Shown here: piece after piece, positions 1-64,000 of the stretch | Layout of the letters: every line of letters starts with the position of its first letter | Numbering within the stretch: the stretch's first letter is position 1 | Origin: Bdellovibrio bacteriovorus | GTDB lineage: Bacteria; Bdellovibrionota; Bdellovibrionia; Bdellovibrionales; Bdellovibrionaceae | DNA: 64,000 bases | Reading direction: 5' to 3' | Assembly (NCBI RefSeq): GCF_002208115.1 | Contig: NZ_CP020946.1 | Coordinates: 1,798,001-1,862,000, forward strand | The notes under the pieces: generated by a model | What the model was told of the DNA's origin: nothing | What the model saw: only the letters and a program-made list of their open reading frames with translations | Databases searched by the model: none | Program-made: the position numbers and the translations under genes

Positions 1-111
1 CTGCAGGTGGTTAAGGGGCGTGTGGCGCCGAAAATTCAGAAAGACGGGAAGTGGAAGGATCTGGACGCCGAGAGCGTCTATACCTACGACCAGAAGTCTG
101 TCTCGAAATAA
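1..111 (+). CDS. C-terminal end of an unidentified protein (partial)
   Basis: The window opens inside a reading frame that runs from base 1 to a TAA at 109-111 and gives 36 residues. They are rich in Lys, Asp and Val (it ends YTYDQKSVSK). The frame is open to the window edge and a gene on the same strand follows closely, so this is probably the end of a real gene. Too little is visible to name a family. Confidence 0.55.
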   Translation: MQVVKGRVAPKIQKDGKWKDLDAESVYTYDQKSVSK

Positions 112-115
112 GACA

Positions 116-152
116 GTCTCAATATTTATCGGTTTTTGCCGATAAGTGAGAC
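116..152 (+). promoter_or_regulatory. Hairpin covering the ribosome-binding region of the 153-827 gene
   Basis: GTCTCA at 116-121 pairs with TGAGAC at 147-152. An inner perfect stem, TTATCGG (126-132) with CCGATAA (139-145), closes a TTTTTG loop. The structure ends at the base just before the ATG at 153 and contains the only Shine-Dalgarno-like stretch (AAGTGAG). No T-run follows, so a simple rho-independent terminator is unlikely on the plus strand. Translational control of the downstream gene is an inference. Confidence 0.5.
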
Positions 153-827
153 ATGAAAAATCAGAACTCTTTATTTGTCGTTTTCTGCCTGTGCCTGGCT
201 GTCGGGTTCATGGGAGTGTATGCCACATTCGTGGCGCATTTTAATGGTCATGAAGAGTATGAAATGCGCCTGGCATCCCTGCAAAAACAGGTGGAAAAAG
301 AGAAATTCAACAACTCTCTTTTGACGTATCAGTTAAAGGACTTCCAGCAAACCGTCGCGCAGGTCCTTCCGAACGACAAAACACTTCAAGCAAAGTATGA
401 ACTTCATAATCTTTCCGCAGTGGTACGTGCTCCGGCCAGTGAAGAGGCATTGGATCTGTCTGGCGCCATCTATGAAAAGGGCAAGCGTTACTTTAACGGT
501 CAGGAATATGACCGCGCCATTCGTGAATTTGGTCAGCTTCTGGAAAAATACCCGTTGTCCCAGCACAGTGTAGAGGCGCGTTTTTTCATTGCTGAAAGCT
601 ACTTCCTGAAAAAAGACTATCGCAGCAGCCTGGGTCAGATTGATGAAATGGTGACTCAGTATCCGCAGCATGATTTGACAGGTTTTATTTTGCTTCGTAT
701 GGGGCAGATCAGTGAAATCAACAGCCAGACTGAAGAGGCCGCTGAAATCTATAAAACCGTGGCTAAAAACTTCAAGAATGAAAACCTGAAAAAACAGGCG
801 CGCAAACTGGCGCAAAGTGTTGAGTAG
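153..827 (+). CDS. Membrane-anchored TPR-repeat protein, CpoB/YbgF-like
   Basis: This protein of 224 residues has one N-terminal hydrophobic segment (about residues 6-26), a charged helical or coiled-coil stretch (30-75) and then tetratricopeptide-like repeats from about 100 to the end. The pattern is the one seen in YbgF/CpoB-type outer-membrane lipoprotein-transfer proteins: YEKGKRYFNGQEYDRAI, then YPLSQHSVEARFFIAESYF, then DLTGFILLRMGQI. CpoB family members act in the periplasm and coordinate outer-membrane constriction with peptidoglycan synthesis. A full tol-pal cluster is not visible, so the exact role is open. The gene is followed one base after its stop by the 829-1566 gene, so the two are probably co-transcribed. 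A strong hairpin covers its start region. Confidence 0.75.
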   Translation: MKNQNSLFVVFCLCLAVGFMGVYATFVAHFNGHEEYEMRLASLQKQVEKEKFNNSLLTYQLKDFQQTVAQVLPNDKTLQAKYELHNLSAVVRAPASEEALDLSGAIYEKGKRYFNGQEYDRAIREFGQLLEKYPLSQHSVEARFFIAESYFLKKDYRSSLGQIDEMVTQYPQHDLTGFILLRMGQISEINSQTEEAAEIYKTVAKNFKNENLKKQARKLAQSVE

Positions 828-828
828 T

Positions 829-1566
829 ATGAAGAAAATCGTGCGCTTGATGTTGTTCCTGATGGCATTTCAGATGGAGGTCCGGGTTCGGGCCGCCGGT
901 GATCTGATCGAGCAGCCATCAGCCTGTCTGAAATCCCAGGAAAGCTGCGCGATTCAGGTGACAGGTTCGGCCTTTCATTTTGAAAAAGGGGATCATCAGT
1001 TGCATGCCACAGGTGGATCAGCCGTGGTTCGCCTGACGCCGGATCAATGGCGTTTGGTAAAAGGTGCTGTCTGGGTTGAAGGGGGAAAAAACCTGCAACT
1101 TGAAAGTCTTTATGCCAGCACTCAGGCGACGATGGGTGAGTACTGGGTGATCTCTCAGGATTCCCGTATTTTGATCCGCAATATGAATGCGTCTTTAAAG
1201 GTGACTTTGCGCGATGGAAAGACTTTGGAGATTCCAGAGGGTTTCGAGGTCTGGGTTGCCGGGTTGAACTCTCAGGGTAAGACCGAGTACGGCATGATTG
1301 AGCCTATCAATATGAAAGAGCACCTGCCGATGTGGAATTCCCTTTATCGTGGCAGCAAAGAGGATTTCGTAAAAGAAGTGCGTCTGTACCGCGATAATTG
1401 GGGTGATCTGGCTCAGAAATCCAGCCGGCTTTATCAGACACTGACTGAAAGAAAGATCGCCTCTATTGAGGCCCAGGAAAAGGCCGAAGAAGCGCGCCGT
1501 CAGCGAAAAGCCGCGGAACTGCAGCGCATGAAAGATCTGTATCGCCAGCGCGTCTTTGAGCGCTAG
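829..1566 (+). CDS. Secreted protein with FecR-like beta region and helical tail
   Basis: The ATG at 829 lies one base past the stop of the preceding gene. It gives a good signal peptide (MKKIVRLMLFLMAFQ, cleavage near residues 21-22). An in-frame GTG at 817 is possible but would put four extra residues in front of the signal. Residues 45-165 read as short beta strands with the flavour of FecR domains (GSAVVRLTPDQWRLVKGAVWV, then a VTLRDGKTLEIPEGFEVWV stretch), which are periplasmic. The last 60 residues are strongly helical and rich in Ala, Glu, Arg and Lys. No catalytic motif is visible. The close spacing suggests a shared operon and envelope role with the TPR protein before it. Confidence 0.68.
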   Translation: MKKIVRLMLFLMAFQMEVRVRAAGDLIEQPSACLKSQESCAIQVTGSAFHFEKGDHQLHATGGSAVVRLTPDQWRLVKGAVWVEGGKNLQLESLYASTQATMGEYWVISQDSRILIRNMNASLKVTLRDGKTLEIPEGFEVWVAGLNSQGKTEYGMIEPINMKEHLPMWNSLYRGSKEDFVKEVRLYRDNWGDLAQKSSRLYQTLTERKIASIEAQEKAEEARRQRKAAELQRMKDLYRQRVFER

Positions 1567-1652
1567 ACTCTGGTCCTGATTTTAATTTGCATTCCATGTC
1601 ATTTGAAGTTTCTTCCCATGCCTCATGTTAATCTGAGGTCTGGGAGGATAGG

Positions 1653-3329
1653 ATGTCTTCTATTTCATCATCGGATCGTGCGCGTCAGGACGAAAAAATT
1701 CGCAAGACTCGGGAAGAGTACGAAAATCGCGAAAGCGAAAATGCCAAGCGCCGGAATGCAGAAATCAAACGCCTTGAGCAGCGTCATCACGACGAAATCA
1801 AGAATATCACTGATGAATATGAAGGCCGCATCGCCGAACTGAAGGATCGCAACCGCGAAACCTTGAGTGAGCGCGACTATGAAAACTCCAAGAAAATCGA
1901 TGAAGTCCGCCAGACTTATCGTGAGTCTTTGCGCAATAAAACTGAAGATGCTTACAATGCGCGTGAAGAACAAAAAGCGGCCTACGAAAGCACCATCAAA
2001 AAGCAAAAAGAAATCAATGAATCCCAGAAACAGAATCTGGTGGGACAACTGAATTCTGAAGTCAGCAATCGCGACGAAAGATTCCAGACTGCCATTGAGG
2101 AAAACCGTCTTAAATCCCAAAAAGCCATCCACGACAACGCCCGCAAGCTGAATGACGCCCACGAACGTGAAAGAGAGGCGATTTTAAGCAGCCACGACGA
2201 GACGCTGAGATCCAAGGATCGTAACGAGCGTGAAATGCGCAAGTCCTATGAGTCCCGCCTGAAGCAGACCGAGCGTCAGCGTGAGGCGGATAATTCCCGC
2301 TGGTCACAGAAGTATTCTGACTATGTGACCAACAGCAAGGAAGAGTACGGCGACAATCTGGAGATGAAGCAGCAGATCATGGATCAGGAGCGCGTGGCGG
2401 TTCGTGATAAATACGAAAACACCCTGGCGAAAAAATCCAATATGATGGATGAGCAGAATCAGGATTTCCGTGATTCTGTGAATGGCCGTATCAACAGCCA
2501 GATCCGGTCCCGCGACAGTCAGATTCAGCGCCTGAACAGTCGTTTGAACAATGAAATTTCCAAAAATGAGCGTCTGCGCGGCATTGAACGTCGCAACCTG
2601 ACGCAAGCCTATGAGCAGCGCCTGAACCTTTCTGAAGAGCAGCGGGAAAATGCCGTGGATCGCATGAAAGAGATCAACGACGAGCGCATCGGCAAGGTGT
2701 TGACTGAAAATCAAAAGCTTTTGCGCAATACGGACCGTGAAAACAAATCCCAGGTCAGTCTTATGAACACCCGTCATCGCGAGGAAAAAGAAAATCTTCT
2801 GATGACTCATAAAGATCAGGTCACCCAGGTGGCGAACAACGCCGAGGCCCGGGTGAAGAAGGTGATTGATCTGACCAACAAGAATCAGGATCAGTTGGAG
2901 CGCTATTACAGCGATTCTTTGGACACCATGAAGGCGAACTATATGGAACGCATGGACGTGGTGCGCGAGAAAAACAGCGCTGATCATTCGGCCACTAACA
3001 AGGCTATGACGGAGCGCTTCAGAACAATGGAAGCCAGCTTTAATTCGAAGCTTGAGCAGACGGTAAAGACCTATGAGGACCGTCTGGCGGCCCTGAAAGA
3101 CAGTCAGGATCGTGAAATCAAGCGTATCGAGAAAATGTACGCAACTCGTGTGGATGAGCGCGACAAATCCGGTAAAATGGAAAAAGAATCCATGCAGATG
3201 AAGTACGAGGCGAAGATTGCCCAGTTGAACAATTCGCATCAAGATCAACTTGATAGAATGAATAGACGCCATCAGGAAGATATGCAAAACTTGTCTGTGA
3301 AGATGAGTTCATATAGCAGGAAGGCGTAG
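1653..3329 (+). CDS. Long cytoplasmic coiled-coil protein
   Basis: The product has 558 residues, almost all helix-forming and charged (Glu, Arg, Lys, Asp, Gln, Asn), with continuous heptad-like spacing from about residue 5 to 545. It has no signal peptide, no membrane segment and very few aromatic or Cys residues. A clear Shine-Dalgarno (GGGAGGATAGG) precedes the ATG. The gene stops five bases before pyruvate kinase, so they are likely co-transcribed. I recognise no family. Such proteins are often cytoskeletal or scaffold filaments, and filament-forming coiled-coil proteins are known to support cell shape in Bdellovibrio; assigning that role here is inference. It could equally be a structural partner at a pole or division site. 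Confidence 0.8.
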   Translation: MSSISSSDRARQDEKIRKTREEYENRESENAKRRNAEIKRLEQRHHDEIKNITDEYEGRIAELKDRNRETLSERDYENSKKIDEVRQTYRESLRNKTEDAYNAREEQKAAYESTIKKQKEINESQKQNLVGQLNSEVSNRDERFQTAIEENRLKSQKAIHDNARKLNDAHEREREAILSSHDETLRSKDRNEREMRKSYESRLKQTERQREADNSRWSQKYSDYVTNSKEEYGDNLEMKQQIMDQERVAVRDKYENTLAKKSNMMDEQNQDFRDSVNGRINSQIRSRDSQIQRLNSRLNNEISKNERLRGIERRNLTQAYEQRLNLSEEQRENAVDRMKEINDERIGKVLTENQKLLRNTDRENKSQVSLMNTRHREEKENLLMTHKDQVTQVANNAEARVKKVIDLTNKNQDQLERYYSDSLDTMKANYMERMDVVREKNSADHSATNKAMTERFRTMEASFNSKLEQTVKTYEDRLAALKDSQDREIKRIEKMYATRVDERDKSGKMEKESMQMKYEAKIAQLNNSHQDQLDRMNRRHQEDMQNLSVKMSSYSRKA

Positions 3330-3334
3330 TTCAA

Positions 3335-4822
3335 ATGTTAGCAGATCGTCGAGCGAAGATTGTGGCCACTATCGGCCCAGCGACACGTGATGAGAAAAAT
3401 CTGGAAAAAGCAATTAAGGCGGGCATGAACGTGGCTCGCCTTAACTTTTCGCACGGAAGTCATGAAGACCACCTGAAGGTGGTTCATTCCCTGCGTAAGC
3501 TCTCTAAAGAGCTTCAGGCGCCCGTGGCAATCCTGCAGGATCTGCAGGGCCCTAAAGTCCGCGTGGGTAAATTTGAAAATGGTTCCATTGAAATCAAGCC
3601 TGGTGAAAAACTGGTGGTAACGACGGCAAAAGTTCTGGGTAAGCCGGGGCTGGTTCCGTCCGACTTCCAAGAGCTGCCTTTGGCCTGCGTTCCAGGCACG
3701 CGCATTCTTCTGGATGACGGTTTGATGGAAGTGAAGGTTTTGCAGGTTCGCGGTGAGGAGATCGACGTGGAAGTTGTCTATGGCGGTATCCTGAAAGACC
3801 GCAAAGGCATGAATCTTCCGGGTGTAAATCTGCCGGTGGACTGCATGACGCCAAAGGATCTTGAGGATCTGCAATTTGGTATTGCCAATAAAGTTGATTA
3901 TATTGCCCTGAGCTTCGTTCGCCACGCCCGTGATATTCGCAAATTGCGTGAACTGATCGAGGCGGGTAATTCCAACGCAAAAATCGTAGCCAAAATCGAA
4001 ATGGTGGAAGCGATTGAAAATCTGGAAGAGATCTGTCGCCTGAGTGACGCTGTCATGGTGGCGCGCGGGGATTTGGCGGTGGAAGTCGGTCAAAGCCGTC
4101 TGCCGGGTTATCAAAAACGCATCATTCAGGTGTGCAATCAATTGGGTAAGCCGGTGATTACTGCGACGCAGATGCTGGACAGCATGGTTGAAAACCCTCG
4201 TCCAACCCGTGCGGAAATCACGGACGTGGCCAATGCGGTTTTGGATGGTTCTGATGCTTTGATGCTGTCAGCGGAATCTGCCAGCGGCAAACATCCGTTC
4301 AAGTGCATCCGTACTATGCATGAAATCATCACTGAGGTGGAACGCAACGAGGAAGAGTATTATAAAATCTCTCTTGAAAACGAGTTCCTGAGTACGCCGG
4401 CGTCCATCGCCGCCAGTGCTTCATTGAGCGCATTGAAGTTGAACGCGACTGCGATCATCTGTCTGACGACTTCCGGTAAAACGGCAAATATCATTTCTGC
4501 CTTCCGTCCGAAGGCGCGCATTATTTCCGTGACTCAGCATCTGGATGTTTTGAATGGCATGGAATTGGGCTGGGGTATTCAGACCCATGCGATCAAGCCC
4601 TATAAGACGATGGAAGATATCCTGCGTGAAGTGGATCTGTTGTTGGTGTCTCATGGCTTGGGTAAGACCGGGGACCGTGTGATTCTGACATTGGGTCAGC
4701 CGATTGCTTGTGGTGCAAAAACCAATTCGATCTATGTGCACACAGTGGGCGGGGAAAACGTGGCGAAGCTTCCTAATGACAAGTTGCCTCTGCGCTGTCA
4801 GGAAGAGCCGGTTGTTGAATAG
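3335..4822 (+). CDS. pyk: Pyruvate kinase
   Basis: Converts phosphoenolpyruvate and ADP to pyruvate and ATP in the last step of glycolysis. The 495 residues match the usual length of about 470-500. Visible motifs in order are KIVATIGPAT (8-17), MNVARLNFSHG, QDLQGPKVRVG, the signature IVAKIEMVEAIENLEEI containing the catalytic Lys, the metal-binding MVARGDLAVEVG, and the block ITATQMLDSMVENPRPTRAE with DVANAVLDGSDALMLSAES. A C-terminal allosteric domain follows from about residue 355. The start ATG lies five bases after the coiled-coil gene. A strong bidirectional terminator follows the stop. Lineages of this kind use glycolytic enzymes mainly on prey-derived or internal carbon; that is context, not sequence evidence. 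Confidence 0.97.
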   Translation: MLADRRAKIVATIGPATRDEKNLEKAIKAGMNVARLNFSHGSHEDHLKVVHSLRKLSKELQAPVAILQDLQGPKVRVGKFENGSIEIKPGEKLVVTTAKVLGKPGLVPSDFQELPLACVPGTRILLDDGLMEVKVLQVRGEEIDVEVVYGGILKDRKGMNLPGVNLPVDCMTPKDLEDLQFGIANKVDYIALSFVRHARDIRKLRELIEAGNSNAKIVAKIEMVEAIENLEEICRLSDAVMVARGDLAVEVGQSRLPGYQKRIIQVCNQLGKPVITATQMLDSMVENPRPTRAEITDVANAVLDGSDALMLSAESASGKHPFKCIRTMHEIITEVERNEEEYYKISLENEFLSTPASIAASASLSALKLNATAIICLTTSGKTANIISAFRPKARIISVTQHLDVLNGMELGWGIQTHAIKPYKTMEDILREVDLLLVSHGLGKTGDRVILTLGQPIACGAKTNSIYVHTVGGENVAKLPNDKLPLRCQEEPVVE

Positions 4823-4844
4823 GATCTGTGTGAAATGAAGAAAT

Positions 4845-4874
4845 AAAAAAAGCCAGGGAACCCCTGGCTTTTTT
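4845..4874. terminator. Bidirectional rho-independent terminator
   Basis: GCCAGGG (4852-4858) and CCCTGGC (4862-4868) form a perfect stem with a three-base loop, flanked by an A-run on the left and a T-run on the right. It lies between the convergent genes pyk and the cNMP-binding gene and can serve both. Confidence 0.9.
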
Positions 4875-4886
4875 CTTTTCCGCTTG

Positions 4887-5870
4887 TTAGCGAAGCTTCT
4901 TTTTTAGATTGTTCACGATGGTCCAGTTGCGCGCCAAAGGCTCAACATAAGGCAGTTCCACCATGATGTAGACGCCTTTTTCATCCATGATTTTTTCCGT
5001 CAGATACTTTTTCTCAATCAAAGAATTCACATCGTCTGCGCGGATCAGTTGCCCCAGTTCTTTCATCGATTCGTTCTGCACATCGGTCAGATCGACTTTG
5101 TATAAACCCTTGTTGTTCGGCTGGGCACGGCGGGCAAACAGCAGGATGCCGTTTAGAATGTTGACCTCAGCTTCAGTCAGGGCTGGCAGGCGGTCCTTGT
5201 CCTGTTTAAACAGCCACTCATTGTACCAGTCGACAAAGCCAAACAGTTCCTGCGGCTTCAGGTTGGTGATTTTCTGGGTGCCGTCGCCACGGTCTTCCTG
5301 GGAAAGATAGCCAAGATCGGTCAGGGCGTTGGTGATGCTTTGCATTTTGTTGGTGGCTTCCTGGAAAATCTGAATCGTGTAATTGCGAATCAGAACAGAC
5401 GAAAAGCTCAGGCCTCCGCCGTCTTCGGGTTTTCCGTATTTGTTGCCGACCAGATTCAGAATGGAAATGTATTTGTTCACGATGTGAGGCGGGAAGCGCT
5501 CTTCATCGGGATTGGTGTTTTCAAGCAGACGGATCTTCTGGTTCGCATCGCGCAGTTTTTCATTCAGCGTTTTCATGATGGCACGAACCCACACTGGCAG
5601 TTGATCCATCTGTTTGTTCAAAGAGTCATAGGGAAGTGCGATCACTTCAGAGTCTTTGGTGGCTTTTACATTCGCGCTGCGGGGTTTTTTATCAAACAAC
5701 GCCATTTCGCCAACCATCGCGCCTGGCTGAATTTCTGCGATGACAACTTCAGTGTTGCCTTTGCTTTTGGTGATGGAAAAGCCGCCGGTCTTTACGATAT
5801 ACATGGCATCGGGAGCATCCCCATCTCGGAATAGATAGGTGTCTTTTGCCACTTTTTTTGCTTCAGCCAC
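4887..5870 (-). CDS. Cyclic-nucleotide-binding domain protein
   Basis: The product has 327 residues and starts at a GTG at 5870. Residues 5-115 form a CAP_ED/cNMP-binding domain: YLFRDGDAPDAMYIVKTGG, then IAEIQPGAMVGEMALFDKKPRSANVKA, the phosphate-binding cassette with the G-E-x-A-L and R-S-A elements. The remaining 200 residues are mostly helical and hold no DNA-binding helix-turn-helix or kinase motif that I recognise. There is no signal peptide, so it is probably a cytoplasmic sensor for cAMP or a related nucleotide. A link to cyclic-nucleotide signalling of the predatory cycle is inference. It is likely monocistronic, with a shared terminator at its 3' end. Confidence 0.85.
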   Translation of the reverse strand: MAEAKKVAKDTYLFRDGDAPDAMYIVKTGGFSITKSKGNTEVVIAEIQPGAMVGEMALFDKKPRSANVKATKDSEVIALPYDSLNKQMDQLPVWVRAIMKTLNEKLRDANQKIRLLENTNPDEERFPPHIVNKYISILNLVGNKYGKPEDGGGLSFSSVLIRNYTIQIFQEATNKMQSITNALTDLGYLSQEDRGDGTQKITNLKPQELFGFVDWYNEWLFKQDKDRLPALTEAEVNILNGILLFARRAQPNNKGLYKVDLTDVQNESMKELGQLIRADDVNSLIEKKYLTEKIMDEKGVYIMVELPYVEPLARNWTIVNNLKKKLR

Positions 5871-5970
5871 GAAAACCCCACTCGCAAGTACGTGAAGATT
5901 TATTATCTATGGGATTTTCAGACAGAGCAACGAGGTGCTGGACCTTGGTGGGTGAGAAGCGGGGAAGTGT

Positions 5971-6008
5971 TTAAAACCAAGACGGCTTCCTTGTGAGAAG
6001 CCGTCTTG
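5971..6008 (-). terminator. Rho-independent terminator of the thiolase/CoA-transferase operon
   Basis: Perfect 12-base arms (5978-5989 and 5997-6008; CAAGACGGCTTC and its complement) enclose a seven-base loop. Read on the minus strand, the hairpin follows the scoB stop and is followed by GGTTTTAAA. Confidence 0.85.
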
Positions 6009-6016
6009 AAGTGAAA

Positions 6017-6673
6017 CTAGAATGTCATCGCTTTGCAGTCCGGGGCGATTTTCATTTTGCCCTCAGTGGCTGCAAGAACTTTTTCCGGAGTTAGATCCGG
6101 AGCATATTCTTTCAAAACGAAACCTTCAGGTGTGATTTCGATCACGCCGAAATCGCTGACGATTTTCTTGATGCACTTAACACCAGTCAAAGGCAGCGTG
6201 CACTTGGTGCGAAGCTTGGAATTGCCTTCCTTGTCAGTGTGCTGCATGGCCACGATCACGTTGCGTGCGCCCGCAACCAGATCCATCGCGCCGCCCATGC
6301 CTTTGACCATTTTGCCAGGCACCATCCAGTTGGCGATGCTGCCGGATTCATCAACCTCCATCGCGCCCAGTACGGTCAGATCCACGTGACCGCCGCGAAT
6401 CATCGCAAAGCTGTCAGCACTGGAAAAGAAGCTCGCACCCGGAAGTGCCGTCACAGTTTGTTTGCCGGCGTTGATCAGGTCGGCATCAATATCAGCCTCT
6501 TTCGGGAATGGACCCATACCCAAAAGACCGTTTTCACTCTGTAACATAACGAATTTGTCCCGAGGGATGTAGTTCGCCACCAAAGTGGGAATACCGATAC
6601 CCAGATTCACACAATAGCCGTCTTCAACTTCCTGAGCGATACGTTGAGCAATTTGCTCTCTTGTTAATGGCAT
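6017..6673 (-). CDS. scoB: 3-oxoacid (succinyl/acetoacetyl) CoA-transferase subunit B
   Basis: Beta subunit of a two-subunit CoA-transferase that moves CoA between an acyl-CoA donor and acetoacetate or a similar 3-oxoacid. The 218 residues match the family. The catalytic Glu sits in the SENGLLGMG motif (about residues 46-54); VNLGIGIPTLVANYI and GGHVDLTVLGAMEVDESG are the other conserved blocks. It is the last gene of a three-gene minus-strand operon (thiolase, subunit A, subunit B), ten bases after subunit A, and a hairpin terminator follows. Together with the thiolase, the operon would activate acetoacetate and cleave it to acetyl-CoA, or run in reverse. ScoB and AtoA are not separable by eye. 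Confidence 0.93.
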   Translation of the reverse strand: MPLTREQIAQRIAQEVEDGYCVNLGIGIPTLVANYIPRDKFVMLQSENGLLGMGPFPKEADIDADLINAGKQTVTALPGASFFSSADSFAMIRGGHVDLTVLGAMEVDESGSIANWMVPGKMVKGMGGAMDLVAGARNVIVAMQHTDKEGNSKLRTKCTLPLTGVKCIKKIVSDFGVIEITPEGFVLKEYAPDLTPEKVLAATEGKMKIAPDCKAMTF

Positions 6674-6682
6674 TTTGCTCTC

Positions 6683-7381
6683 CTATCCCTTGGAAACTGT
6701 TTTTTGTTCGATGCGTTTTTGATAGTCAGTGCCCTGGAAGATGCGCTGAACGTACACACCCGGAGTGTGAATCTGATCCGGATCCAGTTCGCCAATCTCA
6801 ACCAGCTCTTCAACTTCAGCCACGGTGATTTTACCGGCTGTTGCCGCCATCGGATTGAAGTTGCGCGCAGTTTTTCTGAAGATCAGATTTCCGAACTTGT
6901 CGCCCTTCCACGCTTTCACAAATGCGAAGTCGCCTTTAATGCCTTTTTCAAGAACATAGTCGCGTCCGTCGAATTGTTTGATCTCTTTGCCTTCAGCCAC
7001 CAGTGTGCCCACTCCTGTCGGAGTGTAGAAACCAGCGATTCCAGCGCCTCCCGCACGAATGCGTTCAGCCAGTGTGCCTTGCGGGCAGAATTCCAACTCC
7101 AGTTCGCCGCTCATGTACAGTTTTTCAAACAAAGCGTTTTCACCCACATAGGAGGAAATCATTTTTTTGATCTGACGTTTTTGCAAAAGCAAACCCAGTC
7201 CGAAATCGTCCACGCCGGCATTATTAGAAACGCACGTCAGGCCTTTTACGCCCATTTCATTCAGAACTGTGATGCAGTTTTCCGGGATGCCGCAAAGGCC
7301 GAAGCCTCCCAGCACCAGAGTCATGTTGTCTTTGACGTCAAAGAGCGCGCTCTTGGCGTCTTTAAACACCTTTTTGCTCAT
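6683..7381 (-). CDS. scoA: 3-oxoacid CoA-transferase subunit A
   Basis: Alpha subunit, partner of the downstream subunit B. The start chosen is the ATG at 7381 ([15 protein letters not shown]), five bases after the thiolase stop. Upstream in-frame codons overlap the thiolase gene and add a tail of a kind not seen in the family. The 232 residues show the CoA-transferase signature [13 protein letters not shown] near the N terminus, [17 protein letters not shown], the glycine-rich loop [20 protein letters not shown] and the end region [12 protein letters not shown]. It is a cytoplasmic enzyme of ketone-body or short-chain fatty-acid metabolism and would form a heterotetramer with subunit B. Confidence 0.93.
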
Positions 7382-7386
7382 GATGA

Positions 7387-8562
7387 TTACGCTTTCTCGA
7401 TGATCAATGCCACCGCTTCGCCGCCACCGATGCACAAAGTCGCAAGGCCGTAGCGTTTGTTGTGAGTGTGCAGAGCGTGAACCAAAGTCGCCAGGATGCG
7501 CGCGCCAGAAGCACCGATCGGGTGACCGATAGCCACAGCACCACCATGGATGTTCACTTTGGAAGCCGGGATTTCAAGTTCTTTCATCGCCACTTGAGTC
7601 ACAACCGCGAAAGCTTCGTTGATTTCCCAAAGATCCACATCGCCCACTTTCAGGTTGGCTTTGTTCAGAGCGGCTTTGATCGCGCCCACTGGAGCTGTGG
7701 TGAAGTATTTTGGTTCGTGCGCAAATGTTGCGTGAGCCACGATTTTTGCCAGAGGTTTGATGCCGCGTTTTTTTGCTTCACTTTCAGACATCAAAACGTG
7801 AGCCGCAGCGCCGTCGTTGATTTTGGAAGCGTTGGCCGCCGTGATGGTGCCGGCTTTGTCGAATGCTGGTTTCAAGCCAGGGATTTTGTCGAAGTTCGTG
7901 TTGAACGGCTCTTCGTCTTTATCGATGGTCACAGCGCCTTTGCGGCCTTCAACCACAACCGGAGCGATTTCGTTTTTGAAAACATTCTTCGCCCACGCAT
8001 CCTGAGCTTTTTTGTAGGAATCAATTGCGAAAGCGTCTTGTTCTTCACGAGTGAAGTTGTGCTCTTTTACGCAGATTTCCGCGGCATTACCCATGTGGAA
8101 GTTGTTGTATGGATCCCAAAGGCCGTCTTTGATCATGGAGTCGGTCATTTGTGTTGGACCCATGCGGTAACCGGAACGGGAGTTTTCAAGCAAGTGCGGA
8201 GCCAAAGTCATGTTTTCCTGACCGCCGGCCACAGCGATTTTAGTGTGACCCAAAGCGATGGAGTCCGCTGCCAGCATCACAGATTTCAGACCGGAACCGC
8301 ACACTTTGTTGATGGTCATGCACGGAGTGGAGTTTTTCAAACCCGCGCCCAAAGCCGCTTGACGCGCTGGAGCCTGGCCGACACCTGCAGTCAGGACTTC
8401 GCCCATGATGCACTCATCGATTTCGTCAGCAGAAACACCTGCGCGAGTGATGGCTTCCTTGATGGCTGCTGCACCCAGTTTTGGTGCAGGAACAGAGGCA
8501 AAGCCTCCTTGGAAAGAAGCTACAGGGGTTCTTACGCTGCTCACAATTACGACATTTTCCAT
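7387..8562 (-). CDS. atoB: Acetyl-CoA C-acetyltransferase (thiolase II type)
   Basis: Condenses two acetyl-CoA to acetoacetyl-CoA or cleaves the latter. The 391 residues are the classic thiolase length. Visible motifs are the acyl-enzyme Cys in [11 protein letters not shown] (about residue 88), [15 protein letters not shown], the EINEAFAVV block, the His-containing [19 protein letters not shown] and the second catalytic Cys in [13 protein letters not shown] good Shine-Dalgarno (GAGGTG) precedes the ATG. First gene of the operon with scoA and scoB, so a role in acetoacetate use or formation fits best. A poly-hydroxybutyrate role would need phaB/phaC, which are not in this window. Confidence 0.95.
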
Positions 8563-8695
8563 ATTTCACCTCAATTAGTCTTGGGGCGCATTCCGCCCGA
8601 AGCTTTATAAATACCTTATTGTAAATGCCCGGATACTTTTTTATATTTTAGGAACAGAGTCAATAGCCCCCGGGATGGGGCAGGGGAGTCAACGC

Positions 8696-9676
8696 ATGTC
8701 AGCGATTAGTTTCATTCTTGCCCACCTCGTTTTTCAGCCAGTGATGGCGGCGACTTTCGACGTGCCGGTTTCTGAAGGGGATCGTCTGGTCCTCAAAGGA
8801 CTTGAGGCTCAGGTTCAGATGGTGGCGCAGCCTGGTGCCGCGTTGCGGGTTTCCGGAGTGGAGCAGTCCGGCGCCGAAGGCGTTTTCATCGTCGAAAAGA
8901 AAAATAATATCATCGAAGTGCGCATGAATGAATACAGCGGGAAAAGAACCTGGCTGAACATCTTGCCAAAAGCGAATACACAACTGAAAAAAATCGAAAT
9001 CACCGGGCCAGCAGTACCCACAGAAGTTCAGTTGCGTGGTGGCTCCGTCGTGGCGCAGAAGTGGAATAAAGACCTTAAAGTGAGTCTGACTCAAGGCCGC
9101 GTTGCGGCACTTAATGGGGCGGGGACTTTGCAGGTCTACGTGCAAAAAGGCGACGTGTCTGTGTCCGATCATCTGGGCAAGGTGGAGGCAGACTCCTATT
9201 CTGGCAGTATGACTTTGAAAAACATCCAGGGGGATGTTGAAGCGTCCCTTTTCTCGGGTCAGATGAACATCGAAAAAGTGCGGGGATTCCTGACTGTGTC
9301 GGCGCAACAGTCGACAGCGAAGGTCAACCAAAGCAACGGGACCATTCAGTTTGAAAGTGGTAAAGGCAGCCTGAATATTCAGGGCTTCCAGGGCCGCATT
9401 GAGGGTCAGAATCAGGATGCCGCAATCACCATCGGCATGACTCTGGACTCTGAAGTGGACGTGAAATCCAAGTCTGGCAAAGTCAGCATTCAGACGCCCC
9501 CGGGTTCGGGCGCTTCTTTGAACTTGATGACGGTGGAAGGTGAAATTGTTGTTCCTTCCGAACTTCGTGTGACGAAACTCAGTGCAGAGAAAAGCGTGCG
9601 AGGCCGCCTGCGTGGCGACGCACCTAGAGGAAGCATTTTTGTGCGCAGTCAAGATGGCACTATTTCAGTGAAATGA
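8696..9676 (+). CDS. Secreted DUF4097-like beta-repeat protein
   Basis: The ATG at 8696 is preferred over 8675: CAGGGGAG lies seven bases in front of it and it gives a clean signal peptide ending ...FQPVMAA. The mature part (about 305 residues) is built of short repeating beta strands alternating Gly, Ser and Val (for example GRVAALNGAGTLQVYVQKGD, then SYSGSMTLKNIQGDVEASLFSG, then KGSLNIQGFQGRIEGQ). This is typical of the right-handed beta-helix or DUF4097 (putative adhesin) family found on the cell surface or in the periplasm. No catalytic residues are evident. It stands alone between the divergent thiolase operon and the next plus-strand gene. Confidence 0.75.
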   Translation: MSAISFILAHLVFQPVMAATFDVPVSEGDRLVLKGLEAQVQMVAQPGAALRVSGVEQSGAEGVFIVEKKNNIIEVRMNEYSGKRTWLNILPKANTQLKKIEITGPAVPTEVQLRGGSVVAQKWNKDLKVSLTQGRVAALNGAGTLQVYVQKGDVSVSDHLGKVEADSYSGSMTLKNIQGDVEASLFSGQMNIEKVRGFLTVSAQQSTAKVNQSNGTIQFESGKGSLNIQGFQGRIEGQNQDAAITIGMTLDSEVDVKSKSGKVSIQTPPGSGASLNLMTVEGEIVVPSELRVTKLSAEKSVRGRLRGDAPRGSIFVRSQDGTISVK

Positions 9677-9741
9677 GTTGACAGCTTTTCTCAAATGTCT
9701 GACAGATGAAATGATCATCTAAAGCACTACCAGGTAGAACT

Positions 9742-10638
9742 ATGGCAAAAATCGTTAAAAAGAAGCCCGCGGCCAAAGCCGCTGCAAAACCAGCTAAGAA
9801 AGCGCCCGCAAAAGCCGCAAAGCCAGCTCCAAAAAAGCCGGCTCCGAAGGCTGTTGTAAAGAAAAAGGCCGACAAAGCCCCTGTTAAGGCGGCTAAAAAG
9901 CCTGAGGCGAAGAAAAAGCCGGAAGTAAAACCGGCTAAAGCCCCGGTTAAAGCAGCTAAAGAGACCAAAGAGGTTAAAGAAACCAAGGTCGAAGCGGCCA
10001 AAAAAGCCGAAAAAAAGGCAGCCCCGCAACCTGCTCCTGAAAAAGCTGCGCCTAAAAAAGAGGCAAAAGCCCCTAAAAAAGGCAAAGCGAAGAAGGAAAA
10101 GGACGAAAACGAGCTGGAAGACGATTTTATCGCCGATGACGATCTGATGGGCGATGAAATTGGCGAGTACGAGGAAGAACTCAAAGCCGTCGAGGAATCC
10201 GAAGAGGAGATCGAGGTTGATGAAGAGTGGGTTGCCGAGGAAAAAGCCAAGTCTGACGAAGAAGTGGTTCTGACGGATGCCGAAGGCCGCCGTTACTGCC
10301 GTGCCCGTGATTGCGACCAGATCGCTGCCGTGGATGCTTACTGCCGTTACCACTACCTGATGTTCTGGAAGAAAATCCAAGTTCGTAAGAAGATCCTTCA
10401 GGATGGTAAACTTGAGCGTTATGTGGAAGAGCTAACCTCTCGTTATCCGGACAAATTCCTGGAAATGATCCGCCGTGATTTGCGCACTGAAAAAGACTTC
10501 CTGGCAGCCATCCAAGAGCTGGAAATCGACGAATCAGCGAGCGACAATGACTTTGAAGAGGATAACAGCGCATTCATCGAAGAAGTTCGTGGAATGGGAG
10601 AAGGATCCGGCTCTGGAGTAGAAGACGACGAGTACTAG
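9742..10638 (+). CDS. Histone-H1-like Lys/Ala/Pro-rich protein with Cys/His cluster
   Basis: Three zones are visible in 298 residues. Residues 1-115 are almost wholly Lys, Ala and Pro with KKPAAKAAAK-type repeats, like eukaryotic H1 tails and bacterial histone-like DNA-condensing proteins. Residues 118-178 are strongly acidic (Glu and Asp). Residues 180-265 form a compact domain with C186-x4-C191-x9-C201-x2-H204, a plausible zinc site, followed by aromatic and basic helices (YHYLMFWKKIQVRKK). The end is acidic again. No signal peptide is present. A DNA- or RNA-binding role is inferred from the basic tail and possible zinc site. The domain order is unusual and I do not recognise a named family. 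A small structured element follows its stop. Confidence 0.8.
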   Translation: MAKIVKKKPAAKAAAKPAKKAPAKAAKPAPKKPAPKAVVKKKADKAPVKAAKKPEAKKKPEVKPAKAPVKAAKETKEVKETKVEAAKKAEKKAAPQPAPEKAAPKKEAKAPKKGKAKKEKDENELEDDFIADDDLMGDEIGEYEEELKAVEESEEEIEVDEEWVAEEKAKSDEEVVLTDAEGRRYCRARDCDQIAAVDAYCRYHYLMFWKKIQVRKKILQDGKLERYVEELTSRYPDKFLEMIRRDLRTEKDFLAAIQELEIDESASDNDFEEDNSAFIEEVRGMGEGSGSGVEDDEY

Positions 10639-10640
10639 TC

Positions 10641-10763
10641 GGCCGGTGAAAAAGGCCCAATCGACTGCGTTGTCGGGCCTTACCCTTCACTCCGACGTGC
10701 TTGGAGCACGCCTGCGTTGCGGGTAAAACCCTCCGCCTTGCGCTTGAACCTTTTTGACCGGCC
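10641..10763. ncRNA. Structured intergenic element closed by a 15-bp stem
   Basis: The arms 10641-10655 and 10749-10763 are complementary over 15 bases with one mismatch. Inside lie at least two more hairpins: AAGGCC...GGCCTT with CGAC/GTCG (about 10652-10682) and CGTGC/GCACG with a TTGGA loop (10696-10710). The motif TGCGTTG followed by CGGG or CGGGT occurs twice. The compact multi-branched fold suggests either a structured RNA made from the 3' region of the 9742-10638 gene or a copy of a dispersed palindromic repeat. Strand is uncertain because the element is near-palindromic. Together with the sequence to 11027 it fills the only gap over 300 bases in the window; the rest of that gap holds a terminator and the riboswitch. 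Confidence 0.5.
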
Positions 10764-10837
10764 TTGAAGTTGGTCATTTTGGGGAGATTAAATGTCGGCG
10801 CCTTTGGCTGGACGCTTTTTATTAGATCTAATTTTTT

Positions 10838-10870
10838 AAGACCTGCCCTTGTGGTGGGTCTTTTTTTTTG
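10838..10870 (+). terminator. Rho-independent terminator
   Basis: AAGACC (10838-10843) pairs with GGTCTT (10857-10862), with further partial pairing inside, and a run of about ten T follows from 10861. It ends transcription from the 9742-10638 gene and the structured element, so the riboswitch gene downstream must have its own promoter. Confidence 0.8.
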
Positions 10871-10956
10871 TTTGGGGACATAGGCTGGGTGCGTTAGGGT
10901 CCTTAGTTTTTTATTGCAAAGAGGAAATCTCGCCGTTACTACTAACCGCGGTTACA

Positions 10957-11019
10957 CAAATATAAGTCGGAGATAGGGTCCGACGTTTCTACCTGCCACC
11001 GTAAAGGGCAGTCTATTTG
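10957..11019 (+). promoter_or_regulatory. Purine (guanine-type) riboswitch aptamer
   Basis: All parts of the purine aptamer can be placed. P1 is CAAATA (10957-10962) with TATTTG (11014-11019). J1/2 is TAA. P2 is GTCGGA/TCCGAC (10966-10971, 10979-10984) with a seven-base loop GATAGGG. J2/3 is the invariant GTTTCTACC (10985-10993). P3 is CTGCC with GGGCAG (about 10993-11011), closed by the loop CCGTAAA. The loop G and C bases needed for the loop-loop contact are kept. The specificity base corresponding to C74 of the xpt aptamer is C11013, which predicts guanine rather than adenine. The base matching A73 is T11012, a departure from the consensus. P1 runs into the Shine-Dalgarno GGAG (11019-11022), with no terminator between aptamer and ATG, so control is probably at translation. 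Confidence 0.92.
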
Positions 11020-11027
11020 GAGCGAAT

Positions 11028-11507
11028 ATGTTGAAGAGCGCAGTTCTCTTTGTTGTTGTTTTGTTCTCTGTTTCCATGTCCCAGGCTTATGAAGCCTTCC
11101 CAAAGGGACCGGATGCCACTCTGACTCCGGGTGCTCTTTGCAACCGTCCGTCTGAATACCGTTACCCTGAAAAAATCAAATACTGTGAGCGCGATGTGTC
11201 TTCTTCTCAGAAGGCGGCTATCTTCCAGAAGTACGATCAGATCGGCTACAGAACGCGTTCCATGAAGCGTCTGGCGTTCAAGATTGATCACTACATCCCG
11301 CTTTGTGCAGGTGGCAGCAATGATTCTAAAAATCTGTGGCCACAGCATGAGTCTGTTTACGAAATCACTGACAAATTGGAAGCTCTGATCTGTGAAAAAA
11401 TGGCTGCCGGCCGTTTGCTTCAGAAAGATGCTGTCGAAATCATCATCCAGGCGAAAAATCACCTGAATGAAGTTCCAGAAATTGAAGCTCGCGTTCGCGA
11501 ACTTTAA
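11028..11507 (+). CDS. Secreted HNH-type (His-Me finger) nuclease
   Basis: The 159-residue product begins with a signal peptide (cleavage about residue 20, ...SVSMSQA). The nuclease core is about residues 85-130: KIDHYIPLCAGGSNDSKNLW, with the D-H pair, the G-G turn and the Asn of the HNH fold, followed by a conserved helix with KLEALICEKMAAGRLLQKDA. The same arrangement occurs in small secreted bacterial HNH nucleases. Its likely job is to cut nucleic acid in the periplasm or outside the cell, for a predator the prey DNA or RNA. The gene is preceded immediately by a purine riboswitch and followed by a terminator, so it is a single-gene unit regulated by a purine or nucleoside. Substrate preference cannot be read from the sequence. 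Confidence 0.87.
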   Translation: MLKSAVLFVVVLFSVSMSQAYEAFPKGPDATLTPGALCNRPSEYRYPEKIKYCERDVSSSQKAAIFQKYDQIGYRTRSMKRLAFKIDHYIPLCAGGSNDSKNLWPQHESVYEITDKLEALICEKMAAGRLLQKDAVEIIIQAKNHLNEVPEIEARVREL

Positions 11508-11541
11508 TCCTTAGATTTACAATATTCTCTGTTCGAGGGGC

Positions 11542-11573
11542 GCCCGTGTCTGAATTAAGGCACGGGCATTTTT
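11542..11573 (+). terminator. Rho-independent terminator of the nuclease gene
   Basis: GCCCGTG (11542-11548) and CACGGGC (11561-11567) form a perfect seven-base stem, followed by ATTTTT. Confidence 0.88.
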
Positions 11574-11577
11574 CGTT

Positions 11578-12333
11578 TCAGGGGTTCAGGGCCTGCAGGC
11601 TGTTGAAGCGATTCATGATTCGGTCATAGGTTCCGTCAGCCCGGATGGCCTGCAGACCTTTTTCAAAAACATGGGCGTAGTGCGCTCCATCCTTGTGACT
11701 TTTTGAGAAATTCAAATACAGTCCATCTTTGGAAAGACGACCCACCGGCTGAATTTTCTTGGCCAGTTCGGGATGGTTTTTTAGAAGGTATTCTCCGGTC
11801 AGGCCCCATACGACGGCGTAGTCAATGCGATTGCTGGCCAGTTTTTCCAGTTGGGATTTTTCCGTGGGACTTTGTGAATGCAGAATTTTTTTGTTCTGCA
11901 AAAACTCCGTCGGGTAGGTGTAGCCGTTGGTGGTGCCAACCACTTTGTTTTCCATATCCTTCAAAGTGACGTTTTGCCGACCGTCGCGGATACGGCCATA
12001 GACGACCATTTCCGCTTCAAACATCGGTGTCTTGTGAAAGATGTATTTGTCTTTGGTGTCCTGGTTGATGATGGTGTCAAAGCAACCCAGGGATTTCCCT
12101 TTTTCAACTTCATAAATACAGCGGGCAAAAGGAACAGGGCGGGTGATCACTGTGATCCCCTGACTTTTGAAGGCGGCTTTCACGATTTCCGGCGCCAGGC
12201 CCACGACATCTTTATAGTCGGCGGAAGCCGAGGAGTAGGGTGCCCAGTCATCTTCACCATTGATGACAATAGTCGTGGCGTGGGCGAAATTCCCGGAACA
12301 GGCGAGTGTCAGTATTAGAAGTAGTTGCAGCAT
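11578..12333 (-). CDS. Periplasmic solute-binding protein, family 3 type
   Basis: The start at 12333 (MLQLLLILTLACSGNFAHA) is preferred because AAGGA lies eight bases upstream and it gives a tidy signal peptide; an ATG at 12351 is the alternative. The mature part of about 230 residues follows the SBP_bac_3 pattern: INGEDDWAPYSSASADYK at the N terminus, VGLAPEIVKAAFKSQGI, ARCIYEVEKGKSLGCFD, and a late lobe ending IRADGTYDRIMNRFN. Members of this family deliver amino acids or related solutes to ABC permeases or act as sensors. No permease or ATPase gene is adjacent, so this may be an orphan binding protein. The ligand is unknown. Confidence 0.85.
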   Translation of the reverse strand: MLQLLLILTLACSGNFAHATTIVINGEDDWAPYSSASADYKDVVGLAPEIVKAAFKSQGITVITRPVPFARCIYEVEKGKSLGCFDTIINQDTKDKYIFHKTPMFEAEMVVYGRIRDGRQNVTLKDMENKVVGTTNGYTYPTEFLQNKKILHSQSPTEKSQLEKLASNRIDYAVVWGLTGEYLLKNHPELAKKIQPVGRLSKDGLYLNFSKSHKDGAHYAHVFEKGLQAIRADGTYDRIMNRFNSLQALNP

Positions 12334-12390
12334 CCTGAGTCCTTCAAACATGCTCTTTCATTATCTCGACAAGCCACAAGAGAGCTAACT

Positions 12391-12421
12391 AAAAAAAGCC
12401 GCTGAATAAAAATTCCGCGGC
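12391..12421 (-). terminator. Rho-independent terminator of the fibre gene
   Basis: On the minus strand, GCCGC and GCGGC (12417-12421 and 12398-12402) form a stem followed by a seven-T run, nine bases past the stop of the 1329-residue gene. Confidence 0.8.
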
Positions 12422-12430
12422 CAATGTTGT

Positions 12431-15400
12431 CTATTTGCAGATAGGATTTTGTGGTTCTTTTTCGCAGACATATTTTTTGAACTGCTCATTTTGTTGCTTC
12501 AAAGTTTGAACCTCCTCTTTCAGGGAGGCGATTTCTCTCTTGGTGATTTGTGAATCTTTGCTCCAAAGCTCGTAGAATTCTTTTAAGGCATTGAATAACG
12601 GCGCCACCAGGTTTCCGTAAGTAACGGACTTGTAACCATCTGCATCCGTTTTCACGGCTTGAGGGAACACTGTTTCTACTTCCTGTGCGATCACCCCGAT
12701 TTGCTGACTTGGATCTGGATTCACGCCCGGCTTCCAGTGGTAGGTCACGCCCTGCACCTGCAGCACTTTTTTCAACGCATCCGGGATGACTTCAATGTCA
12801 GTCTTGAAACGTCGGTCGGAACCGTTAGAATAAGTTCCGGCGATCCACATGTTTCCGGAAGAGTTCGTGAAGTTCATGCGTTGCCCAGCGGTGCTGTCCC
12901 AGAAACGGAACATGCCGGTGCTGGCCTGATAGCCATAACCGAAGTATTTTCCGCTATCAGAGCCTTCGTACGGAACGTACACATCCAGGTTGGCGCTGGC
13001 GGCGGATCTGCGCAATGTGAAGATGCCTTGGTCGTGGCCATAATCACCTATAGTCAGTAAACCGCTTTGAAAGGCTGTGCCCGAAGCACCGATAGAGACT
13101 TGTCCGTTCTGCCCGACAATCATGCGCAGGGTGTTGGTGTTGGGGCTTCCCGGAGTTAGTCCGTTGGCTCCATAAAACACAACCCCATTTGGACCGACGG
13201 CCAATGCCGCAGCGGTGGTGCTTTCAGCGACCCAGGCGGAGCCTGTATACTTTGTGCCTCCGGAAAGAATCAGCCCCGGAGAGCTGGTTGGGACCGTCAG
13301 GTATCCTGCGTAGCTGCCATTTGAAATGCGGACAGCAGAAGCAGTTGCAGGCCCTGTGACATTCAGACGGTTTGAATCTGTATTGAAATCGCCGATGGAA
13401 ACGTTACCCGTGGTGTGCATCGCCATCACATGCCCTGAGCTACCACCCACGCCGGTATGGTCATGCCAGAAGTTCAGAGATCTGTTATTGCCTGCAACAT
13501 CTTGCACGATAGTCCAGCGATTTGTCAGACTGTTCCCCATGACAAAACCGCTTTGGCTGGTGTCGGCACCAAACGTTCCGACAATGGAATCTCCGGCGGC
13601 ATTGACTTGCAGTTGATAGCTGGGTGATGTGGTGCCGATGCCCACTTTGCCGCTGCCATCGATGCGCATTTTCTCTGTGCGTGTGGCAGATCCGGTTGTG
13701 GTGGTTTCAAAAATCATTTTGCTGCCGCGATTGGTGGTGCTTTGTGTTTCCGAAGCGCTGACTTCGATGGCGGCGTTGGTGGTTCCGGTGCCGGATCCAT
13801 CGTGGGCACGGAAATACAGACCACCGATGGTGTTTCCAGAATTGACTGCGGTACCAGATGCTATAGTACCGCGGGTTCGTGTCAACATCAGTGCGGCCCC
13901 ATTATAATCGGCGTCTGAAGCATGGAACAGGCGCTGCTGGAACGCATCTGAAGTTTGGACATCAAGTCTGTAGGAGGGGGAATTGGTGCCAATGCCGACA
14001 TACCCACCATTGGTAATACTCAGCTCGTTGCTAGAGCCTCCTGTGCCCAGATCCGTTCGGTTGGTCGCAAAGTCCATAGCTAGAAAGTCATTGGTGCTTG
14101 TGCAGGTCGTGTTGGTGCATTTGCCCATGTTGAAGCTGACGCCATTGGTGTACATGGTTGTCATGTTGCCACCACGATCCAGTAAGAATCGCGCAAAAAC
14201 GCCAGGGTCTCCCTTTACAATGAAAGGATGCTCTGTGCCGGTGTAGGTGGTGCCGGCTCCGCCAGCGACGATAACGCCATCATCGTAATACAATTTTGTC
14301 CCCGAAACCTGCCATTGTCCCAAAGTGGAAGGCAGGGCGCTCGCTGGCAGTTTTCCACTTCCATCCAAAAGCAGAACTTCACCCGCCGCAGTTCCGGCCG
14401 CTTTTGTTGAAGCAGTGCCAAGGCCTGTGACCTGTGTGTTGGCGATAGAGATGTTCTGACATTCAAATTTATCTGTGATTGAGCTCCAATTCAAAGTCTG
14501 CGCAGCAGTGCAACCAGCCGCATTGAATGCGCTTCCGCCGGTCAGGTTTTGCAGCTCACTTAGTTTCACAAAACCCGGAGTCCATTTGCTGGTGCCGTTG
14601 TCCCATTTTAAGTAAGCATTCGCGGTCGGTGCGGTTGTGGAAACTTCATAACTCTGAAGTTTTGCAACAGTCGGATTTGGATAAGTCCCGGAAAGATCGC
14701 CTCCGGCGGTGCCTGTTGGAGGAGCGCCGGTTGTGGCGATGGAAATACTGCCTGTGCCATTGGTGATGGAAATACCTGAGCCCGCCGTCAAAGTGGCTTT
14801 GGTCAGTGTATTTCCGGTGGAGTTACCAATCAACAGTTCACCATTCACAAAACTGGTCTGACCCGTGCCGCCCTTGTTCACGGGGATTGTCGGAAGATCA
14901 ACGGCTGTGATCGCTGCGTTCACCCAGTTTGTGCCGTTGTGTTTGATCACGTGGCCCGAGGCCGGGGAGGCAAGACTTAAAGCCACTCCGTTCAGTTTGT
15001 CGATCGTGGGGTTGGGATAAGTGCCGGTCAGATCTCCACCTGCAGATCCTGAGGGGCTTGTGCTGGCATTAATAGAGGCGATGCTAACCCAGGCGCCGGA
15101 ATTGTACTGATAAATGACTTTGCTATCGGTGGCAAAGTAGATAGCACCGGCAGCGGGACTTGCAGGTTTGGCTGTGTCCAGACCTGTTTGAATGGAGGGG
15201 CTGCCTCCGGCATTTTGCACCCAGGACTCTGTCGCGGGCGCCCATTTGGTGCCGTCATATTTAAGGACCTGTCCTGATGTTGGAGCTGTGGCATCGACAC
15301 TGACGCCTTTGATTTTATCAACGCTGACGGCACCGATCGAGCCGCTGACATCACCTGCAACAGACACATTGATCGCCTGACAAAGGAATTTTCCGGCGAC

Positions 15401-16420
15401 GGAACTCCAGTACGCAGTTTCATAGGCTGCACAGTTGGCGCTGCCAACGGCGGTGTTAAAGCTTGCCGTCGACAGCAGTCCGCTGAGGGAGCTGGTCAGA
15501 TTCGTCACATCGGCAATGGCTATTGCGGAACTGCTCCACTCGGTGCCGGAAAACTTCATGAAGTGCCCGGAGGTCGGGGCTGAGTTTGAAACAGCCACGC
15601 CCTGGATTTTTGCGACCGAGGGATTAGGGTAGGTGCCACTCAGGTCACCAGTCGCATTTCCTGACGGCGTGCGCGCATCTGTGAAGCGCGTATCATTGCC
15701 GGCAGCCACGGTGTTGGCGGTTGTGCCGACGTTGACAGTCAGGACTGGTGTGGAATTGCCAGTAGCGACAGTCAGATAGTTGTTGGCGGAAGTGACGTCC
15801 GTCACTGTGCCTCCGGCTGCGCCGGTTACCGGTGCACAAGAAAAGCTGGTGCCGTCGAAGGTCAGGAAGTTATTTGCCGGGCAGGCCGTGACGGTGTTTT
15901 TCAAAACAAAGTCCGTGGACTGATAGGAGCCCAGCTTTTGCGCGGACAAGGAATAAGCGGCATAAGGAACAGAACGGATTTCATTGTCCGGAGAGATCGT
16001 CTTCCAGCCTGTCCCATCATGGAATCTGACGCGCAGGCGGCGTTGATCGTTGGCGGCCGGATTGTAAGTGGCGCCACCATCACAGGAAAGGCTGCCGGAA
16101 TTTTTAAATGAATCAAGCAATGTGAATGTGCCCGCTGTCGGATGGCTTTGTGAGCCGGTTCCGATAGGCACATCGAACACGCCACCAGAGTTTGTCAGAT
16201 CAATGTGATCCACTTGCTCGCGATAAATGATGCACTGGCCGTTGGGGCTGGTGATTTCAAATTGAAAGCTGACGTTGCTGTATTCCAGCGGAGTGCCGTC
16301 GTTTTTGAGAATTCTTCCCTGATACGTGAGGGAATTGGGTGTTGCTGATGCGGAAGCAGCCAGCATCAAAGAGGCCGTTAAAATACCAACAAGCGACGTT
16401 CCGTATTTGCGAGTTTTCAT
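12431..16420 (-). CDS. Large secreted fibre/adhesin protein with C-terminal S74 chaperone domain
   Basis: The product has 1329 residues. A signal peptide (1-26, ...LMLAASASA) leads into an N-terminal module starting LTYQGRILKNDGTPLEYSNV. At least four copies of a repeat follow, each with a G-D-[LV]-[ST]-G core (mostly GDLSGTYPNP) then a [PS]-[TA]-S-G-x-x-x-K-x-x-G-T-x-W unit, between about residues 250 and 620. Long Gly/Ser/Thr-rich beta stretches with phage-tail-like GIGTTSPSYRL motifs come next. The end carries a peptidase S74 intramolecular chaperone domain from about residue 1201 (SDRRFKTDIE, then IGVIAQEVETVFPQAV) and a coiled coil (about 1290-1320). S74 domains trimerise fibres and then cleave themselves at the Ser. 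Trimeric fibres of this build (mosaic adhesive trimers) are known in Bdellovibrio and contact prey. A prey-recognition role here is inference. Confidence 0.9.
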   Translation of the reverse strand: MKTRKYGTSLVGILTASLMLAASASATPNSLTYQGRILKNDGTPLEYSNVSFQFEITSPNGQCIIYREQVDHIDLTNSGGVFDVPIGTGSQSHPTAGTFTLLDSFKNSGSLSCDGGATYNPAANDQRRLRVRFHDGTGWKTISPDNEIRSVPYAAYSLSAQKLGSYQSTDFVLKNTVTACPANNFLTFDGTSFSCAPVTGAAGGTVTDVTSANNYLTVATGNSTPVLTVNVGTTANTVAAGNDTRFTDARTPSGNATGDLSGTYPNPSVAKIQGVAVSNSAPTSGHFMKFSGTEWSSSAIAIADVTNLTSSLSGLLSTASFNTAVGSANCAAYETAYWSSVAGKFLCQAINVSVAGDVSGSIGAVSVDKIKGVSVDATAPTSGQVLKYDGTKWAPATESWVQNAGGSPSIQTGLDTAKPASPAAGAIYFATDSKVIYQYNSGAWVSIASINASTSPSGSAGGDLTGTYPNPTIDKLNGVALSLASPASGHVIKHNGTNWVNAAITAVDLPTIPVNKGGTGQTSFVNGELLIGNSTGNTLTKATLTAGSGISITNGTGSISIATTGAPPTGTAGGDLSGTYPNPTVAKLQSYEVSTTAPTANAYLKWDNGTSKWTPGFVKLSELQNLTGGSAFNAAGCTAAQTLNWSSITDKFECQNISIANTQVTGLGTASTKAAGTAAGEVLLLDGSGKLPASALPSTLGQWQVSGTKLYYDDGVIVAGGAGTTYTGTEHPFIVKGDPGVFARFLLDRGGNMTTMYTNGVSFNMGKCTNTTCTSTNDFLAMDFATNRTDLGTGGSSNELSITNGGYVGIGTNSPSYRLDVQTSDAFQQRLFHASDADYNGAALMLTRTRGTIASGTAVNSGNTIGGLYFRAHDGSGTGTTNAAIEVSASETQSTTNRGSKMIFETTTTGSATRTEKMRIDGSGKVGIGTTSPSYQLQVNAAGDSIVGTFGADTSQSGFVMGNSLTNRWTIVQDVAGNNRSLNFWHDHTGVGGSSGHVMAMHTTGNVSIGDFNTDSNRLNVTGPATASAVRISNGSYAGYLTVPTSSPGLILSGGTKYTGSAWVAESTTAAALAVGPNGVVFYGANGLTPGSPNTNTLRMIVGQNGQVSIGASGTAFQSGLLTIGDYGHDQGIFTLRRSAASANLDVYVPYEGSDSGKYFGYGYQASTGMFRFWDSTAGQRMNFTNSSGNMWIAGTYSNGSDRRFKTDIEVIPDALKKVLQVQGVTYHWKPGVNPDPSQQIGVIAQEVETVFPQAVKTDADGYKSVTYGNLVAPLFNALKEFYELWSKDSQITKREIASLKEEVQTLKQQNEQFKKYVCEKEPQNPICK

Positions 16421-16485
16421 GAACTACTTATCGGAAGAAGCTCGCCTTTTTTGGATATCTGTCTGATTTTTCTGGAAAAACTTTA

Positions 16486-16522
16486 ATAAAGGGGGATGCC
16501 TCAAAGTGAGAATTTATCCCCC
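16486..16522 (-). terminator. Terminator-like hairpin after the acidic-tailed gene
   Basis: GGGGGAT (16491-16497) and ATCCCCC (16516-16522) pair perfectly around an 18-base loop. On the minus strand the stem is followed by TTTATT. It lies just past the stop of the 16539-17168 gene and upstream of the fibre gene start. Confidence 0.6.
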
Positions 16523-16538
16523 AGAAGGGAGAGGGTAG

Positions 16539-17168
16539 CTAGTGAAGCTGCTTCTTTCCTTTGCCACCGAACATTTTTGGACCCTTGTCTTCAGAGCCTT
16601 CCTCATCTTCTTCGGCAGATTCGTTCTCTTCGGAATAGTCTTCATCGTCACGTGGAGGAGAAAGCTCTTCGCTTTGTTCTGCGCGGCTTAGTGCATCTTC
16701 GTCTTCATCCTCATTGGTGTCGTGAAGCATTTCATCTTCGCTGAGACCCAGAAGTTTATTGGCTTCAGCTTCCAGGTTGGAATTTTCAGTTGAGAACTTC
16801 AGATAGACTTTCTTTCCTTGGAACGGCACTTCTTTCCAGTTGTAAGGGAAGTCGACTTCGCCTTCGTTTTCCAGGAACTCCAACATCATGCTGGCTGCGG
16901 CGTCCACGCAGTTGTGGATACGGGAAACGGCGTCTTGCTGCTCTTGAGAATAGCTCATGGACACTTCGAAATTGGCTTGCGCCAAACGGCCCTCTTCCAG
17001 ATAACCAACGCGCAGCACAATTTCTTCCTGATAGATGCGGCCTTCAATAATCAACTCGGCATTATCCAGGTATTGGGCGAAATTTTCTTTAAAAACAGCC
17101 TGGATCTGATCTGAGTATTCTTTAGGGAAGGATGTCCATTTTTTTGAACTTTTCAGTCTTGGGATCAT
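16539..17168 (-). CDS. Cytoplasmic protein with acidic C-terminal tail
   Basis: The ATG at 17168 (MIPRLKSSKKW) is chosen because GGAGG lies eight bases before it; an ATG at 17183 overlaps that Shine-Dalgarno. About residues 1-135 form a folded alpha/beta domain (YSDQIQAVFKENFAQYLDNA, then IIEGRIYQEEIVLRVGYLEEG). From about 145 to the end the chain is very rich in Glu, Asp and Ser, finishing with a short basic Gly/Lys motif. No signal peptide or membrane segment is present. I do not recognise a family, although acidic tails often mark nucleic-acid or ribosome-associated proteins. It is divergent from miaB and shares the upstream region 17169-17262 with it. Confidence 0.75.
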   Translation of the reverse strand: MIPRLKSSKKWTSFPKEYSDQIQAVFKENFAQYLDNAELIIEGRIYQEEIVLRVGYLEEGRLAQANFEVSMSYSQEQQDAVSRIHNCVDAAASMMLEFLENEGEVDFPYNWKEVPFQGKKVYLKFSTENSNLEAEANKLLGLSEDEMLHDTNEDEDEDALSRAEQSEELSPPRDDEDYSEENESAEEDEEGSEDKGPKMFGGKGKKQLH

Positions 17169-17262
17169 GACGAAGGCCTCCATCAGGTTCGGGCTTTTTT
17201 TGACATTCTTAAAGCGCTCCTCTATAACTCACTTTCTTTAATGACACAAGAGGTAATAGCTC

Positions 17263-18624
17263 GTGGACGACATCACCCAAAATCTTGAAAGTGTTGAGAA
17301 AAATCCCGATATCGGGATGGGTCGTGGCGTCTATATTTCGACCTACGGCTGTCAGATGAATGTGAACGATACCGAGCGCATGTACGCTTTGCTGGAAATG
17401 CAGAACTTTGTTCCTGTGACGGATCCAAAGAAAGCATCTTTGATCATTATCAATTCCTGCAGTGTGCGCGAAAAACCGGTGCATAAGGTTTATTCTGAAG
17501 TCGGCACTTACAAGTACATGAAGCGTAAAAATCCGGATCTGAAGATCGGCGTGGGTGGCTGCGTGGGGCAGCAGGAAAAAGAAAACCTGATGAAGACCCA
17601 GCCAATGATCGACTTTGTGTTCGGCACCGATCAGATCGACAGTTTACCGCAACTGGTGGCAAAATCTTTTGCGGGCGAGCGCAGGCTGGTGAACTCCCGC
17701 TTTGAACATCGTTCCCCGTATCACATCGAAACTTTGGTGCGTAATCCGGGTGTGGCCACTTATGTGAATATCACCAAGGGTTGCGACAATTTCTGCACCT
17801 TCTGTGTGGTGCCTTACACTCGCGGTCGTGAAAAGTCGCGCCCGGTTCAGCACATCCTGACTGACATCCGACATCTGGTGAAACGCGGGGTGAAGGAAGT
17901 CACTTTGCTGGGGCAAAACGTCAACTCCTATCAGGGTGATGAGGGTATCGACTTTGCTGACTTGCTGGCGAAGGTGGCCAAAGAAACCGACGTCGAACGC
18001 ATTCGTTACACGACATCTCATCCCAAGGACTTCAATCAGAAGCTGGTGGATGTGATGGCGGAACATTCGGACAAGATCATGGAATACATCCATCTGCCGT
18101 TCCAGGCGGGCAGCACCAAGGTGCTTGAACGCATGAATCGCAACTATACGCGTGAAGAATATCTGGAGCGCATTGCGATGATTCAAAAGGGGCTGCCGAA
18201 TGTCTGCTTCTCAACGGACATCATCGTTGGTTTCCCAGGTGAGACTGAAGAGGACTTCCAGGACACGCTGAATATGGTGACGGAGGTTGGCTTTGAAACC
18301 ATTTTTGCGTTCAGCTATTCACCGCGACCTTTCACCAAGGCTGCGAAGTTTGAAGACCAGTTGCCGGAAGATGTGAAGAACGAGCGTTTGAATCGTCTGT
18401 TTGATGTGCATGAGGCAATGGCCTTTGAGCGGGTCAAGCGTTATGAAGGCACAACCATGAAGGTCCTGGTGGAAAACGTGGACCGTGATCACGGAAAAAT
18501 GCAAGGACGAAGCACCGGCAACAAGCTGGTGCACTTCCTGGGAACCGCGGATTTGATCGGTAAAACGGTCGATGTGAAAATCACCAAGGCGTTCCCGGCA
18601 GTGTTCAGAGGAGAAATGATTTAA
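17263..18624 (+). CDS. miaB: tRNA (N6-isopentenyl adenosine-37)-C2 methylthiotransferase MiaB
   Basis: Adds a methylthio group to i6A37 of tRNAs that read UNN codons. Starts with GTG at 17263 after AGAGG. The 453 residues show the methylthiotransferase domain with three Fe-S Cys (C30 in STYGCQMN, C66 in NSCSVRE, C100 in GGCVGQ). The radical-SAM cluster follows as C174-x3-C178-x2-C181 (GCDNFCTFCVVPYTRGREKS), and a TRAM domain closes the protein, with VENVDRDHGKMQGRSTGNK near residue 405. The motifs fit MiaB rather than RimO or MtaB. A DUF151-like gene follows two bases after the stop. Confidence 0.97.
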   Translation: MDDITQNLESVEKNPDIGMGRGVYISTYGCQMNVNDTERMYALLEMQNFVPVTDPKKASLIIINSCSVREKPVHKVYSEVGTYKYMKRKNPDLKIGVGGCVGQQEKENLMKTQPMIDFVFGTDQIDSLPQLVAKSFAGERRLVNSRFEHRSPYHIETLVRNPGVATYVNITKGCDNFCTFCVVPYTRGREKSRPVQHILTDIRHLVKRGVKEVTLLGQNVNSYQGDEGIDFADLLAKVAKETDVERIRYTTSHPKDFNQKLVDVMAEHSDKIMEYIHLPFQAGSTKVLERMNRNYTREEYLERIAMIQKGLPNVCFSTDIIVGFPGETEEDFQDTLNMVTEVGFETIFAFSYSPRPFTKAAKFEDQLPEDVKNERLNRLFDVHEAMAFERVKRYEGTTMKVLVENVDRDHGKMQGRSTGNKLVHFLGTADLIGKTVDVKITKAFPAVFRGEMI

Positions 18625-18626
18625 TC

Positions 18627-19184
18627 ATGAAAGACATCCACAATTTCAACTCACTTAAAGCACAGATCGTGTTTTCAAATGAATCACGTGAAGAGGAAAC
18701 CTTCCATCAGAATGAACTGGTGCAACTGTTCCCTTATGGTTTGTCAGTGACCACGGATGCAACCCGTCCGTTTTTGCTTTTGAAGGACGAGGCTCATCAG
18801 TATACACTGCCAGTGGCGGTCAGTGCCATTGATGCCGGTGTGGCGTTGTCTCAAAGCAATAAGATGATTTTAGAGTCCTCGCCGCACAAGTTCACGGCGT
18901 TGATGCTGGAATCTTTGGGAATCGAAATAAAGCAGGCGGTTTTTGTCGAAATAAAAGGCGCTCATCAATATCTGCGTCTTTATATCAGCGGTCATGCGCA
19001 GATGAATTCACTTAAGCTGCGCGCCGATGAGGCGATGTCGCTGTGTCTTTATCTGGGTGTGCCTCTATTTGCGACAAAGAGCTTCATTGGTCGTTCCCGC
19101 GTGATGAATGCGGAAGTCGAGGGCGGCGCGCAAAACATCCAAAATTTTGGTCTAATGGACAAAGGCTCTGGATATTTGAACTAG
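18627..19184 (+). CDS. DUF151/bifunctional-nuclease-like protein
   Basis: The product has 185 residues with no signal peptide. The C-terminal half resembles the DUF151 (bifunctional nuclease) fold: PVAVSAIDAGVALSQ, SPHKFTALMLESLGIEIKQA, and especially LRADEAMSLCLYLGVPLFAT, which corresponds to the family's x-R-x-S-D-A-ixLAl-R-x-x-x-P-ifv block. The stop of miaB and this ATG are two bases apart, so the two are co-transcribed and probably translationally coupled. The same pairing of DUF151 genes with miaB is familiar from other delta-type proteobacteria, although I cannot confirm it here. Biochemical function is uncertain. Confidence 0.75.
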   Translation: MKDIHNFNSLKAQIVFSNESREEETFHQNELVQLFPYGLSVTTDATRPFLLLKDEAHQYTLPVAVSAIDAGVALSQSNKMILESSPHKFTALMLESLGIEIKQAVFVEIKGAHQYLRLYISGHAQMNSLKLRADEAMSLCLYLGVPLFATKSFIGRSRVMNAEVEGGAQNIQNFGLMDKGSGYLN

Positions 19185-19202
19185 TTTTTGTAACTATGAG
19201 GC

Positions 19203-21443
19203 ATGCATCATCTACCTCATTTGATTACGGATCTTGGTTTTATTCTTATGATCGCAGCGCTTTCCACGCTGCTTTTCAAAAAACTCGGCCAGCCTCAAGT
19301 TCTGGGATATCTGATTGCAGGATTTCTGGTCAGTCCTCACGTTCCCTTTTTACCCACAGTCACTGATCAGGCCAATATTCAGGTTTGGTCTGAAATCGGT
19401 GTGATCTTCCTGCTGTTCAGTCTGGGGTTGGAGTTCAGCTTTAAGAAATTGTTCAAGGTCGGTGGGTCGGCCAGCTTTACTGCGGTCTTCGAAGTAGTTT
19501 TCATGGTGGCCCTGGGATATCTGGTGGGCCGTCTGCTGGGCTGGAACAATATCGACAGCCTGTTCTTCGGGGGTATTCTTTCCATTTCCTCCACAACAAT
19601 CATCGTTCGTGCTTTCCAGGAACTGGGGATGAAAGGCAAAAAGTTCGTTGAACTTGTCTTTGGCATCCTGGTTGTGGAAGACATCGTGGCAATTTTGCTG
19701 CTGGTGCTGCTGACGGCGATTGCAAGCTCTGACACTTTCTCGACCGCCGAACTGGCGTTCTCGGGGCTTCGTTTGTTGTTCTATATCGCACTTTGGTTCG
19801 TGATCGGGATCTTCCTGATTCCGATCTTCCTGCGCAAGATCCGCCATCTTTTGGAAGACGAAACCATGCTGCTGGTTTCTATTGGTCTGTGCTTTATGAT
19901 GGTGATGATTGCCGCCGGTGTGGGGTTCTCTCCAGCTTTGGGCGCTTTCGTGATGGGATCGCTTCTGGCGGAAACACCGGAAGGTCATAAGATGGAGCAC
20001 GTTCTGCAGCCGGTGAAGAATCTGTTTGCAGCGATCTTCTTTGTCTCTGTCGGTATGATGATCGATCCGAAAGTTCTGATTGAGCGCTGGGATCTGGTGA
20101 TTCTGGTCACTTTGGTGACGATCGTTGGTAAATTCGTCAGCACCTTCCTGGGGGCGATTTTGTCCGGTCAGGGGCGCAAACAGTCCTTCCAGTCCGGAAT
20201 GAGTCTGGCGCAAATCGGAGAATTCTCTTTCATCATTGCCGCCCTCGGTGTCAGTCTGAAAGTCACCAGTGATTTCCTGTATCCGCTGGCGATTGCGGTG
20301 TCGGCCGTGACGACCTTTACCACTCCTTATCTGATCAAGGTGGCCGATCCGTTGTATCGCTGGGTTGAATCGAAACTGCCTGAAGGAGTTAAGCGCAATC
20401 TGGACCAGTACCAGGCGTCTTTTAATCAGGCCGGTGAAAACAAAGCGGGTGCTTTGATTATGAAAACCTACGGCATGAAGATTCTTTTAAACACCGTGAT
20501 GGTTGTGGCCATCATGGGGGCGTTTAAAGCCGTGGTGAATGCGGAAATTCAGAAATATCTGCAGGAAAGCCCCTGGGCCAGCGGTATTTCGCTGTTTGTG
20601 TGTCTGGCGATATCCGCTCCTTTCTTCTGGGGTATTGTGATGAGTGGTCCTTCCCTGCGCGCTCAGCGTGAAGTGGAAGAGCTGCAGAAACTGCGCGGTT
20701 TGCAGGCGGGCCTGTTTGTCGGTCGTCTGGTGCTGGCTGTGATTTTATTGGGCGCTTTAATCAGTCAGTTTGCAACGCTCAAAGTCGCCTCCGGCGTCAT
20801 TGTGGCGGTGGTGGGTGTGGCGGCTTTGGCCGGTCAGCTATGGGTTCGTCATCTGTATCAGTTTATTGAAAAGAACTTCCAGAAAAACCTGACGGAAAAA
20901 GAACGTAAGGAACTGGTCAGCAGTTCTGTGGCAAAAAACTTCCTGCCTTGGGAAACAACCCTGGGGAACTATGATATCGCATCAGAGTGTTCGCTGGTGG
21001 GGCGTACCTTGAGGGACCTGTCCTTTAAGGAAAATTACGGTGTGACGGTGGCGGCAGTTTTCCGCGGTGCCAAACGTTACTTTGCTCCGGACGGGGAGTT
21101 CGTTCTGTGGCCGCATGACAAACTGATTTGTTTCGGAAGTGAAGAGGAACTGCAAAGTTTCCACACATTCCTTGAGGGTGAAAAGGCAGCGCAGGTGCCA
21201 GAACCTGAAATGACCACCAGACAGGATGATTACAAATTGTCTTCGTTTGTGGTGTCTGACGATTCCAAATTCAAAGACAAAACCATTCGCGAAAGCGGCA
21301 TCCGTGAATCCTATCACGGCATGGTTGTGGGGATTGAACGTGGCCCCCAAAGAATTTTGGGCCCTCGTGCCAGCTTCACTCTGCGTGAGAACGACCTGGT
21401 CTGGGTGGTATCTGATAAAAAGCAAAGTCAGGCGACAGTTTAG
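19203..21443 (+). CDS. CPA2 family cation:proton antiporter with two RCK_C domains
   Basis: The 746-residue protein begins with about twelve membrane helices (residues 7-385), the Na/H-exchanger fold of KefB/KefC/YbaL proteins (FKKLGQPQVLGYLIAGFLV, then IFLLFSLGLEFSFKKL, then SISSTTIIVRAFQELGM). More hydrophobic segments follow to about 560. The soluble end carries two TrkA-C (RCK_C) modules: about 595-660 (LVGRTLRDLSFKENYGVTV) and about 675-742 (FKDKTIRESGIRESYHGMVV). No NAD-binding RCK_N Rossmann domain is visible, unlike KefB and KefC. It probably exchanges K+ or Na+ for protons and adjusts ion balance and pH. It follows the DUF151-like gene by 18 bases. Confidence 0.9.
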   Translation: MHHLPHLITDLGFILMIAALSTLLFKKLGQPQVLGYLIAGFLVSPHVPFLPTVTDQANIQVWSEIGVIFLLFSLGLEFSFKKLFKVGGSASFTAVFEVVFMVALGYLVGRLLGWNNIDSLFFGGILSISSTTIIVRAFQELGMKGKKFVELVFGILVVEDIVAILLLVLLTAIASSDTFSTAELAFSGLRLLFYIALWFVIGIFLIPIFLRKIRHLLEDETMLLVSIGLCFMMVMIAAGVGFSPALGAFVMGSLLAETPEGHKMEHVLQPVKNLFAAIFFVSVGMMIDPKVLIERWDLVILVTLVTIVGKFVSTFLGAILSGQGRKQSFQSGMSLAQIGEFSFIIAALGVSLKVTSDFLYPLAIAVSAVTTFTTPYLIKVADPLYRWVESKLPEGVKRNLDQYQASFNQAGENKAGALIMKTYGMKILLNTVMVVAIMGAFKAVVNAEIQKYLQESPWASGISLFVCLAISAPFFWGIVMSGPSLRAQREVEELQKLRGLQAGLFVGRLVLAVILLGALISQFATLKVASGVIVAVVGVAALAGQLWVRHLYQFIEKNFQKNLTEKERKELVSSSVAKNFLPWETTLGNYDIASECSLVGRTLRDLSFKENYGVTVAAVFRGAKRYFAPDGEFVLWPHDKLICFGSEEELQSFHTFLEGEKAAQVPEPEMTTRQDDYKLSSFVVSDDSKFKDKTIRESGIRESYHGMVVGIERGPQRILGPRASFTLRENDLVWVVSDKKQSQATV

Positions 21444-21502
21444 CTCGAGTTCTTTACGTCTTCATTGGTCAAAGTTAGCATAGACACTCGGGGAGGGTGT
21501 TT

Positions 21503-22720
21503 ATGCCAACTCTGGGTCTTGTACTTTCCGGGGGCGGCGCCCGCGGGGCTTATCAAGCCGGCGTGCTTGCGGCGATTGCGCACATCTGTTCCCGTCATCA
21601 ACTGGATGATCCATTTCAGGTTTATTCCGGAGTCAGCGCCGGAGCCATCAACGTGGCTTTGCTTGCGGGGAATCCCTCGTCATTTGTTCAAAGCAGTAAA
21701 AATCTGGTGAACCTGTGGTCTAAGATCGACAGTGATAATGTTTTCTATGCGGATCTGATGGCCTTGTCCCGGGGTGGACTGCAGTGGATGACAGAGTTTT
21801 CCCTGGGGGGCGGGAAAAAAGATTCCGGTCTTCGCTCGCTTTTGTCCACGCACCCTTTGCATAACTATATTCTGGGAAAATGTCAGTTTGGTGAAATCCA
21901 AAAAAAGATCAACGCCGGCATTTTGAGGGCGGTGTCGGTGTCTGCTCTGGACTACGACAGTGTCGCCACCGTCACCTTCTTTCAGGGGATTCCCGAACTG
22001 AAGACCTGGGAGCGGGGCATGCATCGCAGTGAAAAGGTGAATCTTTCGGTGGAACACATCATGGCCTCATCGGCGATCCCGATGTTGTTTCCTCCGGTCA
22101 AAGTGCAGGATCGTTATTACGGTGATGGTTGTATTCGCAATCAGTCCCCTTGTGGACCGGCGATTTATCTGGGGGCCAGTCGTTTGCTGGCCATCGGGGT
22201 GCGCCGACGGCAGGACACGTTTTACAGCTATCATCATGCCAGTGGCGGAGAGATGCCGACGGTGGCTCGGGTCGCCAATGTGCTGATGAATGCCGTGATG
22301 ATGGATGGCCTGGAATCCGACATTCAGCGTATTCAGCAGATCAATGAAGGCCTGAAAGGCCTTTCCAGTGAAGAACGTCGTCGTTCGAACTGGCATGAGC
22401 TTGAGACGCTGTGGATTTCCCCTTCGGTGGATTTTTCAGAGCTGGCAAAAAAGAAGGGAAACGAGCTTCCGCGGATCATTCGCTACCTGTTGCGGGGGCC
22501 GGGTTCGGTGGATGAATCGGCGGAGCTTTTGAGTTATCTTATGTTTACGCCCACCTATTGTCGCCAGCTGATTGATATCGGGTTTTCGGACGGCATGAAA
22601 GAGCAGGAGAGGATTACAGATTTTCTTGTGCGCGCTCAAGAAGAGACCACGGTACGAAACTTGGCCGGCAATCGCAAAGAAACAGCGGCGTCGAAAAGAA
22701 TTTCCGGAATCAAAGGTTGA
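21503..22720 (+). CDS. Patatin-like phospholipase
   Basis: Start ATG at 21503, six bases after GGGAGG; a GTG at 21497 lies too close to it. The patatin fold is evident from the oxyanion-hole motif G10-G-G-x-R-G15 (LVLSGGGARGAYQAG), the nucleophile elbow GVSAG with Ser45, and the catalytic Asp in YYGDGCIRNQSP (about residue 207). No signal peptide is present, so the protein is either cytoplasmic or exported by another route, as for some patatin lipases of predators and pathogens. It would hydrolyse acyl chains of phospholipids. The C-terminal 150 residues are helical and not diagnostic. A role in degrading prey membranes or in lipid turnover is inference. Confidence 0.9.
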   Translation: MPTLGLVLSGGGARGAYQAGVLAAIAHICSRHQLDDPFQVYSGVSAGAINVALLAGNPSSFVQSSKNLVNLWSKIDSDNVFYADLMALSRGGLQWMTEFSLGGGKKDSGLRSLLSTHPLHNYILGKCQFGEIQKKINAGILRAVSVSALDYDSVATVTFFQGIPELKTWERGMHRSEKVNLSVEHIMASSAIPMLFPPVKVQDRYYGDGCIRNQSPCGPAIYLGASRLLAIGVRRRQDTFYSYHHASGGEMPTVARVANVLMNAVMMDGLESDIQRIQQINEGLKGLSSEERRRSNWHELETLWISPSVDFSELAKKKGNELPRIIRYLLRGPGSVDESAELLSYLMFTPTYCRQLIDIGFSDGMKEQERITDFLVRAQEETTVRNLAGNRKETAASKRISGIKG

Positions 22721-22761
22721 TTCCTTCAAAACGAAACTTTAGCCTAGAACAGAGGTGTTCT

Positions 22762-23271
22762 ATGAGCAACAGGTTAGTGAATGCACGCGGCATGTCTCCG
22801 GTGATTGGTGAAAAAGTTTTTGTGGCAGACACTGCCCGCATCATCAGCAACGTGGAAATTGGTGACAATTCCTCGATCTGGTATAACGTGGTGATTCGTG
22901 GTGACGTGATGCCGATTCGTATTGGCAAAGAGGTCAACGTTCAGGATGGTACGGTCATTCACGGAACCTATGGAAAATGGGGCACGACGCTCCATGATCG
23001 CGTGACCATTGGACATTTGGTGATGCTGCATGGCTGTGAAATCGGCCGTGGCACTCTGGTGGGCATGGGATCTATTATTATGGACGGTTGCAAAGTGGGC
23101 GAGCATTGTCTGATCGGTGCCGGAACCCTGATCACGGAAGGCACGGAGATTCCGCCACGCAGTCTGGTCGTGGGACGTCCCGGAAAAGTCAAACGCGCAC
23201 TGACGGATGAAGAAGTCGCGCTGCTTGAAAAGTCTGCCGACAACTATCTTTTGTACAAGACCTGGTACTGA
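22762..23271 (+). CDS. Gamma-carbonic-anhydrase-like left-handed beta-helix protein
   Basis: Start ATG at 22762 after AGAGGTG; upstream in-frame codons are not needed. The 169 residues show hexapeptide-repeat beta-helix rungs and the three zinc-ligand His positions of the gamma class: one in GTVIHGTYG and two in VTIGHLVMLHGCEIG. The family (YrdA, PaaY, CaiE-like) contains both true carbonic anhydrases and zinc acyl-binding proteins, and sequence alone does not separate them. Cytoplasmic. It lies between the patatin gene and guaB and is probably transcribed separately from guaBA. Confidence 0.92.
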   Translation: MSNRLVNARGMSPVIGEKVFVADTARIISNVEIGDNSSIWYNVVIRGDVMPIRIGKEVNVQDGTVIHGTYGKWGTTLHDRVTIGHLVMLHGCEIGRGTLVGMGSIIMDGCKVGEHCLIGAGTLITEGTEIPPRSLVVGRPGKVKRALTDEEVALLEKSADNYLLYKTWY

Positions 23272-23348
23272 TAAATCATCCTCGTTTTGCTTGAACTCAA
23301 AGGGATTTCCGCTCAGAATAACAAAAACCTGCCTCTAGGAGCTTTGTT

Positions 23349-24812
23349 ATGGATCGTGAAGTCCCTTACGCATTGACGTTCGACGATATTCTTCTTCTTC
23401 CCCAGTATTCTGAAATCACCCCGACTGATGTAGTGCCTCGCTCTGTGTTTGCCCGTGGCAAATATCTGAACACGCCGATCATTTCTGCGGCGATGGACAC
23501 GGTGACGGAAAACCGCATTGCGCGAGTGATGGCTCAGCATGGTGGCCTGGGAATCATTCACAAAAATCTGGATATCGACAAACAGGCACTGGAAGTTGAA
23601 AAAGTAAAAAAATACGAAAGCGGCATGATCATGGATCCGATCACTCTGGGGCCGGATCATCTGGTGGAGGAAGCTGTCGCCTTGATGGAAAAGTATTCCA
23701 TCAGCGGGGTTCCGGTGACGGTGAATGGCGAACTGGTGGGGATTTTAACCAATCGCGATCTGCGTTTTGAAGAAAACTTCAATCAGCCGATTCGCAATCT
23801 GATGACCAAAGAAAATCTGGTCACCGCGAAAATGGGAACCACTTTGGATGAAGCAAAAAAGATTCTGCAAAAACACCGCATTGAAAAACTGCCGGTGGTG
23901 GATTCCAAAGGAAAACTAAAAGGTCTGATCACCATCAAGGATATTGAAAAGGCCAAAAATTACCCTCAAGCCACCAAAGACGAACATGGTCGGTTGTTTG
24001 TAGGGGCTGCGGTGGGCGTGGGCCCTGATTCCCGTGACCGCGTGGAAGCGCTGGTGGCGGCCGATGTTGATGTTCTTTGTGTCGACACCGCTCACGGTCA
24101 CTCTAAAAACGTGATCGAAATGGTGAAGTACATTTCTCAGAAACACAAAGATGTCATCGTTGTGGCGGGGAACGTGGTCACTGCCGACGGCACAAAAGCC
24201 CTGTTGGACGCTGGTGCGGAAGTGGTCAAAGTCGGTGTCGGTCCGGGCAGCATCTGCACCACGCGTGTGGTGGCTGGTGTCGGGATGCCGCAAATTTCTG
24301 CGGTGATGGAATGTGCAAAAGTCGCCCGCTCCCGCGGTAAAACAATCATCGCCGACGGCGGTATTAAATTCTCGGGTGATATCACCAAGGCGCTGGCGCT
24401 GGGTGCAAACTCAGTGATGATCGGAAACCTGCTGGCCGGGGCTGAAGAATCCCCAGGCGAAACGATTTTGTTCCAAGGTCGTACTTATAAAGTCTATCGC
24501 GGCATGGGCAGTTTGGGGGCGATGTCCAAGGGCTCCAAAGACCGTTATGGGCAAATGGACGTCGAAGAAAATGACAAGCTGGTTCCCGAGGGCATCGAAG
24601 GTAAGGTCGCTTACAAAGGATCTGCTTCCGGCGTTATTCATCAGTTGATCGGTGGTCTTAAATCCGGAATGGGTTACGTGGGCGCCCGCAATATTGATGA
24701 GCTTCAAAGCAAAGCGAAGTTTGTGCAGATTTCAGCCATGGGTCTTCGTGAGTCCCACGTGCATGATGTCAGCATCACCAAAGAAGCACCTAACTATCGA
24801 ATTGAGTCTTAA
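23349..24812 (+). CDS. guaB: Inosine-5'-monophosphate dehydrogenase
   Basis: Oxidises IMP to XMP with NAD, the committed step of GMP synthesis. The 487 residues match the family. The TIM barrel begins [15 protein letters not shown], two CBS domains lie at about residues 95-205 ([20 protein letters not shown] and [19 protein letters not shown]), and the catalytic Cys loop is [13 protein letters not shown] (about residue 300). The flap region has the R-Y residues (KDRYGQ). The gene is followed two bases later by guaA, so guaBA forms the usual operon. No purine riboswitch is seen before guaB, in contrast to the nuclease gene at 11028. Confidence 0.98.
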
Positions 24813-24814
24813 TT

Positions 24815-26335
24815 ATGCGTGGTTTTGTCATTCTTGATTTTGGTTCCCAGTTCACTCAGCTCATTGCCCGTCGTCTGCGCGAGTTGGGCTTTTATTCCGA
24901 AATTCATTCTTTTGAATATCCTACGGAAGAAATCCGCAAAAAAAATCCTTACGGAATTATTCTTAGCGGCGGTCCGAACTCCGTTTATGAAGCGGGTTCT
25001 CCGCAAAGAAATGTGGCGGAACTTCGTAACATAAGTCCTGTGATGGGTGTTTGTTACGGAATGCAGCTTTTAACCCATCAACTGGGCGGCAAGGTCACTC
25101 GCGCTGAACATCGTGAGTACGGGCTGAATTATGTAACATGGTCCAGTCCGGTCGAGGGTGTTCCTGAACGACAAAAAGTTTGGATGAGTCACGGTGACGT
25201 GGTTGAAAAAGCGCCGGAAGGCTTTCAGATAATCGCAAATTCCGACGGCCATCATCCGGCGGCAATGCAAGGTCCCGGCGTTCTGGCAGTGCAATTCCAT
25301 CCTGAAGTGGCGCACACCGATCACGGAATGGATTTGCTGAAGTATTTCGCGCAAGGCATGTGTCAGGCCCCTGCGGACTGGGATGCTCCGCACATCAAAG
25401 ACATTCTGATTAAAGAAGCTCAAGACAAAGTCGGTCCGACAGATCATGTACTGGTGGGCCTCAGCGGGGGTGTTGATTCCACCGTGGTGGCGACACTTTT
25501 AACGAAGGCCTTGGGGGCTGAACGCGTTCATTGTGTGTTTGTTGATAACGGTCTGTTACGTAAGAACGAATACGAAGGTGTTCTTGAGTCTTATCATCGT
25601 ATCGGACTTAACGTGCGCGGCGTGGATGCTTCTGAAGAGTTCCTTTCGGCTCTTAAAGGCAAGTCTGATCCAGAGGAAAAACGCAAAACCATCGGCCGCG
25701 TCTTTATCGAAGTTTTTGATAAAAGTTACGATCACAAACTTCCGATCAAATGGCTGGCACAGGGGACACTTTACCCGGATGTGATTGAAAGTGTGTCCTC
25801 TGTCGGCGGCAGCGTGACGATCAAGTCTCACCACAATGTGGGTGGTCTGCCGGAAAAAATGAAACTTGGTCTGGTGGAGCCGGTTCGTGAATTGTTCAAG
25901 GATGAAGTGCGTGCGCTCGGGGCTCAGTTGGGGCTTCCCAAAGAAATGCTGTGGCGCCACCCATTCCCTGGTCCGGGGTTGGCGATTCGAGTGTTAGGTG
26001 AAGTGACGAAAGAAAAGCTGCAAATTCTTAAAGAAGCAGATGATGTTTATATCTCAGAACTTCGCCGTCGCGGCCTTTACGAGAAAATCTGGCAGGCCTT
26101 TTGTGTCCTGCTTCCAGTGAAAACCGTGGGCGTGCAGGGGGATTCCAGAACTTACGATCACGTTCTGGCCTTGCGTGCAGTCACCTCCAGTGACGGCATG
26201 ACCGCAGACTGGTATCCATTCGAATTCCAGTTCCTGCGCGAAGTCTCCAATCTGATCACCAACAAAGTCAAAGGCGTCAACCGCGTCGTCTACGACGTAA
26301 CCAGCAAACCCCCCGGCACCATCGAGTGGGAATAA
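24815..26335 (+). CDS. guaA: GMP synthase (glutamine-hydrolysing)
   Basis: Aminates XMP to GMP with glutamine and ATP. The 506 residues hold an N-terminal class-I glutamine amidotransferase (LSGGPNSVYE, nucleophile Cys in GVCYGMQLL, His and Glu in QFHPEVAHT) and a synthetase domain with the PP-loop LVGLSGGVDSTVVATLL near residue 215. The C-terminal dimerisation domain ends in VVYDVTSKPPGTIEWE, the family end signature. It is co-transcribed with guaB. A very strong 23-base inverted repeat sits ten bases past the stop and probably ends the transcript. Confidence 0.98.
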   Translation: MRGFVILDFGSQFTQLIARRLRELGFYSEIHSFEYPTEEIRKKNPYGIILSGGPNSVYEAGSPQRNVAELRNISPVMGVCYGMQLLTHQLGGKVTRAEHREYGLNYVTWSSPVEGVPERQKVWMSHGDVVEKAPEGFQIIANSDGHHPAAMQGPGVLAVQFHPEVAHTDHGMDLLKYFAQGMCQAPADWDAPHIKDILIKEAQDKVGPTDHVLVGLSGGVDSTVVATLLTKALGAERVHCVFVDNGLLRKNEYEGVLESYHRIGLNVRGVDASEEFLSALKGKSDPEEKRKTIGRVFIEVFDKSYDHKLPIKWLAQGTLYPDVIESVSSVGGSVTIKSHHNVGGLPEKMKLGLVEPVRELFKDEVRALGAQLGLPKEMLWRHPFPGPGLAIRVLGEVTKEKLQILKEADDVYISELRRRGLYEKIWQAFCVLLPVKTVGVQGDSRTYDHVLALRAVTSSDGMTADWYPFEFQFLREVSNLITNKVKGVNRVVYDVTSKPPGTIEWE

Positions 26336-26344
26336 CCAAAAGGT

Positions 26345-26419
26345 AAAAGGTACCTGCTCACTTTTGCATAAACGCTGCGCCCAATGCGTCGCTTCAGCAA
26401 AAGTGAGCAGGTACCTTTT
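26345..26419. repeat. 23-bp perfect inverted repeat with T-run (probable bidirectional terminator)
   Basis: The arms 26345-26367 and 26397-26419 are perfect complements over 23 bases (AAAAGGTACCTGCTCACTTT... and its reverse). They enclose a 29-base loop that can itself form a small stem (ACGC/GCGT). A T-run completes the plus-strand side and an A-run flanks the minus side. It follows guaA. The arms are much longer than needed for termination, which suggests a member of a dispersed palindromic repeat family; only this copy was noticed in the window. Confidence 0.75.
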
Positions 26420-26480
26420 TTGTTTGTCATGATTTTTGTGTAACTGCTGATTCGGGGTTGGTTTTGTTAGCCTTCTTTGA

Positions 26481-27449
26481 ATGAAGACAAAACACATCCA
26501 TAAAATTTCCAAGGGTATTACTTTACTGATCGTTCTTTCCTGTATGGCGGCGCTTGCGGCGGCGGGGCAGATTCTTTATGAAAGCTCTGGCATTTCCAGT
26601 TTTAAATTAAAACAGGCCGAAGACGGCAGTCGTGTAATTCAGCGCACTTCTCAAGACTATCAGACCTATCGCTCTTATTCGGAAGTGGATGGGGATCAGT
26701 TGTACTTGATCGGCAGTGTAAAAACCACTGAGCAATATTTAAATGCAGAGGGGATATCCGGAAGTATTTCCTGGAGTGTTCGTAAAGGCGAGCGTCTGGA
26801 ACAGGTTTTGTGGGGGAAGACGGAATCCGCCACTGAGCTGAATGTGCACGACAGCTATCCTGTGCTGGTTTCTGGTTTGGGCGGCTGTTGTGCTGAGATG
26901 ACGGGATATCGCCTGTTCAATCTGGAAGATGGGCGCCTGCTGATGTCCTTTAACGATTTCAAATATCGCGCACGAGTCACCCAGCCCTTTTCTTTGGAGG
27001 TTCCGAACTCGAATTTGGGCATTCGCTATATTGGCATGATTTCCCAGGATAGCACCCGCGATCGTGATTTTGTCACGCCAGCGGCGGGCAAAAGTGCCGT
27101 GCTTCTGATTAAGTACGCCAACGAAATGCTTCGTCAAAAACTACAAGTGGATATGGAAGTGGCCGACGGCTATGCCGCCAGTGTTCTGGAGGCAAAACTT
27201 GAAAAAGACCCGGCAGCTCCGAATAGCGATAAGATTGAATTCCGCGAAGATCAGGCGACACTTTGGAATATCGACGGGGCGACCAATCCGGCTCAGATTT
27301 CTGGAGTTATTCTCACAGTCGTCATGGATGCCGGTTTGGGGCAAAAAACCATCAAAATTCCCGTCAAAAACGACAGATTGGATCTGGGATCTGCTCAGAT
27401 TCCGGGCGGAGTTTCCATTCAACCGTTGGTGCAGCTCGGAGTCTTTTAA
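26481..27449 (+). CDS. Exported or membrane-anchored protein of unknown function
   Basis: The product has 322 residues. After a short basic start (MKTKHIHKISKG) a hydrophobic segment (about 12-30) ends in AAAGQILYE, which could be a signal peptide or an N-terminal anchor. The rest is beta-rich and soluble, with a CC pair in SGLGGCCAEMTGYRLFNLEDG. That region resembles secreted beta-propeller-like or DUF domains that carry a Gly-Cys-Cys motif, but I cannot name a family. No clear Shine-Dalgarno precedes the ATG, so the start is tentative. It lies between the guaBA terminator repeat and dnaE, and a hairpin separates it from dnaE. Confidence 0.65.
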   Translation: MKTKHIHKISKGITLLIVLSCMAALAAAGQILYESSGISSFKLKQAEDGSRVIQRTSQDYQTYRSYSEVDGDQLYLIGSVKTTEQYLNAEGISGSISWSVRKGERLEQVLWGKTESATELNVHDSYPVLVSGLGGCCAEMTGYRLFNLEDGRLLMSFNDFKYRARVTQPFSLEVPNSNLGIRYIGMISQDSTRDRDFVTPAAGKSAVLLIKYANEMLRQKLQVDMEVADGYAASVLEAKLEKDPAAPNSDKIEFREDQATLWNIDGATNPAQISGVILTVVMDAGLGQKTIKIPVKNDRLDLGSAQIPGGVSIQPLVQLGVF

Positions 27450-27476
27450 CGCGCCGAGCGAAGTGTGATCCAAACA

Positions 27477-27503
27477 CCCCCTTTTATTGAAACAAAAAGG
27501 GGG
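27477..27503. other. Hairpin in the dnaE leader
   Basis: CCCCCTTTT (27477-27485) and AAAAGGGGG (27495-27503) pair perfectly around a nine-base loop, 18 bases before the dnaE ATG. The plus-strand side lacks a T-run. It may be a 3' end structure of the preceding gene or may affect the dnaE leader. Confidence 0.45.
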
Positions 27504-27521
27504 CTAAGATATGAAATTGTC

Positions 27522-30500
27522 ATGTCTTTTGTTCATCTACACGTCCACTCAGAATATTCCCTTTTGGAAGCCGCGTGCCGGGTTAAAGCCATTGCTAAAA
27601 AAGCAGCGGCGATGCAGATGCCCGCGGTGGCTCTTACAGACAACGGTAACATGTTCGGTGCTGTTGAATTTTTCTTTGCCTGTAAGGACAACAACGTAAA
27701 ACCAATTCTGGGCTTGGATGCGTACATCGCTCCGGGATCGCGCCTTGAAAAAAAGCAGGACCGAGATCAGGTCAACACCGGTCCGCGCCGTCTGGTGTTC
27801 CTGGCGCAGAATAATGATGGCTATCGCAATCTGTGTAAACTTTCTTCCATTGGTTATCAGGAAGGTTTTTATTGGAAGCCTCGTATCGATTACGAAGTCA
27901 TTCAGCAGTACAATGAAAATCTGATCTGTCTGACCGGAGGCCTGCGTGGTGAAGTCGCGGAGTCCTTCCTGCGGGAAGGGCCGGACGCGGCTTTGGCGAA
28001 AATCCGCCAGTTGAAAGAAATCTTCAATGATCGCCTGTATCTTGAGATGTGCCGCACGGGTGTGCCCGAGTGGGATCGTATCAATCCGTTCCTGCTAGAA
28101 GCCTCCAAAATCGCGGGAGTTCCTGTGGTGGCGTCCAATGACGTGCACTACATGACTCAGGACGACCAGATGGCTCAGGAAGTTTTGATCTGTATCGGAT
28201 CGAATAAAACTTTGAGCGATGAATCCCGTTTCCGTCTGGGGACGGATGAATTCTATCTGAAAAAACCAGAGCAGATGGTCGAGCTTTTTGCCGACGTGCC
28301 GGAAGCGATCTCCAACACTCTGCAAATCGCCGAACGTTGCGATGTTAAATTCAAACTTAAAGACGACCAGGGAAAACCAATCTATCACCTTCCGACATTC
28401 CCGACAGATGATGGGTTGTCGCTGAAAGAGGACATTGCCCGCAAAGCCAAAGCCGGTCTGTTGGTGCGCTTTGAAGAGGCGGCGGCACGCGGTGAAATGG
28501 TGCCTGAAGATAAAATTCCTGAATATGACAAGCGTCTGGAATACGAGCTTGGCATTATCGACCGCATGGGTTTTAACGGTTACTTCCTTATCGTTCAAGA
28601 CTTCATCAACTGGGCCAAAACCAATGACATTCCGGTCGGTCCGGGGCGGGGTTCCGGGGCGGGTTCTTTGGTCGCTTATGTTTTGCGTATTACGGATCTG
28701 GATCCGCTGCCGAACTTCCTTCTGTTTGAGCGTTTCCTGAATCCAGAACGTATCTCCATGCCCGACTTCGATATCGACTTCTGTCAGGATCGTCGTCAGG
28801 AGGTGATCCAGTATGTGACCCGCAAGTACGGTCAGGAATCTGTTTCCCAGATCATCACTTACGGAAAGTTACAGGCCCGCGCCGCCATCAAGGACGTGGG
28901 CCGCGTGTTGGGTATGACCTTCCCTGAGGTCGACGCGGTAACAAAACTTATTCCGGAAAAGCTCGGCATCAACCTGAAAGAGGCCATGGAAATGGAACCT
29001 CGTATCGGAGAGATGATGGAGATGAATCCAACAGTGAACACGCTGATGGATCTTGCTCAAAGGGTTGAGGGGATGGTTCGCCATGCCGGGATCCACGCCG
29101 CCGGGGTTATCATCGCCGACGGCCAACTGGTTCGTCATGCTCCACTTTACAAGGGTGCTGACGGAGAGCAGGTCGTTCAGTACGACATGAAGCACGCCGA
29201 GAAAATCGGCCTGATTAAATTCGACTTCCTGGGTCTGAAGACCCTGACTCACATCAATCACGCGCTGAAGCTGATTGTGAAAAATCGCGGCAAAAAAATT
29301 CTGTCGCAGATGATTCCGATGAATGACACGGCGACGTTTGAGATGATGTCGCGCGGGGATACCGCAGGGGTGTTCCAGTTTGAGGGTGAGGGCATCACCG
29401 ATGCCACCCGTAAAATCAGACCTTCTTCTTTTGCCGATATCACCGCGATCACGTCGTTGTACCGACCGGGTCCGATGGCGAACATTCCGGACTTTACCGA
29501 TCGTAAGCACGGCAAGGCGCCGGTGGAATACCTTCTGGAAGACACCCGTGAGGTTCTGTCCGAGACCTACGGGATCATGGTCTATCAGGAACAGGTTATG
29601 GGTATCGCCTCTCGCATTGCCGGATATTCTCTGGGTGAAGCGGATATGCTTCGTCGTGCGATGGGTAAGAAGATCAAAGAGGAGATGGACAAGCACCGTG
29701 AGCGCTTCATGCAAGGGGCGATCGAACGCGGGCATGATAAACAGCGCTCTAATGATCTGTTTGATTTGATGTACAAGTTTGCCGACTATGGATTCAATAA
29801 ATCCCACGCGGCGGCTTATTCCGTTGTTACGTTACAGACTGCCTGGTTGAAATGTCATTACCCGGCGGAATTCTTTGCAGCCCTGCTCAGTACCGAGCTT
29901 TCCGACACTGAAAAGATCGTAAAATACTCCAAGGATGCGACCAAGCGCGGTCTGACCGTGCGTTCGCCAAGTGTGAATTTCTCGGATTACCTGTTTGATG
30001 TTCATGGCGATGAGATCTACTTCGGTCTGGGGGCGATCAAAGGTGTGGGGCAGAATGCGGTTGAGGCCATCATCGAGGCCCGCAACAATCTGCCCGAGAA
30101 AAAGTTCACTTCTTTGGATGAGTTCTTTAATTCCATCGACACCCGTCGTGTGAATAAAAAAGTGATCGAATGTCTGATCAAGGCCGGGGCCTTTGATGGC
30201 TTTGGCGCGCACCGTGCGCAGTTGATTGCCGGTTATCAGAAGTACCTGGATCGCGCGATCGGTCTGCAAAAAGACCGCGAGATGGGGCAGTCTTCATTGT
30301 TTGATCTGGGGCCTTCGACTGAAACCAAAGTCACTTTGGAAGATGTGAAGCCTTGGGCACGAACGGCGTCTTTGACCTATGAAAAAGAAGTGCTGGGTTT
30401 TTACCTGAGTGATCACCCGCTGAAGGGGTTTGACACGCTTTCAGAACTTTGGACGACCTGTAAGGTGATTGATTTGCCAGCACAGATGCCAGCGCCGGGC

Positions 30501-31061
30501 AGTCCCGAGGCGGAAGCACTGAAGGCTGCCAAGAAGGATTGGAAAAATCGCGATGCGGGTAAAAAACGCGTCGTCGTGGCCGGTCTTATCACTGAGCTTC
30601 GCGAACTGATCACGAAAAAAGGAACCCGCATGGCGTTCGGCAAGGTCGAGGACCTGACGGGCAGTTGTGAGCTTGTGATCTTCCCGGATTCTTATGCTCG
30701 CTTTGAGGCCCAGCTTCGCGATGAAAGGCCGGTCCTGGTCGGGGGTGGTCTGGAGGTAGAGGACGGATCAGCCAAGATCATGGTTGATACCGTTTCTCCG
30801 TTGGAAGATATCCTTAAAAAAACCAAGCGAATGGTACTAAGATTGGATAAGATTAATCCTGATGATTACCCACGCCTGCAGTCGTTGATGAAGGACTATC
30901 CGGGAACAACCTCGGTCAGTCTGGAAATCGAGCTGGGTGAGCTGAACCGCCGTGTCTTGATGGAGATGGAGGAGGCTCAGGGTATCAGTGTGAATAATGA
31001 ATTCTTTGAAGGCGTTCATTCCCTGTTTGGAAGAACGGACTTTATCGAGTTGAGGAGCTAG
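27522..31061 (+). CDS. dnaE: DNA polymerase III alpha subunit
   Basis: Replicative polymerase, family C. The start chosen is ATG at 27522 (MSFVHLHVHSEYSLLEAA), where the PHP domain begins exactly as in homologues; upstream codons add no recognisable sequence. The 1179 residues hold the PHP domain (1-~280), the palm with GPGRGSGAGSLVAYVL and catalytic Asp in MPDFDIDFCQDRR, the fingers, a helix-hairpin-helix region (FGLGAIKGVGQNAVEAIIEA) and a C-terminal OB domain (VVVAGLITELRELITKKGTR). The length and order fit DnaE1. Two downstream genes follow at 2- and 13-base spacings, so a longer transcript including envelope genes is likely. Confidence 0.98.
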   Translation: MSFVHLHVHSEYSLLEAACRVKAIAKKAAAMQMPAVALTDNGNMFGAVEFFFACKDNNVKPILGLDAYIAPGSRLEKKQDRDQVNTGPRRLVFLAQNNDGYRNLCKLSSIGYQEGFYWKPRIDYEVIQQYNENLICLTGGLRGEVAESFLREGPDAALAKIRQLKEIFNDRLYLEMCRTGVPEWDRINPFLLEASKIAGVPVVASNDVHYMTQDDQMAQEVLICIGSNKTLSDESRFRLGTDEFYLKKPEQMVELFADVPEAISNTLQIAERCDVKFKLKDDQGKPIYHLPTFPTDDGLSLKEDIARKAKAGLLVRFEEAAARGEMVPEDKIPEYDKRLEYELGIIDRMGFNGYFLIVQDFINWAKTNDIPVGPGRGSGAGSLVAYVLRITDLDPLPNFLLFERFLNPERISMPDFDIDFCQDRRQEVIQYVTRKYGQESVSQIITYGKLQARAAIKDVGRVLGMTFPEVDAVTKLIPEKLGINLKEAMEMEPRIGEMMEMNPTVNTLMDLAQRVEGMVRHAGIHAAGVIIADGQLVRHAPLYKGADGEQVVQYDMKHAEKIGLIKFDFLGLKTLTHINHALKLIVKNRGKKILSQMIPMNDTATFEMMSRGDTAGVFQFEGEGITDATRKIRPSSFADITAITSLYRPGPMANIPDFTDRKHGKAPVEYLLEDTREVLSETYGIMVYQEQVMGIASRIAGYSLGEADMLRRAMGKKIKEEMDKHRERFMQGAIERGHDKQRSNDLFDLMYKFADYGFNKSHAAAYSVVTLQTAWLKCHYPAEFFAALLSTELSDTEKIVKYSKDATKRGLTVRSPSVNFSDYLFDVHGDEIYFGLGAIKGVGQNAVEAIIEARNNLPEKKFTSLDEFFNSIDTRRVNKKVIECLIKAGAFDGFGAHRAQLIAGYQKYLDRAIGLQKDREMGQSSLFDLGPSTETKVTLEDVKPWARTASLTYEKEVLGFYLSDHPLKGFDTLSELWTTCKVIDLPAQMPAPGSPEAEALKAAKKDWKNRDAGKKRVVVAGLITELRELITKKGTRMAFGKVEDLTGSCELVIFPDSYARFEAQLRDERPVLVGGGLEVEDGSAKIMVDTVSPLEDILKKTKRMVLRLDKINPDDYPRLQSLMKDYPGTTSVSLEIELGELNRRVLMEMEEAQGISVNNEFFEGVHSLFGRTDFIELRS

Positions 31062-31063
31062 GA

Positions 31064-32236
31064 ATGCGTTTAGTAAGTGTGGTTGCAGCAGCATTGATGA
31101 TCTTCGTAAGTGGCACCGCCCTGGCCCAGCAGGCAGAACTGGTGGACCGCACCTATTCCGGTGTGTCCAAGGAAACCAACCCTCAGGTGGCAAAAAGAGT
31201 CATTCAGGATGAAGCGGCTCAAAAAGTTTCTGAAGAAATCATTCAGGAGCTGATCGGTAACGACCGCTTCCTGAAAAACAAAACCCTGATTCAGAATAAA
31301 ATCATCCGCAATTCGGCGCGCTATATTCCGTTCACGAAGCCTTCGGCGCTGACTCAAAGCGCGGATGAATTCAAGATGTCCGTGGCGATGAAGGTGTCTT
31401 TGAAGGATTTAAAGCAAATGCTTCAGGACAACTCGCTTTTGAATGAAAACGAAGCCGTGCCGGTGGTGTTGCCACTGGTCAGTTGGCAGGATCGTGTGGA
31501 AGGCCGCAGCTATCGCTGGTGGTTGCCGCTGGATAAAAATCCTCAAGGCTTCCTGGTGAAAGAGGGCCGCCTGCTGGAGGAAGCTCTGCGTGGCGCTTTC
31601 CAGAAAAACAACTTCTATCTGATCAAACCGATTGAAGCGGGTTTGGCAGCCAGTGTGCCCGCGGATTTCCAGAATGAAAAAGTCGGTGGTGAGGATGCTC
31701 AGTTCTTTGCCCAGTATTTCAATGCTCCAGTGGTGGTTGACGGACAGGTGAACCTGACCAAAGGGGAGCGTAATAACTTCCGTATTGAAATCAAATTGAC
31801 CGCTTTGCAGGTCAGCAACGGCCGCGCGATTGCCGATGTGTCCCGTCGCTTTGATACGGACGGCGGTTCTTTCGAAAATGCGATCGATAAAAAATTGCGC
31901 GAGGTTCTGGAGGGCACGGCCAACGATCTGGCTGTGCAGGTGATGGACGCATGGCAAAGAGGTTCTGTGGGGACTTCTGTGATCCGTCTGACCATTCACG
32001 GTCGCCAGCCATTGCCGGTTCTTGAGGGCGTGAAAGAAAAAATCCGCTCACAGTTGACGCAAGTGAAGAACATCCGTGAACGTCTGGTCAGCGCTGACAG
32101 TGTCAGCTTCGAGGTCGACACGTCGGTGCCGGCGTCGGAACTGGTCGGCAAATTGGAAACCCTGGATTTGGACGGGAAAAAACTTTCCCGCGTGTCCGAG
32201 GGGCAAAATGAGATCGTTTTGAAGTGGGCTCAGTAG
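31064..32236 (+). CDS. Periplasmic protein, possibly FlgT-like N-terminal region
   Basis: Starts two bases after dnaE with GAGGAG upstream of the ATG. A signal peptide (1-~21, ...VSGTALA) precedes 370 residues of mixed alpha/beta. The part around residues 27-120 (NPQVAKRVIQDEAAQKVSEE, then MSVAMKVSLKDLKQML) has the rhythm of the N-terminal region of flagellar assembly protein FlgT and of related LPP20/DUF-type envelope proteins. The rest resembles TolB-N/CsgG-like beta sheets. The next gene shows the TolB-like and C-terminal FlgT regions, so the two may together do the job of one FlgT. That is a structural guess by eye with modest support. No enzymatic motif is seen. Confidence 0.6.
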   Translation: MRLVSVVAAALMIFVSGTALAQQAELVDRTYSGVSKETNPQVAKRVIQDEAAQKVSEEIIQELIGNDRFLKNKTLIQNKIIRNSARYIPFTKPSALTQSADEFKMSVAMKVSLKDLKQMLQDNSLLNENEAVPVVLPLVSWQDRVEGRSYRWWLPLDKNPQGFLVKEGRLLEEALRGAFQKNNFYLIKPIEAGLAASVPADFQNEKVGGEDAQFFAQYFNAPVVVDGQVNLTKGERNNFRIEIKLTALQVSNGRAIADVSRRFDTDGGSFENAIDKKLREVLEGTANDLAVQVMDAWQRGSVGTSVIRLTIHGRQPLPVLEGVKEKIRSQLTQVKNIRERLVSADSVSFEVDTSVPASELVGKLETLDLDGKKLSRVSEGQNEIVLKWAQ

Positions 32237-32249
32237 GAAAGGACTCCTG

Positions 32250-33179
32250 GTGAAAAGGTTATTTTGTCTGGCAATCGTATTTTGTGTGACTGCGTGTACA
32301 ACTTTGGATCGCAGTGCAAATCCCACCACGCGCCGGGAAATCAAGGATGTGAACTATGAGGCGCGCAAGGATGATTCCGCACCTCGCAAGCGCATGATGG
32401 TTCTGCCGTTCCTGGATGCGGGTGACAAGCGCCCGCAGGAATTGCGTGATCAGGCTCGGGCGGCCTTTATCGCTGATTTGAACCGCACGGGTGAAGTGAT
32501 TGCTCTGGACAGCCGTGAATTGAAAGTGGACCTGGCCAAGATGATTGAAAACGGTCAGTACAAGCTGACAGAGGTGGCCAAAGCAGCCCAGGCCCTGGGT
32601 GTAAATACGGTTCTTGAAGGCAAGATCATCGACATTCGTATCAAACGCAAAGCTGATAACGTGGGTGTGGTTCGTCATTTGACCACGGCCTTTGAGGTGG
32701 TGGCACAGGTGCGTGTGGTGACGGGCCGTGCGGGGCGCGAAGTGTTTAATACGGTGAAGACAGTCACCGTGGAAGAGCAGGGCGTGCGTGTTGCAGAACG
32801 TGTTGAAACAGACAAGTTTCTGGCCAACAACCCGGATATGATCACCGTTTTGGTGAAAGACGCGTTTCTTGATTTCACTCCGCAGGTGCTGGCATCGTTG
32901 GATAAAGTCACCTGGGAAGGTCGCATTGCTGCGATCAATGGCGACAGAATTTACCTGAATGTCGGCAGAATCTCTGGCCTGCAAGTGGGAGATCTTTTAA
33001 AAGTCACTGAAGACGGTGATGATGTGTATGATCCGGAAAGTGGCGGTCACATTGGTCGTGTTCCGGGGCGTCTGAAAGGAACACTTGAGGTCATCAGTTA
33101 CTTTGGTAACGATGGATCTATTGCTGTCATACATTCCGGCTCTGGATTCAGAGAGAATGATCGCATTGAGTTGTATTAG
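32250..33179 (+). CDS. Lipoprotein with CsgG/TolB-like and FlgT C-terminal-like domains
   Basis: GTG start at 32250 with AGGAAAGGA upstream. The lipobox is VTAC, giving acylation at Cys16. Residues 45-140 resemble the CsgG/TolB-N fold (RMMVLPFLDAGDKRPQELRD, then VAKAAQALGVNTVLEGKIID). Residues 210-308 resemble the beta-rich C-terminal domain of flagellar FlgT (INGDRIYLNVGRISGLQVGD, then RLKGTLEVISYFGNDGSIAV). FlgT forms part of an outer ring around the basal body of sheathed polar flagella, and Bdellovibrio has a sheathed polar flagellum, so an H- or T-ring role is reasonable but inferred. It is 13 bases after the preceding envelope gene and likely in one operon with it and dnaE. Confidence 0.68.
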   Translation: MKRLFCLAIVFCVTACTTLDRSANPTTRREIKDVNYEARKDDSAPRKRMMVLPFLDAGDKRPQELRDQARAAFIADLNRTGEVIALDSRELKVDLAKMIENGQYKLTEVAKAAQALGVNTVLEGKIIDIRIKRKADNVGVVRHLTTAFEVVAQVRVVTGRAGREVFNTVKTVTVEEQGVRVAERVETDKFLANNPDMITVLVKDAFLDFTPQVLASLDKVTWEGRIAAINGDRIYLNVGRISGLQVGDLLKVTEDGDDVYDPESGGHIGRVPGRLKGTLEVISYFGNDGSIAVIHSGSGFRENDRIELY

Positions 33180-33309
33180 TGCCGCGGATATCTGTGGAAC
33201 ATCAGCGTTTCGTTTATCTCTGTAAACATATCTTGTTTTCTTTCATTAACAGCTCGCAATTCTGAATTGCTTGTTTGGAGCCCATAACGGCATCAGCTAT
33301 ACTCGCTGT

Positions 33310-35073
33310 GTGGGCACAAATAAGTTTTGTTTTTTTATCATCGCATTTATTTTTTCTTTTTCTTCACATGCTTCAACAACGTGGAATGTTCCCGCATTGT
33401 ACTGGAGCATGAAGATTGAAGGCCAGGTCGCAATGCGAAAAGGCTTCGAAGAGGAAATTGAAAAATTCAACAAAGCCAGCGCTGATAAAATCAAAGTGAT
33501 TCCTTACGTGGCCGGGGAAGGCCGCAAAGGTATTTTGAATCAAACGGCCCAGTTGGATGATGCTCTTAAAAAAGCCCCGAATGTGATTGTGATTCAGCCC
33601 ACTGACAATTCGGCCCTGGCGCGCGGTCTGCAAGAGGCCAATACCAAGGGCATCCCGGTGATTGCCTATGATCAGTATATCGTGAATGGCAATCTGGCGT
33701 CGTTTTTAACCAGCGATAATTATCAGGGCGGCCGGGATAACGGCGATTATATCGAAAAGACCTTTGAAAAAGGCAGCACGATTCGCATCGTGGTGTTTGA
33801 GTATCCGCAGGTGTCTTCCACGATGGATCGGGTGGATGGATTCTTTGATTCCCTTCGTGAACACAACCGCAATTTCAAAGTTCTGAAGCGCTATCAGGCC
33901 GTGGATCCGGCGTCCGGGGAAGCGGCGGCAAAACAATTCCTGAAGGACTTCCCTGAAAAAGGCAGTGTGGATTTGATTCTGACGGTGAATGACGGAGGCG
34001 GGATCACGATTGTGAAAACCCTTTGGGAAAAGAAACGCACCGAAATTCGGCATGCCACTTTCGACGGGGATCCGGAATCCGTTGAGAATATCAAAAACAA
34101 AAGACTGACGATCATTGATTCTGCGCAGTTTTGTGCAGAGCTGGGGCGGGAAACTGCCCGGAATCTGATTGCGTATCTGAGAAAAGAAAAAGTTCCCACG
34201 AAAAAACTGGTGCCCACTTTCCCGGTGACCGAGCAGTCCGTAAAAGATTATCCGGGCTGGATGGGACGTCCGTCCTCAAAGTATGTGACGGTGACTCCGG
34301 AGAAAGCTCCGGTTCGCGTGAAGACAGCGGCCATTCCCGCATCGTCCTCCAATCGTGTGATCGTAAAAATCGGTGTGGCCCCTTTGTGTCCCTATCTTTG
34401 TGAAAAAGGCCCGGGAGTCTGGGGCGGATATATTTATGATATTTTGAAAGACATCGCCCAGAAGCAGGGTTTCATTCTGCAAATGGAAAGTATTGCCAAC
34501 ACCCGCCTGGTTTCAAATCTTTTAACCCGGAAGGTGAATTACATCATTGTGCCGTCGTATATGGTTCGCTATCTTCCGAATATCCGCGTTGTCGGGCCGG
34601 ATCTGGGGATGAGCTATCTGGGAGCCCTGGTGCCTTTGAATTACAAGGACTCGTTGATCGACAGTGAATCCATTGCCACAAAAAAGATCGTCTATGCGGA
34701 TGTCGGCAGTGAAGGCAGTGCCGAGGTGTTCTCAGCATCCGGCGGGTCCCGCGTGATCAAACTGACGGGTTCTGATGTGGCGGATCGCATGATTAAGATG
34801 ATCAATGATCGTCGTGTGGATCTGGCCTTGGGCGATTACAATTTGCTCAGCTATTCCGTGGGACGAAAAGCGGGGGTGAATCTGAAGCTGGTGCCGACCT
34901 CACTGACGGGATTCAGCTCTTTGGTTCTGGTCAGCGTCCCGAAAGAGCCTGAATTTGGCTCTATTCCTCAGCTCTTGCATAACTGGTTCCTGCAGGCCCG
35001 CCAAAACGGCGAGCTGGAAGGTATTTTGAACAAGTACAATCTGAAAGACTGGCACCTGATGTCTCAGGACTAG
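33310..35073 (+). CDS. Secreted dual binding protein: type I periplasmic-binding domain fused to type II (SBP_bac_3)
   Basis: The best start is GTG at 33310, which gives a signal peptide ([21 protein letters not shown]); TTG at 33271 is the upstream alternative and neither has a strong Shine-Dalgarno. Mature residues up to about 330 follow the ribose/galactose-binding (Peripla_BP_4) pattern: [20 protein letters not shown], then [14 protein letters not shown], then [18 protein letters not shown]. After a Pro/Ala linker, residues about 350-585 read as a family-3 type II binding protein ([20 protein letters not shown], ending in [14 protein letters not shown]). Joining two unrelated binding folds in one chain is unusual. 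No transporter genes are adjacent. Its stop interlocks with that of the next gene at CTAG 35070-35073. Confidence 0.8.
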
Positions 35074-36080
35074 CTTTTCCACGCTTGCGCGGTCAGTTCA
35101 AACGAGCGCAGGCGGTCTGCGTGATCATACATATCCGATAAGATCATCAATTCATCTGCGCCCGTGCGCTGGATAAATCTTTCCAACCCGGCTTTGACCT
35201 CATCCTTGTCACCAATGACGGCGTTGCTTAGTTTGTTTAAGACGAGCTCTTTTTCACCAGGGCGCCAGATTTGTTCCATGCTGCTGACCGGAGGCAGCAG
35301 ATTCACGCGCTGATTGCGGATGATTCCCAGGAATCGCAGATAAAGCGTTGTGGCCAGGCGCTGGGCTTTTTCACTGGTGTCGGCGGCGACAACCTGCAAG
35401 CCCACCATGACGTGGGGTTTTTTAAGAAAGCGCGAAGCCTGGAACCCGGACCGGTAAATATGTATCGCTTCTTCCATCAGTTCCGGGGCGAAGTGACCGG
35501 CAAAAGAATAAGGAAGTCCCATCACCGCCGCCAGTTGGGCACTGTAAAGGCTTGAGCCCAGCAACCACACCGGAACTTCTGTTCCCATGGCTGGAATCGC
35601 GCGCACGCGTTCATGCCCGTGGCTTTTTGCAAAGTATCCGATCAGTTCACGCACATTTTCCGGGAAATCATTTTCATTTCCCTGCATATCGCGCCGTAAA
35701 GCATGCATGGTCAGGCGATCGGTGCCGGGTGCTCGTCCCAAACCCAGATCAATGCGACCCGGGTATAGATGGGCCAGGGTGCCGAACTGTTCTGCGATCA
35801 CCAAGGGGGCGTGGTTGGGAAGCATCACGCCCCCAGAGCCCACGCGGATGGTTTTGGTTCCGCCGGCCACATAGCCAATCAGAACTGAAGTGGCGGAACT
35901 GGCGATACCATCCAGATTGTGATGTTCGGCCAGCCAGTAGCGATTGTAGCCCCATTTTTCTGTGTGCTGGGCCAGATCCAGAGTGTTGTGAAAGGAGTCC
36001 GCAACGGACTTGCCGTCGATGATGGGGGCCAGGTCCAGAACAGAAAGTTGAATGTCAGAAAGCTTTTTAGTATCAGTCAT
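35070..36080 (-). CDS. Luciferase-like (LLM class) flavin monooxygenase
   Basis: The start at 36080 ([20 protein letters not shown]) matches where the family usually begins; upstream in-frame residues look untranslated. The 336 residues show the bacterial-luciferase-like TIM barrel of the group 1 oxidoreductases (YhbW/MsnO8-like): [49 protein letters not shown] and the late [19 protein letters not shown]. Members use FMNH2 and oxygen on varied substrates; the substrate here is not predictable. It is a single gene, converging on the binding-protein gene with interlocked stop codons. Confidence 0.92.
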
Positions 36081-36131
36081 AGGCACATTATAAGCCTGTC
36101 TGTCTGAAACAACAACTCGTATCCGTAACAA

Positions 36132-36161
36132 AAAAAGGGACTGATTTCTCAGTCCCTTTTT
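36132..36161 (-). terminator. Rho-independent terminator
   Basis: Perfect 13-base arms (36132-36144 and 36149-36161), A-rich on one side and T-rich on the other, around a four-base loop. It lies past the stop of the 36186-36584 gene on the minus strand and upstream of the monooxygenase start. Confidence 0.9.
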
Positions 36162-36185
36162 CGTGGTCCGAAGTAAAAACCTGAA

Positions 36186-36584
36186 CTAAAGGCTTTCAGC
36201 TCTTCTCATAACCAAGTAAGCCACTTCCTGATCGGAAAGTTCAGCAGAAGCTTCGACTTGCGCACGCGCCAGGAAATCACGCTCATAGTTCATTGCCTGC
36301 GCCAGTGCCGGAGTCGGCTCGCCACCTTCAGCAAGGAAGGTTGCCGCGTCCTGATCGGCGTGCAGATAAACTGCCTGAGAATGGTTGGCAGTGATGTCGC
36401 TCAAGAACAGAGCTGATGTGGAAAGCAGCAAGCCTGCCAATACACCATCACCGAAATCGCTGTGACCATGATGGCCACCGTGGCCACGGCCGTGCTCCGG
36501 GCGCGGTCTGTGGTGAGGACGAGCCATTGCCGATTCCATGCCGATACCCATGATCAACAAAGAGACCAGTACTAGTTTTTTCAT
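36186..36584 (-). CDS. Small secreted His-rich protein
   Basis: The product has 132 residues with a signal peptide (cleavage near residue 21, ...MESAMA). Right after it comes a His/Gly/Arg-rich stretch (residues 22-42, including HGRGHGGHHGHSD), which could bind metals such as Zn, Cu or Ni. A short hydrophobic region follows (VLAGLLLSTSALFL) and then a helical C terminus. The ATG overlaps the upstream stop by one base (TAATG) with AGGAGG in front, so translation is coupled to the DUF4105 gene. I do not recognise a family. A joint envelope function with the DUF4105 protein is likely from gene order. Confidence 0.75.
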   Translation of the reverse strand: MKKLVLVSLLIMGIGMESAMARPHHRPRPEHGRGHGGHHGHSDFGDGVLAGLLLSTSALFLSDITANHSQAVYLHADQDAATFLAEGGEPTPALAQAMNYERDFLARAQVEASAELSDQEVAYLVMRRAESL

Positions 36585-38482
36585 TAAAACCTCCTGCGGT
36601 TTGTTAGTTGTTCCAGGTTCTGTTTAATTCCAACAAGCTCCCGGTCGATGCCGGGGAACTTTTTCATAACCAATTCTTTGTAAGCCCCGCCCCACTTGAT
36701 GCCCTCTTGCAGGCGCAAGGCGACCTCTTCATCAGAAACCACTTCGGCGGCCAGCGGCACACCGTAACCCCCTTGAGCCAGCTTCCATGGCAGTCGGTTT
36801 TGTGAAGCCTGATTGATGCCGGCAATAACCTGCACAAACGCAGCTTCGCGGTTGTCGCCTTGAAGCAGGCGGGCAATCAGTTTTCCCTGCAGGCCTTGCT
36901 GCACCAGATGGGCGTATTTTTCCAGCATGTAGGCATTGCCGATGTCTTCGAAGGTCTCAAGCGTTTCATACACTTTTGCGCGGTCTGAGGCTTTGGAATA
37001 TTCTGCCCATTCGGACAAATCACGATACCCGAGGAAGAACGGGCGCATGTGATTAAAGGCCTTGTCCAGGGATTCTTTCTGACTTGGGAAGAAGTAACCT
37101 TTGCGTTTGGCATCCTTTTCATCTTTTAAAAGGCCTTCATCCACCAACTGATGCAATTTCAAATTACGATAAACTCCCAAAGGGCTTGCCGCAAAGGTGT
37201 CCTGATAGGAATGATTCTTTGGCAAAGCTGCGCGCATCAATTGGTCGGTTTCTGAAGCACAGTTGTTGGACAGGAATTTGTAATCGCCCGCGTAACTCCA
37301 GTAATGTTCCAGGGCACTTTCCACCAGAATTTTCTTTTCCGCGGCAGAGATCTTTAACGGCAGGCTGATCAGATCGCGCCATTGACCGCGGGTGTATTCA
37401 TCAATCACTTCATTCATTGAAAACGTCATGATTTGTGACGGATACTTTCCGGTCAGGCCGTCCCAGTAATTCACAATCACATCATCAATATTGGCGCGAT
37501 AACTTAGCACCACGTGGTAGGCCACATCCGCCAGGCATTCCGGGCCTACAGTTTTGCGCGTCGGTGCGCAGACCACCAGTCGAAGCATTGAGTGCCCCCA
37601 GCGGCTCATAATCTCTTCACCCTTGCTGGCAAAAAGGAAATGGACTTCGTAAACCTTGGCAGGATCGATGTCGATTTTCCACGCCCCCGTACTGGTGTAA
37701 AGATGAGTGACGGGCGCACAGTTTTCGGCAGCAAATGGAACAAATCCTGTCAGGCGCTGGAAATAAGTGTGGAAAGAAGGTTTACGGCACTGATAAGAGG
37801 GGTCCGTTAAAAACTGCGTGAAGTTGTATGCAAAATGCTCATCCGGAGAATCCAATTCGTGGATGTTTCCCAGTCGCACTGGAAGTTCATTTTTGCTTTG
37901 AATGCGATTCCCCTTAAAGTCCGACAGGTTCTTGTAAGCAGGGGAGCCGGAAACACGGTAAGAACTTTTCAGATAATACTGGCAGATCGGAAACAGATTG
38001 CCATTCTGACGATCGGTTTCGTGCTGGAATTCACAACTGGAAAGAGCGGCCTTGTCGGTGGCATTGTCCCAGTGTTTGTCTGAGCGGTCATACAGGCGGG
38101 AAATTTCAAAGATCAAGGCCCGTGCGGCGATGTTTTGAATGCTGTCGCCGGCGCAAGGGGACTTGGATCCTTTGAGGTAAGGCAAAAGACCTTTATGCAG
38201 ATAGATGCGTTTACGGAATTTTAAGATGCTGCTTTTAACCAGGTCTTTATAGTTCACATCTTTGCTGCACAGATTTCCTGGAAGTGAACTCATGTCTTTA
38301 AAGTCGATTGTTTGTGGACCCACGAACTTGATCACTTGTGGTGGCAGACGCATTTCTGTTTTTGAAAGGAATTCCCGGATCAGTGTCGTATTGACCTCGG
38401 AGTCAGCACTCAATGACGCGGCATTCGCGCTGATCATCGCAAAAAACACAAGGCCCAGAACTGTAAGTGATCTGTATTTCAT
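36584..38482 (-). CDS. Secreted DUF4105 (Lnb-type) protein
   Basis: The product has 632 residues with a signal peptide (1-~21, ...AMISANA). The middle (about 265-430) matches DUF4105: VHFLFASKGEEIMSRWGHSM with the S-R-W-G-H signature, VAYHVVLSYRANIDD, and LSNNCASETDQLMR, where N-C-A/T is the conserved Cys motif. The same domain forms the N-terminal part of Lnb, which moves an acyl chain within lipoproteins to make lyso-form lipoproteins, so a Cys-His-type acyl transfer or hydrolysis in the periplasm is possible. The membrane domain of Lnb itself is not seen. It is coupled by a one-base overlap to the His-rich gene downstream. Function remains uncertain. Confidence 0.8.
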   Translation of the reverse strand: MKYRSLTVLGLVFFAMISANAASLSADSEVNTTLIREFLSKTEMRLPPQVIKFVGPQTIDFKDMSSLPGNLCSKDVNYKDLVKSSILKFRKRIYLHKGLLPYLKGSKSPCAGDSIQNIAARALIFEISRLYDRSDKHWDNATDKAALSSCEFQHETDRQNGNLFPICQYYLKSSYRVSGSPAYKNLSDFKGNRIQSKNELPVRLGNIHELDSPDEHFAYNFTQFLTDPSYQCRKPSFHTYFQRLTGFVPFAAENCAPVTHLYTSTGAWKIDIDPAKVYEVHFLFASKGEEIMSRWGHSMLRLVVCAPTRKTVGPECLADVAYHVVLSYRANIDDVIVNYWDGLTGKYPSQIMTFSMNEVIDEYTRGQWRDLISLPLKISAAEKKILVESALEHYWSYAGDYKFLSNNCASETDQLMRAALPKNHSYQDTFAASPLGVYRNLKLHQLVDEGLLKDEKDAKRKGYFFPSQKESLDKAFNHMRPFFLGYRDLSEWAEYSKASDRAKVYETLETFEDIGNAYMLEKYAHLVQQGLQGKLIARLLQGDNREAAFVQVIAGINQASQNRLPWKLAQGGYGVPLAAEVVSDEEVALRLQEGIKWGGAYKELVMKKFPGIDRELVGIKQNLEQLTNRRRF

Positions 38483-38689
38483 ATGAATACCATTCCTCTG
38501 AGCCCATCAGAAATGGGCTGGTCGCACAATGACTCCAAAAAGCACAAGCAGTGTCCTTAGAGCAAACTCAGTGCCAAAAGGGTGGTAACAAAAATTTAGT
38601 AAATTATGGAATTACTAAGAGGAAATGATGGAACAATTGTGGAGCAGAGCGTAGAGATTCTGAGTCCTACGGACTGCTCAGCGGAACTA

Positions 38690-39241
38690 TCACTTAAGAT
38701 TCTGAATCAGAGTTTTGCCCAGGGTTTTGAAGCTTTTCATTTCGCCGCGAATGCGCGCCACCTGCAGTCCCCCTTGAATGCTGGCTTGAATCAGATCAGC
38801 GGTTTCCTCGATGGGAAGATTTTTTCGGAAAGTTTTTTCGCGAATGCCCTGCTTCAGTGTGCGAATCAGCCACGCTCTTTGTCCCAGATGAAACTGCAGC
38901 AGTTTTTTCTTCATGGCGTTTGAAACCGCCCCAAAATCCGCGCACAAAACTCCCCCGGGGCAGATCTTGTGATCCGCACCGATTTTGACAAACATCTGGA
39001 TCAGTTGTTCCATTTTTTCTTCGGCAGAGAGATGCTCTCTTTTTAAGGCCCAGTCGGAATAGGACTTTTGGTATTCCTCGATCAGAGCCATACCCAGGTC
39101 TTCTTTTGAGGCGAAATAGTAATGCAGACTGGCTTTGCGGATGCCCAGGGCGTCTGCGACGGTCTGAAAGCTGAAGCCGTTAAACCCCAGGGTTTGCAGA
39201 TAATGGCGTCCCAGGTCCAGGGCGCGGGTTCTAGTGTCCAT
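38690..39241 (-). CDS. TetR/AcrR family transcriptional regulator
   Basis: The 183-residue protein has the TetR N-terminal helix-turn-helix at about residues 10-55 (FSFQTVADALGIRKASLHYYFASKEDLGMALIEEY), with the family signature A-L-G-I-R-K-x-S-x-x-Y-Y-F. The rest is helical ligand-binding domain. It is divergent from a thiolase gene, and the shared region carries a perfect palindrome placed right after the -10 box of the thiolase promoter. Repression of the thiolase gene, relieved by an acyl-CoA or related ligand, is the likely arrangement, as for FadR-type TetR proteins; this is inference. Confidence 0.92.
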   Translation of the reverse strand: MDTRTRALDLGRHYLQTLGFNGFSFQTVADALGIRKASLHYYFASKEDLGMALIEEYQKSYSDWALKREHLSAEEKMEQLIQMFVKIGADHKICPGGVLCADFGAVSNAMKKKLLQFHLGQRAWLIRTLKQGIREKTFRKNLPIEETADLIQASIQGGLQVARIRGEMKSFKTLGKTLIQNLK

Positions 39242-39261
39242 ACTCTAATCCTTTTCAGCTC

Positions 39262-39290
39262 TTGCATTCACGGGCCGACAGGGATATTAT
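39262..39290 (+). promoter_or_regulatory. Sigma-70-type promoter of the thiolase gene
   Basis: TTGCAT (39262-39267), a 17-base spacer and TATTAT (39285-39290). This is a close match to the housekeeping consensus with ideal spacing. It lies upstream of the thiolase start at 39367, which would leave a leader of roughly 70 bases. Confidence 0.7.
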
Positions 39291-39308
39291 CTACCTATCA
39301 GTAGGTAG
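39291..39308. promoter_or_regulatory. Probable TetR operator palindrome
   Basis: CTACCTA (39291-39297) and TAGGTAG (39302-39308) are perfect inverted repeats around TCAG. They start directly after the -10 box, so a bound repressor would block transcription initiation. The size and spacing are typical of TetR-family sites, and the divergent gene at 38690-39241 encodes such a regulator. Confidence 0.75.
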
Positions 39309-39366
39309 GTATCAAGCAGAATTACTGCAGGTAACCAGAATAGGTACCAGAACAGGACAGGTAAAT

Positions 39367-40650
39367 ATGAGCAACCGTAAAACCATGAGACCCGTCGCCA
39401 TCCTGGCCGGCTCCAGAACTCCGTTCACAAAATCCTTCACACATTATTCCCGCACTTCGAATCGGGAACTGATGACGGCGACGGTCCGTGATCTGGTCGA
39501 CAAGACCCAGTTGCGCGGGGCTTTGCTGGGGGATGTGTCTTTGGGGGCGGTGATGAAAAACGCCTCCGACTGGAACCTGGCCCGGGAAACTGTTCTGGGG
39601 GCCGGACTTGATCCACACACGCCGGGTTATGATGTGCAACGTGCCTGCGGTACGGGGCTTGAGACGGTGGCACAAATTGCCCTGAAGATCGCCTCAGGCC
39701 AGATCGAAAGCGGCATTGGCGGCGGTACCGATACCAACAGTGATATCGCCGGTGTTTTGCCGCATGAATTTTCCTGGATCATGATGGAAGCACAAAAAGA
39801 AAAAACTTTGGGTGGGCGTCTGAAAAAGTTCGCCGAACTAAAACTTCAGTATCTGAAGCCGCGTTTCCCTAACGTGCAGGAACCACGCACTGGCAAATCC
39901 ATGGGTGATCACACGGAAATGATGGTGAAAGATTGGATGATCACGCGCGAGGCCCAGGACGAACTGGCTTATCACAGTCATCAGAACGCCGCCAAAGCGT
40001 ATGCGGATGGCTTTTATAAAGACCTCGTGTTTGAATTTAAAGGTCTGAAGCAGGACATCTTTGTTCGTCCCGACACGACCATGGAAAAGCTGGCAAAACT
40101 CAAACCCGCCTTTGATTTCAATGGCACGGGCACGCTGACTGCCGGCAACAGCACTCCGCTGACTGATGGCGCCTCCGCCGTGCTTTTGGGCAGCGAGGAA
40201 TTTGCCAAAGAGAAAAACCTGCCGGTGCTGGCGTATTTTGTGGATGCTGATTACGCGGCCGTGGACTTTGTAAAAGGCGAAGGTCTTTTGATGGCCCCGA
40301 CACGCGCGGTGGCTAATCTTCTTCGCCGCAATAACCTGACTTTGCAGGATTTCGACTTCTATGAGATTCACGAAGCCTTCGCGGGCCAGGTGCTCTGCAC
40401 TTTGAAGGCCTGGGAAGATGAGCAATACTGCCGCACACAACTGGGCTGGGACAAGGCACTGGGATCCATTGATCGTTCCAAAATGAACGTCAAAGGTGGA
40501 AGTCTTGCACTGGGCCATCCCTTTGCGGCGACCGGTGGAAGAATTGTGGCCAGCCTTGCCAAGATGCTCGCACAAAAGGGTTCCGGTCGTGGGCTGATCT
40601 CCATCTGTACCGCAGGTGGTATGGGTGTGGCCGCGATCATTGAAAGATAG
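39367..40650 (+). CDS. Thiolase (acetyl-CoA C-acyltransferase, FadI/FadA-like)
   Basis: The start is ATG at 39367 (MSNRKTMRPVAILAGSRTPF); the frame is open further up but this overlaps the operator and promoter. The 427 residues fit the longer FadI-type thiolases. Motifs are DVQRACGTGLETVAQIALKI with the acyl Cys (near residue 91), FNGTGTLTAGNSTPLTDGAS, EIHEAFAGQVL with the His, KGGSLALGHPFAATGGRIV, and the last catalytic Cys in SICTAGGMGVAAIIE. Probably the last step of fatty-acid beta-oxidation, unlike the shorter thiolase at 7387 that sits with a CoA-transferase. Controlled by the divergent TetR protein. A hairpin terminator follows. The usual partner FadJ/FadB gene is not adjacent. Confidence 0.93.
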   Translation: MSNRKTMRPVAILAGSRTPFTKSFTHYSRTSNRELMTATVRDLVDKTQLRGALLGDVSLGAVMKNASDWNLARETVLGAGLDPHTPGYDVQRACGTGLETVAQIALKIASGQIESGIGGGTDTNSDIAGVLPHEFSWIMMEAQKEKTLGGRLKKFAELKLQYLKPRFPNVQEPRTGKSMGDHTEMMVKDWMITREAQDELAYHSHQNAAKAYADGFYKDLVFEFKGLKQDIFVRPDTTMEKLAKLKPAFDFNGTGTLTAGNSTPLTDGASAVLLGSEEFAKEKNLPVLAYFVDADYAAVDFVKGEGLLMAPTRAVANLLRRNNLTLQDFDFYEIHEAFAGQVLCTLKAWEDEQYCRTQLGWDKALGSIDRSKMNVKGGSLALGHPFAATGGRIVASLAKMLAQKGSGRGLISICTAGGMGVAAIIER

Positions 40651-40663
40651 TAATCGTTTTTCT

Positions 40664-40700
40664 TCCGGGCAGGACCTCCCACTGCCCGGACCACCTTTAT
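40664..40700 (+). terminator. Terminator-like hairpin after the thiolase
   Basis: TCCGGGCAG (40664-40672) and CTGCCCGGA (40682-40690) are perfect nine-base arms. The following CCACCTTTATT is only a weak T-tract, so termination efficiency is uncertain. Confidence 0.65.
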
Positions 40701-40774
40701 TAAAATCTCCTAACTCGATCTTTAGCTAAGCTTTGTCTATATTCCCTCGCCATTAAACAATGCAGGAGAATTAT

Positions 40775-40974
40775 ATGATGAATCTGTCCATTTTTATTTT
40801 GATCAGCTTGCTTTCCGCAGCCGCGTTCGCTGACACCACCATGATTTGCAGTATGGGAGACATCGCCGATATGGACATTCAAGTGCAGTCACTTGAAGGC
40901 CAGCAAGAGCGTCTGACCGCTATGATGTGCAGTTTGCGGCAAAGGATGTGATCTTCACCGCGTCCTGCAAGTAA
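40775..40974 (+). pseudogene. Small secreted protein gene, apparently frameshifted near its end
   Basis: GCAGGAG (40762-40768) precedes ATGATG at 40775. The frame encodes a signal peptide (MMNLSIFILISLLSAAAFA) and a short mature part with DTTMICSMGDIADMDIQVQS, stopping at TGA 40949-40951 after 58 residues. In another frame the next bases read RYDVQFAAKDVIFTASCK and stop at TAA 40972-40974. That end, with an alternating strand pattern and a Cys near the terminus that could pair with the early Cys, looks like the natural C terminus of the same protein. An indel near 40905-40920 would explain it. A real short protein with an unusual end, or a sequence error, are the alternatives. Confidence 0.5.
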
Positions 40975-40976
40975 GA

Positions 40977-41777
40977 CTACTTGATGGTTGCGCCCAGGCC
41001 GTATTTGCTGGGTGACTGGGCGTAAACGGATTCGGCCTCTGGCAGCCAGCTTTTCAGATTGTTTTTACGGGTCTGATCAGACGGGTGCGTGGAGATAAAC
41101 TCTGGCGGAGCCGCGCCCTGTTTTGCGGCATTCATGCGATCCCACAACACCAAAGATTCTTTCGGGTCGTATCCGGCTTTGGCCATATAGATCTGACCCT
41201 TTTTGTCTGCGGATGTTTCGTCTCCGCGGCTGAATTTTCTTTCCAGGAATGTCAGGGCAAAGCCAGCGGCTGCGCCACCCAGGGCGCTCCACTTGCGGCA
41301 TTCATCTGTTTTACAAAGCAATTGTCCCCCGACGACGGTGGCGCCCGCAATCAGGATGCCGGCATAGCTTTGTTGTTTGGCGCGGATATAGCCTTCCATC
41401 CCGTGGCGCAAAGTCGCGTGAGCCACCTCATGCCCCATGACCGCAGCCAGGGCGCCTTCGGTTTTTAGCACGGGCATGATGCCGGTATAAACCGCCATTT
41501 TTCCACCGGGCATGCACCAGGCATTCACTTCGGGGCTGTCGATCAGGATGACTTCCCACTGAAAGTTTTCACCAGAGGCCTTGGCGATTCGATCGGCCAC
41601 GCGCTGAACCATCGCGGTCCATTCTTTGTTGGTGGAGATTTTGGATTTGGTTTTGATTTCCGCGTAAGCTTTCTCCGCTTCGGCGTTGATGTCCGCTTCG
41701 TTCACTTTCGGTGTCAGAGTGGAGCAACTGATAAGCATGGATGTCATTAGCAGGGCGATGAGTCTCATTGTTTTCAT
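40977..41777 (-). CDS. M48-family metallopeptidase lipoprotein
   Basis: The start at 41777 (MKTMRLIALLMTSMLISC) gives a lipoprotein signal with acylation at Cys18; the frame is open much further up but there overlaps the tRNA gene. The 266 residues carry the zinc-binding motif HEVAHATLRHGME (H-E-x-x-H) and the downstream metal-ligand Glu region RGDETSADKKGQIYMAKAGYD, typical of the BepA/YfgC/LoiP/YggG group of peptidase M48. These act in outer-membrane protein quality control in the periplasm. The STHPSDQTRKNNL motif is also standard. The gene is alone, and its end lies two bases past the end of the shifted reading frame of the small gene before it. Confidence 0.92.
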   Translation of the reverse strand: MKTMRLIALLMTSMLISCSTLTPKVNEADINAEAEKAYAEIKTKSKISTNKEWTAMVQRVADRIAKASGENFQWEVILIDSPEVNAWCMPGGKMAVYTGIMPVLKTEGALAAVMGHEVAHATLRHGMEGYIRAKQQSYAGILIAGATVVGGQLLCKTDECRKWSALGGAAAGFALTFLERKFSRGDETSADKKGQIYMAKAGYDPKESLVLWDRMNAAKQGAAPPEFISTHPSDQTRKNNLKSWLPEAESVYAQSPSKYGLGATIK

Positions 41778-41902
41778 GAAACTAAGATAGCGCAGAAAAA
41801 GCGCAAAAATCAATCTGCCGGAGCAAGAGCCTTTGTTTACTAAAACTGTTTGTGATCTGACGGGGAATTGCTTGAAAGCAGACAGGAAAAAAAGGAAGAA
41901 AA

Positions 41903-41978
41903 TGGTGCGAATAACTGGACTTGAACCAGTGACCTCTTCCATGTCAAGGAAGCGCGCTACCAACTACGCTATATCCGC
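41903..41978 (-). tRNA. tRNA-Val (anticodon GAC)
   Basis: A complete cloverleaf can be drawn on the minus strand. The acceptor GCGGATA (5' end at 41978) pairs with TATTCGC. The D arm is GCGT/GCGC with an AGTTGGTA loop. The anticodon stem CTTCC/GGAAG carries loop TTGACAT with anticodon GAC. The T arm is ACTGG/CCAGT with TTCAAGT. The discriminator is A and CCA is encoded (41903-41905). The anticodon and overall sequence resemble known bacterial tRNA-Val(GAC). Confidence 0.96.
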
Positions 41979-42111
41979 ACATGTGAAAACTGAACAGACC
42001 AAAATCTATCTTATTAAGAGATAGGCAGCAATCATGGATGCGGGTGGTCAGGGGTCCCGTTTTAACGAAAGGGGGTCTAAACTGGGGCCTTTCGCCTGAA
42101 GGAGTTCATCT

Positions 42112-42723
42112 ATGATCGAGTTTTACACCGCCTCCACCCCCAACGGCCGCAAAGTGACCATCATGCTGGAAGAATTGGGCCTTGCCTACAACCTGCACAA
42201 GGTGAGCCTGAAGGATCTGGAGCAAAAAAAGCCGGAGTTTCTGGCGATGAACCCGAATGGAAAAATCCCCACCATCATCGACAACAAGGGGCCGGAAGGG
42301 CAGACGACGGTGTTTGAAAGCGGTGCTATCCTTTATTATCTGGCCGAAAAGCACGGGAAGTTTCTGGGCGATTCTTTGCCGGAAAAAACCCGCACGATGC
42401 AGTGGGTGATGTTCCAGATGTCGGCGATTGGACCGATCTTTGGGAATTACTATTATGGTCTGAACACGCTGACCCCGCACAACCCGGGGTTTATCGAGCG
42501 CTTTGAAAAAGAGGCACGTCGTCTGGTGGGGGTGATGGAAATCCAGCTTTCCGGGAACAAGTACCTTTCGGGTGAAAGTTACACCATCGCCGACATGGTG
42601 ACATATCCTTGGGTGGCAGGATTTATTCATGCCCAGCCGGGCTGGTTTGAAGACAAGCCGGCAGTGAAGCGCTGGGCTGAGCTGGTGGGAGCTCGCCCCG
42701 CAGTTCAAAAAGCCATGGCTTAA
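42112..42723 (+). CDS. Glutathione S-transferase family protein
   Basis: The product has 203 residues. AAGGAG lies in front of the ATG. The N-terminal thioredoxin-like domain (1-~80) shows MIEFYTASTPNGRKVTIMLE, with the NGRKV element typical of the YfcG/YghU-type and Nu-class GSTs, and MNPNGKIPTIID and FESGAILYYLAEKHGKFL with the cis-Pro and E-S glutathione-contact pair. The C-terminal helical domain contains SGESYTIADMVTYPW, the N-capping and hydrophobic staple region. Cytoplasmic; these proteins often reduce disulfide bonds or detoxify electrophiles. Single gene, no linked genes that reveal a substrate. Confidence 0.92.
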   Translation: MIEFYTASTPNGRKVTIMLEELGLAYNLHKVSLKDLEQKKPEFLAMNPNGKIPTIIDNKGPEGQTTVFESGAILYYLAEKHGKFLGDSLPEKTRTMQWVMFQMSAIGPIFGNYYYGLNTLTPHNPGFIERFEKEARRLVGVMEIQLSGNKYLSGESYTIADMVTYPWVAGFIHAQPGWFEDKPAVKRWAELVGARPAVQKAMA

Positions 42724-42848
42724 GCGCCCCTTCTTGGCCTCTGCCAACTCTTTAGACAGTGTTCCGCAGTTATCCGAGAATAGATTGATTTTGGAACAGG
42801 CACAGTTGTCGCTATTCTCCGCGATGAACATTTATAAAGGAGAATACA

Positions 42849-43304
42849 ATGAAAGCCTCTCATTTGTTGTTTGCGGTTGTTATGGTGGCCAGTGCCACAT
42901 CTTTCGCTGAAAGAGCCGGGAACGCCTGGAAAAACGAGGTTCGTTCCGAGGGTCAGGGTCAGTATTTTATCGATCAGGAAGGCAATAAATACTGCACGCA
43001 TGAAGGAACGCGTTTTGCGCATTCAATCCAAGACGGAACTCTGGTCGTGATGGATAAAGAGACCGGAAAGTCTGCCAAGTATTTCAGTAAAGTGGGCTTC
43101 ACCAAAAAAGGATTTGTAGTGTCGATGAAAAGTGAAACGGGTGATGAGTCACTGCCGGTATTCATCGGTGAGTCTGAGCAGGGAACACACTACTTCAACA
43201 GCCTTGGTGATGTTCAAGCCGGACAGTTGGATGAGGGTTTTTCTTTTGGTGAAATTGCCAATGTGAAGACCAAGACTTATACGCTGATGTGCTCTAAAAA
43301 ATAA
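42849..43304 (+). CDS. Secreted protein of unknown function
   Basis: AAAGGAG stands seven bases before the ATG. The product has 151 residues with a signal peptide (1-~20, ...ASATSFA). The mature part is hydrophilic, beta-rich and has two Cys (in NKYCTHEGTRF and near the end TLMCSKK) that may pair. No family is recognised. Short secreted proteins with the Cys-near-the-end layout recur in this window (40775, 53769), which may indicate a Bdellovibrio-type secreted group, although I see no direct sequence similarity strong enough to prove it. Confidence 0.75.
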   Translation: MKASHLLFAVVMVASATSFAERAGNAWKNEVRSEGQGQYFIDQEGNKYCTHEGTRFAHSIQDGTLVVMDKETGKSAKYFSKVGFTKKGFVVSMKSETGDESLPVFIGESEQGTHYFNSLGDVQAGQLDEGFSFGEIANVKTKTYTLMCSKK

Positions 43305-43361
43305 GCTTCAATTTCACGCAACTAATTGCTGCATTGTGGGCCTTCTTGAAGTGGATTAAAA

Positions 43362-43384
43362 ATCCATCCATCCATCCATCCATC
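43362..43384 (+). repeat. ATCC tetranucleotide tandem repeat, 5.75 copies
   Basis: Five ATCC units and a final ATC run without interruption and end directly at the Shine-Dalgarno AAGGAGG (43385-43391) of the next gene. Short tandem tetramers of this kind can gain or lose copies by slippage. Confidence 0.9.
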
Positions 43385-43396
43385 AAGGAGGCCTTT

Positions 43397-43873
43397 GTGC
43401 TTAAAATGATCCCTGTTCTGTCTTTGTTACTGGGCTCTCAAGCCCTTGCCCATGTGTCCCTGGAAAATCCTCAAGCCGCTGCTGGCAGCTATTACAAGGC
43501 TGTTGTGCGCGTACCTCATGGCTGCGATGCCACAGCCACCACGTCTTTGACGGTGCATTTGCCCAAGGGCTTCATCACGCCTAAACCCATGCCGAAGCCA
43601 GGCTGGGATGTGGCGGTTGAAACAGACACCAGCGGTGTTGCCACGGCAGTGAAGTTCAGCGGTGGAAACTTGCCGGATGCATTCTATGACGAATTTGTGA
43701 TTCGGGCGAAAATCACGGCCCCGGCAAATTCAACCTTGTATTTCAAAGTCTCACAGGTCTGTGAAAAAGGTCAGATTGACTGGTTTGATATCCCGGTTCC
43801 AGGTCAGGATGAGCACGAACTGGCGGCTCCGGCGGCAAGCTTGAAAATCACCGCAGGAGCTTCGGGCCACTAG
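43397..43873 (+). CDS. YcnI/DUF1775-like secreted protein
   Basis: GTG start at 43397, five bases after AAGGAGG. The 158 residues begin with a signal peptide (...LLLGSQALAHVSLENPQA). The domain pattern is YcnI-like: mature N-terminal His immediately after the signal (HVSLENP), YYKAVVRVPHGCDATATTSL, then the VHLPKGFITPKPMPKPGW stretch and the PANSTLYFKVSQVCEKG end. YcnI domains bind copper through the N-terminal His; that residue is present here, but the often-linked copper genes (CopC/CopD, PCuAC) are not adjacent. Its stop interlocks with the ttcA stop (CTAG 43870-43873). The ATCC repeat lies in its leader. Confidence 0.85.
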   Translation: MLKMIPVLSLLLGSQALAHVSLENPQAAAGSYYKAVVRVPHGCDATATTSLTVHLPKGFITPKPMPKPGWDVAVETDTSGVATAVKFSGGNLPDAFYDEFVIRAKITAPANSTLYFKVSQVCEKGQIDWFDIPVPGQDEHELAAPAASLKITAGASGH

Positions 43874-44649
43874 GTCTTGAGGTTCTTAAAGTCCCACAAA
43901 TCCTGATCCATCAGTTGACTTGGCTTGATATTCGTCATGGAAGTCTGGATGGAGGCATAGATGTTCGGGATCTCTTTTTCGAGGTCTCGAACCAGCTTTT
44001 TGATGCGCTGACGTTTCAATCCGTCCTGGGATCCGCACAGGTTGCACGGGATCACCGGGAAGGCCCATTCGGCCGCCAGTTCTTCGATATCTCTTTCAGA
44101 AGCATAGCACAGTGGGCGGACCAGAATATTGCGTTCGTCGTCAGATTTCAGTTTTGGTGGCATGGCCGCAGTGGTGCCGACATAGAACATGTTCAGCAAG
44201 GCCGTGTGAACGACGTCATCGCGGTGGTGTCCCAGTGCCAGCTTGGTGAAGCCGTTGTTATGGGCAAAATCATAAAGAATCGCACGGCGCAGACGTGAGC
44301 AAAGAGAACAGAACGTTCCGCCCTGAACTTTTTCTTTCACGATGGAATAAGTGTCTTTTTCAACGATATGAAAAGGCACGCCCAGGCTTTCCACCCAAAC
44401 TTTGAATTTGGAAACATCGAAGCCCGGTTGTTTTTGATCCAGGATCGCAGCTTCGATTTGGAATTTGCGCTCAGAGCGTCTTTGGATTTCGGTCAGCAAA
44501 GCCAGCAGGACACTGGAATCTTTGCCGCCGGAAACGCAGACCATGACCTTGTCGCCGTCTTCAATCATGTTGAAGTCGTTCAAGGCCTGCACGATCTGTT
44601 TGCGGATTTTTACCGCCAGGGGAAGTTCAAAATTAACGGCTGATTTCAT
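43870..44649 (-). CDS. ttcA: TtcA-like tRNA 2-thiolation PP-loop ATPase
   Basis: Start ATG at 44649 (MKSAVNFELPL); a longer frame would overlap the MscS gene by 44 bases instead of 17. The 259 residues show the PP-loop motif S40-G-G-K-D-S45 (VMVCVSGGKDSSVLLALL), the central Cys pair FCSLCSRLRR and PCNLCGSQDGLKRQRIKKL at the end. TtcA activates C32 of certain tRNAs as an adenylate and inserts sulfur with a [4Fe-4S] cluster. The motifs fit TtcA rather than the TilS or CTU1-type branch. Its start overlaps the end of the MscS-like gene, so the two are coupled. Confidence 0.93.
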   Translation of the reverse strand: MKSAVNFELPLAVKIRKQIVQALNDFNMIEDGDKVMVCVSGGKDSSVLLALLTEIQRRSERKFQIEAAILDQKQPGFDVSKFKVWVESLGVPFHIVEKDTYSIVKEKVQGGTFCSLCSRLRRAILYDFAHNNGFTKLALGHHRDDVVHTALLNMFYVGTTAAMPPKLKSDDERNILVRPLCYASERDIEELAAEWAFPVIPCNLCGSQDGLKRQRIKKLVRDLEKEIPNIYASIQTSMTNIKPSQLMDQDLWDFKNLKT

Positions 44650-45688
44650 GGCCTTGGGTTGTATCCGATAGCTCAACCACTTGTCGAGCTAATTTGATGC
44701 CCTGAGCCTTCAGAGCCTCAATCCCGCGCACATAAACCTTGTCGCCGATGTTGAACTGGGAACCGTAATTATCAATGAAATAGATGATTTTCAGTTCCAC
44801 CCAATGTTCGTTGGTGTCGCTGACATAGGCCCAAGGTGCCGGAATGCCTCGGATTTCGCCAACTCCGGCGACCGTGCGCTCCAGGATCTGCTTGGCCAGC
44901 TCGATGTTCTGACCGAATGCCAGGCGGAAGATCTGACGGCGAACGATAGGGTTGTCCGGTGGGGAGAAGTTTGAAATCTGAGCATTGGCCATAAAGCGAT
45001 TCGGGAAGGTGATCAGCTCATCAGAAAAGCCCACCAGGGTTGTGGAGCGCCAGGTGATCTCGCGCACTTGACCCGTGGCTTTCTGAATACCGCTCGTGAT
45101 TTCCAGCCAGTCACCGATTTCAAAGTTGCGATCCAGCTGCAAAGAAATTCCGGCAAACAGATTTCCCAAAGTGTCCTGCAGCGCCAGACCCAGAATCACC
45201 GAGGCCGCCGCCGACGTCGCAAGCAGGGGTCCCACCTCCAGGCCAAACACGTGAGTGATGCCCCAGAACATTAAGACGATAGAAAGGATCAAAGAGAAAA
45301 TGTTCACCAGAAGCAGAGGAACACCGTGCTTCATTGATCCCAAGAACAGGTACTGCAGGACGATCAGACGGGATGTTTTCACAAACACCACGTTGCCCCA
45401 AACAAAAGTCAGGAAGGCGACATAAGGAATGAACTTCGCAAAACGCCCGATCTGGGGTTCGGAGGTCTGCATGAAAATAAAGAGCAAAAACAAGAAGGCC
45501 AAAATCACATAATGGCGAAGCAAAGTGCGGAAATGATTGCGGATGCTGCGATGTCTTTCGTCGGAGGCTTCCTTCAGGAAAAACTTGTAGAAGATCCAGG
45601 TGATGGCAATGAGCGCCCCCAAAAGTATGAAAGGCTCAAGTTCAAGGAGTCCATAGAGTGCCTGAATTTTGATAAACTTTTCTGCCAT
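44633..45688 (-). CDS. MscS-family mechanosensitive channel
   Basis: The product has 351 residues. About four membrane helices lie in the first 180 residues. The pore helix and start of the beta domain follow MscS: LLATSAAASVILGLALQDTL then GNLFAGISLQLDRNFEIGDW, with the Ala/Gly packing of TM3. The beta domain and a C-terminal alpha/beta domain follow (WRSTTLVGFSDELITFPN, then YVRGIEALKAQGIKL). Likely releases solutes on hypo-osmotic shock. The gene overlaps ttcA by 17 bases, a mixed operon without a clear functional link. The start is ATG at 45688 with a modest Shine-Dalgarno. Confidence 0.92.
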   Translation of the reverse strand: MAEKFIKIQALYGLLELEPFILLGALIAITWIFYKFFLKEASDERHRSIRNHFRTLLRHYVILAFLFLLFIFMQTSEPQIGRFAKFIPYVAFLTFVWGNVVFVKTSRLIVLQYLFLGSMKHGVPLLLVNIFSLILSIVLMFWGITHVFGLEVGPLLATSAAASVILGLALQDTLGNLFAGISLQLDRNFEIGDWLEITSGIQKATGQVREITWRSTTLVGFSDELITFPNRFMANAQISNFSPPDNPIVRRQIFRLAFGQNIELAKQILERTVAGVGEIRGIPAPWAYVSDTNEHWVELKIIYFIDNYGSQFNIGDKVYVRGIEALKAQGIKLARQVVELSDTTQGHEISR

Positions 45689-45799
45689 GCTGATGTGTCC
45701 CTCTTGAACTCTGATTATAGTGACTAATTTTTAGTCTAGTCGAGTCTAAAATTCATCCCGGGTGTAATCTGTCCAAGTCAGCCTGCCGATAAGTTCCCT

Positions 45800-47371
45800 A
45801 TGAAAACACACGGAATGGTTTTGATCTTAGGGATGATGATGACGGCCTGCGCACCACAGGGGTATGAGGCCATGAACAATATCGCTTCGCAGGTGGGTAA
45901 TGACATTGCCTGCAAAGACAACAAGCTGGAGATGAAGCTCTGGGACGGCCTGAAGGCCTATCTGATTGAGCAAAAAGAGATCCCGGCTTCCGAAACACTA
46001 AAGCAGGCCATGCGCGATCAGGTGCAAAAACTGGCTGCTGAAAATCCAAGCATGACAAGTGAAGATCAGGAGAAGCTGCAAGCCCAGTTGGACAAGCTGG
46101 TTGTATCCTTGCTTGAAGAAGCTCCCAAGGGTGAGCGCGTGGAAACACCAGAACAGCTTTTGATGCTTCTGTCGGCGATCGACGTTGGGGACCGTTCCAC
46201 GGTTTTCAGAAGCTACATGCAGGATAAAGTGCGTGGCAATTTCACGCAGCTTTCAAAAACCGTGGAAAGCTTTGAGTTGAATTGTCCGTCCGGCGACAAC
46301 TCCACAGCGGGCACAGACTCGGGATCTGATTCCGGCAGCACTGATGCGGGTTCAGGATCGGGGGGCAGTAATGTGGTGGAAGAGCCAACACCAGCGCCGA
46401 ATCGTGATTATGAATACCATAAAGCCCAAGCTTTGAGTGCCGGGGAGCCCTTGGCGGTATTCGGTGCCCGTTGGGCCTTTGCAACGTCCTATCAGACCTG
46501 CCAAAGCGTGGCTTTGCCGGACCTGAATGCGCAGACGCCCACGATCTCCGGTATCTCTATCGTGGGGAAACACTCCGACGGTGTCGGCAGCAAGCGAGAG
46601 ATCGCCAGCCTTTCCAAGGTTCAGGCCACGCATCCTTACATCAAGGGTGTGTCAGGATATGGTGAGGGTTGCTTCAGTGTTAAATCCAATCCTTTGATTT
46701 ATGATTACGGCGGGAAGCCTTACGGAACGACAGCGGCCGATTCCCCGATTGATATGTTTAAGAACAACGGTGACGGCACCAAGGTTCTGGGTATTGACTG
46801 CTCTGGTTACGTTTACACCTCCATGGCCACCGCGGGGCTTCGTTTGAAGGCAGGCCGCGCACTGAAAGCTTCAGATTCCTGGGCGTGGGGTTCCAGCTCT
46901 TATGTAGAGCCTCAGAACAACGGGCTGACGTGTTTATCCAAGATCTCTGTGACACCTTCGACGTCCCTGAAAGCCGGTGACATCGTGGCAGTCTATGGTC
47001 ACGTTCTATTGATCGATAAAGCCGGTTCTGATCCATTCGGCATCGCTTCGGCAAAAACCGAAAGCGATTGTTCGAAAATCAAATCCAGCGGTTTTGATTT
47101 CACGGTCGCGCAGAGCTCTCCGAACGTGGGTGGTGTGGGTATCAACTTCTTTGATGCCCGTGTGTACCTGCCGACCAGCGCGAAGATGCAAACGGGTCTT
47201 GAGAAGTACGCTTACTATGCGTGTCTGGCGAAAGTGAACAACAAGACCTACACTCCGAATGTGGGGACATTGTCGGTGATTCGCCACAAGGGCACCGCGG
47301 ACTGTATGGCTCCACGAGTGAAAATGGCCCGTGAGGCTTGTATCTCATCCTGCTCCTCGCTTCGCAGATAG
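45800..47371 (+). CDS. Lipoprotein with NlpC/P60-like cysteine peptidase domain
   Basis: The product has 523 residues. A lipoprotein signal (1-17, ...MMMTAC) gives acylation at Cys17. Residues about 20-155 are helical. Residues 170-195 are a Gly/Ser/Asp linker. The C-terminal domain (about 210-523) shows GIDCSGYVYTSM with the presumed nucleophile Cys334 in a D-C-S-G context and LKAGDIVAVYGHVLLIDKAG with His401, the NlpC/P60 arrangement. Such enzymes cut peptide bonds of peptidoglycan stems. As an outer-membrane or secreted lipoprotein it could trim the cell's own wall or that of prey. No immunity or inhibitor gene is adjacent. The L,D-transpeptidase gene follows within 190 bases. A terminator separates them, so they are separate units. 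Confidence 0.78.
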   Translation: MKTHGMVLILGMMMTACAPQGYEAMNNIASQVGNDIACKDNKLEMKLWDGLKAYLIEQKEIPASETLKQAMRDQVQKLAAENPSMTSEDQEKLQAQLDKLVVSLLEEAPKGERVETPEQLLMLLSAIDVGDRSTVFRSYMQDKVRGNFTQLSKTVESFELNCPSGDNSTAGTDSGSDSGSTDAGSGSGGSNVVEEPTPAPNRDYEYHKAQALSAGEPLAVFGARWAFATSYQTCQSVALPDLNAQTPTISGISIVGKHSDGVGSKREIASLSKVQATHPYIKGVSGYGEGCFSVKSNPLIYDYGGKPYGTTAADSPIDMFKNNGDGTKVLGIDCSGYVYTSMATAGLRLKAGRALKASDSWAWGSSSYVEPQNNGLTCLSKISVTPSTSLKAGDIVAVYGHVLLIDKAGSDPFGIASAKTESDCSKIKSSGFDFTVAQSSPNVGGVGINFFDARVYLPTSAKMQTGLEKYAYYACLAKVNNKTYTPNVGTLSVIRHKGTADCMAPRVKMAREACISSCSSLRR

Positions 47372-47439
47372 TCCCCGGCCGGGGCAGGAACTCTGCAGGC
47401 TGGCGGCGATGAATAACTTTTTGACAGAGTGACAATAGG

Positions 47440-47469
47440 GGTCTCCGTGAAAAACACGGGGACCTTTTT
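47440..47469 (+). terminator. Rho-independent terminator
   Basis: GGTCTCCGTG (47440-47449) and CACGGGGACC (47455-47464) pair over ten positions with one G-U, around a five-A loop, followed by TTTTTATTT. It lies after the NlpC/P60-like gene. Confidence 0.88.
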
Positions 47470-47558
47470 ATTTGCTTTTTACGACGGGAAAACGATTACA
47501 AAAAAATATCTTTTTGGGGTGGATGTGAATGAGGGGCGAGTGTGATATAACTCTCGTC

Positions 47559-48173
47559 ATGAAAAAGACATTGCTTCCCCTCATTGCTCTAAGTCTGTTT
47601 GCTACAAACTCTTTTGCCGCGGGCTCCAAGGCCCTGGATAAGTCTTTCCGCTATTGCCAAGACATTTCCCAGGTCGACAAACTTCTGGATCGCAGCCGTG
47701 AAAGCGTGGATCGTCTTCAGGCGGAAGATCTGACGGTGGAAAGAATTGTGGTTTCCAAAGACCGTAAAGAGCTTTATCTGATTTCTGGCGAGACCCTGTT
47801 GAAAGTATACCCAGTGGCCTTTGGCAGAAACCCTGTTGGTCACAAGCAGTTCGAGGGCGACAACAAGACGCCGGAAGGTTTGTATTCTATCGATTATAAA
47901 AATCCTCAAAGTCAGTACACCAAGGCTTTGCACGTTTCTTATCCGAATAAATCGGATGTGGAGTTTGCAAAATCCCAGGGTAAGTCCGCGGGTGGCGATA
48001 TTATGATCCACGGTCTGCCTTCTGAAGAACGTAAAGGTCAGGCGGTTGGTTTGATCCATCCGATGAACTGGACCCAGGGGTGCGTGGCAGTGACAAATCC
48101 GGAGATCGAAGAGATTTATTCTTTGGTCAAAGAAAAGACTTTGATTGAAATCTGCAAAATGTCCAGCAACTAA
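47559..48173 (+). CDS. L,D-transpeptidase (YkuD family), periplasmic
   Basis: Start ATG at 47559 (MKKTLLPLIALSLFATNSFA signal peptide); an ATG-less upstream extension of ten residues is less likely. The 204 residues include an N-terminal helical part and the YkuD domain with IMIHGLPSEERKG (His151) and MNWTQGCVAVTN (nucleophile Cys175), plus GRNPVGHKQFEGDNKTPEGL. L,D-transpeptidases make 3-3 cross-links or attach proteins and amino acids to peptidoglycan. Bdellovibrio carries many such enzymes, some of which modify the prey wall; which type this is cannot be told. Terminated by a strong hairpin. Confidence 0.93.
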   Translation: MKKTLLPLIALSLFATNSFAAGSKALDKSFRYCQDISQVDKLLDRSRESVDRLQAEDLTVERIVVSKDRKELYLISGETLLKVYPVAFGRNPVGHKQFEGDNKTPEGLYSIDYKNPQSQYTKALHVSYPNKSDVEFAKSQGKSAGGDIMIHGLPSEERKGQAVGLIHPMNWTQGCVAVTNPEIEEIYSLVKEKTLIEICKMSSN

Positions 48174-48201
48174 TAAATTTAAATTCCGGCACGCTTCAAC
48201 G

Positions 48202-48231
48202 AAAAAGCCACCTTATAAGGGTGGCTTTTTT
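48202..48231. terminator. Bidirectional rho-independent terminator
   Basis: GCCACC (48207-48212) and GGTGGC (48220-48225) with flanking A-run and T-run, between the convergent L,D-transpeptidase and 48246-49214 genes. Confidence 0.9.
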
Positions 48232-48245
48232 ATTTCTGCTTCAGC

Positions 48246-49214
48246 TTAGGTGCCTGTCGCGACCGAGCAGGCTTTCTTGTAGTGTTTCAGTAAGGCCGTG
48301 TCGACCAGGCTTCGTTCGTGTTCATCCACAATAAAAACCCCGATGGCGTCGTTGGCGTTTTTCACCCGTGGCAGACCACGCACGATGTCCGGTGCGTAGA
48401 AATCGTCTTCGCGGCCATCAAAGGTCACAATCTGATCCCGCAGGGGCTGGTTGGAGTCGTACACGCGTATTTCAATTCGTCCGTTGCTTTTAACCTCAAA
48501 GGACTTGGCCACGACAACGTGCTGGGCGGTGCGAGTGGGACGCAACAACAGTAAAGTCAGACGGTGGGATTCAAGATTTCTTAAAAGCACATCGCGGGTC
48601 TGGCGGTTCTTGCGTCCGCTGCGGGCGTCGTCGCCGATCACGTACTTCAGGTTCTTTGCGAATTCGTGAAACCGTTCTTTCTGATAGTGTTCAATTTCAT
48701 TCTTCCAGGCACGATACAATGTTTTGCCATTTGAAAATTTCTGGGAAAAACCATACTGCATCTGCGACCACAAGGGCGTGTTGGTGCGCCATTGGGAGTC
48801 CTTCTGACTGAAGACTTTGAATTCACTCAAGGCCGTTTCTTTCAAGCCACTGCCAGATGCATAGGGGCGGCTGCCGCGAACCATGTCCAGTATCTCGGTG
48901 GTCTGCTGGGGTGTGGGATCGCTCCCCTGATTCCAGCGCGACAGATAAAAGAACAGACGCTGCGTGCGCGACAAGGACCAGCACGCGGCCAGATCATAAA
49001 GGCCGGCCGAGAAGGGCCAGTTTACTGACAGATTGTGATAGCTGCTGCCTAAGGACTCGGGCCGGATGCGGCGATAGATTTCCTCTGTCGAAACGCGGTC
49101 GCAAGCCAGATTCTCCACCAGGGAGTCCGAGATTTTTCGGGTCGGAGTGGCAAAGCTTTGGGTTGATAAAAGGGACACCAATAAAATGAGTATTTGTTTT
49201 GCTGTTTTTGACAT
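48246..49214 (-). CDS. Secreted protein with a possible papain-like catalytic triad
   Basis: The product has 322 residues with a signal peptide (1-~22, ...LLSTQSFA). Three motifs come in papain-fold order: an ACWSLS helix start with Cys78 (as in C-W-A-F), QHVVVAKSF with His232 on a strand, and VYDSNQP with Asn255, as in the Y-D-x-N/D-P turn of many C1 or C39-like peptidases. A secreted cysteine peptidase or transglutaminase-like enzyme is therefore plausible, but overall similarity to a named family was not recognised. It converges on the L,D-transpeptidase and diverges from the PilZ-domain gene. Confidence 0.7.
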   Translation of the reverse strand: MSKTAKQILILLVSLLSTQSFATPTRKISDSLVENLACDRVSTEEIYRRIRPESLGSSYHNLSVNWPFSAGLYDLAACWSLSRTQRLFFYLSRWNQGSDPTPQQTTEILDMVRGSRPYASGSGLKETALSEFKVFSQKDSQWRTNTPLWSQMQYGFSQKFSNGKTLYRAWKNEIEHYQKERFHEFAKNLKYVIGDDARSGRKNRQTRDVLLRNLESHRLTLLLLRPTRTAQHVVVAKSFEVKSNGRIEIRVYDSNQPLRDQIVTFDGREDDFYAPDIVRGLPRVKNANDAIGVFIVDEHERSLVDTALLKHYKKACSVATGT

Positions 49215-49287
49215 AACTAAGGTCCAGAGATCGCAAGAAGTGATGCCCCGTCAAGTTGCTTTCGTTTAACATACTGGAGGGGGTTTC

Positions 49288-50022
49288 ATGGGGGAAGAAC
49301 AGTTGAAAAGGCCAACGGGAATGTACCTGATGGCGATTCTTTTTATTCTGGCTCCATTGGGAAATCTTCTGATCAGTTTTGTAAGCTCTGAATTTGTCAA
49401 TTCGCAAAGCGGGTTTCTTTCTTTCGCGCAATCTGTTTCGAATCTTGATTGGATGTGGCTGGGTCTTTTGTTTTTGACCGGGGTTTTGTTGTTGCGCGCG
49501 CATAAGGCCACATGGACTCTGGCGATTGGCTCGTTGATGCTGGTGCTTTTTATCAATCTCTATCGTTGGGGCAATGGCGAGTTTTCAGACAGCGGCCTGT
49601 TCGTTCATGGACAGCTTTTCATGTCCTGCCTGATCACGGCTTTTGTTTTGTTGCTGGCTTTTTACTTCCGTTTTCCTTATCTGGATCGACGCGCGCAGTG
49701 GTTGTTCCCGGCGGCGGCTCGTTATGAGTTCCGCACTCCCGTGAATGTGGTGGCTCAGGATATTTTTGAAGGGGTTACTGAGTCCATTTCCGCCAGCGGG
49801 GCGAGGGTTCGTTTGCAGCGGGATCTTGAGGGGTCCCAAGGATTGCGGTTTGTGGATGTGATCTTCCCCGACATTCGTAATATGAAGGTCAAAAGTCGAG
49901 TCGTGGAGTATCGCGATAACGTGCTTCGCCTGAAGTTTAAAGAACTTACAGAGCGGGACCGGTTATATTTGCAGGAGTGGTTGCGGTCTCAGATTGAGAC
50001 AGGAACAGAAAAGTTAAGTTAA
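49288..50022 (+). CDS. Membrane protein with C-terminal PilZ domain
   Basis: GGAGGGGG lies in front of the ATG. The product has 244 residues. Four membrane helices (about 12-33, 53-70, 75-93, 105-126) are followed by a cytoplasmic domain with R-Y-E-F-R (the RxxxR motif) and TESISASGARVRL, matching the (D/N)xSxxG motif with Ser in the first position. PilZ domains bind cyclic-di-GMP, so this looks like a membrane c-di-GMP receptor, although the first motif residue differs from the strict consensus and binding may be weaker. The 50086 gene follows in the same direction 63 bases later. Confidence 0.82.
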   Translation: MGEEQLKRPTGMYLMAILFILAPLGNLLISFVSSEFVNSQSGFLSFAQSVSNLDWMWLGLLFLTGVLLLRAHKATWTLAIGSLMLVLFINLYRWGNGEFSDSGLFVHGQLFMSCLITAFVLLLAFYFRFPYLDRRAQWLFPAAARYEFRTPVNVVAQDIFEGVTESISASGARVRLQRDLEGSQGLRFVDVIFPDIRNMKVKSRVVEYRDNVLRLKFKELTERDRLYLQEWLRSQIETGTEKLS

Positions 50023-50085
50023 GTCCGGGTTCTTTTTAAGTTTTTTAGAATGTGTACCGAAAAGACTCAAAAGCATGAGGTCGTT

Positions 50086-51912
50086 ATGAGATGGAAGTTG
50101 AAACCGAAGTCATTGATGAAAAGTCTTGCAGCCAGCGCATCTGCATTCACGATGTGTATGGCGCCAGTCGCACAGGGTGCGGCGGCACAGGATCAGAAGA
50201 AGCTGATCAATCAATACCTGAAAGAAACAGGGCTCACGACAAAGAAAATGACCGTCGGTGAATTCTACCGCATGGTTCGCCACGTTTATCCTCACAAACT
50301 GCAAAAGCAGATGGATCAATGGGTGGAGTTGAATCGTCATGAAATGATGCCGGCGGTGGAAGCATCCACTTACAAAGGCGCAGACGGTAAAGAGCAAGTG
50401 CGTTTGACTTTGACTCATGCTGGTCAGACTTCCACTTTGACTTTCACTGGTGATGACGAAAATCCACTGAAGGTCAACGGCGTCAACTTCAAGCGCAAAG
50501 AGCTGATGAATTATAACAACTTCAACGCGATCGCCGGTAAAATGGCGAAGCTGGATCCGGTTGTTGCCAAGTCCCTGAAAACGGGCAAACAAAAGCCTCT
50601 AAGCAAAAACTTCGTTTTGACTTACAAAGAATACACGCGTCTGACTCCGCGTCAGAAAGCAGAGTACTTTGTGCGCATGCGTGCGGCTCTTGAATCCGCT
50701 CAGAAAGTTTATACTAAAATCTATGGTGTTCAGGCGTTGAATGAACTCAATAAACGTCATGAGTGGGCGGCTTCATTCTTCTTTGGGGAAGAGGCTGAAG
50801 CAGCAAGTCTTGTTGGTAAGCCATGTATCGTGGCGGGTTATCTGTCCATTTATGGCGAAAACAATTCCTGCGGCGGTAGCAAGCAGGGGGCGATCGATCT
50901 GAAAAACAAAATGGAAGTCAACAGCGCGACGTGCTTGAACAACGGCGTTTCCTGTAACCCGATGGTTTATGGTTTCAGCGCGAACGGTACCCCTCATTGC
51001 GTATCCCGTTCTGAGATCAAGTACGCAACCCGCGTTTGTAACGGCAAATCCCCTCTGCGCACAGGTGATGTGAAGTCGGAAGGCGAAGATAAAAAACGTA
51101 TCATTGAGTCTTATCTGAAAAAAGTAAAAGGCCAGGATATCAACCTGGTTCTGAACGAAGAAGGTAAGATCTCTCAAGAGCAGTACAATCAGATCTCTGC
51201 TTACCTGGGTGACCTGCAAAACTTCATCAACTCTGCAGTTGCAGAGTGTGGTCAGTTGCCGTTGCAAAAAATTGCACAGCAGCGTGATGACCAGGCGTCA
51301 GCTTGTAACGAGATCAAAACCCGTGCGTTCTCCCTGCAGTCTTTCGTGGTGTCTCCAGAGCCGCCATCTCCTCCAGGTCCGATCGCGGGTGATTGTTCTG
51401 TTGAAAAACCAGGTTCCGTTCCGGGTGAAGGCGGCAAAGGCTGTGTATGTCCTGAGGGAACTAAAGAAAGTGAACCAAGTGAAAGTGAATCCCGTCCAAG
51501 CTGTCTAGTGATCGAAGCTGGTGGCGAGGGTGATCTGCCAGGTGGTAAAACAGAAGTCGGCAAAGACGACAGCTGTGGCTTCTGGTGCCGTAATAAAAAC
51601 TGGATCATTCCAGTCGGTATCGGTTTGCTGGCCCTGGGTGCTTTCTGGTGGTTGTTCAGCAAGAAGTCCAAATCCGACTCCAAGTCTCCAGAGTACGTGC
51701 CACCAGCACCTGCTCCAGAACCAGAGCCGACGGCGACAACAACTGTGACGACACCTCCGGTGGTCGATCCTCCGCCAACGGCTCCTTGCCCGGCTCCGAA
51801 CCAGTTGATCAACAACGTGTGTGTGCCGGTCGTGGTGGTGCCTCCTCCGACTCCGGATTCCGAGGGCGGAACAACTACTGACACCTCCATCCGTGCGGGT
51901 GGGGTTCGCTAG
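50086..51912 (+). CDS. Exported protein with C-terminal membrane segment and Pro-rich tail
   Basis: Start ATG at 50086 with GAGG seven bases before it. The product has 608 residues. A signal peptide (about 1-33, ...MAPVAQGAAA) precedes a domain rich in Lys, Gln and Asn (40-250) and then a Cys-rich domain (about 255-440) with several paired-looking Cys (GKPCIVAGY, NSCGGSKQG, SATCLNNGVSCNP). Near the end come GGKGCVCPEGTKESEP, a transmembrane segment (NWIIPVGIGLLALGAFWWLF), a short basic KKSKSDSK stretch and a long Pro/Val/Thr-rich tail. Family not recognised. The layout suggests an envelope protein anchored near its C terminus. The RDD-domain gene follows 12 bases later, so the two may work together. 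Confidence 0.75.
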   Translation: MRWKLKPKSLMKSLAASASAFTMCMAPVAQGAAAQDQKKLINQYLKETGLTTKKMTVGEFYRMVRHVYPHKLQKQMDQWVELNRHEMMPAVEASTYKGADGKEQVRLTLTHAGQTSTLTFTGDDENPLKVNGVNFKRKELMNYNNFNAIAGKMAKLDPVVAKSLKTGKQKPLSKNFVLTYKEYTRLTPRQKAEYFVRMRAALESAQKVYTKIYGVQALNELNKRHEWAASFFFGEEAEAASLVGKPCIVAGYLSIYGENNSCGGSKQGAIDLKNKMEVNSATCLNNGVSCNPMVYGFSANGTPHCVSRSEIKYATRVCNGKSPLRTGDVKSEGEDKKRIIESYLKKVKGQDINLVLNEEGKISQEQYNQISAYLGDLQNFINSAVAECGQLPLQKIAQQRDDQASACNEIKTRAFSLQSFVVSPEPPSPPGPIAGDCSVEKPGSVPGEGGKGCVCPEGTKESEPSESESRPSCLVIEAGGEGDLPGGKTEVGKDDSCGFWCRNKNWIIPVGIGLLALGAFWWLFSKKSKSDSKSPEYVPPAPAPEPEPTATTTVTTPPVVDPPPTAPCPAPNQLINNVCVPVVVVPPPTPDSEGGTTTDTSIRAGGVR

Positions 51913-51924
51913 GAAACTTAAAAA

Positions 51925-52560
51925 GTGAATATCGACAAGCATCAAGAGAAAAACAATCCACAGCGGGCTCCCCAGAAAAGGGAAGCCCCTGTGCCGTTAA
52001 GGGGCCCAGCCCCGCGTCGTCGGGGTCCGGTGACTCCGGCTCCGTCACGCGTGAACGGCTTGTTCAAGGATCGTCGAGATCTGAATTTTGAGCAGGGAAC
52101 CGGTTTTCATGGCGGGCCATCGGCGCGTCGCAAGGGTTATAAACTTGCGCTGTGGTCGTGGCTGGCGTCTTTCATTGATGCTTTGATTCTGATTGCTGTC
52201 AGTTGCGTGTTCATGCTGATGTTTTCCATGATCGTGAAAACGCCGGTCGGTTCGTTGATGAATCGTATGTTCCACAGCCAGCATCAGCTGACTTTCTTTG
52301 CTGAAGTTTTTGTGATGTTTGCCTGGGTGTACATGATCACGATCCGCAGCCTGATGGGTTCCACCATTGGTGAGTGGGCGTGTGATCTGCGTTTGGGGCA
52401 ACCTCATGAGCGTCTGCAAATCAGTTATATCTTCCGTGTGGCTTTGCGCAGTTCCTTGATTTTAATCACTGGGATTGTGACCTTGCCGTTGCTTTCGCTA
52501 TTGGCCGGGAAAGATCTGGCCGGTGCGCTTTCAGGCTTACGCCTTTTCTCTTTGAAGTAA
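51925..52560 (+). CDS. RDD-family membrane protein
   Basis: GTG start at 51925 after AGGAAAC. The product has 211 residues. The first 60 residues are Pro/Arg-rich and cytoplasmic. The rest matches the RDD domain: ALWSWLASFIDALILIAVSC (an A-S-x-I-D-x-x-I core), then HQLTFFAEVFVMFAWVYMIT and STIGEWACDLRLGQP, with a last hydrophobic segment. RDD proteins are small integral membrane proteins of uncertain transport-related role. It sits 12 bases after the 50086-51912 gene and overlaps the convergent RNA methyltransferase gene by 24 bases. Confidence 0.85.
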   Translation: MNIDKHQEKNNPQRAPQKREAPVPLRGPAPRRRGPVTPAPSRVNGLFKDRRDLNFEQGTGFHGGPSARRKGYKLALWSWLASFIDALILIAVSCVFMLMFSMIVKTPVGSLMNRMFHSQHQLTFFAEVFVMFAWVYMITIRSLMGSTIGEWACDLRLGQPHERLQISYIFRVALRSSLILITGIVTLPLLSLLAGKDLAGALSGLRLFSLK

Positions 52561-53703
52561 TCCCAGAACCTCATAGTGATCCGTCTGCGGGAATTGGTCG
52601 ACGATAAAGACCTCCTGCATGCGGTATCCGCATTCCTGCAGGGTCACCAGATCCCGGGCCATGGATTCAGGATAACAGGACATATAAATAAAGAACTCGG
52701 GCCGCTGTTCAGGCGCAAGGTTTTGTAGCGGATTCAAAAAGCCCATCAAACCTGATCTTGGCGGATTTGCCAGCACCCCGTCGAACTGGGAAAAGTCCTG
52801 CGTCAGTTTTTTCTGGAAGTCCCCGCGATAAATCGTCACGCGATCTTTCAGGTGTGACAGGCTTGCAGGAAGCTCGTTTAAAGAGCGCTCCAGACCTTGC
52901 AGCGAAAGCTCGTCGATTTCACACGCCAGAATACTCTCTGCCCCCGCCAAAGCCGGGAAGGTCAGATTGCCGATGCCAGAGCCGAACTCGATCAGGCGCT
53001 GAGCTTTGTACCGTTTCACCCAATCATAAATCACATCACAGATGACCTTGTTCGCCTTGTGGCTGGGCTGAGTGAAGCTCGCCACCTGACAATACAGGTT
53101 CACCGGTGTGTCGTTCATCCAGGACTGGAACCACACATGATGTTCGGGATCGCGCAGCTTAAATTCATTTCCAGTCCAAACCGGAACTTTGCGGCGCTGG
53201 CCGATTTCAACGAAAGACTGCTGTTGCAGGGAGTACAGGATGCTTTGCTCATCCAGCAGGGTTTTGATGTCGATATTGGCCAAATCAATCCACACTCCGC
53301 GCTGTCCGGCCGGTCCGACGCGAAGTCGGAAGGATCCGCGCTTAAAAGGCCACTGAATCTTTCTAAAGTCCGAGAGCCATTCTTGCAATGCGGGGCTCAA
53401 CTGGGCGCAGACTTCGATATCGAGAATTTCATGACGATCCGTGCGGTAAAGTCCCAAGCGGCCGTCCTGAAGGCTGAAATCCAGTCGGTCCCGCAGATGG
53501 GCGGGGCCGGCGGAAAGAACTTTGAGGGGCTGTGGAAACGCCACCGATGCCGCCGTAAACAAGCCTGAAAGGTCGTTTATTTTGTTTTGAGCCTGGTCGC
53601 CGTAAGGCACGCCGATATGCTGACAGCCGCCACAGTCCGGGGCGTAGGGACAAGGCACAGTGGTCAGTTTGTCAAAGGTTTCGAATTTCTGAAAGTTCGG
53701 CAT
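52537..53703 (-). CDS. TrmA/RumA-family RNA (uracil-5-)-methyltransferase
   Basis: SAM-dependent 5-methylation of a uridine in rRNA or tRNA. The 388 residues contain the Fe-S cysteines in CPYAPDCGGCQH near the start, the SAM-binding LIEFGSGIGNLTFP, the VLANPPRSGL motif, the nucleophile Cys in YMSCYPESMARDL and the end motif QFPQTDHYEVLGLL with the general-base Glu. There is no N-terminal TRAM domain, so it resembles the shorter RlmC (RumB) type in length, although the target (23S rRNA or tRNA) cannot be settled by eye. It converges on the RDD gene with a 24-base overlap and diverges from the 53769-54206 gene. Confidence 0.92.
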   Translation of the reverse strand: MPNFQKFETFDKLTTVPCPYAPDCGGCQHIGVPYGDQAQNKINDLSGLFTAASVAFPQPLKVLSAGPAHLRDRLDFSLQDGRLGLYRTDRHEILDIEVCAQLSPALQEWLSDFRKIQWPFKRGSFRLRVGPAGQRGVWIDLANIDIKTLLDEQSILYSLQQQSFVEIGQRRKVPVWTGNEFKLRDPEHHVWFQSWMNDTPVNLYCQVASFTQPSHKANKVICDVIYDWVKRYKAQRLIEFGSGIGNLTFPALAGAESILACEIDELSLQGLERSLNELPASLSHLKDRVTIYRGDFQKKLTQDFSQFDGVLANPPRSGLMGFLNPLQNLAPEQRPEFFIYMSCYPESMARDLVTLQECGYRMQEVFIVDQFPQTDHYEVLGLLQREKA

Positions 53704-53768
53704 TGAGTGCTTGCCCCGGCAATTTCGCTGTTATAAGAAAAACCTATCTTATCAAAACTAATGGGGGA

Positions 53769-54206
53769 ATGGTGAGAATTTTATTGCTTGCTGGCATGAT
53801 CATCTTTGCGGGAGTTTCCTCCTTTGCTGCCAACAACAACCCGTGGATGCGCGCTTGCCGTATTGAGGCGGGTCAGTTCTGGGTTCTAAAAGCCGGTTCG
53901 GAGGAATACTCCATGTGTTTCTTCGGCGAATCCGCAGTGGGGGCTGAAGCCCTTTTCCAGTTTAAATCCAAATCAGGGACTCCAGAGGCCGTTGTGGCCT
54001 ATAAGAACCGCAATGCCTCTTCGGCTCGCGGCGGGATCTGTGGATCTTTTGATGCGGAAGTTCTGCAAGGCAAGGATACGGACGGTCAGACGTTCAACGT
54101 CTGCAAGTTTTCTGATGGTTCTTTGATTGAGGAAACCACGCTGTGGCTGGGCCCTGGCGCCGGTACAACTCAGGGCTTGGACAAAGCTCTTTCAAGCACT
54201 TACTAG
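53769..54206 (+). CDS. Small secreted protein with conserved Cys
   Basis: Start ATG at 53769 (MVRILLLAGMIIFAGVSSFA signal peptide) after GGGGGA; a GTG three bases on is an alternative. The 145 residues hold several Cys (ACRIEAGQFW, YSMCFFGES, GGICGSF, FNVCKFSDG) that may form two disulfide bonds. No family recognised; the first Cys block has a faint DUF333-like look. Its stop codon interlocks with that of the next gene on the opposite strand (CTAG 54203-54206). Secreted by Sec, function unknown. Confidence 0.72.
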   Translation: MVRILLLAGMIIFAGVSSFAANNNPWMRACRIEAGQFWVLKAGSEEYSMCFFGESAVGAEALFQFKSKSGTPEAVVAYKNRNASSARGGICGSFDAEVLQGKDTDGQTFNVCKFSDGSLIEETTLWLGPGAGTTQGLDKALSSTY

Positions 54207-54835
54207 TTTTTTGCTGATTCAGACGGGCGCAAGGAATAGATACAAGAACTTGCGTCCTTGATCACACCATCTTCCAGGTGCAGATCCTTCTTCGTAAAAC
54301 CCAATGTCACATGCGGATAGTACAGATCAGGATTGAAGTCTTCGGCTTTACCGCCTTTTTGCGTGTAAAGAACGTGCACGGCTTTTCTGATCTGGAACAG
54401 GCGGTCTGATTCCACCACGGCGTAATAGGTGGCATCCTCATTCACTGCCCCTTTGCCCACACACAGCAGGTGATAAGAGCTTTTATTCATGTCCATGCGT
54501 TCAGCCAGGGCGTTGATCTCTTTCATCGAGATTTTCTTTTTCAACTTGGTGAACTCGACAGGTGAAATTACGGTGATGTGCGCTTCGCCGCGATGCTGAA
54601 GCTGCACGTTCTGGTTTTTTTCCACATCAACGCGCATTTTTTCAAAGGCCGCATAAGGCAGATCCAAAGACAGATAGGACTTTTCTTTTTTATGTTCAAC
54701 CGAGGCGATGCCGCGCGTGGCTTTCGGCTTCAGCTCTTCTTCAGAATAGCTCAGGCTTGAAAGTTTATACGGTGATGAGGTGGCGCAGGCGGTCAGTGAA
54801 AGTGAGATGAGAGCCAAGTGAAACGTGCGGCGCAT
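54203..54835 (-). CDS. Lipoprotein with 2H-phosphoesterase-like motifs
   Basis: The product has 210 residues. A lipoprotein signal (LTAC) puts acylation at Cys17. Two H-x-T motifs of the 2H phosphoesterase superfamily are visible with the expected spacing: GEAHITVISP (H86, T88) and YYPHVTLGFT (H175, T177). The first is followed by an element reading ISPVEFTKLKKKISMKEINA. Members (LigT, CNPase, Swiss-Army-knife 2H) hydrolyse 2',3'-cyclic phosphates or RNA ends. A lipoprotein form would act in the periplasm or on the surface, perhaps on nucleotides or RNA fragments from lysed cells. That location is unusual for the superfamily as I know it. Confidence 0.75.
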   Translation of the reverse strand: MRRTFHLALISLSLTACATSSPYKLSSLSYSEEELKPKATRGIASVEHKKEKSYLSLDLPYAAFEKMRVDVEKNQNVQLQHRGEAHITVISPVEFTKLKKKISMKEINALAERMDMNKSSYHLLCVGKGAVNEDATYYAVVESDRLFQIRKAVHVLYTQKGGKAEDFNPDLYYPHVTLGFTKKDLHLEDGVIKDASSCIYSLRPSESAKN

Positions 54836-54898
54836 GAGTTTCTCTTTTCTTCGCTTGGGTTTGACTTAAGATGGTCCTGCTTTTAGCCTACACAGACT

Positions 54899-57823
54899 AT
54901 GAAAAAAGTGAAAGTTCTTCTTACAAGTGCCTGCATTTTCTCGCTAATTTCCGGCCTGGTGGCGTGCCAGATGAAGGACACCAAGTCCGCTGTTTCCAAA
55001 TCTGAGACTGCCGCCACGGGTGCCTTTTCCAACGAGCCGCACACCCTGGTGGGTGAAGCCCGTCAATTGACCTTCACAGGCCCTAAGTCAGGGGAGGGTT
55101 ATTTCAGTCCTGACGGCAAAAAGATGATCTTTCAAAGTGAGCGCGAGCCGGGGAATCCCTTCTATCAGATGTACATTCTGGATCTGATCAGTGGTGACAC
55201 GACACGGGTTTCGCCGGGGCATGGGAAAACCACCTGCGGCTGGATTCATCCGTCCATGAAGAAGGTTCTGTATTCGTCCACTCATCTGGATCCGGAAACG
55301 AAAAAGAAAACCCAGGAAGAATACGACAACCGCAAAAAAGCCGTTAAAGCCCGCTATTCCTGGAGCTTTGATGATAACTACGACATCTTCAGTTCTGATC
55401 TGAATGGCAAAAGCATCCAGCGCCTGACCCGCGAAAAAGGCTATGACGCTGAAGGGTCTTATTCTCCGGATGGACAATGGATTGCCTTTGCCTCCAACCG
55501 TGCCGGTTACACGGAAAAACTGGAAGGGGAGGATAAAAAACTTTTTGAGCAGGACCCTTCCTATATGATGGACATTTACATCATGAAGGCTGATGGCACC
55601 GAGGTGAAGCGCCTGACGGATTCCAAAGGTTATGATGGCGGTCCGTTCTTCAGTGCGGATGGCAAGAAAATCACCTGGCGTCGATTCTCTCCGAATGGTT
55701 CCACGGCGGAAATCTTCACCATGAATGTCGATGGCTCTGACCAGAAACAAGTTACAAAATTAAAGTCCATGTCCTGGGCTCCTTATTTCCATCCATCAGG
55801 GGATTACATCATCTTTGGTTCCAGCGTTCTGGGTTATCACAACTTTGAACTTTTTATTGTCGATGCGGAAGGCAAGAAAGCGCCGGTGCGGGTAACCTCG
55901 GATGAGGGCTTTGACGGACTTCCGGTGTTCACTCCGGATGGCAACAGCCTGTCCTGGACTCACCGAAATGAAAAAGGGGATTCGCAGATCTTTATCGCGA
56001 AGTGGGATGATGCTCAGGCGAGAAAGCTTTTGGGTCTTTCGGCGCAGGATCCGGCGGCGGGGTCTTTGACTGCGGAAGTGAAGGTCGAAGACATCAAAAA
56101 ATGGGTTTACTATCTGGCCTCTCCCGAGCTTCAGGGCCGCGGCACAGGCACGGGTGAGGAAAAGATTTACACCGCAAAGCTTGCGCAGCTCTTAAAGTCC
56201 TGGGGTTTGACAGGCGCAGGTCCCAATGGATCTTTCTTTGAAACCTTCGAATTTACTTCAGGTGTGGGTCTGGGTGCTGCGAACTCACTTGAAGTGGTGG
56301 GTTCATTTAAAAAGAAATACACTGTTTCCAAGGATTTTGAACCGGTGTCATTCTCTAAAACCGGAGACTTCCGTGAAGCACCGGTGGTGTTTGCGGGTTA
56401 TGGTATTAAAGCTCCGGCCAGCGACAAGGAAGCTGAATACAACTCTTACAAAGGTCTGGATGTTAAAGGCAAGTGGGTGATGGTGCTGTCGGATTTGCCG
56501 GCGAACGTGTCGCCGCAACGTCGTCATTACCTGAATCTGTATTCTCGTTTGCAGCACAAAGTGACCGTGGCGAAAAACGAAGGGGCTGTTGGTATTATTG
56601 TGACCAACGGACCAGAAAGCGGTTTGCCGGAAAAGTTCGGCAAGATCAAATTCGAAGGCTCTTTGTCTGAAAGCACGCTGGGGGTTTTGCGCCTGTCGAC
56701 ATCAGCCGCTCAGGAAATGATTCGTTATGCAGGTCAGGATCTGATCAAGCTGCAAATGAAACTGGATAAAGGCGAAATGCTTGAGGGTTTTGTGATTCCT
56801 TCGGCGTATATCAAGGCGCAGGTGGATTTGCAGTTCCAGAAAGCTCAAGGCATCAATGTCGTTGCGAAACTGGCTGTCGTCGGTGCTGATTCTGCGGTGA
56901 TGATCGGCGCCCATGGGGATCACCTGGGACACGGTCAGTTCGGCAGCAGCCTGGCTAAAACCGGCGAAGCTGGTAAAGCCCATGTGGGTGCTGATGACAA
57001 TGCCTCAGGGGTCGCTGGTGTGATGGAGCTTGCGCATTACTATGCGAACCTGAAGGCTTCCAAGCCCGGTCTGCTGAAAAAGAATATCTATTTCGGCATC
57101 TGGTCCGGCGAGGAATTGGGAAATCTGGGATCGTCTCATTTCACCAAAAACATGGCGAAACATAATATTACCGCTTATATCAACATGGACATGATCGGTC
57201 GATTCAAAGATCGCGTCTTTGTTCAGGGTTTGGGATCTGCTGACAACTGGACCCGTCTGGCTGAAGAAGTCGGCGTGCGCAGTGCGGTTCCGATGATTGT
57301 TCAAGAAGACCCTTATCTGCCGACAGATTCTTTGGCCTTCTATCTGGCTGGAGTTCCCACGGCGAACTTCTTCACCGGGTCCCACGCTGAATACCACAGT
57401 CCTCGCGACATTCCTGAAATGGTAAACTATGAAGGTGTTGCCCGTGTTCTGACGGCCGTAAGAAGCCTGACGGACCTTTTAGTCGATTCCAAACTTCCGA
57501 TGGTCAAATATGTGAAGGTGGCCGGTGCCCAGAACCGTCTGGAAGGGCGCAGCTTCCGCGTTTACCTGGGCACAGTTCCGGATTATTCCCAGGAAGGGGT
57601 CAAAGGGGTGCGTATCTCGGGGGCGTCCAAAGACAGCCCTGCTGAAAAAGCCGGATTGAAAGACAAGGATATCATCACCGAGTTCGGTGGAACCAAGATT
57701 GAAAACCTGTATGACTATGTTTACACGCTTCAATCGGTGAAACCCAATCAAGAGACCATTATGAAGATTCTTCGTGATGGCAAACCACTGGAGCTGAAGA
57801 TCACTCCGAAGCTGAAAGAATAG
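54899..57823 (+). CDS. Lipoprotein with beta-propeller, M28 peptidase and PDZ domains
   Basis: The product has 974 residues with a lipoprotein signal (...LISGLVAC, Cys23). Residues about 45-380 form a TolB/WD40-like beta-propeller with repeated P-D-G-K-x-I-x-x-x-S units (YFSPDGKKMIFQSERE, YSPDGQWIAFASNRAG, FTPDGNSLSWTHRN). Residues about 395-870 are an M28 aminopeptidase domain with an inserted PA domain, with zinc ligands visible in GAHGDHLGHG, GADDNASGVAGVMELA and WSGEELGNLGSSHF and the catalytic pair in the following NMDMIGRF. Residues about 880-970 are a PDZ domain (GVRISGASKDSPAEKAGLKDKDI). Removes N-terminal residues from peptides outside the inner membrane. Terminator follows. Confidence 0.92.
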   Translation: MKKVKVLLTSACIFSLISGLVACQMKDTKSAVSKSETAATGAFSNEPHTLVGEARQLTFTGPKSGEGYFSPDGKKMIFQSEREPGNPFYQMYILDLISGDTTRVSPGHGKTTCGWIHPSMKKVLYSSTHLDPETKKKTQEEYDNRKKAVKARYSWSFDDNYDIFSSDLNGKSIQRLTREKGYDAEGSYSPDGQWIAFASNRAGYTEKLEGEDKKLFEQDPSYMMDIYIMKADGTEVKRLTDSKGYDGGPFFSADGKKITWRRFSPNGSTAEIFTMNVDGSDQKQVTKLKSMSWAPYFHPSGDYIIFGSSVLGYHNFELFIVDAEGKKAPVRVTSDEGFDGLPVFTPDGNSLSWTHRNEKGDSQIFIAKWDDAQARKLLGLSAQDPAAGSLTAEVKVEDIKKWVYYLASPELQGRGTGTGEEKIYTAKLAQLLKSWGLTGAGPNGSFFETFEFTSGVGLGAANSLEVVGSFKKKYTVSKDFEPVSFSKTGDFREAPVVFAGYGIKAPASDKEAEYNSYKGLDVKGKWVMVLSDLPANVSPQRRHYLNLYSRLQHKVTVAKNEGAVGIIVTNGPESGLPEKFGKIKFEGSLSESTLGVLRLSTSAAQEMIRYAGQDLIKLQMKLDKGEMLEGFVIPSAYIKAQVDLQFQKAQGINVVAKLAVVGADSAVMIGAHGDHLGHGQFGSSLAKTGEAGKAHVGADDNASGVAGVMELAHYYANLKASKPGLLKKNIYFGIWSGEELGNLGSSHFTKNMAKHNITAYINMDMIGRFKDRVFVQGLGSADNWTRLAEEVGVRSAVPMIVQEDPYLPTDSLAFYLAGVPTANFFTGSHAEYHSPRDIPEMVNYEGVARVLTAVRSLTDLLVDSKLPMVKYVKVAGAQNRLEGRSFRVYLGTVPDYSQEGVKGVRISGASKDSPAEKAGLKDKDIITEFGGTKIENLYDYVYTLQSVKPNQETIMKILRDGKPLELKITPKLKE

Positions 57824-57829
57824 ATAATA

Positions 57830-57865
57830 AAAAAAGCCAGTCAGGATTCCCGGACTGGCTTTTTA
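57830..57865. terminator. Bidirectional rho-independent terminator
   Basis: GCCAGTC (57836-57842) and GACTGGC (57853-57859), with an A-run before and a T-run after, lie between convergent genes. Confidence 0.9.
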
Positions 57866-57870
57866 GTTTT

Positions 57871-57910
57871 TCAAGCGCAGCGATTTAGCGCTTCAAGCGG
57901 AGCGATTTAG
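57871..57910. repeat. Short tandem direct repeat, 18 bp with a 22-bp period
   Basis: TCAAGCGCAGCGATTTAG (57871-57888) recurs as TCAAGCGGAGCGATTTAG (57893-57910), one mismatch. The second copy covers the stop codon of the minus-strand gene. It may be a small duplication at the gene end. Confidence 0.75.
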
Positions 57911-58608
57911 AAAGTCAGTGAAGAGCAACGGCTTTTTAAGAATGTCTTCAAACCACTGTCAGAGAATTTGAAACGCACATCCCCGTCGGACGTATATTTG
58001 AACAGCTCATAGTTTTTCACACTGCAGGTCTTGCCGTTTTTGTCAGTGAATACCGAGCTGTTTCCGGAAACTGCCGTGGGAGCCGAACCCAGCTTAAATC
58101 CTGAGTCCAGTTTCAAACCCTGATATTTATTGATCTCCACGCCTCCACGGTTGTCCGGGCGGATTTCTGCGGCTCTTCTGATTTCAGCGCCCGTCATTTC
58201 AACCAGTTCGGCGTCTTCGTAGTCAAAGGAAGCTTTGTTGCCGTTCACGGTTGTCACCGTCAGGCGGCGGGTTTCATCATTCCATTCAAAAGTCGGAACC
58301 GGATTGATACGCGGGAACAGGAAGAATTCGCGGGCTCCTGTGGTTGAGGACTCATCCCCGTACCCCAAAGAGTTAAACACCATCAGTTCGCCGTCAGCGG
58401 TGAACAGGTAGTCACGATAAACCAGACCCTCGGCCTTGCGGTTGTGAACAGAGACATAGCAGTTGTCGCCGTCATTGGAGGAAATCATCTGGACCTGGAT
58501 GCTGCCACGTCTCTCAACGATATCCTGACAAACTGCCTGGGAGTCGAAAGCCATTGCGGAAGCCGATCCAACGGTGGAAAGAAGAAGAACGTTCAAAAAC
58601 AGTTTCAT
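57907..58608 (-). CDS. Secreted protein of unknown function
   Basis: The start at 58608 (MKLFLNVLLLSTVGSASAMA) is chosen because AGAGG lies ahead of it; a GTG two codons earlier overlaps that site. The product has 233 residues with a signal peptide. It is mostly beta-strand, with four Cys, the first two likely near the N terminus (AVCQDIVERRG, GDNCYVSVHNR) and two in the last 45 residues (CSVKNYELFKY and SRCSSLTF at the end). No family is recognised. It converges on the propeller-M28 lipoprotein gene. Confidence 0.75.
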   Translation of the reverse strand: MKLFLNVLLLSTVGSASAMAFDSQAVCQDIVERRGSIQVQMISSNDGDNCYVSVHNRKAEGLVYRDYLFTADGELMVFNSLGYGDESSTTGAREFFLFPRINPVPTFEWNDETRRLTVTTVNGNKASFDYEDAELVEMTGAEIRRAAEIRPDNRGGVEINKYQGLKLDSGFKLGSAPTAVSGNSSVFTDKNGKTCSVKNYELFKYTSDGDVRFKFSDSGLKTFLKSRCSSLTF

Positions 58609-58759
58609 GTGCACCTCTTTGTTGTAAGCAGAACCCAGTCAAAACAGGCTGTCAGCTGGGGAGGCAGAGCGGCAAGGAAAATAACAGAATCTGGACTCGA
58701 TCTGTACTAACCGATTGTGATTGTATAAGGGTCTCTTTGAGGAGCGAGGTTTCCTGCAC

Positions 58760-59158
58760 ATGTCCTCTTTTGTGGAAGAATTCAAAAAATACCAAAGACA
58801 AGAACGCCTTCTGACGGGAGCCTTGGTGCTGCTTTCGGTGATGGCACCAGTGTCATTCACATGGCTGATGGATGAAAAGGTTCATTGGGCAGTGGCGCTG
58901 AGTGCGGCATTCGTGTTTGTCTGTGGTGCCATTTTGATCCATGTTCTGCGTGCGCGTGTGGCGGGAAAACTTTTAAGCAAGTACGAAAATTTGGATGTGG
59001 GATCGGTTCTTGCCAAAAAGATATCTCCCGCCCAACCCCGTCGTTTTGTGGTAACCAACAGGGGTTTCAATCACTTCTATTTGCGCTGCTTGAATACGGG
59101 AGAACAAGTTCTCGTGTCTAAGCACAGAGTTCGCGAAGATTTCGATATTGCAAATTGA
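58760..59158 (+). CDS. Small membrane protein with two transmembrane helices
   Basis: ATG at 58760 (MSSFVEEFKKYQRQER); an upstream TTG at 58721 is possible. The 132 residues include two hydrophobic helices (about 17-37 and 44-64), connected by MDEKVHWA, then a soluble C-terminal part ending REDFDIAN with SPAQPRRFVVTNRGFNHFYL. Family not recognised. Not clearly linked to neighbours; the esterase gene follows 48 bases later. Confidence 0.68.
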   Translation: MSSFVEEFKKYQRQERLLTGALVLLSVMAPVSFTWLMDEKVHWAVALSAAFVFVCGAILIHVLRARVAGKLLSKYENLDVGSVLAKKISPAQPRRFVVTNRGFNHFYLRCLNTGEQVLVSKHRVREDFDIAN

Positions 59159-59206
59159 TTTTTCATAGACCTCAAGGGACCCTTTCCTCTGTGTAGAGGG
59201 GGGTCT

Positions 59207-60112
59207 ATGAAGAGGTTGACTCTAGCTTTTCTCCTTCTGTGCGTTTCACTGTGGGCTCAGGGATATGATGACGTGACCGACGACTATATGCTTGCAGAAG
59301 CAGATGTCCCGGAAACTGAGTTTGGGCGCGGACGATTTATCTGTGATTCGGAAGAATTGCAGGGCGTCCGGTTTAAGTATTGTTACCGGGATCCAGACAG
59401 CGCGAACAACAACGATATCGTTTATTTCTTCCATGGACTGAACGGTTCAGAGAAAACCTGGCACCGTCAATTTCTGGGAACCCGGACGATTCAGGACTGG
59501 TGGGAGCTTCGCGGTTATCGTCCTCGGATCGTATCGGTTTCATTCGGCCCCCAGTGGCTCTTGGTTAATAATAAGCGATACCCTTTGTTGCCGGCTTTCA
59601 CCAGGGTGATTATGCCTTATATGGAAAAGAAGGTCGGGGGCCTGAAAGGTGGACAGCGCCACATTATTGGCCAGTCCATGGGGGGATTCAATGCTGCTGA
59701 AATATCTCTGAAGAACCCGGGGATGTTTTCAAAGGTGGCCTTGTTATGTCCGGCTCTTGCGACGATCAGTCCGTTTGCCAGTGATCGAGAAATCGACGCT
59801 TACATCCAGCGCACCGGAGCTCTTCGTTGTCAGGTGGAAAAAATGCAGCGCATTTCGCAATCCGTGTTCGTGGATAAAAAGGACTGGGATGATCATGATC
59901 CGCTGAAGCTGATCAAGAGATATCCCAAAGGCAAAAAACCAAGGTTCTATGTTTCCATCGGACGCAATGACGGTTATGGATTCCAGGAAGGTTCGGCCGC
60001 CTTTATCAAAGGGGCCCAGGCGTTTTCCTTCCTGTTTAGCTGGGTGCCAGTCCCGGGACCGCATTGCAACTTTAAGCGTATCGGCACAGCCAATTTCATC
60101 ATGGGGGACTAG
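59207..60112 (+). CDS. Secreted alpha/beta-hydrolase esterase
   Basis: The product has 301 residues with a signal peptide (1-~19, ...LWAQG). Motifs are IVYFFHGLNGSEKTWH (oxyanion hole H-G), IIGQSMGGFNAAE with the GxSxG nucleophile elbow (Ser near residue 159) and a late VPGPHCNF region with the likely catalytic His. The family is the putative-esterase (esterase D/feruloyl-esterase-like) branch of the alpha/beta-hydrolases. Probably hydrolyses ester bonds of secreted or surface substrates. The KH-domain gene starts six bases after its stop, so they are co-transcribed. Confidence 0.85.
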   Translation: MKRLTLAFLLLCVSLWAQGYDDVTDDYMLAEADVPETEFGRGRFICDSEELQGVRFKYCYRDPDSANNNDIVYFFHGLNGSEKTWHRQFLGTRTIQDWWELRGYRPRIVSVSFGPQWLLVNNKRYPLLPAFTRVIMPYMEKKVGGLKGGQRHIIGQSMGGFNAAEISLKNPGMFSKVALLCPALATISPFASDREIDAYIQRTGALRCQVEKMQRISQSVFVDKKDWDDHDPLKLIKRYPKGKKPRFYVSIGRNDGYGFQEGSAAFIKGAQAFSFLFSWVPVPGPHCNFKRIGTANFIMGD

Positions 60113-60117
60113 GTTCT

Positions 60118-60429
60118 ATGAACGACATCGAAGCCTTTAAGTATGAAGAACGTAAAGTCAAAGGCGCAGATATTGACCAGGAAAAGTACCGCGAAGAGAT
60201 TCGCCAGTTGATTGAGCACATGGTGCGTCTGCTGGTGGATCACCCCGACACGGTGACGGTCAGTACCTATGTGGGCCCCAAAACCACCGTGTACCGGGTG
60301 AATTGTGCCAAAGAAAACCTGGGACAGGTGATTGGCACTCAAGGAAAGACCATCATGGGGTTGCGGGCTGTGGTTCACGCGATGACGGCACGAACCGGGA
60401 TTCGTTCAATCGTGGAAATTCCGGTTTAA
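60118..60429 (+). CDS. KH-domain RNA-binding protein (KhpA-like)
   Basis: The product has 103 residues. The KH domain lies in the last 75 residues: REEIRQLIEHMVRLLVDHPD and NLGQVIGTQGKTIMGLRAVV, which contains the G-x-x-G loop (GTQG) that binds RNA. It resembles KhpA/YlqC, although the first 25 residues (MNDIEAFKYEERKVKGADID) are an extra N-terminal part. KhpA proteins pair with KhpB and affect RNA handling and cell size in other bacteria; the partner is not in view. It follows the esterase gene closely. Confidence 0.88.
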   Translation: MNDIEAFKYEERKVKGADIDQEKYREEIRQLIEHMVRLLVDHPDTVTVSTYVGPKTTVYRVNCAKENLGQVIGTQGKTIMGLRAVVHAMTARTGIRSIVEIPV

Positions 60430-60495
60430 GTATTCCGATAAGTTTTCAATTTTACTTGGAGTTTGCCTGGAACCCTAGGTATCCTTGTTTTATTG

Positions 60496-61464
60496 ATGAA
60501 ACCAGCTGAGATCGAGCGACTGCATTCCATTTTGAACCTATGGCCCTTGGGGGTCATCCAGTCCGTTGAGGAAATCCTTAACGGCGCCGTCAATCAGGTC
60601 TATCGGGTGCAGGCCAGTCTGGGGAACTTTTACCTTCGTCTGTATAAAACGAGCGAGCGAGCCCGTGTAGAGCGAGAGCACGCTTTGCTGGAATACGTCG
60701 CCTCTTACAATCTGCCTGCAGTTCAAACTCTGCCATCGCGTTATGGCACCTCGTTGATCGAACACGACGGAAAATTTGGTGCCCTGTATTTTGAATCGCC
60801 CGGCCATCAGGTGAAAAAATCGGATCTGACGGTGGTCCATGCGCGGGCTGCAGGTTCCATGTTAGCTCGTCTGCATAAAGTATTAAAACCACTGCCGGAT
60901 GTGGGGTATCGCAAGTATTCCTTGAACTGGGATGCCAAAGAGTGGATTGCTCGCCTGGATAAAATTGAAGCGGTCATTTTGCAGAAGCCCCATCTTTCCG
61001 AAGCGGATCAATGGGTTTTGTACCGCCTGAAAGATCAGCGTGAGTGGATGCGAAATCCTGCTTGCCTGCATTCTTATGTTCCAAAGTTCTCAGCCCAGGT
61101 TCTGCATGGGGACTATCATCAGGGAAATCTGTTTTTTCAAAAAGAAACTGTCTGTGGTGTGATTGACTGGGATCAGGCCGTGTATATGCCCCGTGGGTTT
61201 GAAGTGGCCCGTGTGGCGTCTTACATGTTTGACCTGAAACCAGATCTAACTATGGCCTTTCTTGAAGCCTACATGGCTTTAAATCCATTGCCTCAGGAAG
61301 AACTTGAAGATGGCGCGGCCGCCTGGGGCTGCCACTGTGATCACTATGTGTGGGCTCAGGAAGAAATCTATCTGCATGGCAATGAACGTGCTCGTGTGTT
61401 TATCCCGGACACCGCTTATAAGCCCTTCTCTGAAGTCTGGGCTCAACTGACAAAGAAGCTTTAA
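60496..61464 (+). CDS. APH-family phosphotransferase (homoserine/choline kinase-like)
   Basis: The start ATG is at 60496 (MKPAEIERLHSILNLWPLGV). The 322 residues have the aminoglycoside/choline-kinase fold: ILNGAVNQVYRVQASLGNFY and LRLYKTSERARVEREHALL at the N-lobe, the Brenner motif HGDYHQGNLFF (catalytic Asp and Asn near 212-217) and the metal-binding VIDWDQAVYMPRGFE. Related proteins phosphorylate small amines or sugars. The substrate cannot be set. It lies between the KH-domain gene and the carboxypeptidase gene. Confidence 0.9.
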   Translation: MKPAEIERLHSILNLWPLGVIQSVEEILNGAVNQVYRVQASLGNFYLRLYKTSERARVEREHALLEYVASYNLPAVQTLPSRYGTSLIEHDGKFGALYFESPGHQVKKSDLTVVHARAAGSMLARLHKVLKPLPDVGYRKYSLNWDAKEWIARLDKIEAVILQKPHLSEADQWVLYRLKDQREWMRNPACLHSYVPKFSAQVLHGDYHQGNLFFQKETVCGVIDWDQAVYMPRGFEVARVASYMFDLKPDLTMAFLEAYMALNPLPQEELEDGAAAWGCHCDHYVWAQEEIYLHGNERARVFIPDTAYKPFSEVWAQLTKKL

Positions 61465-61492
61465 AATAATCCGCAAGGTGTATGATGGCTTT

Positions 61493-62338
61493 ATGGAATA
61501 CCTGAAGGGGTTGCTTCTTCTTTTGGTGTGTCTGTTCAGCGGGAAGGCGCAAGCCCTGCCTTCGGTGAACGCTTTGTCGTGGGTGTTGCTGGATGCCTCC
61601 AGCGGTCAGATTCTGGCGGAACTTAATAAAGATCAACCGCTTCCGCCGGCCTCTTTAACCAAAGTGATGACGGCTTATATGGTTCTGTCTGCAATCCGCG
61701 AAGGGCGGCTGTCCCGCATGGACCGGGCCAGGGTTTCAGCCAGCGCTGTCATTCTCCGCCCGGAAGAGTCCAGTATGTATTTGAAGGTCGGGGAGTCGGT
61801 GACGGTGGATGAACTTCTGCGTGGCCTTATCGTGGCTTCGGCGAATGATGCCGCCCTTGTTCTGGCTGAAGTGGTTTCCGGCAGCCAGAAGGCTTTTGCC
61901 GAGCAAATGAACAAGACGGCGAAGAGTTTAGGAATGACTCAAAGTCTTTTTGCCAACGCTTCAGGGCTTTATACCGAAAAACACTATTCAACAGCGCAGG
62001 ATCTGGGGCTTCTCGCGGTGCGGATTTCCCAGGAGTTTCCCGAATACTTTGAATACTCGTCCAGCAAAGAGCTGACCTTTCGCGATTTTCAAAAGAAAAA
62101 TACCAATGACTTGTTGTTTTCAAAACTGCCCGTGGACGGCATGAAGACCGGACATATTAAAGCAGCAGGCTGGTGTGTGATGGTCAGCGCGCGAAAAAAC
62201 AAACGCCCGGATAAAAAGTCCGGGCGTTATATAGCCGTTGTTTTGGGGGCGCCCAGCAATCACGATCGATTTGCTGCGGGCCGGACTCTGCTGGAGTTTG
62301 CTTTCAGTCAACCCCGAATCCTCAAAGAGACCTTTTAG
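61493..62338 (+). CDS. D-alanyl-D-alanine carboxypeptidase (PBP5/6-type), periplasmic
   Basis: Start ATG at 61493 (MEYLKGLLLLLVCLFSGKAQA signal peptide); a GTG at 61478 is the alternative. The 281 residues have the penicillin-binding triad: S54-L-T-K57 (PPASLTKVMTAYM), S116-A-N118 (VASANDAALVLAEV) and K218-T-G (VDGMKTGHIKAAGWC). The C-terminal amphipathic domain of PBP5 is absent, so it may be a soluble or short form. It removes the last D-Ala from peptidoglycan stems and thereby controls cross-linking, which for a predator matters in its own or the prey wall. Its TAG overlaps the stop of the next gene on the other strand. Confidence 0.95.
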   Translation: MEYLKGLLLLLVCLFSGKAQALPSVNALSWVLLDASSGQILAELNKDQPLPPASLTKVMTAYMVLSAIREGRLSRMDRARVSASAVILRPEESSMYLKVGESVTVDELLRGLIVASANDAALVLAEVVSGSQKAFAEQMNKTAKSLGMTQSLFANASGLYTEKHYSTAQDLGLLAVRISQEFPEYFEYSSSKELTFRDFQKKNTNDLLFSKLPVDGMKTGHIKAAGWCVMVSARKNKRPDKKSGRYIAVVLGAPSNHDRFAAGRTLLEFAFSQPRILKETF

Positions 62339-62904
62339 TAACCCACTCCAAAAGACAGTGTGTGCTGCACATCGTTTTTAGACAGGTCGGAATAGTCCCT
62401 GAAGACCATCGTGGCGCTTAAATTCACTGAAAACACACCGAGCTTCACACCCACTTGGGCACCGGCATAGGGGTTGTATTTCAGATCCTTGTCTTTTCTT
62501 GTGACCACGCCACTGGACGTGGATTCTTCAAAGCCTTTGGTGGCTTGCGCTCCCAAACGCGCGGAAGAGAAGAAATACTGATTGAATCTGTAAGTGGAGC
62601 GAATGCCGAGCTTGTAGTTTTCGTCCTCGTGATAAACCTTTTCCGGGGTGCCAGAGAAAGTTTCGGTATCAGAGGCACGGGAATACTCAGCTTCGCCGGA
62701 AAGCAAATCCACACCGGCCGACAGGCGCACGCCGTACATCGCGCAGGTTGCTAAATGCGGGCTGGGGCTGCTGCGATAAACGGTTTCATAACCATAAAGT
62801 GGCTCAATCGCGTAACCGGAGCCTTTCACCAAAGTGAATTGGCGGGCGGATGCCACGGAGGTTGCCATCAACATCGCCAGAACTGTCAGGAATTGAATTT
62901 TCAT
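62335..62904 (-). CDS. Outer-membrane beta-barrel-like protein
   Basis: The product has 189 residues with a signal peptide (1-~20, ...TSVASA) and GGGGG upstream of the ATG. Strands alternate hydrophobic and polar residues throughout (for example FSVNLSATMVFRDYSD, then VQHTLSFGVGY, where the end is an aromatic residue as required for outer-membrane assembly). It is probably a small porin-like or OmpX/OmpW-type barrel, but no named family is certain. It converges on the carboxypeptidase gene with interlocked stop codons. Confidence 0.75.
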   Translation of the reverse strand: MKIQFLTVLAMLMATSVASARQFTLVKGSGYAIEPLYGYETVYRSSPSPHLATCAMYGVRLSAGVDLLSGEAEYSRASDTETFSGTPEKVYHEDENYKLGIRSTYRFNQYFFSSARLGAQATKGFEESTSSGVVTRKDKDLKYNPYAGAQVGVKLGVFSVNLSATMVFRDYSDLSKNDVQHTLSFGVGY

Positions 62905-63068
62905 AAGGCCCCCTTGTTGGACTTGTCTTGCATTTGTTTAATCGGCTTATTGGGCGGGAAGTTTTACAGGACGTTATGACAGGAGACGGCTTTTGATACA
63001 GACTTGGGTATGGCTTTACGGCTGGTAAACGAGTATCGTGATGTTCTGGAGTAATTTAAGATCAGATT

Positions 63069-63755
63069 ATGAAATACGATTTGTTCCTTTTTGATTTGGA
63101 TGACACTTTGTTGGACTTTAAAGCGTCGGAAAAGCTGTCCTTTGTTTCGGCGATGCATTCGGTGGGTCTGACGACAGATCTGGACAACCTTTTTCGCACC
63201 TATCAAATTGAAAATGCCGCTTTGTGGAAGCAGTTTGAACAGGGAAAAACCACCAAGGATCTTTTAAAAGTCGAACGCTTTCGCAAGTTGTTTGAAATCC
63301 ACGCCATCGAAATCGACCCGGTTCTGACAGCGAACAGATACCTGGATGCTTTGCCAGAAGCTGTTGTGTTGATCGATCACGCGGTTGAGCTGTGTGAATA
63401 TTTAAGTGGCAAAGGGGAGCTTGGAATTATCACCAACGGGATTCAAGCCACTCAAGTTCAACGTCTTAGTCGCTCAAAGCTTGCTCCGTATGTCAGATTT
63501 ATGGCTGTGTCGGAAGAAGCAGGATTTGCGAAGCCCGATGTTCGATTCTTTGAATACACCGTTAAACAAGCCCGTAAGTTTGATAAAAGCTCGACCTTGA
63601 TGGTGGGCGACAAACTGGAAACAGACATCCTGGGGGCGCATCATTTCGGTATTGATTCCTGCTGGTTTAATCCGGCAAAAGTCAAAATCGAACCCCATGA
63701 GGTTCCCCCGCAAATGCAAATTACGCATCTTTCTGAACTGAAGAAAATGGTTTAA
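63069..63755 (+). CDS. HAD-superfamily hydrolase, YjjG-like nucleotidase
   Basis: The 228-residue product has the HAD motifs: DLFLFDLDDTLLDF (motif I, nucleophile Asp near residue 10), LGIITNGIQATQVQRL (II), EAGFAKPDVRFFEYT with K (III) and STLMVGDKLETDILGAHHFG (IV). The cap domain is helical, as in YjjG (UMPH-1-like house-cleaning pyrimidine nucleotidase) and related phosphatases. Probably dephosphorylates nucleotides or small sugars. A single gene with no strong Shine-Dalgarno; an unusual amount of nucleotide-related chemistry (guaBA, HNH nuclease, 2H esterase) lies elsewhere in the window. Confidence 0.9.
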   Translation: MKYDLFLFDLDDTLLDFKASEKLSFVSAMHSVGLTTDLDNLFRTYQIENAALWKQFEQGKTTKDLLKVERFRKLFEIHAIEIDPVLTANRYLDALPEAVVLIDHAVELCEYLSGKGELGIITNGIQATQVQRLSRSKLAPYVRFMAVSEEAGFAKPDVRFFEYTVKQARKFDKSSTLMVGDKLETDILGAHHFGIDSCWFNPAKVKIEPHEVPPQMQITHLSELKKMV

Positions 63756-63902
63756 GGCCCGGAGTTGCAATCAGGAACAGGTTTTTAAAGTCGTTGATCA
63801 AGGCTGAATGAAGGTGAGCATAAGTTAAATTGTAATGTTGCAAAGATGAATATTTCTTCAACGAATAGAGGTTCAGAGAGATAATGAAATCTGGAGGTCT
63901 TC

Positions 63903-64000
63903 TTGAAGACCGTTTTATTCGTTGCAGTTTTATGCTTTTCATCATGGGGCCGGGCTTTACCCGGTGTCCGCGTCGCATTTTCTCTTGATAAACCACCCTA
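63903..64000 (+). CDS. N terminus of a secreted protein (partial)
   Basis: Starts at TTG 63903 with GGAGG at 63893-63897. The 32 residues to the window edge are a signal peptide with hydrophobic core LFVAVLCFSSWG, cleavage near ...WGRALP. The gene continues beyond the window, so nothing can be said of its function. Confidence 0.55.
   Translation, partial: MKTVLFVAVLCFSSWGRALPGVRVAFSLDKPP

Follow-up and report, generated by a model that had tools for sequence, protein, structure and literature searches.

Purine riboswitches in front of putative secreted nuclease genes form a conserved regulon across much of Bdellovibrionota

Guanine riboswitches are the textbook control of purine synthesis and import, and some adenine riboswitches (add type) regulate translation. 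In Bacteroidetes, riboswitches of the 2'-dG-II class are located upstream of genes for endonuclease I, ComEC and phospholipase D, and C occupies position 51 in both 2'-deoxyguanosine (2'-dG) classes (PMC8872408). For Bdellovibrio bacteriovorus, the only riboswitch mentioned in a transcriptome paper is of the c-di-GMP type (PMC3627812), and a list of 20 annotated nucleases of strain HD100 has no HNH-type entry (PMC3593177). In the literature that we searched, no paper ties a purine or guanine riboswitch to nucleases of Bdellovibrio; an earlier passing mention is possible.

Here we describe a purine riboswitch directly in front of a gene for a putative secreted nuclease. It lies in a window of 64,000 nucleotides (the whole stretch of DNA that was analysed) from a complete, 3.77-Mb B. 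bacteriovorus genome. A search with cmscan gave a full-length match to RF00167 (Purine; model positions 1-102) that scored 53.5 bits, above the gathering score of 37. A sequence-only reading of the same DNA had claimed a purine aptamer at 10957-11019 and proposed covariance-model scoring as a check, which the claim passed. The claimed limits coincide with the outermost pair of P1, C10957-G11019, and are thus accurate to the base. The features of the locus, all on the + strand, are as follows.

10838..10870, +: hairpin resembling an intrinsic terminator, with T run, 5' of the unit (hairpin 10838-10862, 10-bp stem, 5 GC)
10914..10919, +: putative -35 element TTGCAA (conservation in genus-level HNH leaders)
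10937..10942, +: putative -10 element TACTAC after a 17-nt spacer (inspection and conservation)
10938..11035, +: purine riboswitch (RF00167)
10957..10962, +: P1 5' strand CAAATA (sequence and alignment of leaders)
10966..10984, +: P2-L2 hairpin (P2 10966-10971/10979-10984)
10977-10978, +: kissing-loop G37/G38 in L2, pairing with C10999-C11000
10985..10992, +: J2/3, GUUUCUAC, with U51 at 10990 (guanine-base pocket)
10993..11011, +: P3-L3 hairpin (P3 10993-10998/11006-11011)
10999-11000, +: kissing-loop C60/C61 in L3
11012..11013, +: J3/1, with C74 (guanine-pairing residue) at 11013
11014..11019, +: P1 3' strand UAUUUG
11019..11022, +: Shine-Dalgarno (SD) sequence GGAG at the base of P1
11028..11507, +: open reading frame for a putative secreted HNH nuclease, 159 aa, with homologues in 49/66 family genomes
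11028..11087, +: N-terminal signal peptide (MLKSAVLFVVVLFSVSMSQA; sequence inspection)
11286..11348, +: putative HNH core D87-H88 ... N98 ... N102 ... H107 (conservation in 44 homologues; AF2 arrangement)
11542..11567, +: terminator-like hairpin 3' of the gene (terminator-like site scan)

The aptamer fold is strongly conserved in an alignment of 76 non-redundant leaders. P2 is paired in 96.3% and P3 in 95% of alignment cells, the kissing pairs form in every sequence (76/76, 100%), C74 is invariant and the covariation score is 0.626 versus 0.222 for shuffled alignments. Covariation in P1 reaches the fifth pair, with both sides of pairs 4 and 5 changed in 33 and 28 sequences, and pairs 3-5 are formed in 79% of leaders versus 52% with shuffled partners. 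Since the orthologue in related genomes has the same aptamer and covariation is well above the shuffled level (0.63 versus 0.22), the pairing of riboswitch and nuclease is not a matter of chance.

The upstream terminator that had been claimed at 10838-10870 was found, as a terminator-like hairpin followed by a T run. The nuclease gene had also been taken as the only gene downstream of the aptamer; with hairpins both before and after it, the unit indeed looks monocistronic. On the + strand between the aptamer and the ATG there were zero terminator-like sites. A simple sigma-70 scanner called no promoter at the locus. TTGCA(A) is retained amid variable flanking sequence in almost every HNH leader of the genus, and because this element and a -10-like element are kept upstream, the RNA would start just 5' of the aptamer. 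From this conservation we propose TTGCAA/TACTAC as a putative promoter. Endonuclease I leaders often have a similar TTGC(A/C) element upstream. On either side of the unit, the window encodes a secreted solute-binding protein (11578-12351, - strand; SBP_bac_3, E 2.8e-10) convergent with the nuclease gene, and a protein without a Pfam match (9742-10638, + strand) whose long N-terminal half is rich in Lys, Ala and Pro and whose C-terminal end is acidic.

The 159-aa product had been read as a signal-peptide-bearing HNH nuclease. Inspection bears out the signal peptide, and the HNH assignment is favoured by residue conservation and, weakly, by fold comparison; a significant family match was not obtained. 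In 44 homologues, D87, H88, N98, N102, L103, W104 and P105 never vary and H107 hardly does. The AF2 model (pLDDT 94) has strands at 84-88 and 103-107 followed by a helix at 108-126, a beta-beta-alpha arrangement, and its best PDB fold matches are HNH nucleases, although with weak scores (E 0.026 in Foldseek; Z 4.2 and rmsd 3.1 over 76 residues in VIA). Among Pfam families, HNH_5 was found at E 0.031 and 14.6 bits, below the cut-off of 27.5, and no curated HNH family reached significance; NCBIfam profiles gave no match and a PDB sequence search no relevant match. The protein is thus a probable HNH nuclease. Its counterpart in B. bacteriovorus strain kdesi is 86% identical.

A whole-genome search returned exactly two RF00167 matches, neither of them before a purine gene. 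This agrees with the earlier observation that the guaB leader lacks such an aptamer. The second match (67.5 bits) lies directly before a gene with a GTG start for a secreted 289-aa protein, an Endonuclease I (PF04231, E 1.8e-32), and here the SD sequence, GGAGG, is within P1. Genome G003, probably that of HD100, encodes Endonuclease I at three sites (0.887, 1.179 and 3.415 Mb) and has a riboswitch only at the one near 3.415 Mb. This order matches Bd0934, Bd1244 and Bd3507, and Bd3507 is very probably the HD100 counterpart of the riboswitch-linked gene. Bd3507 is secreted into the bdelloplast and its transcription peaks at 1-2 h (PMC7925074). The published plasmid pEBF11, in which mCherry is joined to the promoter and start codon of bd3507 (PMC7925074), probably carries the riboswitch as well.

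RF00167 is present in 57/66 genomes of the family and in 89/325 genomes phylum-wide. We classified the downstream genes behind 147 matches, 109 in the family and 38 outside it; classes were assigned within clusters from BLAST clustering and motifs, with Pfam run on representatives only.

HNH type: 73/147 matches
Endonuclease I: 39/147 matches
PD-(D/E)XK-like: 11/147 matches (motif GELD...EVKCW)
EEP: 6/147 matches (Pfam up to E 1.8e-26)
EndoU: 2/147 matches (Pfam E 6.9e-16)
EamA transporter: 11/147 matches
DUF3465: 4/147 matches
truncated locus: 1/147 matches

Secreted or putative nuclease (nuclease-like) genes of five unrelated folds follow 131 of the 147 matches, and the 38 matches outside the family again precede mostly nucleases. 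No recognisable purine-synthesis gene stood behind any of the phylum-wide matches (0/147). The search for the same aptamer before nuclease genes in relatives, which the sequence-only reading had suggested, thus came out positive, and the combination of purine sensor and secreted nuclease that it had pointed out holds at both sites of the genome and through most of the phylum-wide set. What has to be given up is the idea of a single unusual arrangement: it is a conserved regulon across much of Bdellovibrionota.

Several members of the set deserve comment. The PD-(D/E)XK-like class is a secreted family of ~190 aa (L014, L019, L062, L157, L171, L173 and relatives) with invariant GELD...EVKCW and conserved cysteines. 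Pfam gave nothing above the cut-off for these proteins, and the invariant motif suggests that they are probably unannotated PD-(D/E)XK nucleases. Genes for secreted EndoU-type ribonucleases stand directly behind the riboswitch at L143 and L172. At L017, L026, L082 and L114, secreted DUF3465 proteins are encoded behind a guanine-type riboswitch, a position that suggests a role in nucleic-acid breakdown. The EamA leaders (L077, L111, L112, L119, L120, L132, L134, L138, L141, L166, L169) have a slightly different aptamer, with J2/3 mostly GUCUCUACC. Their start codon is usually 33-57 nt past U75, which implies another expression platform, and the riboswitch-linked EamA protein is possibly a purine or nucleoside transporter. 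At L163, L167, L168 and L176 the match spans only model positions 24-82, which comprise the core and leave out the P1 context seen elsewhere. One record, "Nitrosovibrio sp. Nv4 (MAG)" (L225), has a Bdellovibrionota-like riboswitch and nuclease and is probably a mislabelled or contaminated assembly.

The HNH-riboswitch link is not universal. RF00167 stands in front of 35 of 80 HNH homologue loci from named genomes, some of which have short upstream sequence, making absence uncertain for each of those. On a quick protein tree of modest support, the riboswitch trait requires at least 7 changes versus ~26 when labels are shuffled; almost every Bacteriovoracaceae homologue on the same tree is without it. 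Because some homologues, notably those of Bacteriovoracaceae, have no riboswitch, nucleases of this kind do not all need this control.

How would the riboswitch act? Among the scored leaders, the SD sequence starts 3 or 5 nt past U75 in 110/132 and the start codon is mostly 12-16 nt past U75; in the window the ATG at 11028 is 14 nt past U75. With both so near U75, there is no room for a terminator. The earlier reading had placed the end of P1 within the SD sequence, and the P1 3' strand does stop on the first G of GGAG. Given an SD sequence in or against P1 and no terminator space, translational control by ligand-stabilised P1 is the simplest mechanism, and it implies repression. It had been proposed that free purine times or limits nuclease production; the limiting half of that proposal would fit the SD-in-P1 layout.

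We lean, with moderate confidence, toward a riboswitch with a guanine-I pocket that represses translation of the secreted nuclease as a member of the regulon, so that digestion is matched to purine supply. Transcription would probably begin a little 5' of the aptamer. The breakdown of prey RNA and DNA would raise the level of free purine bases. When guanine (or hypoxanthine) is high in the predator's cytoplasm, it would pair with C74 and lock the three-way junction, which would stabilise P1. As the SD sequence lies in or next to the 3' strand of P1, it would be blocked, no ribosome would load and the nuclease would not be made. When guanine is low, P1 would open, and the nuclease would be made and exported. 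Such a guanine off-switch would limit digestion once purine is plentiful and match it to the predator's supply. This suggests a purpose: the predator would adjust the digestion of prey nucleic acid to the guanine it has already obtained. Older physiology papers reportedly describe Bdellovibrio as using the ribose of prey RNA and letting the bases out.

There is an opposite possibility. Guanine is set free when DNA and RNA are degraded, and prey guanine could serve as a cue that digestion has started: in the free RNA the SD sequence would be sequestered by J2/3 or by downstream sequence, and ligand binding would free it and raise nuclease output. Folded as free RNA, the window leader has a minimum-energy structure in which GUUUC of J2/3 pairs with GGAGC at the SD sequence, which would suit an on-switch, and SD accessibility in this leader rises slightly, from 0.28 to 0.36, when the aptamer fold is forced. 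The bulk of the SD sequence is also outside P1 in HNH leaders, where P1 includes only its first one or two bases. However, the SD sequence of the Endonuclease I type (UAUGGAGG) is inside P1, where ligand would bury it, and pairing between the SD sequence and J2/3 averages only ~9% in the ensembles across leaders, so that it is not a conserved alternative helix. Forcing the aptamer fold changed SD accessibility from 0.29 to 0.27 in HNH leaders and from 0.31 to 0.28 in the Endonuclease I type; together with the window leader, the thermodynamic ensembles show no consistent direction, and energy models thus do not establish the off direction. Simple folding of the 151-nt leader was uninformative (z-score -0.31). 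We consider an on-switch unlikely.

Repression by guanine presupposes the ligand, and here too there are alternatives. J2/3 is GUUUCUAC with U51 in nearly all nuclease leaders and C74 is conserved; as these residues form the canonical guanine-I pocket, guanine is the expected ligand and hypoxanthine a possible one. Guanine or deoxyguanosine had been named as candidates beforehand: the pocket favours the former and U51 speaks against the latter. If the aptamer sensed another purine (2'-deoxyguanosine, hypoxanthine or xanthine), it would report DNA breakdown more directly. Variant guanine riboswitches with other ligands do exist (PMC9295807), and the endonuclease I and ComEC genes behind 2'-dG-II in Bacteroidetes (PMC8872408) lend this idea some appeal. 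Against it, U51 is kept here versus C51 in both 2'-dG classes (PMC8872408), which also sets these aptamers outside 2'-dG-II, and the insertions in J2/3 and J3/1 of xanthine-II (PMC9295807) are absent from them; we give another ligand little credence. A relic without function or a purely structural 5' cap, with no ligand-dependent control in either case, is scarcely credible in view of the conserved pocket bases, the kissing pairs intact in all 76 leaders, strong covariation in many genera and the repeated association with unrelated nuclease families.

We hold it likely that a phylum-wide guanine-sensing RNA regulon coordinates extracellular nucleic-acid digestion in predatory and related bacteria through at least five unrelated secreted nuclease families, DUF3465 and an EamA transporter, with purine supply metering digestion. 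If true, an intracellular metabolite sensor would set the extent of digestion outside the predator's cell. The regulon gives a direct hypothesis of how the release of nucleases in order during predation might be regulated, points to nucleases that are off the HD100 list (PMC3593177), namely the HNH protein and, in relatives, the PD-(D/E)XK-like proteins, and supplies functional context for DUF3465 and a transporter family. It may also bear on a strain without Bd0934 and Bd3507, in which extracellular DNase activity was higher while transcript changes were not strong (PMC7925074). The genes assayed in that study (PMC7925074) include no HNH gene, and since translational control is invisible to qRT-PCR, the extra DNase could be explained in this way.

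With guanine-I riboswitches of RF00167, for example those of B. subtilis, the aptamers described here share the three-way junction, the kissing loops, the J2/3 core with U51, and C74. They differ in the platform, which has the SD sequence within or next to P1 rather than a terminator, and in their targets: known guanine-I regulons comprise purine metabolism and transport (PMC8872408), whereas those of Bdellovibrionota comprise secreted nucleases. The RF00167 scaffold is also common to the adenine riboswitch of the add type, which has U74 where the present aptamers have C74, and a separate downstream platform where here the SD sequence is in P1 itself. The merRNA c-di-GMP riboswitch of Bdellovibrio occurs in the same organism but belongs to another class, and its authors did not find a conserved downstream ORF (PMC3627812). 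The closest precedent is 2'-dG-II, likewise a guanine-type aptamer over DNA-degrading genes, although that class has C51, a nucleoside ligand and a home in Bacteroidetes, in contrast to U51 and Bdellovibrionota here. Membership of the present aptamers in RF00167 is clear; what differs is the set of targets, which extends beyond the 2'-dG-II precedent to HNH, EEP, EndoU and PD-(D/E)XK-like nuclease families.
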